Positions 1 through 25,467 of a stretch of DNA of 25,467 bases are shown piece by piece. The stretch is from a virus. The notes beneath the pieces were generated by a model. That model saw nothing but the letters and a program-made list of their open reading frames with translations, did no database searches and had not been told where the DNA came from. The number at the start of each line of letters is the position of its first letter. Positions within the stretch are counted from its first letter, which is position 1. The position numbers were made by a program, and so were the translations under genes. The DNA is taken from positions 1 through 25,467 of IMG/VR virus record IMGVR_UViG_3300009075_000016. One strand, given 5' to 3'.

Positions 1-13
1 CAAAGGAGGACTT

Positions 14-313
14 ATGAAGTACGTTGTTGCGATCCTGCTGTTTGCCACCCTTGGTCTCTCAATCGGTCTGTACTACCAGAACGATCGAACTGACGACAAG
101 GCGGCCAGCTTGGAAAATGCTACGCAGTCCTACATGGAGTGCATGGCATCGAAGGATGATCTCCAGGATGAGGTCATGGCGAAGAATGAACGGATCATTC
201 AGTTGATGGCAGAAGTGCAGGTGATGGAAGCGAAGTACCAGAGGACGTACAGCTATCGGACTCGCACGCTGCTGTCGAAGATCAACCCGTTCGATGACAA
301 CTACACGGAATGA
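14..313 (+). CDS. Membrane-anchored coiled-coil protein, 99 aa
   Basis: Not recognised as a named family. A strong ribosome binding site (AAAGGAGG, bases 2-9) sits just upstream of the ATG. Residues about 3-20 form one hydrophobic segment (VVAILLFATLGLSIGLYY), followed by a charged, mostly helical region (about 30-75) with coiled-coil character, so the likely topology is an N-terminal membrane anchor with a soluble domain. An inner-membrane spanin has this layout, but no partner outer-membrane lipoprotein is visible in the next gene, so I do not assign lysis. Its base composition is more GC-rich than the replication genes downstream. The stop overlaps the next start by 4 bp, so the two genes are translationally coupled. 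Confidence 0.75.
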   Translation: MKYVVAILLFATLGLSIGLYYQNDRTDDKAASLENATQSYMECMASKDDLQDEVMAKNERIIQLMAEVQVMEAKYQRTYSYRTRTLLSKINPFDDNYTE

Positions 314-534
314 AGAAGAAAAAGAACAAGTATCCGACCTTGCGTGAAAGATGGTTAGCCATCCGAGCAAGGTCAACTTTTGACAGCCTAGTGACTTTTC
401 TTTCGAGAAGTCGACAGATAAGAAAGGACTATGCGGATATCATAGATAGTATGTCCAAGAGCTATCCTGGCTACTCCTATGATCCGAAAGACTTCTTAGA
501 AGAGATTAGATCCGGCAGGATAAAAAGACGATAA
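310..534 (+). CDS. Small basic hypothetical protein, 74 aa
   Basis: Starts inside the previous gene's stop (ATGA overlap) and is the last gene before a terminator. The protein is lysine/arginine-rich at both ends (begins MKKKKNKY, ends RSGRIKRR), with no membrane segment or recognisable motif. The basic ends would suit nucleic-acid binding or a cytoplasmic partner for the membrane protein encoded upstream, but this is only inference. Confidence 0.65.
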   Translation: MKKKKNKYPTLRERWLAIRARSTFDSLVTFLSRSRQIRKDYADIIDSMSKSYPGYSYDPKDFLEEIRSGRIKRR

Positions 535-543
535 ACAAACCAT

Positions 544-576
544 ACCACTACCCCTAAAAAGGTAGTGGTTTCTTTT
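544..576 (+). terminator. Rho-independent terminator
   Basis: ACCACTACC (544-552) pairs perfectly with GGTAGTGGT (561-569) around an 8-nt loop, followed by TTCTTTT. It ends the operon of the two genes at 14-534. Confidence 0.85.
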
Positions 577-654
577 GAAAGTCTTAGGCCTTATTTTTTT
601 TTTTCGGTGTCGTAAGTAATCCCATTTACGACGCAAGTCGTAAGGGGTTAGGTG
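577..654 (+). promoter_or_regulatory. Intergenic regulatory region with T11 tract and GTCGTAAG repeats
   Basis: An uninterrupted run of 11 T (594-604) is followed by an inverted repeat: 607-615 pairs with 626-634 (9 bp, one G-U), core GTCGTAA/TTACGAC. A direct copy of GTCGTAAG recurs at 637-644, 28 bp after the first at 609-616. The block lies between a terminator and the gene pair ending in the RNA polymerase, so a host-type promoter and an operator are expected here. I cannot pick a convincing -10/-35 pair. Confidence 0.45.
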
Positions 655-795
655 ATGCAAGAAATGAAGGATGAGCTATTATTATTCTTTTTGTTTCTAT
701 TAGGAAGACTAATATTTGGCGCATTCTATCTCATTGCTATATTCTTGTGTTTCCTAACGATCGGTCCTATCCTTCGTTGGTTAATAGGATTTTAA
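655..795 (+). CDS. Small membrane protein upstream of RNA polymerase, 46 aa
   Basis: The ATG at 655 opens a 46-codon frame whose TAA (793-795) overlaps the polymerase ATG at 795 by one base (TAATG), the pattern used between many real genes in this window. After MQEMKDE the protein is almost entirely hydrophobic (LLLFFLFLLGRLIFGAFYLI), compatible with one or two membrane helices. No family recognised. Its support is the coupling and the clean hydrophobic pattern. Confidence 0.55.
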   Translation: MQEMKDELLLFFLFLLGRLIFGAFYLIAIFLCFLTIGPILRWLIGF

Positions 796-3032
796 TGAGA
801 AATCAAATTATTGAATCTCTCGTGTCCCGCATAAAAACAGAAATTCCAGAAAGAAGTACTTTGAAGTATCTTCAGAAACTAGATGTCGAAGATTATATCG
901 ACTCTGTTATTTCTGTTTTATATCTATACACTCGCGTAAAAAGAGGAGCACATCGTAATAGTGTTTATCTCACTGAAGTTATTTGTGCAATTGGTCATAA
1001 CATTCGTAATAAATATAAGCTTAAAAGAGATTCTGCATTAGCTGCTAAGACTGGCGCATTTATCCTTTATACATTTGAGCTTGCGTGTATTCTTCAAGTC
1101 GTATTAGGGCAAGGTGCTAAAGGGCATGCTGCTTATATCATTCAGGTGTTAGATGATGATGAGCTTAGTAAATTGTGGGATAATCTTGAACCATCAAAAA
1201 TTGAAAAACTTCCATCAGAAGTTCCATATTCACCCTGGACAACAACTAAGCATGCAACTGGAATGCTGCTTGTAAAGACGGGTAATAAGGATGTACTTGA
1301 TAAAATTAGCCTTGAAACGCATCCCATCATTTTTGATTGTGTTAATAAAGCACAAACTGTAGGGTGGACTATTAATGAATATATTTACAACTTACATCTC
1401 TGGGCACTTCGAAACAAAACGGAGGCATTCTCAGACATATGGGAATTACACAACCCTGAAGCTCGTGCTACCAAGATCCGAGAAGCAAAAGCTGTTGGAG
1501 GAATTGCTAAAAGATTCCTCGGAAAACAATTCTTTCACTTGTACTATTTCGATTTTAGAGGACGGAAGTATCCGGCCACCGCTTATCTCCATGAGCAAGG
1601 TTCAGACCTTGCCAGAGGGCTATTGCTCCGTAGAGATAAGAAGGCTATCGGGAAAGCAGGATTCTTCTGGCTATGTGTGTCAGTTGCCTCTAACTGGGCA
1701 GGGGACGCAGGACGTGAAGATGGGGCGAAAACCGACAAGATACCCCTTAAAGATCGATTTGAATGGACTATCGATAATGAAGAAATCATTATTTCCTATG
1801 CGGAAAACCCCAAAGTCAACCAAGGGTGGATGAAAGCTGATAAGCCTTGGCAGTTCCTTGCGGCATGTCATGAACTAATGCAAGTTAGAATTCATCAAGC
1901 TGCTGTTAATGATCTTGAAGATTATTCTTACGAATCTAACCTTGAAGTTTATATCGATGGCTCCAATAATGGTTCTCAACATCTCTCTGCTTTAACTAAA
2001 GATGAGCTTACGGCGCCTCATGTGAATCTCGTACCACTAGATTTACCAGGTGATCTTTATAAGTATGTAAGCGATCATGTTTGGGTAAGACTAAATAAAG
2101 TTTTAAGTGAGATGACTAAGAAGGAAATTGCTGATTGTGAAAAATTGATTGATGAGCTTATAGATCTTAAAAAGCAGATTAATGATTCAGAGCCTAAAAG
2201 CGAACGTCGTAGAGAGCTTATTTCAAAGATACAAAGCTTCAAAGATCGTAATAAAGAGCTAATGAATATCGCTGCTCCAGTCTATTGGGCTAGAATTAAA
2301 GACTTCAAGCAGAGACGTAAGATCGTGAAACGCAACGTTATGACACTTCCTTATGGAGGAACCGCTTATGGCCTTGGTGAGCAGCAGATCGATGATGCGC
2401 GAAAGCATGGTATTGAATTACTCCTACACATGGAACATCGATGGGGAGCCTACCTTGGACGTGAAGTCTTTGCAGATTGTAGAGTGTCTCTCCGCAGACC
2501 TATGCAATTGCTCTCTATATTTGAAAATGCTGGAAAGCGTGCTGAAAGCGAAGGTAGATTCCTTTCCTGGACAGTCCCCATTACAAATTTCCCTGTCGTT
2601 CAAAATTACACAGAAGGAAAGGTAAAGAAAATATGGGTGCAGTATGGACCGACAGATGGTGAAAAGACTAGCACTGGATATTACGATAATACTTTGCAGC
2701 TTGCAATTTGCTTTATTGAAGATGTTAAACCATCTAAAGGAAAGCAGTCCCAAGGTGCATCTCCTAATGCTATCCACAGTCTTGATGCTGCTCATCTCGC
2801 TCTTACTGTCCATAAGGCTTCTTTTCCAGTAAGCACTGTACATGATTCTTTCGGATGTCTTCTGGCTGATATGCCTGAATTATACACACTAATCAGAAAG
2901 ACTTTCGTTGAGCTTTATGAAGCAGACCCTCTAACAAGTATTATGAAAGATATTAATGGTGATATCAGTGGTATTGAATTCGGTACCTTAGATATTAAAC
3001 TCATCTTAAATTCGGAGTACTGCTTTGCATGA
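795..3032 (+). CDS. T7-type single-subunit DNA-directed RNA polymerase
   Basis: Transcribes phage genes from phage-specific promoters. All landmark motifs of the family are present (numbering from 795). DFRGRKYP at about 253 matches the T7 DYRGRVY block. Motif A YIDGSNNGSQHLSAL carries catalytic Asp388. Motif B KRNVMTLPYGG carries Lys512 and Tyr520, equivalent to T7 K631 and Y639. Motif C HDSFG carries the second catalytic Asp684. At 745 aa it is shorter than T7 RNAP (883 aa), mostly at the N-terminus. I prefer ATG 795 over the in-frame GTG at 747 because AGGA (786-789) is correctly spaced and the ATG overlaps the preceding stop. The stop overlaps the next start (ATGA). Likely promoters it reads are at 3798 and 15516. 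Confidence 0.96.
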   Translation: MRNQIIESLVSRIKTEIPERSTLKYLQKLDVEDYIDSVISVLYLYTRVKRGAHRNSVYLTEVICAIGHNIRNKYKLKRDSALAAKTGAFILYTFELACILQVVLGQGAKGHAAYIIQVLDDDELSKLWDNLEPSKIEKLPSEVPYSPWTTTKHATGMLLVKTGNKDVLDKISLETHPIIFDCVNKAQTVGWTINEYIYNLHLWALRNKTEAFSDIWELHNPEARATKIREAKAVGGIAKRFLGKQFFHLYYFDFRGRKYPATAYLHEQGSDLARGLLLRRDKKAIGKAGFFWLCVSVASNWAGDAGREDGAKTDKIPLKDRFEWTIDNEEIIISYAENPKVNQGWMKADKPWQFLAACHELMQVRIHQAAVNDLEDYSYESNLEVYIDGSNNGSQHLSALTKDELTAPHVNLVPLDLPGDLYKYVSDHVWVRLNKVLSEMTKKEIADCEKLIDELIDLKKQINDSEPKSERRRELISKIQSFKDRNKELMNIAAPVYWARIKDFKQRRKIVKRNVMTLPYGGTAYGLGEQQIDDARKHGIELLLHMEHRWGAYLGREVFADCRVSLRRPMQLLSIFENAGKRAESEGRFLSWTVPITNFPVVQNYTEGKVKKIWVQYGPTDGEKTSTGYYDNTLQLAICFIEDVKPSKGKQSQGASPNAIHSLDAAHLALTVHKASFPVSTVHDSFGCLLADMPELYTLIRKTFVELYEADPLTSIMKDINGDISGIEFGTLDIKLILNSEYCFA

Positions 3033-3415
3033 AAGTATACAAAGACTTCGAGGAATTGAAAGAAGCTCCAGAAACGATTTATAATTATTTTCGTAATTTG
3101 GAGGATTCGAAAGAGCTTACAAAGGTTCCTTTTATGGAATGGTACGGAGGTGATGTACATCTTATAGAAAATGAAATTGATCTCATAGAGATTCCTACAA
3201 CGGTTGAAGCAGTAGGTGAAAATCGTTGGAAGAGTATTACAGAAGTTCCAGATTCCTATGATAGCTGCCGCTGGTTACCTGATAAGACTTATGTAGAGAT
3301 TTTTATGGGTACTACTGATGCTGGTGGGCCTACTTTCTTTATTCCTGCTGAGATAGCAAAACAAGAACCTAATGTGTTAGAATCAATTAAAATGTCAAAT
3401 GAGGCTTGGTCATAA
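3029..3415 (+). CDS. Hypothetical protein downstream of RNAP, 128 aa
   Basis: Coupled to the RNA polymerase gene by a 4-bp ATGA overlap, and its stop overlaps the next start (TAATG). Acidic and soluble, without signal peptide or membrane helix. The central part is aromatic and acidic (around PFMEWYGGDVHLIE, and WLPDKTYVEIF near residue 85). Family not recognised. Position suggests an early or middle-expressed accessory to transcription or host takeover, but no motif supports a specific role. Confidence 0.8.
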   Translation: MKVYKDFEELKEAPETIYNYFRNLEDSKELTKVPFMEWYGGDVHLIENEIDLIEIPTTVEAVGENRWKSITEVPDSYDSCRWLPDKTYVEIFMGTTDAGGPTFFIPAEIAKQEPNVLESIKMSNEAWS

Positions 3416-3630
3416 TGGCTATCGAAGATTGGATTGATACTAGTGATTACTGGGATGATGAGGACAGAGCAGTATCGTGTAAATTCTGTGATGAGTATCC
3501 CTTATATTGGGAAAAAATTGAAAGTGGTTGGCGACTTTTTAACGAAGGCGGTGAACCGCATACTTGTGAGGAGTTTAAAATTGAAGATTACACGAAAGTC
3601 AATGATCTCGGGGGTAGTCAGGACCCTTGA
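3415..3630 (+). CDS. Small acidic protein with a possible zinc site, 71 aa
   Basis: The ATG at 3415 overlaps the previous stop; the alternative TTG at 3406 is not needed. The protein contains CKFC near residue 21 and HTC near residue 49, a C-x2-C...H-x-C spacing compatible with one zinc ion. The N-terminus is very acidic (DWIDTSDYWDDED). Small zinc-ribbon-like proteins recur in this window. Function unknown. Confidence 0.7.
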   Translation: MAIEDWIDTSDYWDDEDRAVSCKFCDEYPLYWEKIESGWRLFNEGGEPHTCEEFKIEDYTKVNDLGGSQDP

Positions 3631-3787
3631 TCTAGATGTAGATGAGACTCTTCTCGCCAAGTATGAGAGGGGAGAGACTGGACTTATTCAAGTAACCTTC
3701 CCTAATCTGTCTCCTAGTGAACGTGAATTCATTATGACAGGTATTACAGACGATGAGTGGGAAGAAGCTCTTGGTCCTGAGGAATAA
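3602..3787 (+). CDS. Small acidic hypothetical protein, 61 aa
   Basis: The ATG at 3602 lies 29 bp inside the previous gene in another frame; the ribosome binding site is weak. The product begins MISGVVRTLDLDVDE and ends in an acidic tail (DDEWEEALGPEE). No family recognised. The frame is open further upstream, but an upstream start would overlap almost all of the zinc-site gene, so the short form is preferred. Confidence 0.6.
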   Translation: MISGVVRTLDLDVDETLLAKYERGETGLIQVTFPNLSPSEREFIMTGITDDEWEEALGPEE

Positions 3788-3797
3788 GGCATTATTT

Positions 3798-3833
3798 GTT
3801 AGATGATCCCGTTAACTTAACCCTCATCATGAG
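3798..3833 (+). promoter_or_regulatory. Candidate phage RNA polymerase promoter (SSB cassette)
   Basis: CCGTTAACTTAACCCTC (3809-3825) is repeated exactly at 15526-15542, and both copies have GTTAG 11-12 bp before CCG. TTAACCCTC matches positions -15 to -7 of the phage T3 promoter (AATTAACCCTCACTAAAGGG); by that alignment +1 is near 3832-3833, at the start of AGGGA. The site is 34 bp before the SSB start. CCCTCAT/ATGAGGG (3821-3835) is also a near-perfect palindrome. Confidence 0.7.
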
Positions 3834-3866
3834 GGATAAGAAACTTAAATTTCAAGAGGCAATACT

Positions 3867-4379
3867 GTGCAAATTAAAGGTGCTGAACTTTACTTTTGTA
3901 AATTGGACCCGAAGCGTCCTAACGCAAAGTTTAATCGTGAGAATCCTACGTGGGAGGTTCAAATCCGGACTTCTGATCGCGAACAGAAGAAGGACTGGGA
4001 AGCACGTGGTCTGCTCGTGAAGGCTGTTGTCCCTGATGAAGAGGGTGCACAGCCATATTGGCGAGTAAACCTTCGTAAGAAGTCAATCAAGAATAGCGGA
4101 GAGCTGTCTTCGCCTGTTCCTGTTGTTGACGGAAAATTGAAGGAGTTAGATCCTAATACGATTGGAAATGGTAGCATCGGAAACGTCCGTGTCTATCAGT
4201 ATGAATATCCTAAGAAGGACAAGTCCGGCAAAGGCATTGTCAGTGTTCTTATGGGAGTACAGGTCACAAAGCATTTGGTCTATGTACCGAAGCCGCGTGA
4301 TGATGACTTCGAAGAGTCTGACATGGAGACTATTGATCCTCCTGAAGAGGAAGAGGCAGAAGCCGGTAAGTTCGACTAA
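3867..4379 (+). CDS. Single-stranded DNA-binding protein, gp2.5-like
   Basis: Binds single-stranded DNA at the replication fork and probably recruits replisome partners through its tail. The 170-aa protein has a basic, aromatic body (for example YFCKLDPKRPNAKFN, PYWRVNLRKKS, VRVYQYEYPKKDK) compatible with an OB fold. It ends in a long acidic tail (DDDFEESDMETIDPPEEEE) closing with Phe-Asp, reminiscent of the aromatic acidic terminus of T7 gp2.5. The start is a GTG preceded by AAGAGG. It sits alone between a phage-type promoter and a strong terminator, and its codons are more GC-rich than its neighbours', both consistent with high expression. The assignment rests on tail, size and context more than on a sequence signature. 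Confidence 0.8.
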   Translation: MQIKGAELYFCKLDPKRPNAKFNRENPTWEVQIRTSDREQKKDWEARGLLVKAVVPDEEGAQPYWRVNLRKKSIKNSGELSSPVPVVDGKLKELDPNTIGNGSIGNVRVYQYEYPKKDKSGKGIVSVLMGVQVTKHLVYVPKPRDDDFEESDMETIDPPEEEEAEAGKFD

Positions 4380-4389
4380 CGTCATCAAT

Positions 4390-4422
4390 GGGGGATTACT
4401 CGTAAGGGTAGTCCCCCTTTTT
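4390..4422 (+). terminator. Strong Rho-independent terminator after SSB
   Basis: GGGGGATTAC (4390-4399) pairs with GTAGTCCCCC (4408-4417), 10 bp with one G-U, followed by TTTTT (4418-4422). It closes the single-gene SSB transcription unit. Confidence 0.9.
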
Positions 4423-4439
4423 AATGAAGGAGAAACCTA

Positions 4440-5105
4440 ATGAAATATATTTATGAAACATATAGACTAAAGTCAGAGCCACCTGAGAGAATTGATACCG
4501 CCACACGTTTTGAAGATATTGAAAATTGGATTCAAGAATTCGATAAAGAAACCTTTTCAACGTTCTTTAAAGAATATTCTATTCAAGTTTTCGATAGTGT
4601 TACTCTGAACTGTATTGATTCTATCAATGACTATGATGATTTAGAAGCTTGGAGAGTACGTCTTGAAAGGGAAGCCGCTTGGAAGCCTGAAAAAGAGCAT
4701 GCATTACCTTCGCACGCAAAGCATCAGTTTGTTGATGATACCGGGTTTCATGATAAAATTGATGGTACTATATTAAATAAATTTGCTACAAAAGGGAGCA
4801 CTGAGAAAGATCCTGTTAATCCTCCTCATTACCAAGCCTTTCTTTATGATCAAAATGTTAATTTTGAATTACAATGGTTGGAAGCTAAATGTCGAGAGCG
4901 GCGTTTCAGAGAAAATCCAGAGCATTTCATTTCAGCCTTAATGCTACAAGTTGACAAGTATCTTGATAGAGTAGGCTATAAAGATGAAGATCTTCAAGAG
5001 TTTGAAAAAGGGCTTTGGTATCTTAAGTTCTTGGTCGCATATATTAAGAATGGAAAGCAGCCAATCTTTGTACATGACATTGAGAACATACTTTCGAGGA
5101 AATAA
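4440..5105 (+). CDS. DUF3310 domain protein (T7 gp1.7 nucleotide kinase-like)
   Basis: A GAAGGAG ribosome binding site precedes the ATG. The C-terminal ~90 residues (about 122-210) carry the DUF3310 pattern: DPVNPPHYQ, then an ENPEHFISALMLQVDKYLDR helix, then DLQEFEKGLWYLKFLVAYIKNG. This domain occurs in phage proteins including T7 gp1.7, described as a dTMP/dGMP kinase, so a role in nucleotide supply is plausible. Residues 1-115 are an extra acidic domain I do not recognise. The stop overlaps the DNA polymerase start (TAATG). Domain call fairly sure; enzymatic role inferred. Confidence 0.78.
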   Translation: MKYIYETYRLKSEPPERIDTATRFEDIENWIQEFDKETFSTFFKEYSIQVFDSVTLNCIDSINDYDDLEAWRVRLEREAAWKPEKEHALPSHAKHQFVDDTGFHDKIDGTILNKFATKGSTEKDPVNPPHYQAFLYDQNVNFELQWLEAKCRERRFRENPEHFISALMLQVDKYLDRVGYKDEDLQEFEKGLWYLKFLVAYIKNGKQPIFVHDIENILSRK

Positions 5106-6976
5106 TGAATAAGTGGATCTTTGATATTGAAGCAGATGAACTGCTTCTCAAAGCTACGACCACTTGGGTAATTGTTGCTTATAATGTAATTACAAAAGAA
5201 ACCAAGCATTGGTTGCAAGGTGATCTTGGCTGGAAGGAAGTCTTTAATAATGCTACTCATCTAATTGGTCATAATATCTGTTCTTATGATATTCCTTTGC
5301 TCTATAAACTTTATAATTGGACACCGCCAAAAGACTGTAAGTTGCAAGATACGCTATTACTTTCTCAGGCTTTAGACTATAGGCGTTTCGGCAATGACGG
5401 TCATGGTTTAGATACTTGGGGTAAGGCATTAGGCTTTCCTAAAATAGACTTTACAGATTTCTCTCACTATTCTAAGGAGATGCTCGAATATTGTATTAAT
5501 GACGTAAGACTTAATTCTTTAGTTTATGAAGAAGTAATGACTGAGTTTAAACGAATTGTAAAGAAGTCGCCTCAATTTGTCAATTACATTTTAGCAGAAC
5601 ATTATGCTGCACGATGGTCCGCGATGGCAACTTTACATGGTTGGCCTTTCGATAAAGACAAAGGATATGAATTATTTGACATTCTTACAACAGAAATGGA
5701 AAAGACCCAGGAAACATTGTCTTCTAAACTTGGTTATATCTGTGAACCTAAAGACAAAAAGAAAGGTATTATAGAGACAAAGAAACCAAGATGGGTTAAG
5801 AGTGGTGCTTACGATCAGCATACTGCCAATTGGTTTGGCGTAGATCCTTTCTCTGGCTATGAAGGAGAGGAGAGACCTATCGCTGGAGAGTATTGCCGTG
5901 TTGAATGTAGACCATTGAGTTTAGATTCCGTTACCGATGTTAAAGTATTTCTGTTTAGAAATGGTTGGGAGCCAACTGAATGGAATTACAAAAAGGATGA
6001 AGAAGGAAGGAAAACTAAAGATAAAGCTACACCTAAAATTACTGAAGATAGCTTAGAATTCCTTGGTGGTGATGGTAAGCTTTATACTGATTATTTGATG
6101 GTAAAATCTCGCTATAGTATCTTAAAGACATGGCTAGAACATTTAGATGCTAATGATTATCTACATGGTGAGATGATGCTTATAGGTACGCCAAGTATGC
6201 GTGCACGGCACTCTATTATTGTCAACGTACCTACTGCAGACAAGCCATATGGTAAAGAGATGCGTTCTTTATTTGTTTGTAAGCCAGGCTGGAAAATCAT
6301 AGGTTGTGACTCTAAAGGTAACCAAGCAAGAGGTCTTGCGCATTATCTCGCAAATAAAGAATATATCGACATCCTCTTACATGGTGATATCCATCAATAC
6401 AATGCAGATAAGTTAACAATCGCATTAGAGGCTATGGGTATTATTCATGAAGTAAAGCGTCCACAAGCAAAGCGTATTTTCTATGCGTTGTTGTTTGGTG
6501 CTGCAGGCGGTAAACTCTGGAGTTACATCTTTGGTAAAACTAATCTTCAAAAGGGTGCAACCCTAAAGAAAGAATTCTTAAAGGCAGTTCCTGGATTTGC
6601 AGATCTTTTGAAGCGTCTGGAGAATATCTATGGCAGTACTAAGAAGTTCGGCGATGGATACATTCCCTCTATTGCTGGCAATCGTCTATATGTTGATTCT
6701 TTCCATAAGCTCCTCGTATACTTGTTACAGGGAGCGGAAAAGGTTACTTGTAGCACGGCTCTCATGCTTGCTGTCGAACAACTTGAAATGGCAAATATTC
6801 CGTATATCCCTCTCATTTACTATCATGATGAGTATGACTTTATGGTTCCTGAAGAATACGCTGAAGCTGCTGCAGAAATTGGAAAGCAAGCGTTTGCTGA
6901 CGGCCCTAAGCTTTATGGCATTACTATAATGGACGGCGATGCTAAGATTGGAAGCAATTGGTATGAAACACATTAA
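5105..6976 (+). CDS. Family A DNA polymerase with 3'-5' exonuclease (T7 gp5-like)
   Basis: Replicates the phage genome. The N-terminal proofreading exonuclease is intact: Exo I IFDIEA (Asp7, Glu9), Exo II region LIGHNICSYDIPLL, Exo III YCINDV (Asp133). Polymerase motifs: A GCDSKGNQARGLAHYL (Asp402); B PQAKRIFYALLFGAAGG (Lys456, Tyr460, with Tyr as in T7 at the sugar-selectivity position); C YYHDEYDF (His574-Asp575-Glu576). It ends GSNWYETH, like the GPNWAICH end of T7 gp5. At 623 aa it is shorter than T7 gp5 (704). Residues ~205-275 lie where T7 has its thioredoxin-binding loop, but whether thioredoxin is the processivity factor cannot be told. Coupled upstream by TAATG. Confidence 0.96.
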   Translation: MNKWIFDIEADELLLKATTTWVIVAYNVITKETKHWLQGDLGWKEVFNNATHLIGHNICSYDIPLLYKLYNWTPPKDCKLQDTLLLSQALDYRRFGNDGHGLDTWGKALGFPKIDFTDFSHYSKEMLEYCINDVRLNSLVYEEVMTEFKRIVKKSPQFVNYILAEHYAARWSAMATLHGWPFDKDKGYELFDILTTEMEKTQETLSSKLGYICEPKDKKKGIIETKKPRWVKSGAYDQHTANWFGVDPFSGYEGEERPIAGEYCRVECRPLSLDSVTDVKVFLFRNGWEPTEWNYKKDEEGRKTKDKATPKITEDSLEFLGGDGKLYTDYLMVKSRYSILKTWLEHLDANDYLHGEMMLIGTPSMRARHSIIVNVPTADKPYGKEMRSLFVCKPGWKIIGCDSKGNQARGLAHYLANKEYIDILLHGDIHQYNADKLTIALEAMGIIHEVKRPQAKRIFYALLFGAAGGKLWSYIFGKTNLQKGATLKKEFLKAVPGFADLLKRLENIYGSTKKFGDGYIPSIAGNRLYVDSFHKLLVYLLQGAEKVTCSTALMLAVEQLEMANIPYIPLIYYHDEYDFMVPEEYAEAAAEIGKQAFADGPKLYGITIMDGDAKIGSNWYETH

Positions 6977-7115
6977 ACGCATTCTTTGTTTCTTTGGAAT
7001 ACATTGGTCTGGCTTATGTGGCTTAGGTATGTATGATGATGCATGTAAATGTGACATTTGTAAAGTAACCCAATATGACATGTTTGTAATAAAGAAAAGG
7101 TATCCTGATGAATGA
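6963..7115 (+). CDS. Small cysteine-containing protein, 50 aa
   Basis: The ATG at 6963 lies 14 bp inside the end of the DNA polymerase gene, and the TGA at 7113-7115 overlaps the next gene's start at 7108, filling the gap exactly. The product starts MKHIKRILCFFGIHW and contains ACKCDICK near residue 28, a C-x-C-x2-C cluster that could hold a metal. No family recognised. The tight fit between neighbours supports it as real. Confidence 0.6.
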   Translation: MKHIKRILCFFGIHWSGLCGLGMYDDACKCDICKVTQYDMFVIKKRYPDE

Positions 7116-7362
7116 GCGAATTTACATATTCGCAGAAACATATGAGCATGCCCATAAGCATATAGCTGAACATGAGTTAGATCCAAGATACTGTGTGATT
7201 GTTAGAGATACCTCTACTATTCAAGGTCTCAAATTGAATTTAGGGCAAATGCATGCAATTGGACATTGGTATAACAATCACCAAGTATCTCTCGCATATG
7301 ATTTTATGCTCTTTGATATAAAGAGAAGGAAGCAAGAGGATGCTAGCTATTATCGACGGTGA
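7108..7362 (+). CDS. Hypothetical protein, 84 aa
   Basis: Preceded by AAAAGG with normal spacing and overlapping both neighbours (8 bp with the gene before, 23 bp with the exonuclease). Soluble, histidine-rich near the N-terminus (YEHAHKHIAEHE), with a basic C-terminus (DIKRRKQEDASYYRR). Placed between polymerase and exonuclease, so probably co-expressed with replication genes. No family recognised. Confidence 0.72.
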   Translation: MNERIYIFAETYEHAHKHIAEHELDPRYCVIVRDTSTIQGLKLNLGQMHAIGHWYNNHQVSLAYDFMLFDIKRRKQEDASYYRR

Positions 7363-8185
7363 CGTACTCGCATATATGGCTTGCGAGTCAAGATGGAAAA
7401 AGAAAGCTAAGGACAATATTTCAATTATATCTCTTGATGAGAACGGTGATCGCATTCCTCTTCAATTTACAAAAGAAGAAGATCGATACTATCTAGAAGA
7501 GTCTTGGGAAAACTTTAAGGAAATGCTTCAAGCGCTATTAGATGAGGTCTTTTGTGAAGAGTTTTTAATGGCTGTTAAAGGTGAGAATAATTATAGAAAT
7601 GCAATTCTTCCTACTTACAAGATGAATCGGCATAAAGATCCTAACAAACAAAACATCTTTGTGCCCACGTTAAGAAAGCTTGCAGTAGCTGAAGATCTTG
7701 CCATAGCAGCACATGGAATGGAAGCTGACGATCTAATAAGGATTTGGGCTGAAGAATGTAGAGCCTATGGAATAGACTATATAATTTGCTCTATTGATAA
7801 AGACTTGCGTTGTATTCCTGGAAATCACTTCTTAATGCGTGATAAGAAGATTATTACTATTAATGAGAAATCCGCAATACGACATTATTATTGCCAGCTA
7901 CTCAAAGGTGATCCTACGGACAATGTTCTTGGAGTACCACGCGTTGGTGAGATCAAGGCAGATAGGATACTTACCGCTTGTAGCGATGAGGAAGAATATC
8001 AAGAAGCTGTCGTAGAACAGTACATGATAGCTTATGGTGAAGGTTGGTTTGAACAACTACTTGTTAATGGTAGAATGATTCATCTCCTACGAAGCCATAG
8101 GGATTTCTTTGATCCAAAAGAATGGCCTGTTGTTAAAGAGTTAAGAAAGGAGATTCTTTTACCGGTTGAGAAAAATGAAATTTGA
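7340..8185 (+). CDS. 5'-3' exonuclease, FEN/T7 gp6-like
   Basis: Removes RNA primers and degrades DNA 5'-3' during phage replication and recombination. Acidic metal-binding positions of the PIN/FEN fold are visible: AIIDGDVLAY (Asp6, Asp8), GMEADDLI (Glu128, Asp130, Asp131), CSIDKDLRCIPG (Asp153, Asp155) and GDPTDNVLGVPRVG (Asp191, Asp194), the last leading into the helix-3-turn-helix typical of this nuclease class. The 281-aa length is close to T7 gp6 (300). GAAGGA lies ~8 bp before the ATG. It overlaps the next gene by 11 bp. Confidence 0.92.
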   Translation: MLAIIDGDVLAYMACESRWKKKAKDNISIISLDENGDRIPLQFTKEEDRYYLEESWENFKEMLQALLDEVFCEEFLMAVKGENNYRNAILPTYKMNRHKDPNKQNIFVPTLRKLAVAEDLAIAAHGMEADDLIRIWAEECRAYGIDYIICSIDKDLRCIPGNHFLMRDKKIITINEKSAIRHYYCQLLKGDPTDNVLGVPRVGEIKADRILTACSDEEEYQEAVVEQYMIAYGEGWFEQLLVNGRMIHLLRSHRDFFDPKEWPVVKELRKEILLPVEKNEI

Positions 8186-8693
8186 AGGTGAATTACCAAG
8201 TGTTCCTAATAATGTTGTAAAGTTCAGTAAGAAGAAGTTTGATAATGGACATTGGCACTTTTGTGAACAGATGGGTGGTAAGTACGCAGAGAAGAATTGT
8301 CCAGTAGGTTTTATATATGTCATCAGAGATAATTACTTAGAACGTTTTTATTTGGGTAAAAAGACATTCTTCGGAAATGGTATTAGTAACAAAGGTAAAG
8401 AGTCTAATTGGAGAACTTACTTCTCATCTTCGAAAGCACTTGCGGAAATGTTTAAAGAGAGACCAATGGAAGAATTTGATTTTATCTGCTTAGAGCAATA
8501 TAAGACAAAGGGAACTCTATCTTATTCTGAAACTTGGTCTCTCTGTTTTGTTGAAGCACCTACGAATACGACTTGGTATAATACACTTATAGAGAAGGTC
8601 TCTTGGAATGTCAAAGAGCCTATTACGCAAAGACATAAAGATAGGTTGGCTGACGTAATCAAAATGAAGAAATTCGAGGAACAACATGCGTAA
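8175..8693 (+). CDS. GIY-YIG-like nuclease domain protein, 172 aa
   Basis: Start chosen at ATG 8175; a TTG three codons upstream is possible but unneeded. The pattern matches phage Seg-type GIY-YIG endonucleases: GFIYVIRDNYLERFYLGKKT (variant GIY as FIY at 46-48 and YIG as YLG at 59-61), then KESNWRTYFSSS (Arg80), then TKGTLSYSETWSL with Glu119 at the usual catalytic glutamate, then TTWYN with a late Asn. Free-standing homing endonucleases of this type occur between phage replication genes. It could instead be a domesticated junction-processing nuclease, since no gp3-like endonuclease is seen in the window. No separate DNA-binding domain is evident. Confidence 0.72.
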   Translation: MKFEGELPSVPNNVVKFSKKKFDNGHWHFCEQMGGKYAEKNCPVGFIYVIRDNYLERFYLGKKTFFGNGISNKGKESNWRTYFSSSKALAEMFKERPMEEFDFICLEQYKTKGTLSYSETWSLCFVEAPTNTTWYNTLIEKVSWNVKEPITQRHKDRLADVIKMKKFEEQHA

Positions 8694-8859
8694 CATTCTC
8701 TCTGTTATCTTTGTATTATCAGCGATCATGTGCGGTACTGCTGGTGCTGTAAATATTCTATTTGAAATTCAGAGAGGCGGCTTTCAATCGGATCATTTTC
8801 TTCCTTTAACAATATACTCATTATTAGGTATAGCAGCGCTCCATCAAAAGAAGGAGTAA
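8686..8859 (+). CDS. Small two-helix membrane protein, 57 aa
   Basis: The ATG at 8686 is preceded by GAGGAA and overlaps the end of the nuclease gene by 8 bp; the TAA (8857-8859) lies one base before the primase-helicase ATG. Hydrophobic stretches at about 4-26 (ILSVIFVLSAIMCGTAGAV) and 39-51 (LPLTIYSLLGIAAL) suggest two membrane passes with a basic C-terminus (HQKKE). No family recognised. Its ending AAGGAG supplies the ribosome binding site of the helicase gene. Confidence 0.7.
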   Translation: MRNILSVIFVLSAIMCGTAGAVNILFEIQRGGFQSDHFLPLTIYSLLGIAALHQKKE

Positions 8860-8860
8860 G

Positions 8861-10516
8861 ATGGGAAAGATCGTAGTTAAAAATCAACCCTGCCTAGATC
8901 AGGTTAACTGTGGCTCGCATGATGCAAGACAAATCTATGAAGAAGGTAATTCCTTCTGCTTCTCATGCGAGACATTTTTCCCTGCACAAGAAGGAGAAGT
9001 TGTGACAGAAACAAAGGTATCAAAAAGAGTTTCTCCAGATGATATTAGGGACTATAGAAGCAAAGGTTTAGAAGATAGACAAATCTCAACCAAAGTAATG
9101 GAATTCTTTGGTGTAAAAGTTTCTTTTAATGCTGAAGGCGAAATGGATGCTCATTATTATCCATATGAGCAAGACATTTATAAAGTTAGAAAACTTCCTA
9201 AAGACTTTTACTGGATTGGTAAATCGCATAAACTCTTTGGTCAAGAAAAGTTTAATGCATCTGGAAAGAAATTAGTTATTACTGAGGGTGAAATTGATGC
9301 ATTATCAGTTGCACAAGCTTGGTATGAACGTTATAAACAAGTGTATCCTGTTGTGGCGTTGTCATCGGCGTCGGGAACTAAGGCGCTTCTTGAAAACCGC
9401 GATTGGATAAGATCTTTCGATGAAGTAATTCTTTGTTTAGATGAGGATGAGGCTGGTAAGAAAGCTCTTGAGGAGAGTATTAAGATTATTGGTATTGATA
9501 AGGTAAAGATTACTAAATTACCTTTAAAAGATGCTAATAAAGTACTCACAGAGCAAGGTTGGAAAAGTCTTTTAAAATATATCTATGATGCAGCTCCGTA
9601 TACTCCTACTGGTATTATTAATAAAGAGGAATTATGGAAAGCACTAGAGGCCTATAATAGTATTCCCGCAGTACCTTATCCTCCTTGTTTAAGTGGTGTA
9701 AATCAAAAACTTAAAGGAATGCGTCCAGGTGAAATCACTCTATTTATTTCTGGCACAGGTAGCGGCAAGAGTACGATACTCCGTGAGATCATACTCCACG
9801 TTTTGGCCACAACGACTGATAAGGTTGGAATCGTATCTCTCGAAGAAAGCCCGGCAGAAACAGCAAGAAAGTTAGCTGGAATGGTATTACAGAGAAATCC
9901 TGCAAAAGAAGAGATCCCATTAGAGGAGCTCAAAGTTGGCTTTGATGAAGTCTTTGGGGGAGACCGAGTAATTTTGCTCGATCACCAAGGATCTATGAAT
10001 GACAGTTCAATTGTTGACAAATTGGAGTACATGTGCCTTAGCGGGGCTAAGTATCTCTTTATTGATCATATCACTATGCTTGTATCTGAAGGCGCTGCGG
10101 ACTTAACTGGCAATGAAGCCCATGATAAGGTGATGAATGATTTACTTCGTTTGGTTAAACGCCATCCTGTGTGGATTGGTCTCGTTAGTCATCTTAGGAA
10201 GGCTGGTAGTGGTGCTAAATCTTTCGAAGAAGGGAAATTACCTTCAATTGATGACATTAGAGGAAGCGGTTCGATTAAGCAAGTCAGTTTTGATATTATC
10301 TCTTTCGCTCGTAATCTTACAGCTGCCGATGATAATGAGCGTAATACTATCCTAATGCAGATTCTAAAAGCACGGCAAACAGGACTTACAGGTCGTGTAA
10401 ATAATGTTAAGTATTCATATGACACAGGTAGACTTTCTGCATGTGACGGCATGGATGATGCAGACGCTTTCGAAAAGGTCGAAGTTCCAACACTCCATAC
10501 AAAAGGATTCGATTAA
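8861..10516 (+). CDS. Bifunctional primase-helicase, T7 gp4-like
   Basis: Unwinds DNA and makes primers at the fork. Domain order: N-terminal zinc site (Cys11, Cys17, then FCFSC Cys33 and Cys36), with the first cysteine pair three residues wider than in T7 gp4; TOPRIM primase with TEGEIDAL (Glu142) and LCLDEDEAG (Asp194 onwards); RecA-type helicase with Walker A GTGSGKST (Lys303), Walker B YLFIDH (Asp402), a VSHLRKAG segment, and a late GSGSIKQVSFD block. 551 aa against 566 in T7. AAGGAG lies just upstream. The stop overlaps the next start (TAATG). All catalytic residues I can check are present. Confidence 0.95.
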   Translation: MGKIVVKNQPCLDQVNCGSHDARQIYEEGNSFCFSCETFFPAQEGEVVTETKVSKRVSPDDIRDYRSKGLEDRQISTKVMEFFGVKVSFNAEGEMDAHYYPYEQDIYKVRKLPKDFYWIGKSHKLFGQEKFNASGKKLVITEGEIDALSVAQAWYERYKQVYPVVALSSASGTKALLENRDWIRSFDEVILCLDEDEAGKKALEESIKIIGIDKVKITKLPLKDANKVLTEQGWKSLLKYIYDAAPYTPTGIINKEELWKALEAYNSIPAVPYPPCLSGVNQKLKGMRPGEITLFISGTGSGKSTILREIILHVLATTTDKVGIVSLEESPAETARKLAGMVLQRNPAKEEIPLEELKVGFDEVFGGDRVILLDHQGSMNDSSIVDKLEYMCLSGAKYLFIDHITMLVSEGAADLTGNEAHDKVMNDLLRLVKRHPVWIGLVSHLRKAGSGAKSFEEGKLPSIDDIRGSGSIKQVSFDIISFARNLTAADDNERNTILMQILKARQTGLTGRVNNVKYSYDTGRLSACDGMDDADAFEKVEVPTLHTKGFD

Positions 10517-10707
10517 TGGCAACATCTGAAAAGCTTGAAAATCGTATTGAGAAAGCAGTTGATGTTATTGTTGGTTATGGTGTTTATGATGGTTCTCATC
10601 ACAAGCAATGGGTTCTGAATAGAGTTTTAGAGATTCTCTGTGACGCAGATGAATATGAAGAAATTCTTAAAAATTACCCAGATTGGGATGTAGGCTTAGC
10701 GCCATGA
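10516..10707 (+). CDS. Hypothetical protein, 63 aa
   Basis: TAATG overlap with the helicase and ATGA overlap with the following gene place it in the same operon. Mostly helical and acidic (IEKAVDVIVGYG, VLEILCDADEYEEIL). No family recognised. Position between helicase and ribonucleotide reductase suggests co-expression with DNA synthesis genes only. Confidence 0.7.
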   Translation: MATSEKLENRIEKAVDVIVGYGVYDGSHHKQWVLNRVLEILCDADEYEEILKNYPDWDVGLAP

Positions 10708-11003
10708 CAACTATCAAAGAACTTGCTGGAGAAATGGGCTTACTTAACGATGAGAAGCCTATCGTACGTTATGTAGAATGGATAGAGCCCTGGCATTATC
10801 ATGACATTTCCTCGCCACATCCTGCTGAAGTTTATATAAACAGGACTATTAGAGTTACAGTAGAAGATGCGATTAAAATGCAAAAGGCTAATGCAGCATT
10901 TGAGAATAGAAAAAATAACCGACATTTTACGTACAAGTCTGATGAAATGGCTTTGAATGATTTTGTTGTAACATGTTGGGGAAAAATAGTTGAGGATTAT
11001 TAA
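10704..11003 (+). CDS. Hypothetical protein, 99 aa
   Basis: The ATG at 10704 is chosen over an upstream in-frame GTG because it forms an ATGA overlap with the preceding stop. Soluble and aromatic (VRYVEWIEPWHYHDI), with no recognised motif. The stop shares a base with the ribonucleotide reductase ATG. Confidence 0.72.
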   Translation: MTTIKELAGEMGLLNDEKPIVRYVEWIEPWHYHDISSPHPAEVYINRTIRVTVEDAIKMQKANAAFENRKNNRHFTYKSDEMALNDFVVTCWGKIVEDY

Positions 11004-12919
11004 TGACGGAAACAACAACGCCTTGGTCGTCCGTAGGTTACTTAACGTACAAGCGGACGTACGCAAGAAAATTTGAAGGAGAAACAGGAGCAGATGCTCC
11101 AACTGAAGAATTTCCAGATACTATTGAACGTGTATTAGGTGCATGTAAAGATCAATTGAAAGTTGGTTTCACTGAAGATGAAGAGGATCGTATTCGTGAA
11201 TACATGCTCGCGCTTAAGTGTTCTGTTGCAGGAAGATTCTTATGGCAACTTGGCACAAAGACTGTAGACAGACTGGGCTTAGCTTCACTCCAGAATTGTG
11301 CTTTCACTGTAGTAGATCGACCCATACGCCCTTTCTGTTGGGCAATGGACATGCTGGCACTTGGATCCGGTGTGGGCTACAACATTCAGAAAGTACACGT
11401 AGACAAACTTCCAGTAGTGAGGGATTGGTTCAAAGCACCTACAAGAGTTAATCATGCTGGTGCAGATTTCATAATCCCAGATTCTAGAGAAGGTTGGGTT
11501 AAGTTTCTTGGCAAAACATTAAAGGCAGCATTTTTAAGTGAACGACAAGAGAACGGGACCTTTACCTTCTCTACCCAAGTTGTACGTGGAAAAGGGTCTC
11601 CCATCGGAGGCTTTGGCGGCGTGGCTTCAGGCCCTGAAGATCTTGTGTGGGGCATCGGAAAAATCTCTGAAGTCCTTGAACGACGACGTGGAAAGAAAAT
11701 AAGGCCCATTGATGCTTTAGACATCATGAATATTATTGGCAAAATTATTGTTGCCGGTAATGTCAGACGTTCAGCGCAGATAGCAATAGGTGATCCTGAT
11801 GACATCGAATATTTATTGGCTAAGAGATGGGATATTGGCAATATTCCCCCTTGGAGGGATATGTCCAATAATTCTGTTGCCTGCGACGATCTCCGTGATC
11901 TTCATGAATACTTCTGGCATGGATATGAGGGTAAAGGAGAACCTTATGGTCTCATTAACCTTCGCTTATCGCGTAAGGTTGGAAGACTTAATGAGACTGA
12001 GTACCCTGATCCGGAAGTGATGGGTTACAATCCCTGTGCAGAGCAGTCGTTGGCTCCATATGAGACTTGTTGTCTTGCTGAAGTTTTTCTTCCCAATGTG
12101 GAATCTAAAGAAGAATTCCTAGATATCCTTGAATTGCTTTATAGGATTAATAAACATTCTTTGATTCTTCCTTCTCATCACCCTGAAACGGGTCAAATTG
12201 TTCATAAGAACATGAGAATGGGAATTGGTCTTACTGGTATCTTACAAGCCTCTAAAGAGCAAAATTCTTGGTTAGCTGATGGCTATAAATATCTTCGTGA
12301 TTTTGACGCGCGTTACTCTACTATGCACGGTTTCAATCGCTCTATCAAGCTTACGACCGTTAAACCATCTGGTACTTTAAGTCTGCTTCCAGGAGTAACA
12401 CCTGGTATTCATCCTGCATATGCACAGTATATGTATAGGCGAATACGTATTGCTTCTGATCATAAGCTAGTTGCAGTTTGCCGTGAGCATGGTTACCCTG
12501 TTGAATATCAATTAAACATAGATGGTTCTGAAGATTACGGTACAGTTGTTGTTACGTTCCCGTTTGCATATCCTGAAGGGACACGTCTTGCAAAGGACAT
12601 GACAGCACTTGATCAATTAAATGAGATTAAGCGTCTTCAAACCATATGGTCTGATAATAGTGTTTCTTGTACAGTGTATTACAAGAAAGAAGAGATTCCT
12701 GAAATTCGTGACTATCTAAATCGCTATTACAAGAATAATCATAAGAGTTTATCTTTCTTGTTACATTCAGAACATGGATTCAAACAGGCTCCGTTACAAG
12801 AAGTTACAAAAGAAGAGTACGAAAAGTTAGTAGAAAGTACTGAGATTATTACATCATTATCCAATGCCGAATTCGAGATGTCCGGTGAATGCGATAATGG
12901 CGCATGTCCGCTTAAATAA
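11003..12919 (+). CDS. nrdJ: Adenosylcobalamin-dependent ribonucleotide reductase (class II, monomeric type)
   Basis: Converts ribonucleotides to deoxyribonucleotides using a B12 radical, so it works with or without oxygen but needs host cobalamin. Signature of the monomeric triphosphate reductase type: QNCAFTV (Cys99, redox pair), NPCAEQ (Cys345 thiyl, Glu347), ETCCLAEVF (Cys356/357, second redox cysteine), PSGTLSLLPGVTPGIHP phosphate-binding loop, and a C-terminal C-x4-C (Cys630, Cys635) that re-reduces the active site. At 638 aa it is about 100 shorter than the Lactobacillus leichmannii enzyme (739), with no visible break. Coupled to the upstream gene by TAATG and followed by a terminator. 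Confidence 0.94.
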   Translation: MTETTTPWSSVGYLTYKRTYARKFEGETGADAPTEEFPDTIERVLGACKDQLKVGFTEDEEDRIREYMLALKCSVAGRFLWQLGTKTVDRLGLASLQNCAFTVVDRPIRPFCWAMDMLALGSGVGYNIQKVHVDKLPVVRDWFKAPTRVNHAGADFIIPDSREGWVKFLGKTLKAAFLSERQENGTFTFSTQVVRGKGSPIGGFGGVASGPEDLVWGIGKISEVLERRRGKKIRPIDALDIMNIIGKIIVAGNVRRSAQIAIGDPDDIEYLLAKRWDIGNIPPWRDMSNNSVACDDLRDLHEYFWHGYEGKGEPYGLINLRLSRKVGRLNETEYPDPEVMGYNPCAEQSLAPYETCCLAEVFLPNVESKEEFLDILELLYRINKHSLILPSHHPETGQIVHKNMRMGIGLTGILQASKEQNSWLADGYKYLRDFDARYSTMHGFNRSIKLTTVKPSGTLSLLPGVTPGIHPAYAQYMYRRIRIASDHKLVAVCREHGYPVEYQLNIDGSEDYGTVVVTFPFAYPEGTRLAKDMTALDQLNEIKRLQTIWSDNSVSCTVYYKKEEIPEIRDYLNRYYKNNHKSLSFLLHSEHGFKQAPLQEVTKEEYEKLVESTEIITSLSNAEFEMSGECDNGACPLK

Positions 12920-12923
12920 ATCG

Positions 12924-12950
12924 AGGGAGTCAGAAATGGCTCCCTTTTTA
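12924..12950 (+). terminator. Rho-independent terminator with GAAA loop
   Basis: AGGGAGTCA (12924-12932) pairs with TGGCTCCCT (12937-12945), 9 bp with one G-U, closed by a GAAA tetraloop and followed by TTTT. It lies 5 bp after the ribonucleotide reductase stop. Confidence 0.88.
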
Positions 12951-12962
12951 ATTGAGGTCAGT

Positions 12963-13163
12963 ATGGACGAAATATTTGAGAACGAGCTACACGTATTAGT
13001 TAAGAAATATAAACTTGAGGATTTATATGGTATTCCAGATTATCTTATTGTAGAATGGATGATGGTAAGTCTTGACAACATGTCTACATTTATGGATAGG
13101 CTTGAAGAGTTCAGAGATAGCATAAATGAGGAATTGTTAGAAGCTGCTGCGGAGAAAGACTAA
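12963..13163 (+). CDS. Small acidic helical protein, 66 aa
   Basis: The ATG at 12963 has TGAGG (12953-12957) upstream and is the first sensible start after the terminator; longer frames would read through the terminator. Rich in Glu and Leu (for example DRLEEFRDSINEELLEAAAEK), probably all helical. No family recognised. The stop overlaps the next ATG. Confidence 0.7.
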   Translation: MDEIFENELHVLVKKYKLEDLYGIPDYLIVEWMMVSLDNMSTFMDRLEEFRDSINEELLEAAAEKD

Positions 13164-13453
13164 TGAGTGGCAAATGTATCAAAGTAGATGTTACCGGAGT
13201 TACGACATTACATACATATCCTGAAAAGAAACCAACATTGCCGTTTCTTCAGGAACTTGTTGGAGGCTATATAGAGCATGTTAATGTAATGTATAATCGA
13301 AGAAAGCATGATGCTTATGTTGATGAAGATGGACTACCTAAAGAATTAAAGGTAAATTCAGCAGCTTTGCTTAAGTATTCACCTTCCGTCAACGGCTACT
13401 CTATTCCACTTATTGTGGGTCCCCTTGTAATAGTTGTGCCGGATGAGGTGTAA
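13163..13453 (+). CDS. DUF3846-like protein, 96 aa
   Basis: KPTLPFLQELVGGYIEHVNV followed by a short acidic turn (DEDGLPKELKVNSAALL) and a hydrophobic end (IPLIVGPLVIVVPDE) matches the DUF3846 pattern common in phages and plasmids (LQELVGGYIE...DEDGL...N..A...I.G..V). Biochemical role unknown; often beside replication genes, as here (upstream of the ligase). TAATG overlap with the preceding gene. Confidence 0.75.
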   Translation: MSGKCIKVDVTGVTTLHTYPEKKPTLPFLQELVGGYIEHVNVMYNRRKHDAYVDEDGLPKELKVNSAALLKYSPSVNGYSIPLIVGPLVIVVPDEV

Positions 13454-13454
13454 T

Positions 13455-14354
13455 ATGTTTAGGCCACTCTTGGCTCCAAACGAAGATCCGTTACGCTATC
13501 AGAATTACTTCGATGAGCTTAAGTATCCTCTTTTTGTTAGTCCTAAATATGATGGAATACGCTGTATTGTCAAGAATGGTATTGCATATTCACGATCAGG
13601 AAAGCCAATTCCATCAGCTCAAGTACAGTATGCTTTCAAACATTTAGAACACTTTGATGGTGAGCTTATTGTTGGTGACCCGACTGATTCTGATGTATAC
13701 AATAGGACACAGAGTCATGTTATGTCAAGAAGCAAACCGGGCGATATCAAGTTCTATGTGTTCGACTATACAGCACCGAGCTGTCTAAATTGGTCTTTTA
13801 AAACAAGACTAGAGCTACTCAGAGGTGCATTGTTTAATAATGCACAAGATAATGTCTTCATGGTACAACAAAAGAAAGTAATGATCTATGAAGAATTGAT
13901 GGATTTTGAAGTAGAATGTTTGTTTGAAGGTTTTGAAGGGATCATGATGCGTGACCCAGAAGCACCTTATAAACAAGGGAGAGGTACTTGGAAAGAAGGT
14001 ATCATCTATAAACTAAAAAGGTTTCAAGATGATGAAGCAGTTATCATTGGTTTTAAAGAACTAATGACTAACCAAAATGAACTAAAATTAGATGAGCTTG
14101 GTTATGCTAAAAGATCATCGTCAAAAGAAGGTCTCGTTGCTGGAGACACGCTTGGTGCTTTTATTGTTGATTATAAAGGCCAGGAATTGGACATTGCTCC
14201 CGGTATACTTACGCACGATGATCGAAAGTTGATCTGGGAAAATCAAGAAGACTTCTTAGAGAAGATGCTTAAGTTTAGATTCTTTGCACATGGTATTAAA
14301 GACAAACCGAGATTTCCTAGGTTCATAGGATTTCGAAATTTAGGAGATTTATAA
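13455..14354 (+). CDS. ATP-dependent DNA ligase, T7 gp1.3-like
   Basis: Seals nicks using ATP. Nucleotidyltransferase motifs in order: I SPKYDGIR (adenylated Lys31), III FDGELIVG, IIIa FYVFDY, IV EGIMMRDP, V YKLKRF. A C-terminal OB-fold-like region follows (DTLGAFIVDYKGQELDIAPG, then PRFPRFIGFR). 299 aa against 359 in T7. The ATG at 13455 is chosen for its GAGGTG ribosome site and agreement with family N-termini; longer upstream reading is not supported. Unlike T7, the gene lies distal to the polymerase and helicase. The stop overlaps the next ATG. Confidence 0.94.
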   Translation: MFRPLLAPNEDPLRYQNYFDELKYPLFVSPKYDGIRCIVKNGIAYSRSGKPIPSAQVQYAFKHLEHFDGELIVGDPTDSDVYNRTQSHVMSRSKPGDIKFYVFDYTAPSCLNWSFKTRLELLRGALFNNAQDNVFMVQQKKVMIYEELMDFEVECLFEGFEGIMMRDPEAPYKQGRGTWKEGIIYKLKRFQDDEAVIIGFKELMTNQNELKLDELGYAKRSSSKEGLVAGDTLGAFIVDYKGQELDIAPGILTHDDRKLIWENQEDFLEKMLKFRFFAHGIKDKPRFPRFIGFRNLGDL

Positions 14355-15355
14355 TGCCTGGATATAAGGCAAGAACTATCAAGTTAATCCTTCGAAAGAA
14401 GATTAAGGATTGGCTTGCATCGATTGAGAATGAGACGCTTAGAGGGGAATTAGGAGATAATGTAATTGTTACAGGAGGAGCAATTACCTCGATGTTGTTA
14501 GGCGAAAAGCCTCATGACTTTGATTTCTATTTGAGAACGCATAGCGCTACGATGCGTGCTGCTGTGTATTATGCCACTGCATTTAATAGGGCAAATTTTC
14601 TCGCGTCAGGTAGTGCGAGGAAATATGATGTTAGAGTTAAGCTTGAAAATATTACTAACATCAAAGGAATAGCTGAAGAACGTATTTTATTCCATATGCA
14701 ATCAGCAGGAGTAGCCTCTGAGACTCAAGAGACTTATGAGTACTTTGAAGGTCTACCTCAAGCAGAAACAGATGAGTTTGCTTCATCGCTTACAGAGAAT
14801 GCATATCAGGAATTGCTAGACCATCCTGAAGAAATAGTAGAGAAGCTTAATGAAGAGCTAAAAGCAGATCCTAAAAAGAAACCCTATAGACCAATCTTTC
14901 TAACAGATAATGCAGTATCTCTTGCCAATAAGGTTCAGCTGATTATTAGGTTCTATGGCGCACCCTCTCAGATTCATGATAACTTTGACTTTGCACATGC
15001 AATGTGTTATTATGATTTCAAAGAGGATAAGTTAAGTCTTCCCTCAGAAGCATTAGAAGCTATTCTATCGAAGACATTGGTTTATGAAGGTAGCCTTTAT
15101 CCTATAGCATCACTTTTCCGAATTAGAAAGTTCATGAATAGAGGCTGGAGAATCTCAGCGGGTCAAATGCTGAAGATTATTTGGCAAGTTAATAAATTAA
15201 AGTTAGATGATACTGCAATTCTTAGAGAACAGCTTTTAGGCGTTGATCAGGCATATATGCATCAGTTGATTACTGCATTGTCTAAAGTACAGCCTCATGA
15301 GAAAGTAGATGGTGCATATGTAGCAGCTTTGATTGATAAAATCTTTGATGAGTAA
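14354..15355 (+). CDS. Nucleotidyltransferase-fold protein, 333 aa
   Basis: Residues 38-60 read VIVTGGAITSMLLGEKPHDF then DFYLR, the GG...LLG...D-x-D signature of the Pol-beta-like nucleotidyltransferase superfamily (as in poly(A) polymerases and CCA-adding enzymes), with Gly41-Gly42 and metal ligands Asp55 and Asp57. Later regions are helical and unassigned (for example DNFDFAHAMCYYDFKEDKLS). Such proteins are found beside ligase genes in podophages; the substrate is not known. With four tRNA genes downstream, a tRNA-end or RNA-tailing role is conceivable, but this is inference. TAATG coupling with the ligase. Confidence 0.72.
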   Translation: MPGYKARTIKLILRKKIKDWLASIENETLRGELGDNVIVTGGAITSMLLGEKPHDFDFYLRTHSATMRAAVYYATAFNRANFLASGSARKYDVRVKLENITNIKGIAEERILFHMQSAGVASETQETYEYFEGLPQAETDEFASSLTENAYQELLDHPEEIVEKLNEELKADPKKKPYRPIFLTDNAVSLANKVQLIIRFYGAPSQIHDNFDFAHAMCYYDFKEDKLSLPSEALEAILSKTLVYEGSLYPIASLFRIRKFMNRGWRISAGQMLKIIWQVNKLKLDDTAILREQLLGVDQAYMHQLITALSKVQPHEKVDGAYVAALIDKIFDE

Positions 15356-15392
15356 CACAATTTGTTTAATTAAAAAGCCTATCCCAAGTGAC

Positions 15393-15488
15393 TTCCCAGG
15401 GGCCGCAGGTGAGACGCGCACCTGCCCCATGGCTGCCCTATACCGGGCCGTTCTGCGCGTGCCTGGCAATGCCTCTGGTTGCCTGGTG
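15393..15488 (+). other. GC-rich structured island in intergenic region
   Basis: About 95 bp whose GC content is far above the AT-rich surroundings. GCAGGTG (15405-15411) pairs perfectly with CACCTGC (15419-15425) around a 7-nt loop, extendable with GGG/CCC. GGCAA (15465-15469) pairs with TTGCC (15479-15483), and CCAGG pairs with either of two CCTGG copies. No credible gene fits: the frame crossing it also crosses the promoter. Possible structured RNA, origin element or acquired fragment. The remaining bases of 15356-15610 hold the promoter and a leader hairpin. Confidence 0.5.
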
Positions 15489-15515
15489 GATCGTTTTGAA
15501 GGAGCTCAAGGGTGG

Positions 15516-15549
15516 GTTAGTGAAACCGTTAACTTAACCCTCTTTTCTG
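15516..15549 (+). promoter_or_regulatory. Candidate phage RNA polymerase promoter (15611 cassette)
   Basis: A second exact copy of CCGTTAACTTAACCCTC (15526-15542), again with GTTAG upstream (15516-15520). Aligning TTAACCCTC with -15 to -7 of the T3 promoter puts +1 on G15549. The predicted leader contains a hairpin, GTCAC (15561-15565) with GTGAC (15576-15580). GGGTTA (15514-15519) can also pair with TAACCC (15535-15540). Confidence 0.7.
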
Positions 15550-15610
15550 TCAAGCGTATAGTCACTACGCGAAAAGTGACATTTTGTTTAATACATGTAA
15601 GGATGTTATA

Positions 15611-16180
15611 ATGTCGTCTGAAATTCGTCAAAAGTTTGAAGTCAATGGTCAGTTCTTCGATAGCAAGGCGGAAGCACAGGACTTCCTCCGCACACCGAAG
15701 ATCCAGACTGCACTTCTGGCAGTTACCGCCGGTAAGACCGAGCTGACTGAATGGCTGCTCGAGAATCGTGAGACTGTCGAGATGAGCTTTGAGGTCGGTA
15801 AGATTCGTCGCGTGACGAAGGGTGAGAAGAAGAAGCTTGAGAAGGCGCTTGAGGCCCTCGTTGAGCATTTCTCGCATGAGCCGAAGATTGCGTTCCTGGT
15901 CGATAACGTTGATGCGATCAAGGACAGCTTTGGTTGGCCGGGTGTGAAGCGTATGAGCGATGAGGAGAAGGCTGCTCTCGCGCGTAACACTCTGGTTGCT
16001 GCGACGGAAGGTCGTGAAGACGTTGCTGAGTGGATCATCGCGAACAAGGAAGCTATCCTTGCTGCGTATGCTGCTGGCATCGAGAAGCGTGAAGTTAGCC
16101 CCGCTGCTACAGAGGGTCTGGCTGCTTATCGCGCCAAGAAGGCTGCTGAGAAGGCTGCTAAGGAAGCCGCTTCTGGCTGA
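15611..16180 (+). CDS. Highly codon-biased protein with an internal duplication, 189 aa
   Basis: Family not recognised. The ATG at 15611 has AAGGA (15599-15603) at good spacing. Two copies of one module are visible: ALLAVTAGKTELTEWLLENR then ETVEMSFEVGKIRR (about 35-68), and TLVAATEGREDVAEWIIANK then EAILAAYAAGIEKR (about 127-160), sharing A-T-x-G-x5-E-W-[LI]2-x-N-[RK]-E and a later G-x2-[KR]. The end is Ala/Lys-rich helix (AAYRAKKAAEKAAKEAASG). Codons are strikingly GC-richer and more uniform than neighbours', and a phage-type promoter precedes it, so it is probably very abundant. The basic alanine-rich tail suggests nucleic-acid binding or a scaffold, but this is inference. Confidence 0.85.
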   Translation: MSSEIRQKFEVNGQFFDSKAEAQDFLRTPKIQTALLAVTAGKTELTEWLLENRETVEMSFEVGKIRRVTKGEKKKLEKALEALVEHFSHEPKIAFLVDNVDAIKDSFGWPGVKRMSDEEKAALARNTLVAATEGREDVAEWIIANKEAILAAYAAGIEKREVSPAATEGLAAYRAKKAAEKAAKEAASG

Positions 16181-16185
16181 TCTTA

Positions 16186-16543
16186 ATTAAGCTACTATCC
16201 TCCGGTTCTAACCGAAGATACTTACTGTGTTTTCCCGAGCAGGTAGCAAATCGGGATTTGATTTAAGCCTTGCTATACACTGATACGGAAGATTGAGAAG
16301 TAATCTTAAGGCACCTCATACCCTTAAAGATGAAGGAAGGTCTACGTAAGTAAATATACAAGCTGCTGAGATGTCAGCTCAAGGCTACTTTTTCTAAGGG
16401 CTAGCGGTACGGCCAAAGAATCTATACTCTCACAAGAGGTGAGAATTAGAATCTAATGTACCGCGCAATCAAAAACGACTTGGTTAGGTCTCTCCTTCCC
16501 TGATCAAGTTGTTTTATGCCTCCTTAAACGGAGGCATTTTTTT
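16186..16543 (+). ncRNA. Candidate structured RNA of about 350 nt, class unknown
   Basis: No gene fits between the 15611 gene and 16566, but perfect helices abound. TCCCGA (16233-16238) pairs with TCGGGA (16251-16256), and GTAGC in its loop (16243-16247) can pair with GCTAC (16191-16195), a possible pseudoknot. GCCTT (16267-16271)/AAGGC (16308-16312) encloses AAGATT (16289-16294)/AATCTT (16302-16307). GCGGTAC (16404-16410)/GTACCGC (16458-16464) encloses TCTCAC (16428-16433)/GTGAGA (16439-16444). An 11-bp helix 16474-16484/16503-16513 has two G-U pairs. It ends at a terminator. It does not resemble tmRNA, RNase P RNA or 6S RNA as I know them. Probably made from the 15516 promoter as the 3' part of the message. 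Confidence 0.65.
16518..16543 (+). terminator. Rho-independent terminator after structured RNA
   Basis: GCCTCC (16518-16523) and GGAGGC (16530-16535) form a perfect stem with a 6-nt loop, followed by A and seven T (16537-16543). Confidence 0.9.
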
Positions 16544-16565
16544 GCAAACCTTAACAGGAAGAATC

Positions 16566-16754
16566 ATGAGCAAGAGTAATCGAATTGTAAAGAAAGATCA
16601 AGAAGAAATTAGAAGAATTATTGTTGATCTTTTGAATATACGTAAAGCAGGAAAAAATCTTTTAGGTACAGCATACCTTGATTTGTTATATGCAGACGCA
16701 AGTATTCTTTCAGATTTACTTGGCAATTGTAATCATCGTTACGGGAGAGATTAA
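16566..16754 (+). CDS. Small basic helical protein, 62 aa
   Basis: The ATG at 16566 follows AGGAAG; frames starting earlier would include the terminator. Product begins MSKSNRIVKKDQEEIRRII and is mostly helical (LLGTAYLDLLYADASILSDLL). No family recognised. Overlaps the next ATG at its stop (TAATG). Confidence 0.65.
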   Translation: MSKSNRIVKKDQEEIRRIIVDLLNIRKAGKNLLGTAYLDLLYADASILSDLLGNCNHRYGRD

Positions 16755-16933
16755 TGGGTATGGATCGAGAAAAGTGGTTAGCAATTCGTAATACACCAAG
16801 AAAGCTTGGTAATGAAAAAATGATTCATCAGTCGACAGATCTTGTGCACGTCAAAGATGATAAGACTAATGTCACTCGTGTAATTACTAGACACAAAGGA
16901 AATACTTTTCGTAGGACTCAAAACAAGGGTTAG
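16754..16933 (+). CDS. Small basic hypothetical protein, 59 aa
   Basis: Fills the gap between two genes exactly: the ATG overlaps the preceding stop, and the TAG ends three bases before the next ATG. Strongly basic (EKWLAIRNTPRKLGN, and TRHKGNTFRRTQNKG at the end), suggesting nucleic-acid binding. No recognised family. Confidence 0.62.
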   Translation: MGMDREKWLAIRNTPRKLGNEKMIHQSTDLVHVKDDKTNVTRVITRHKGNTFRRTQNKG

Positions 16934-16936
16934 TTT

Positions 16937-17236
16937 ATGGTCGAGAAAAAGCTGCTCAAAGATATAACCGTAGTTGATATTACTTTTAAAGCTACTAAGA
17001 AGGAATTAGAACTTCTTGATCAAGTCTTCAAAGGTTACCTTAGTAAACATAAGTATCCAATTGACCCTTATGCCACTAAGAATGATACCTTTAACAAGAT
17101 TTACAAACAAATGGCTCTACATTGGAAACGTGTAGACATGTCTAGTCTAGAAGATGAAGCTATCAAGATTACCAGTGCAGTTAATTGTATGCACAGGATA
17201 ATGAGAGAGATTAATGAGAAGATTCTCTACGAATAG
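16937..17236 (+). CDS. Hypothetical protein, 99 aa
   Basis: Soluble and lysine-rich, with predicted helices (KATKKELELLDQVFKGYL, ITSAVNCMHRIMREINEK). Its TAG stop shares its last base with the first base of the tRNA at 17236, so gene and tRNA are probably on one transcript cut by host tRNA processing enzymes. No family recognised. Confidence 0.72.
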   Translation: MVEKKLLKDITVVDITFKATKKELELLDQVFKGYLSKHKYPIDPYATKNDTFNKIYKQMALHWKRVDMSSLEDEAIKITSAVNCMHRIMREINEKILYE

Positions 17237-17311
17237 GGCGTATAGCTCAGCGGTTAGAGCTGAAGACTCATAATCTTTAGGTCCTAGGTTCAAATCCTAG
17301 TGCGCCCACCA
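17236..17311 (+). tRNA. tRNA with CAU anticodon, probably tRNA-Ile2
   Basis: Full cloverleaf: acceptor GGGCGTA/TGCGCCC (one G-U), D arm GCTC/GAGC, anticodon stem AAGA/TCTT with loop CTCATAA, T stem CTAGG/CCTAG with loop TTCAAAT, and encoded CCA (17309-17311). The CAU anticodon fits Met or Ile2. The D-loop AGCGGTTA has the length of E. coli tRNA-Ile2 (AGTGGTTA) rather than elongator Met (AGTTGGTTA), and the other phage tRNAs here read A-ending codons, so Ile2 (reading AUA after lysidine modification) is preferred. Confidence 0.9.
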
Positions 17312-17327
17312 ATCAAGGAAACCAAGT

Positions 17328-17552
17328 ATGAAATACTATCTCGAAATATATACAAAAGAGCTTAACAGAATCACTACAAAATCTTTTGGAGAAACGTTTG
17401 CAAGACGTTTTATGCAAGAACTAATATTTATTCCTGAATTTAATATTAGGTATATTAACCTCTTTCAAGAAGATGGTGGTTGTGTAGGCCTTTATAAACT
17501 AGCAAAAGAAGAAAACAGAAAACCTCCAACAGATCAATTTGAAATACAATAG
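17328..17552 (+). CDS. Hypothetical protein, 74 aa
   Basis: The ATG is preceded by AAGGAA. Mixed alpha/beta-looking sequence (MKYYLEIYTKELNRITTKSF, FNIRYINLFQEDGG) with a charged C-terminus (KLAKEENRKPPTDQ). No membrane segment or motif recognised. Confidence 0.68.
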   Translation: MKYYLEIYTKELNRITTKSFGETFARRFMQELIFIPEFNIRYINLFQEDGGCVGLYKLAKEENRKPPTDQFEIQ

Positions 17553-17560
17553 AGGTATTT

Positions 17561-17887
17561 ATGGATGAAGGTGAAAGATTAAAAAGAGAAGGAATGAAGA
17601 CTGTTGAGGAGCAGGAAAAAGCTATCTGGAAGAAAGCTTACTATGAGATAGTGGCAGACTGTCTCAATGAGGTGCCTATCGATCATTTATTTAGTATTGA
17701 AATATTTCATAGGACAGTAAGAAAATATATTGGTGAACCACATCATCCTAATACATTTAGTTCATTATCCGGAAGGATTTTAGATAAATGGAGAAGACAA
17801 GAATTAATTATACTTGATCATATTGAAAAGTCTATAATAGCTAAAAATCGTTCTTGCCTTGTTGCTATTTATAGGAGAGTACGGTGA
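17561..17887 (+). CDS. Winged-helix-like hypothetical protein, 108 aa
   Basis: GAGG lies 5-8 bp before the ATG. The pattern EPHHPNTFSSLSGRILDKWR then RQELI, a short linker and IAKNRSCLVAIYRR resembles a recurring phage family with P-HPN-[AT]-[WF] followed by a helix and a late basic strand, thought to be a winged-helix DNA-binding domain. The N-terminal half is helical and charged. DNA binding is inferred from this pattern only. The stop overlaps the next GTG start. Confidence 0.68.
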   Translation: MDEGERLKREGMKTVEEQEKAIWKKAYYEIVADCLNEVPIDHLFSIEIFHRTVRKYIGEPHHPNTFSSLSGRILDKWRRQELIILDHIEKSIIAKNRSCLVAIYRRVR

Positions 17888-18114
17888 AACTTTCTGATTT
17901 AATGAAAGACCATACTGTAACACATGCACGAAGAGCATATTGGAAGATTCGAGATGATCATGTTGTGTTACCAATAGTTGTCGATGGGATGCGTGGTCCT
18001 TGGAGCGTATTGGTTGCTTTCGATGGTAAGCAAATGATACGTAAGAGTCTTCCACTTTTAACAGATGATAATGATGATTGGGAACGTTATTCACCACCTA
18101 TTCATACTCAATGA
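17884..18114 (+). CDS. Hypothetical protein, 76 aa
   Basis: Starts with GTG overlapping the preceding stop (GTGA), after AGGAGAG. Soluble; alternating basic and acidic parts (HARRAYWKIRDDH, LTDDNDDWERY) around a beta-looking core (HVVLPIVVDG, WSVLVAFDG). It ends 3 bp before tRNA-Gln. No family recognised. Confidence 0.7.
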   Translation: MKLSDLMKDHTVTHARRAYWKIRDDHVVLPIVVDGMRGPWSVLVAFDGKQMIRKSLPLLTDDNDDWERYSPPIHTQ

Positions 18115-18116
18115 GA

Positions 18117-18190
18117 TCAGGGATCGTCTAAAGGCAGGACAGCAGCCTTTGAAGCTGTGAATCGAGGTTCGAATCCTTGTCCCTGAACCA
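18117..18190 (+). tRNA. tRNA-Gln (UUG)
   Basis: Acceptor TCAGGGA pairs with TCCCTGA; anticodon stem GCAGC/GCTGT with loop CTTTGAA gives anticodon TTG (reads CAA); T stem CGAGG/CCTTG with loop TTCGAAT; CCA encoded (18188-18190). The UCAGGGA-type 5' end with its mostly G/C acceptor is acceptable for a phage tRNA-Gln. Confidence 0.93.
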
Positions 18191-18194
18191 CATA

Positions 18195-18247
18195 CGGTAC
18201 GGATTTGTTGGGTTCCAAATCACGTACGCCGGATGATCGTAACCGGC
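18195..18247 (+). repeat. Two-hairpin RNA element, copy A
   Basis: Stem 1: GTACG (18197-18201) with CGTAC (18223-18227) and GATTTG (18202-18207) with CAAATC (18216-18221), one bulged A. Stem 2 abuts it: GCCGG (18228-18232) with CCGGC (18243-18247), loop ATGATCGTAA. A second copy with different stem sequence but the same fold lies at 20980-21049. It starts four bases after the tRNA-Gln CCA, upstream of a small membrane protein gene. Bases 18248-18317 hold only an AT-rich leader and ribosome site. Confidence 0.65.
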
Positions 18248-18317
18248 ACTTCTATTCTTTAAATGCAAAATCGTTGAAAGTAGTAGTTAAATTAATGAAG
18301 AGTAACGAGGGACTACT

Positions 18318-18443
18318 ATGAGTAAATTGAAAAAGTTTAAAATAACTGATATCGGTATGATTATTTTAGTCGGTATTGTTGCTGCAGGTCTTATATTCTT
18401 TGTTATTGGCTTTCCAGAATTAGGCTGGATTACTAACCGATAA
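18318..18443 (+). CDS. Small single-pass membrane protein, 41 aa
   Basis: The ATG at 18318 follows GAGGGACTACT. Product: basic start (MSKLKKFKITDIG), one long hydrophobic segment (MIILVGIVAAGLIFFVIGF), short C-terminus (PELGWITNR), so probably N-inside. It lies between the two-hairpin element and tRNA-Thr. No family recognised. Confidence 0.6.
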   Translation: MSKLKKFKITDIGMIILVGIVAAGLIFFVIGFPELGWITNR

Positions 18444-18450
18444 TTTTAAA

Positions 18451-18524
18451 GCCCCTATAGTTAAACGGCATAACAGCACACTTGTAATGTGCGGTTCGTG
18501 GTTCAATTCCATGTGGGGGCACCA
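18451..18524 (+). tRNA. tRNA-Thr (UGU)
   Basis: Acceptor GCCCCTA pairs with TGGGGGC (one G-U, one A-T); D arm GTTA/TAAC; anticodon stem GCACA/TGTGC with loop CTTGTAA gives anticodon TGT (reads ACA); T stem GTGG/CCAT with loop TTCAATT; CCA encoded (18522-18524). Confidence 0.92.
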
Positions 18525-18537
18525 CTTAGGAATTACA

Positions 18538-18684
18538 ATGAAAGCTAGAGTAACCCGAGCGACTTTTATTGAAAGAGCTCACAACGATTACGCGATTGCT
18601 CGTTTTTATGGTAAAGGTAAAGTACGTGCTTTCTTTTCTGCTATTTGGCGTACATGGTATTTACGAGATGAATGGGTAGATTAA
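18538..18684 (+). CDS. Small basic protein, 48 aa
   Basis: The ATG at 18538 has TAGGA just upstream; a longer frame would run back into tRNA-Thr and is rejected. Basic and aromatic (TRATFIERAHNDYAIARFYG, then RAFFSAIWRTWYLRDEW). No family recognised. The stop overlaps the next ATG. Confidence 0.58.
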   Translation: MKARVTRATFIERAHNDYAIARFYGKGKVRAFFSAIWRTWYLRDEWVD

Positions 18685-18902
18685 TGTCAGATTTAATATT
18701 AGAGAATCTTAAATATTTCGCTCAAATACAACAAGGAGAGATATGGACAGAACGGCATTGGAGACTTGCTTTTGAGACAATGCTGGAATATGAAAAGATT
18801 GCCCCTAAAGAACAAACAATATGTCAAAAGACTGGCTCACATACGTATTCTTTCGGTAGTACAAAATGTGTTTTCTGCGATAACCATTTGAGTATATATT
18901 AA
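18684..18902 (+). CDS. Small protein with C-terminal zinc-like site, 72 aa
   Basis: The ATG at 18684 overlaps the preceding stop. Helical acidic N-terminal half (LENLKYFAQIQQGEIWTERH), then CQKTGSHTYSFGSTKCVFCD near the end, a Cys/His...C-x2-C arrangement able to bind one metal. No family recognised. The stop overlaps the next start. Confidence 0.68.
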   Translation: MSDLILENLKYFAQIQQGEIWTERHWRLAFETMLEYEKIAPKEQTICQKTGSHTYSFGSTKCVFCDNHLSIY

Positions 18903-19288
18903 TGAACAAACTATTTTATGATGATGGAAGAATTTTTATGGAGGTTACTCCAGTTAAAGCGCTATTTCACAGCGGTTTAATTCATGATGTTATTACGAAA
19001 GGAGGTAAGTTTGTTGTTGATCTTAATACCAATGAACTTACAATTTATAGGCCAAAGGTTGAGAAGCCTAAGAAGAAGGTGAATCCTAGATATAAACCTC
19101 TTCATGAACCTACAATCACAATCTCAGATGATCTTGATGTAGCTCTTGTTCAATTAGCTGATCAATATTACCTTGGAAAACATCTGGGTAACTTTTACTA
19201 TGGTGATTCTAAAAACCGTAGAAGAGTTTTTTCTAATGGAGATTGGGAAGCATTTAAAGAAACTGTAATAAGGTTTTACAGAGAATAA
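18902..19288 (+). CDS. Hypothetical protein, 128 aa
   Basis: Coupled to the upstream gene by TAATG. Two parts are visible: an N-terminal beta-looking region (residues 1-52), a proline/lysine-rich linker (VEKPKKKVNPRYKPLHEP, about 53-70), and a C-terminal region with basic helices (KNRRRVFSNGDWEAFKETVI). It ends just before the leader of the secreted protein gene. No family recognised. Confidence 0.75.
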   Translation: MNKLFYDDGRIFMEVTPVKALFHSGLIHDVITKGGKFVVDLNTNELTIYRPKVEKPKKKVNPRYKPLHEPTITISDDLDVALVQLADQYYLGKHLGNFYYGDSKNRRRVFSNGDWEAFKETVIRFYRE

Positions 19289-19294
19289 AGCGAT

Positions 19295-19356
19295 ATATCT
19301 CGCCATCAAATAGAAATATAAAGATAAGTTTAAACTAAATTAGATGAGCGAGATAT
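19295..19356 (+). promoter_or_regulatory. Inverted repeat that can mask a start codon
   Basis: ATATCTCGC (19295-19303) and GCGAGATAT (19348-19356) are perfect 9-bp arms; the second arm covers the weak ribosome site and the first two bases of the ATG (19355). The 44-base spacer is AT-rich and contains the palindrome AGTTTAAACT. In RNA this stem would hide the start, suggesting translational control or an operator straddling the leader. Confidence 0.5.
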
Positions 19357-20182
19357 GAAAAAATTGACTTCATTCTTAGTCCTGACGTTCTGTTCAATGA
19401 GCGTATTTGCAGGATCTGCCATTGTTTCCTGGACCAATCCTACAACGAATACAGATGGTACTTTTATTCCGACAACAGGTCCAGGTTCTTTGGTTTCGAC
19501 ACGCGTTCGATGGGGTACTTGCATTAGTGGAAATATCTTTGGAACACAGCAAGGGCAAGTAGTTGCTAATGCACCAGCAAGTAGTGTTGAAATTAGTATG
19601 CTACCTTCTGGCACTTATTGTTTTGATGCTTTTTCATTAAACACATATGGTGTAGAATCTGTTGCAAGTAATGTAGCTTCTAAAGTTGTAGAAGATCCCA
19701 ATAATGCGCCTGTTCTCACAAATCCAGGTGGAAGGACATCTATTAGAGGTGTAGCAACTACGTTACAATTAGTCGCTACAGACGTTGACTCCGATGCGTT
19801 AACATATTCTGCGGTAGGAATGCCTCCTGGTATAACGATCAATTCCGCTGGTTTATTTAGCGGTATTCCGACGACTGTTGGTGCTTATTCTGTAATTGCA
19901 ACTGTTACCGATGTGCATGGGGATAGTGATTCAGAGGTCTTTACTTGGACAATCAATAATCCTCCTACACCGAACCCGCCGACAATTACAGTGCAGACTT
20001 ATGCGTATGAATTAAATAACAGGAAGTTAGGTCGTATCGTTGCAAGCATACCTCTTGGTGTTGCATGCTATGAAGGTGCTATTTTAAGTAAGAATGGTCT
20101 TACTTACTATCAAGTTCCGGCATCAGCAGTTACTGTGACATCTAAGGTACGCTCTAATGTATTTATGGCAGCTTGCGCGTAA
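19355..20182 (+). CDS. Secreted fibronectin III / Ig-like domain protein, 275 aa
   Basis: Sec signal peptide MKKLTSFLVLTFCSMSVFA with likely cleavage before Gly20. Residues ~20-112 look like a fibronectin type III fold (SAIVSWTNPTTNTDG ... SGTYCFDAFSLNTYGVESV). Residues ~115-200 match a putative Ig domain of the He_PIG type (DVDSDALTYSAVGMPPGITI, then SAGLFSGIPTTVGAYSV). A proline linker and a C-terminal domain with two cysteines follow. Export to periplasm or cell surface is likely. It is unlike a tail protein (small, signal peptide, among tRNAs), so it is probably a host-modifying cargo gene (moron): adhesion, exclusion or host fitness are possibilities. Bounded by an inverted repeat and tRNA-Leu. 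Confidence 0.85.
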   Translation: MKKLTSFLVLTFCSMSVFAGSAIVSWTNPTTNTDGTFIPTTGPGSLVSTRVRWGTCISGNIFGTQQGQVVANAPASSVEISMLPSGTYCFDAFSLNTYGVESVASNVASKVVEDPNNAPVLTNPGGRTSIRGVATTLQLVATDVDSDALTYSAVGMPPGITINSAGLFSGIPTTVGAYSVIATVTDVHGDSDSEVFTWTINNPPTPNPPTITVQTYAYELNNRKLGRIVASIPLGVACYEGAILSKNGLTYYQVPASAVTVTSKVRSNVFMAACA

Positions 20183-20192
20183 GGGGTCTTAA

Positions 20193-20277
20193 GCGATCGT
20201 GGTGGAACTGGTATACACAACAGACTTAAAATCTGTCGCCTAAAGGCTTGTGGGTTCGAGTCCCACCGATCGCACCA
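20193..20277 (+). tRNA. tRNA-Leu (UAA)
   Basis: Acceptor GCGATCG pairs with CGATCGC; anticodon stem ACAGA/TCTGT with loop CTTAAAA gives anticodon TAA (reads TTA); long variable arm CGCCTAAAGGCT, typical of class II tRNAs; T stem GTGGG/CCCAC with loop TTCGAGT; CCA encoded (20275-20277). Confidence 0.94.
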
Positions 20278-20290
20278 TTTGGAGCAAAAT

Positions 20291-20509
20291 ATGGATCTTG
20301 AAACATTCAAGCAGGATTTGGAAACAATACATAATAAATTAATTGATGTTCGTGATTGGATAACACATGAGCATATTTCAGAGGTATTTTCAGACGCGTA
20401 CATTATCAACACTTTTGAGCATATTGAAGATGAACTTCTTTCACTAGAAGTTTATGTAGTCGAGATGAATGAAGAGAAAAGGGATGACCAAATTCCAATT
20501 GTTTTGTAA
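20291..20509 (+). CDS. Small acidic helical protein, 72 aa
   Basis: The ATG at 20291 has GGAG seven bases upstream, directly after tRNA-Leu. Acidic, mostly helical (MDLETFKQDLETIHNKLIDV, FEHIEDELLSLEVYVVEM). No family recognised. Confidence 0.68.
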   Translation: MDLETFKQDLETIHNKLIDVRDWITHEHISEVFSDAYIINTFEHIEDELLSLEVYVVEMNEEKRDDQIPIVL

Positions 20510-20660
20510 AAGCAATCCTCAAATTATTGGTAATAAATCTTTTGAAAAGTTCTTAGAGTATTATCCAGGACTTGATAAACGAGAAAGAAAGACTGAGTAC
20601 CAGCGTCAAATGACAGAGTTATTTTTTAATCAATGTTCTAAGGAGCTTGAGATGAAGTAG
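20469..20660 (+). CDS. Small basic hypothetical protein, 63 aa
   Basis: Overlaps the previous gene by 41 bp in another frame; ATG 20469 or ATG 20484 could start it, neither with a strong ribosome site. Basic and aromatic (FQLFCKSNPQIIGNKSFEKF, LDKRERKTEYQRQM). No family recognised. Support is moderate because of the overlap. Confidence 0.5.
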   Translation: MKRKGMTKFQLFCKSNPQIIGNKSFEKFLEYYPGLDKRERKTEYQRQMTELFFNQCSKELEMK

Positions 20661-20681
20661 TTAAGCCTATGAGGGTACTTC

Positions 20682-20972
20682 ATGTCTCGTTTTTATCAAA
20701 ATAAAAAGTTTAAGTTGAAGAGAATTAGGCGTATCTATGATGATATGAGTCCTTTCGAACGACGCGAGTATACCAGGCGTTTAGACAAGTGGTGGAAAGC
20801 TTGGGTAACGCCTATTAACTATAGTGCTGTGCCTACCGAATGGAACAATTTAAATCATACTCGTCCTAATAGACGTTGGACTGAACGTAATTTAACAAAA
20901 GTAATTCATGGCTATGATGCAGATATTCTCTCATGGCCTGATTACAGAAAGCCTCTTCAATATTATTATTAA
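20682..20972 (+). CDS. Basic, Arg/Tyr/Trp-rich protein, 96 aa
   Basis: GAGGG lies upstream of the ATG. Strongly basic (MSRFYQNKKFKLKRIRRIYD, FERREYTRRLDKWWKAW), ending LQYYY. Such charge suggests RNA or DNA binding, but no family is recognised. It ends eight bases before copy B of the two-hairpin element. Confidence 0.68.
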   Translation: MSRFYQNKKFKLKRIRRIYDDMSPFERREYTRRLDKWWKAWVTPINYSAVPTEWNNLNHTRPNRRWTERNLTKVIHGYDADILSWPDYRKPLQYYY

Positions 20973-20979
20973 CGAAAAT

Positions 20980-21049
20980 CGGTACGTGTAAGCTCCCCGG
21001 CATTGCAAAAAGTGAGTTTACATAAGTACACCGGATAATCGTAACCGGT
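20980..21049 (+). repeat. Two-hairpin RNA element, copy B
   Basis: Stem 1: GTAC (20982-20985) with GTAC (21026-21029), then TGTAAGCTC (20987-20995) with GAGTTTACA (21014-21022), 9 bp including one G-U. Stem 2 abuts it: ACCGG (21030-21034) with CCGGT (21045-21049), loop ATAATCGTAA. Compared with copy A (18195-18247), the closing pair of stem 2 changes G-C to A-T and stem 1 differs almost completely while staying paired, whereas CGGTACG at the 5' end and the 10-nt loop are kept. It lies 15 bp before the next gene's ATG. Confidence 0.65.
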
Positions 21050-21063
21050 TTTAGGAGATTTAA

Positions 21064-21369
21064 ATGGATGATAAGTTATGGGCTAATGAGTCTTTGCGAA
21101 TGGCGCTGCAACAAATCAAAGATGTAGAAACCAAATCTTTGCATGAGGAGATAGATCGTTTACAGCGCGAGCTGACCGAGGCACGTTCCGAACGTAACAC
21201 TTGGGAAGATACGGCCAGTTACCATTATGCTGAATCTTGTGACAATGAGCGTAAATTGACCGAGGCAAAAGAACTGCTGCGGGATGCGCGGGATCGGTTC
21301 AGCTTTGTCAGCGACACGCTGCATGACCGCATCGACGCCTTCCTCGCCGAAAAGGAGGGTGAGCGATGA
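21064..21369 (+). CDS. Coiled-coil protein with mosaic composition, 101 aa
   Basis: TAGGAG is upstream of the ATG. Long helix with heptad pattern (LHEEIDRLQRELTEARSERN, LTEAKELLRDARDRF), so probably a coiled-coil oligomer. Base composition changes inside the gene: the first third is AT-rich like its neighbours, the rest (from about 21260) GC-rich, continuing into the next gene. This looks like a recombination join. The stop overlaps the next start (ATGA). Confidence 0.7.
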   Translation: MDDKLWANESLRMALQQIKDVETKSLHEEIDRLQRELTEARSERNTWEDTASYHYAESCDNERKLTEAKELLRDARDRFSFVSDTLHDRIDAFLAEKEGER

Positions 21370-21584
21370 GCGACACGATTCCCACCGCATTCACGGTGCC
21401 GCTTGTGGAGTTCACGCGCCTCGCTACGGAGCGTGATCGCCTGCGCCGCGAACTGGCCGAAGCGCATAAGTGGATTAGAAATACGCCACATCGAACGGAT
21501 TGTCCAAGTCGTTTGTTACCAGACTTTTATCAAGGACAGCAAATCCCTTGTACATGTGGTCGTAATCGTTTAGCGGAAAAATAG
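21366..21584 (+). CDS. Coiled-coil and cysteine motif protein, 72 aa
   Basis: ATGA overlap with the gene before. The N-terminal half repeats the coiled-coil wording of its neighbour (ATERDRLRRELAEAHKWI; compare IDRLQRELTEAR), followed by TDCPSR and IPCTCGRNR, a C...C-x-C set that may bind metal. The GC-rich part ends near 21470, where the sequence returns to AT-rich. The shared RELxEA wording suggests the two genes arose by duplication or came in together. Confidence 0.65.
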   Translation: MSDTIPTAFTVPLVEFTRLATERDRLRRELAEAHKWIRNTPHRTDCPSRLLPDFYQGQQIPCTCGRNRLAEK

Positions 21585-21633
21585 GTATCTTATATGATAA
21601 CAATCCCATCAACAGTCTATAAGGAGACTTCAA

Positions 21634-21921
21634 ATGAGACTTTCCATACATGGTTTCGTATGGTTTATCGGTGTTCTGCTCGGGATCGCGCTTAATCTTT
21701 TGGTGTTGCAAAATACACCAAAGTTGTTGAGCGCAGTCAAGCAGAGCGGTGATTACGCAATGTTTGTTTTCCTCGGCGGCGGTGGAATCACTATGGGGTT
21801 CCTTCTCTACGGAGTCAGTAAGTTTATTACTGAATTCTTTAGGGAGCTTGTCTTTTGGCTCAATGTCATTCTTAGGAAGACAGGCCAGAAGGAAGTGTTC
21901 AAGGAATGGGCCACTTTCTAG
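21634..21921 (+). CDS. Two-pass membrane protein, 95 aa
   Basis: AAGGAG is upstream of the ATG. Hydrophobic segments at about 8-26 (FVWFIGVLLGIALNLLVL) and 42-62 (AMFVFLGGGGITMGFLLYGV), with an amphipathic basic C-terminal part (FWLNVILRKTGQKEVFKEW). No cysteine-rich or enzymatic motif. The pattern could suit a holin-like or host-membrane protein, but no lysis partner is seen. It ends just before a strong AGGAGG site for the next gene. Confidence 0.72.
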   Translation: MRLSIHGFVWFIGVLLGIALNLLVLQNTPKLLSAVKQSGDYAMFVFLGGGGITMGFLLYGVSKFITEFFRELVFWLNVILRKTGQKEVFKEWATF

Positions 21922-21929
21922 GAGGAATC

Positions 21930-22115
21930 ATGGCTAAAGATGAACTGAAGGAGATGTTCCTGCAGGCGGCAGTGTATCGTTCTGATGCACTGCTGTCTCA
22001 GAAACGCGCCCAAGAGGTTGAGTATGAGATACTCAAATACTTGGCGGACCACCGGATGTATGAGATGCTTCAGTTGGATATGAAGCGTTTCAAGGCATAC
22101 GTCTTCGGAGGTTGA
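21930..22115 (+). CDS. Small helical protein, 61 aa
   Basis: The ATG at 21930 follows a near-ideal AGGAGG. Charged and helical (MAKDELKEMFLQAAVYRSDA, SQKRAQEVEYEILKYLADHR). No family recognised. It is the last gene before the 1-kb non-coding RNA region, and its stop lies inside a TTGACA hexamer (22112-22117). Confidence 0.72.
   Translation: MAKDELKEMFLQAAVYRSDALLSQKRAQEVEYEILKYLADHRMYEMLQLDMKRFKAYVFGG

Positions 22116-25467: not shown

Follow-up and report, generated by a model that had tools for sequence, protein, structure and literature searches.

Within a virus contig from IMG/VR (25,467 bases, the whole of which is here called the window), the stretch at positions 16181-16545 is most plausibly the 3' untranslated region (UTR), possibly processed, of a message that would carry a single gene, termed gene 15611, and pseudoknots at both ends. 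Comparison with related virus loci supports the presence of pseudoknots in this stretch, hereafter the tail. A further type of pseudoknot, PK(a), has no copy in the window but recurs in other tails and between the genes of other phages. Judging from the sequences, we give about an even chance to the proposal that the tail is a pseudoknot-rich 3' UTR whose pseudoknots protect or process the message in cis.

The RNA polymerase encoded in the window is T7-like, with phage DSS3_VP1 as its best full-length named match (35% identical). Four tRNA genes are also present on the contig, as are replication genes, a DNA ligase and a class II-like ribonucleotide reductase. Elsewhere in the window, ~1 kb at 22118-23180 holds no convincing gene and is a candidate large structured RNA. 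Folding energy is low at the 5' end of this region (150-base windows give z -4.2 at 22051 and z -3.8 at 22351), patches of it resemble positions 9202-9765 of the related locus L020, and an Rfam scan of the region gave no match. The stretch at 526-750, before the RNA polymerase gene, has a folding energy z of -5.3 and includes a pseudoknot candidate at 609-650.

Gene 15611 and its leader

The tail had been described in an earlier note as a structured RNA with its own terminator, lying in a gene-free region behind the most codon-biased gene. Gene 15611 does have the highest codon bias among 12 genes compared (ENC 37.6 vs 43.9-51.3), and the tail is without a plausible gene. The terminator is also present, but it closes the message of the upstream gene as well, and a search for two types of promoter-like site found neither at the start of the stretch, which leaves a separate RNA gene unsupported. 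The lack of such a site and the shared terminator make a 3' UTR the simpler reading.

The putative start of the message is a promoter-like motif, CGTTAACTTAACCC, with exact copies in the window at 3810 and 15527 only (Table 1). Because of these copies, and because most relatives have a shorter core, TTNANTTAACCC, immediately before the gene, CGTTAACTTAACCC is probably a phage promoter. The site at 15527 and the terminator at 16543 would thus delimit a message of ~1 kb. The other copy (3810-3823) lies upstream of a gene at 3867-4379 whose product looks like a single-stranded DNA-binding protein, and no leader pseudoknot was noticed there.

Relatives of gene 15611 were found in 18 virus loci by protein search. 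Its product has repeated W-L/I helical units, a lysine/alanine-rich end and an AlphaFold model with a mean pLDDT of 82, and searches returned no PHROG at E 0.001, no confident Pfam family and no confident PDB fold match.

Table 1. Features of the proposed gene 15611 message (window positions)
Feature	Positions	Strand	Details
Promoter-like motif CGTTAACTTAACCC	15527-15540	+	presumed site for the phage's T7-like RNA polymerase
Leader H-type pseudoknot	15554-15580	+	GCGU-AUA-GUCACU-ACGC-GAAA-AGUGAC; from shuffles and leader alignment
Gene 15611, most codon-biased gene	15611-16180	+	189 aa; ENC 37.6, GC3 0.58
Module A pseudoknot	16191-16256	+	GCUAC 16191-16195/GUAGC 16243-16247; UCCCGA 16233-16238/UCGGGA 16251-16256
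Small hairpin CGGU/ACCG	16203-16214	+	nested in UAUC/GAUA 16196-16199/16217-16220
Core closed by long-range helix	16266-16386	+	16266-16272/16380-16386, 7 bp
Invariant block ACTGATACGGAAG	16279-16291	+	identical in L002
Invariant block CTACGTAAGTAAATATAC	16342-16359	+	identical in L002; diverged form CGTACGTAAATG in L043
Hairpin AGCUG/CAGCU, loop CUGAGAUGU	16361-16379	+	GUCUG/CAGAC in L002, two compensatory changes
Module C H-type pseudoknot	16399-16464	+	kept in L039, L043, L049, L064
Hairpin with CUCCUU loop	16472-16515	+	loop complementary to Shine-Dalgarno sequence
Intrinsic terminator	16516-16543	+	8-bp stem, six-base loop, T run; conserved in L020

The predicted leader pseudoknot scores lower than all 40 of its dinucleotide shuffles, and among 23 leaders compared, 13 beat all 40. 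In a structural hand alignment of 14 selected leaders, 133 of 136 cells are paired, and each position shows several types of pair. The leader pseudoknot covaries and is more broadly conserved than the RNA of the tail. MAFFT mis-set the 3' strands of both this pseudoknot and module C of the tail, so hand or trimmed alignments were used, which biases the results towards structure. The leader motif GGTATCTTATATGATA or near variants were seen in L006, L007, L008, L010, L014, L129 and L130; in relatives, motifs of this type are repeated upstream of several genes, and in L129 and L130 they follow GCGGAAAA.

The leader of T4 gene 32 carries a pseudoknot that gp32 binds, and here too a phage leader holds one of the H type, at 15554-15580 and in most relatives. 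By analogy, the gene 15611 product, with its lysine-rich C-terminal tail, might bind the pseudoknots of its own message. Such autoregulation would suit a leader pseudoknot that is conserved together with the gene, and a single gene with pseudoknots at both ends. However, pseudoknots at both message ends are themselves a difference from T4, kinship of the product with gp32 was not found, and Pfam and PDB fold searches did not reveal an RNA-binding fold. PK(a), moreover, occurs in named phages that lack a tblastn relative of the gene, and the one named phage that gene 15611 matched has a short leader and tail without a pseudoknot. We regard autoregulation as quite unlikely.

Structure of the tail and its relatives

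All of the pairings listed in the earlier note exist: GCCTT/AAGGC (16267-16271/16308-16312), AAGATT/AATCTT (16289-16294/16302-16307), GCGGTAC/GTACCGC (16404-16410/16458-16464), 16428-16433/16439-16444, an 11-bp G-U-tolerant stem (16472-16482/16505-16515), the terminator stem with its T run (16516-16523/16530-16537), and a loop GTAGC (16243-16247) complementary to GCTAC (16191-16195). Perfect stems of at least 6 bp number 8 in 16181-16466, compared with 3.1 in mononucleotide shuffles (8 was reached in 4 of 200). The folding energy of 16181-16545 gives a z of -3.98, which is due to the last two hairpins, since z is ordinary when these are left out (-1.41 for 16190-16466; -1.57 in L002). Single-sequence folding therefore does not establish structure, and support for a structured RNA comes from relatives.

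The whole RNA follows the gene in one other contig (loci L002, L039 and L020) at 71% identity, and the gene 15611 relative there has 78% protein identity. A two-sequence model from the window and L002 matched L043 (E 6.6e-13) and L049 (E 0.0014), and L064 was added by a structure-based scan. Two tail domains are kept in L043 and the 3' domain in L049 and L064. The order in L043 is swapped, with the 3' domain first and the 5' pseudoknot later, followed by the contig end, which indicates that tail domains behave as modules. Relatives L003, L011, L012 and L036 are almost without a tail, and the tail is thus dispensable.

The tail RNA was not matched in whole-record searches of 19 other virus records, BLAST against phages gave no DNA-level match, and an exact-motif scan of viral contigs with two conserved blocks returned the L002 contig only. 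Several candidates were rejected. Six further stretches from a gapped-pattern scan look like coding sequence and gave zero in the model search; a module C pattern in L126 is a chance match inside a protein-coding gene; and 3-mismatch matches in 2 of 299 host genomes (from the phylum to which the L133-bearing MAG belongs) are near chance.

Both pairings of module A are kept in L002 and L043, in nearly invariant form and so without covariation, and an alternative partner for the loop exists (TTGCTAT, 16270-16276). The small hairpin and the helix around it also pair in L002, with one compensatory change each. The helix that closes the core changes from AGCCUUG/CAAGGCU in the window to GACCUCA/UGAGGUC in L002; in an unedited alignment, two of the five aligned pairs differ on both sides. 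This helix competes with the 16267/16308 stem. Neither that stem nor 16289/16302 is kept in L002, and these two members of the proposed nested set, although present, are probably not native. The two sequences are suggestive in favouring the long-range helix over both stems. Three doubly changed helices were seen between the window and L002, compared with 1.24 in simulations, but 12% of simulations reach three, and this two-sequence covariation is not decisive.

Module C is laid out as GGC-UA-GCGGUAC-GGCC, a hairpin-bearing loop and AAU-GUACCGC. Stem 1 pairs GGC (16399-16401) with GCC (16412-16414), stem 2 pairs GCGGUAC (16404-16410) with GUACCGC (16458-16464), and the inner hairpin (16428-16433/16439-16444) lies in the long third loop. 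Three pairs of stem 2 are changed on both sides, and the covariation score of 0.467 (0.121 when shuffled) was reached in none of 500 shuffles, for four distinct sequences in a trimmed alignment. Covariation in related phages had been proposed as a check on the RNA, and the module C pairing is indeed kept with changed letters in L049 and L064. The suspected pseudoknot is thus supported, and at least two are present (16191-16256 and 16399-16464). The compensatory changes in module C span diverged genomes, which speaks against a tail with no function beyond termination and conserved through recent descent. That reading would fit the weakness of the energy signal once the terminal hairpins are removed and the presence of the whole RNA in two genomes only, and we find it extremely improbable.

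An Rfam scan, also suggested in the earlier note, found no family in the stretch at the covariance-model gathering threshold (release 15), in agreement with the view that the RNA is not RNase P, tmRNA or 6S RNA. Seven permissive matches within 15356-16700 all lie below threshold, and RyhB (E 0.036), nse_sRNA and Phe_leader were rejected as below-threshold terminator look-alikes. In a scan of 14 related loci, tRNAs alone reach threshold, and permissive mode on five related loci gave one chance-level match, inside the gene.

GOLLD and ROOL are structured RNAs, some of them carried by phages near tRNA genes. An independent RNA gene of this kind, with its own promoter and a function in trans, would account for the invariant blocks and complex fold of the tail, and a tRNA gene lies 0.7 kb downstream. 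GOLLD and ROOL are far larger, however, and their family models were not matched here. Given also the lack of any Rfam match and of a promoter-like site at the 5' edge, and that every copy of the RNA found follows the gene, we consider an independent RNA gene improbable.

The 3' end of the tail, including the CUCCUU hairpin, is its best conserved piece (16469-16543, 85.5% identity with L020 over 76 columns), and CUCCUU-loop hairpins occur in 8 of 26 tails compared with 1.1 in shuffles (maximum 6 in 200 shuffles). Both observations would be expected of a small RNA released from the 3' UTR to act in trans, with a CUCCUU loop that pairs with host or phage Shine-Dalgarno sequences and a U-tailed terminator that could bind Hfq. 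As in Hfq-dependent small RNAs derived from 3' UTRs, a hairpin and an intrinsic terminator with a U tail (16516-16543) end the message. Here, in contrast, there is a predicted pseudoknot array, which a small RNA would leave unexplained, and the resemblance to RyhB is largely terminator-based. A small RNA of this type seems unlikely.

PK(a), a recurrent intergenic pseudoknot

A simple pseudoknot finder returned 43 pseudoknots in 19 tails and 10-19 in each of ten shuffles, an excess of about three times. The commonest is PK(a), GAC-CU-GAGCA-U-GUC-nUAAAC-UGCUC, with one to five copies per tail and several in L049, L025 and L064. A set of 23 copies from this phage group shows covariation in stem 2, and in the same phages PK(a) also adjoins other genes, one of them a holin gene.

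PK(a) was located in named phages of the Roseobacter, Lactobacillus, Staphylococcus and Bacteroides groups through single-copy BLAST, for which the matches are short, with some weak E-values (up to 4), and each rests on structure plus place. Lactobacillus phage phiEF-1.1 is among the carriers. It follows the class II ribonucleotide reductase gene in Siovirus roseophages, and precedes primase or tRNA-Val in Burzaovirus crAss-like phages. In Lactobacillus and Staphylococcus phages, it lies between the minor head and scaffold/major capsid genes, and it was found at the same capsid place in prophage-like regions (L. salivarius and S. aureus plasmids). Schitoviridae phages DSS3phi2, EE36phi1 and ort11 carry it as well, in ort11 at 2 bases before tRNA-Gln. 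PK(a) sits both upstream and downstream of genes.

Over 21 sequences, which span unrelated phages, both stems covary: 7 of 8 pairs are changed on both sides and 0 of 500 shuffles reach the score; this set was partly picked by structure, which favours pairing, and shuffle controls on structure-selected sets overstate significance. Stem 1 variants include GAC/GUC, GUC/GAC, CAC/GUG, GAG/CUC and CAG/CUG. PK(a) had no Rfam 15 match in the related loci scanned, and no description of it was found in the open-access literature. The recurrent pseudoknot, as GACCUGAGCAUGUCnUUAAACUGCUC, is intergenic in unrelated phages and plasmids (L135-L149 at ~1501-1530; L152-L154 at ~1801-1834), two of them with prophage-like capsid regions. 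In a crAss-like phage (L138, 1455-1530), two adjacent PK(a) copies were seen, the stems of the upstream copy being changed to GAG/CUC and UAGCA/UGCUA.

The topology of PK(a) is that of ToxI, an H-type pseudoknot that is processed out of tandem repeats and has a known phage counterpart, pseudo-ToxI (PMC5086642, PMC3475682). PK(a), though not the window, thus shares with these an H-type pseudoknot unit that is multi-copy, as in L049, L025 and L064, and can be phage-encoded. The RNA might by analogy be a decoy against defence, for example a mimic of the type III antitoxin ToxI as in phage phiTE. PK(a) copies are not regular tandem repeats, however, and occupy fixed intergenic sites beside genes for capsid proteins, the reductase or tRNAs. 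Around the three plasmid matches inspected, the annotated genes include no type III toxin, and no ToxN-like gene is named among the annotated neighbours of PK(a), many of which are hypothetical, so that this absence is by annotation only. We judge a decoy to be highly improbable.

A possible role in message stability

The preferred reading, in which the tail acts in cis, can be put as a mechanism. In the folded tail, two or more H-type pseudoknots would surround a helical core, with the CUCCUU hairpin and the terminator coming after them. The pseudoknots would physically obstruct ribonucleases and might also serve as processing boundaries. Blocked decay would make the gene 15611 message long-lived and abundant, with a stable 3' fragment left as a by-product. 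We infer the transcript ends as well as the effects on nucleases and stability.

A role in stability or processing is favoured by the placement of PK(a) at gene junctions and by the strong codon bias of gene 15611. A precedent points the same way: in vitro, bacterial RNase J1 is stopped by a folded viral RNA that acts against Xrn1 as well (PMC5760640). The junctions at which PK(a) lies may be ones that call for unequal RNA levels in the genes on either side. As in flavivirus exoribonuclease-resistant RNAs, a folded, pseudoknot-containing RNA is proposed to stop exonucleases (PMC5760640), but those RNAs are defined by a ring-like fold, whereas the pseudoknots here are minimal H-type and their blocking is putative. 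Tobacco mosaic virus likewise has pseudoknots in a row, in the upstream pseudoknot domain of its 3' UTR (PMC4683447). That virus is a plant RNA virus; here the virus is a DNA phage, the message ends in an intrinsic terminator, and no tRNA-like end was found.

Several findings weaken the case for a roadblock in cis. The invariant primary blocks exceed the needs of a mere roadblock, the whole RNA is found in one relative only and several relatives are almost without a tail, PK(a) occurs on either side of genes and has no copy in the window, and z is only -1.4 without the last two hairpins.

More broadly, and as a tentative proposal that we hold to be possible but doubtful, PK(a) may represent a class of minimal H-type pseudoknots, as yet uncatalogued, that tailed phages share and carry between their genes as nuclease roadblocks or processing boundaries that set message levels segment by segment. 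The message in the window, with a pseudoknot near its start and more in its tail, would then be an elaborate example. The products of adjacent phage genes, such as portal and major capsid proteins, are needed in very unequal quantities, often from one transcript. If the proposal is true, PK(a) and pseudoknot-rich tails would offer a testable answer to how neighbouring genes achieve unequal output, and nuclease-resistant RNAs would be a feature of phages, beyond RNA viruses.

Follow-up and report, generated by a model that had tools for sequence, protein, structure and literature searches.

Two short stretches on one strand of a 25,467-bp virus record, which as a whole is the window analyzed here, share a conserved core and lie beside a tRNA gene and a protein gene, respectively, and they raise the question of whether they form a functional RNA and, if so, what that RNA does. 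The phage in question encodes a T7-like RNA polymerase, a DNA polymerase, a primase/helicase, a ribonucleotide reductase, and a ligase, and it carries four tRNAs. The first-pass annotation had read the two stretches as an undescribed paired-hairpin RNA element with compensatory changes, one copy following tRNA-Gln and the other preceding the gene at 21064. Inspection of the sequence and a motif search located both copies on the + strand at the positions given for them, with 4 nt between the tRNA and copy 1 and 14 nt between copy 2 and the ATG (Table 1). The 23-mer common to both copies, GTACRCCGGATRATCGTAACCGG, has two matches in the window when up to 3 mismatches are allowed and none in any of the shuffles.

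Table 1. Positions of the two element copies, their structural parts, and their immediate neighbors in the window
Feature	Position	Strand	Evidence
Element copy 1, whole	18195..18248	+	R1, 41.5 bits; motif search
Copy 1 5' CG, pseudoknot strand	18195..18196	+	Dinucleotide covaries with P2 loop across the family
Copy 1 hairpin P1	18197..18227	+	Fold; P1 pair counts
Copy 1 P1 outer stem	GTACG 18197-18201 / CGTAC 18223-18227; inner GATTTG/CAAATC	+	Fold
Copy 1 hairpin P2	18228..18247; GCCGG 18228-18232 / CCGGC 18243-18247	+	Fold; closing pair covaries
Copy 1 P2 loop A-TGAT-CG-TAA	Loop CG 18238-18239	+	Fold
Element copy 2, whole	20980..21049	+	R1, 23.2 bits; motif search
Copy 2 5' CG, pseudoknot strand	20980..20981	+	Family covariation
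Copy 2 hairpin P1, longer insert	20982..21029; outer GTAC 20982-20985 / GTAC 21026-21029	+	Fold; model match
Copy 2 hairpin P2, A-U closing pair	21030..21049; ACCGG 21030-21034 / CCGGT 21045-21049	+	Fold; compensatory pair
Copy 2 P2 loop A-TAAT-CG-TAA	Loop CG 21040-21041	+	Fold
tRNA-Gln, ends 4 nt before copy 1	18117..18190	+	ARAGORN; Rfam
101-aa ORF, AGGAG upstream, ATG 14 nt after copy 2	21064..21369	+	ORF list; sequence

Both copies fold as two hairpins, P1 and P2 (z of about -2.4 and about -2.0). The outer part of P1 is common to them, and the inner sequences differ yet pair, GATTTG with CAAATC in copy 1 and TGTAAGCTC with GAGTTTACA in copy 2. P2 is closed by G-C in the first copy and by A-U in the second. 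The fold agrees with what had been claimed on both points, namely that nearly unrelated first stems are each paired and that the second stem carries a compensatory change. Covariance model R1, built from sequences that exclude both window copies, recovers them at the scores in Table 1.

Scans of IMG/VR contigs for the core returned many loci whose flanks are unrelated and which have the fold alone in common. Across viral contigs, at least 118 nonredundant sequences satisfy the full model (P1 plus pseudoknot criteria) and comprise 85 distinct outer P1 stems; a few of these sequences are probably chance matches in coding DNA. The common order is a 5' dinucleotide, the P1 hairpin, P2 directly adjoining, and then usually an A, and the usual form of P2 is GCCGG-A-N4-XX-UAA-CCGGC, in which XX pairs with the 5' dinucleotide. 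For the main class this becomes CG, P1 hairpin, one base, CYGG, A NNNN CGUAA, CCRG, and one base, usually followed by A. P1 ranges from a 3-nt loop to a 67-nt insert, is freely variable in sequence, and contains every Watson-Crick pair as well as G-U. The base at the junction of the two hairpins pairs with the one that follows CCRG, as G-C, A-U (window copy 2), U-A, or C-G, so that P1 and P2 are flush; a put-like unpaired joining G, which we had first accepted, was rejected on this ground. Few unpaired bases are fixed (the first A of the loop, the UAA, and the A after P2), and the bases 5' of the element are unconserved.

How far these regularities reflect selection depends on how the sequences were gathered. 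All pattern scans held P2 and its loop partly fixed, so that the search itself accounts for part of the constancy of CCGG, of the first A in the loop, and of UAA, and the 100% pairing of P1 in alignment A1 arises partly by construction, since its sequences were selected for at least 3 P1 pairs. The unbiased test of P1 is a count over 140 sites, in which CG followed by a P1 of at least 5 bp and a G occurs at 61, versus 3.3 expected from dinucleotide shuffles. Pair counts made on pieces of fixed length, after excision of the P1 loop, gave 42 G-U versus 19 A-C over all pairs, and a separate count at the fourth pair of P1 gave 7 versus 0; because of these wobble pairs, the transcribed strand is taken to be that of the tRNAs and neighboring genes, and an element acting at the DNA level or on the opposite strand was rejected. 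Some pattern matches were set aside as chance (for example L003, L009, and L030, most matches in bacterial genomes, and Pokken), and a GTCG/CGAC pseudoknot inside the marine-type P1 insert was discarded, as its variants do not conserve the pairing.

The pairing that ties the two hairpins together was identified from the dinucleotides, which some of the scans left open in the P2 loop, with P1 picked blind to its flank. Five versions of the 5' dinucleotide and loop were found (CG/CG, CC/GG, TG/CA, GG/CC, and CT/AG). When the loop reads GG, CC precedes P1 in 32 of 41 good cases; a loop of CA goes with TG at the 5' end (L361, L354), one of CC with GG (L340, L348), and in the variant L107, whose loop is shorter by one base, an AG loop goes with 5' CT. 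Over all classes, with related sequences counted separately, the 5' dinucleotide matches the P2 loop in 108 of 157 cases, a fraction lowered by some chance coding matches in the sample, whereas 10,000 shuffles gave at most 74. Judged by this covariation, the predicted pseudoknot is demonstrated, and it had gone unnoticed in the first-pass annotation. The latter had instead proposed a two-state switch in which the 5' CGG pairs with CCG of stem 2; this part of it has to be given up, as the 5' dinucleotide covaries across the family with the loop of stem 2 and not with its strand.

The absence of further copies had been named in advance as evidence against an RNA fold, and copies were found in other genomes in number. 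Together with strong covariation, seen in stem 1, in the pair that closes stem 2, and in the pseudoknot, and with the lack of any Rfam match, they uphold the view of an undescribed paired-hairpin RNA with compensatory changes, and the observation is larger in extent than was first supposed. That this is a functional RNA family is, in our judgment, nearly certain.

No family in Rfam 15 overlaps the element, under either gathering or relaxed thresholds; the Rfam matches in these loci are neighbors only (tRNA, int-alpA, DUF2815, abiF, and others). Neither the core sequence nor a description of the element was found in the literature searched, mainly papers available without subscription. The int-alpA RNA (RF02996) resembles the element in being an orphan structured small RNA of phages, and in prophages it lies directly downstream; it is, however, a separate RNA that starts 6 to 7 nt past the element, with no overlap. 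The small pseudoknot riboswitches and self-cleaving ribozymes of Rfam are likewise compact pseudoknots with few fixed unpaired bases, but their models do not match, and the element has no common downstream gene.

A closer comparison can be made with the put RNAs of phage HK022. putL and putR are RNA-only antiterminators that reportedly work without a phage protein, put RNA binding the zinc-binding domain of the RNA polymerase beta' subunit (PMC9378689). In putL, bases 3 to 7 pair with bases 15 to 19 in the loop region of stem I, and the essential G35, which joins the two stems, pairs only with A9 and lies outside stem II (PMC9378689). Both put and the element are short cis RNAs of phages with two adjoining stem-loops, and the pairing within putL is pseudoknot-like. 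The 5' strand of the element, however, has its partner in the second loop rather than the first, the joining base pairs within P2, unlike G35, and the positions of the element are varied and often next to tRNAs and late genes, whereas put lies near the early promoters PL and PR. Model R1 does not match the HK022 regions (L081/L082), no sequence similarity to put was seen, and element carriers are not among the BLAST matches of putL. The element does not belong to the put family.

The element is carried by many unrelated phages, some of them in culture, with E. coli, Salmonella, Klebsiella, and Pseudomonas as hosts. The carriers include Sashavirus/Nonanavirus phages such as BASEL phage Bas82, PDP46 with two copies about 145 bp apart, Klebsiella Taipeivirus, Carvajevirus, Nouzillyvirus BUCT-XGG-1, and the Pseudomonas phages Torfinnsbu and Touem01, the last with the GG-loop class and a longer, imperfect P1. 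The element is also found in lambdoid prophages of Raoultella and of E. coli ET151 and three other E. coli genomes, stem 2 having a mismatch in the E. coli set. It matched in 44 of 45 records tested, nearly always as exactly one copy, and arrays of 10 to 26 tRNAs likewise contain a single one. In Bas82, Carvaje, and Torfinnsbu it occupies the longest coding gap of the stretch viewed, and in BUCT-XGG-1 the second longest.

Nearby tRNAs lie on the same strand as the element without exception (28:0), and at many copies a tRNA starts 4 to 9 nt after the element or ends 4 to 7 nt before it. At 36 of 116 loci, a tRNA-sized segment closed by a long helix (score of at least 18) starts just downstream, compared with 13 to 15 in two positional controls, and the tendency holds even at loci without an annotated RNA. 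The element follows Q-like antiterminator genes in lambdoid prophages, precedes genes for the terminase small subunit in one group of 10 clustered loci, and is followed by late genes in several lineages; elsewhere, head protein genes lie upstream. Some copies sit where protein genes are closely spaced and no small-RNA array is present. Promoters upstream of the element were looked for and were not enriched, so that a promoter-proximal position was rejected as a rule, the exception being a TTGACA-17-TATTGT site in the Sashavirus/Carvajevirus lineage; an early-operon reading of L122/L188 was dropped once the sequence had been read. Intrinsic terminators downstream are slightly more common than in controls (39 versus 26 to 29), a weak enrichment that was set aside. 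What can be said plainly is that this is a selected RNA fold, on one strand and usually in single copy, at the edges of small-RNA arrays and at some operon starts.

Our results lead us to favor, with a probability of roughly one in three, an RNA that acts on elongating polymerase, by antitermination or anti-polarity, as HK022 put does. The element RNA would fold upon leaving RNA polymerase, the folded RNA would act on the elongation complex, and the polymerase might then pass untranslated stretches, such as tRNA and small-RNA arrays or the leaders of late operons, without terminating; a single copy per transcription unit would suffice. We favor such an effect because there is one copy per genome and because of its position before untranslated stretches, and the remaining support is likewise contextual, through the strand agreement with tRNAs, the long coding gaps, the Q-like and terminase neighbors, and the absence of a T7-like RNA polymerase gene (phrog_414) from 25 of 26 carrier records tested, which therefore probably rely on the host polymerase. 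The same reading is weakened by the missing relation to put in sequence, model, and joining base, by the terminator statistics and the lack of a promoter rule, and by the window phage and one other carrier, which encode their own polymerase. It is further weakened by the relatives 9NA, SP-062, and PJ16, which lack the element, with SP-062 and PJ16 retaining a terminator in the corresponding gap, by Torfinnsbu, where the last tRNA precedes the element and the next features are a terminator and then a convergent gene, and by those copies that adjoin no small-RNA array.

The main rival is a processing or stability module, in which the pseudoknot would serve as a boundary mark for tRNA-sized RNAs within polycistronic phage transcripts, blocking exonucleases or RNase E or helping to set the ends of the adjoining small RNAs. 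The tight spacing of structured neighbors makes it almost as likely as antitermination, if still doubtful in itself: the few nucleotides that separate tRNAs and int-alpA from the element, the tRNA-sized closing helix, and the modular small-RNA segments of the Nonanavirus gap all fit it, but a local signal would be expected at many places within a large tRNA array and not at one, and several copies have no adjoining small RNA. A cut beside the pseudoknot by the element itself, as a small self-cleaving ribozyme, would also benefit the neighboring RNAs, and the size, the pseudoknot fold, the few fixed unpaired bases, and the free P1 are in the style of small ribozymes; we nevertheless regard it as improbable, as Rfam, known small ribozymes included, gave no match and the unconserved bases 5' of the element offer no apparent candidate for a cleavage site.

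Release from the array as a stand-alone small RNA, or as a decoy of some RNA-binding protein of the host, would suit an element that is one module among small RNAs and that close relatives can do without, but its own promoter is not enriched and an antisense target region was not found, and we hold it to be about as improbable as the ribozyme. Least credible, and in our view highly improbable, is a gene-specific cis-regulator of the next gene (a riboswitch or translational operator). Copy 2 precedes an ATG with a ribosome-binding site, and some other copies also sit just before a start codon, but the genes next downstream fall into many unrelated clusters with no homologous gene in common (terminase, primase, exonuclease, methyltransferase, lysozyme, Erf, or a tRNA), the distance to them varies from about 10 to more than 700 nt, and no conserved expression platform was seen.

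The element is a compact, strongly covarying RNA family, new to Rfam, that is spread across unrelated phages. At somewhat less than even odds, it may represent a new class of transcription modifiers (or ribozymes), widespread in phages and made of RNA only, in which a minimal 33-nt pseudoknot would allow untranslated small-RNA arrays and late operons to be transcribed or matured with no protein dedicated to the task. An action on RNA polymerase would place it next to put as another RNA-only antiterminator, and a role in RNA processing would show how phages mature their tRNA and small-RNA arrays. Cultured phages are among the carriers, as are prophages of E. coli and Raoultella, so that direct tests of its function are feasible in laboratory strains. 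The element also provides a handle for locating unannotated small-RNA arrays in phage genomes.

In several prophages, we found the element directly followed downstream by int-alpA RNA (RF02996), an orphan small RNA of phages, and two orphan phage RNAs therefore stand in tandem at these loci. The abiF and DUF2815 RNAs, further orphan RNA families of phages, were also found near the element on two contigs.

The noncoding gap 3' of the gene adjoining the major head protein gene in Sashavirus, Nonanavirus, and Carvajevirus is a mosaic of stem-closed, tRNA-sized modules, one of which is the element, and close relatives within these groups differ in the modules they carry. Pseudomonas phage Touem01 (L370) contains the element in a 945-nt gap without annotated genes (1970-2915), which also contains several T-arm-like sequences (GGTTCAA..). 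ARAGORN found no tRNA in this gap, and the T-arm-like stretches possibly belong to degenerate or unusual tRNAs.

Locations of neighboring RNAs and of the mosaic gap
Feature	Locus	Position
int-alpA RNA downstream of element	L156	8069-8135
int-alpA RNA downstream of element	L114	2579-2645
int-alpA RNA downstream of element	L109	227-293
int-alpA RNA downstream of element	L137	5522-5588
int-alpA RNA downstream of element	L085	438-504
abiF RNA / DUF2815 RNA near element	L110	2811-2847
abiF RNA / DUF2815 RNA near element	L110	4652-4712
abiF RNA / DUF2815 RNA near element	L025	6470-6530
Mosaic noncoding gap	L076, L077, L078, L157, L380, L381, L382	3' of gene adjoining major head protein gene

The P2 loop of the element can vary in length, as locus L122 carries, downstream of its first copy and following a tRNA, a second copy with a shorter loop (A-AA-CG-UAA; about 11370-11416).

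The window phage has its own gene for a T7-like RNA polymerase of the single-subunit type (phrog_414; 747-3032); among the 26 other carrier records tested, only that of L193 has one too. Just past copy 2, a visibly G+C-rich patch (about 21150-21470) interrupts an otherwise A+T-rich region and might be a recent acquisition.
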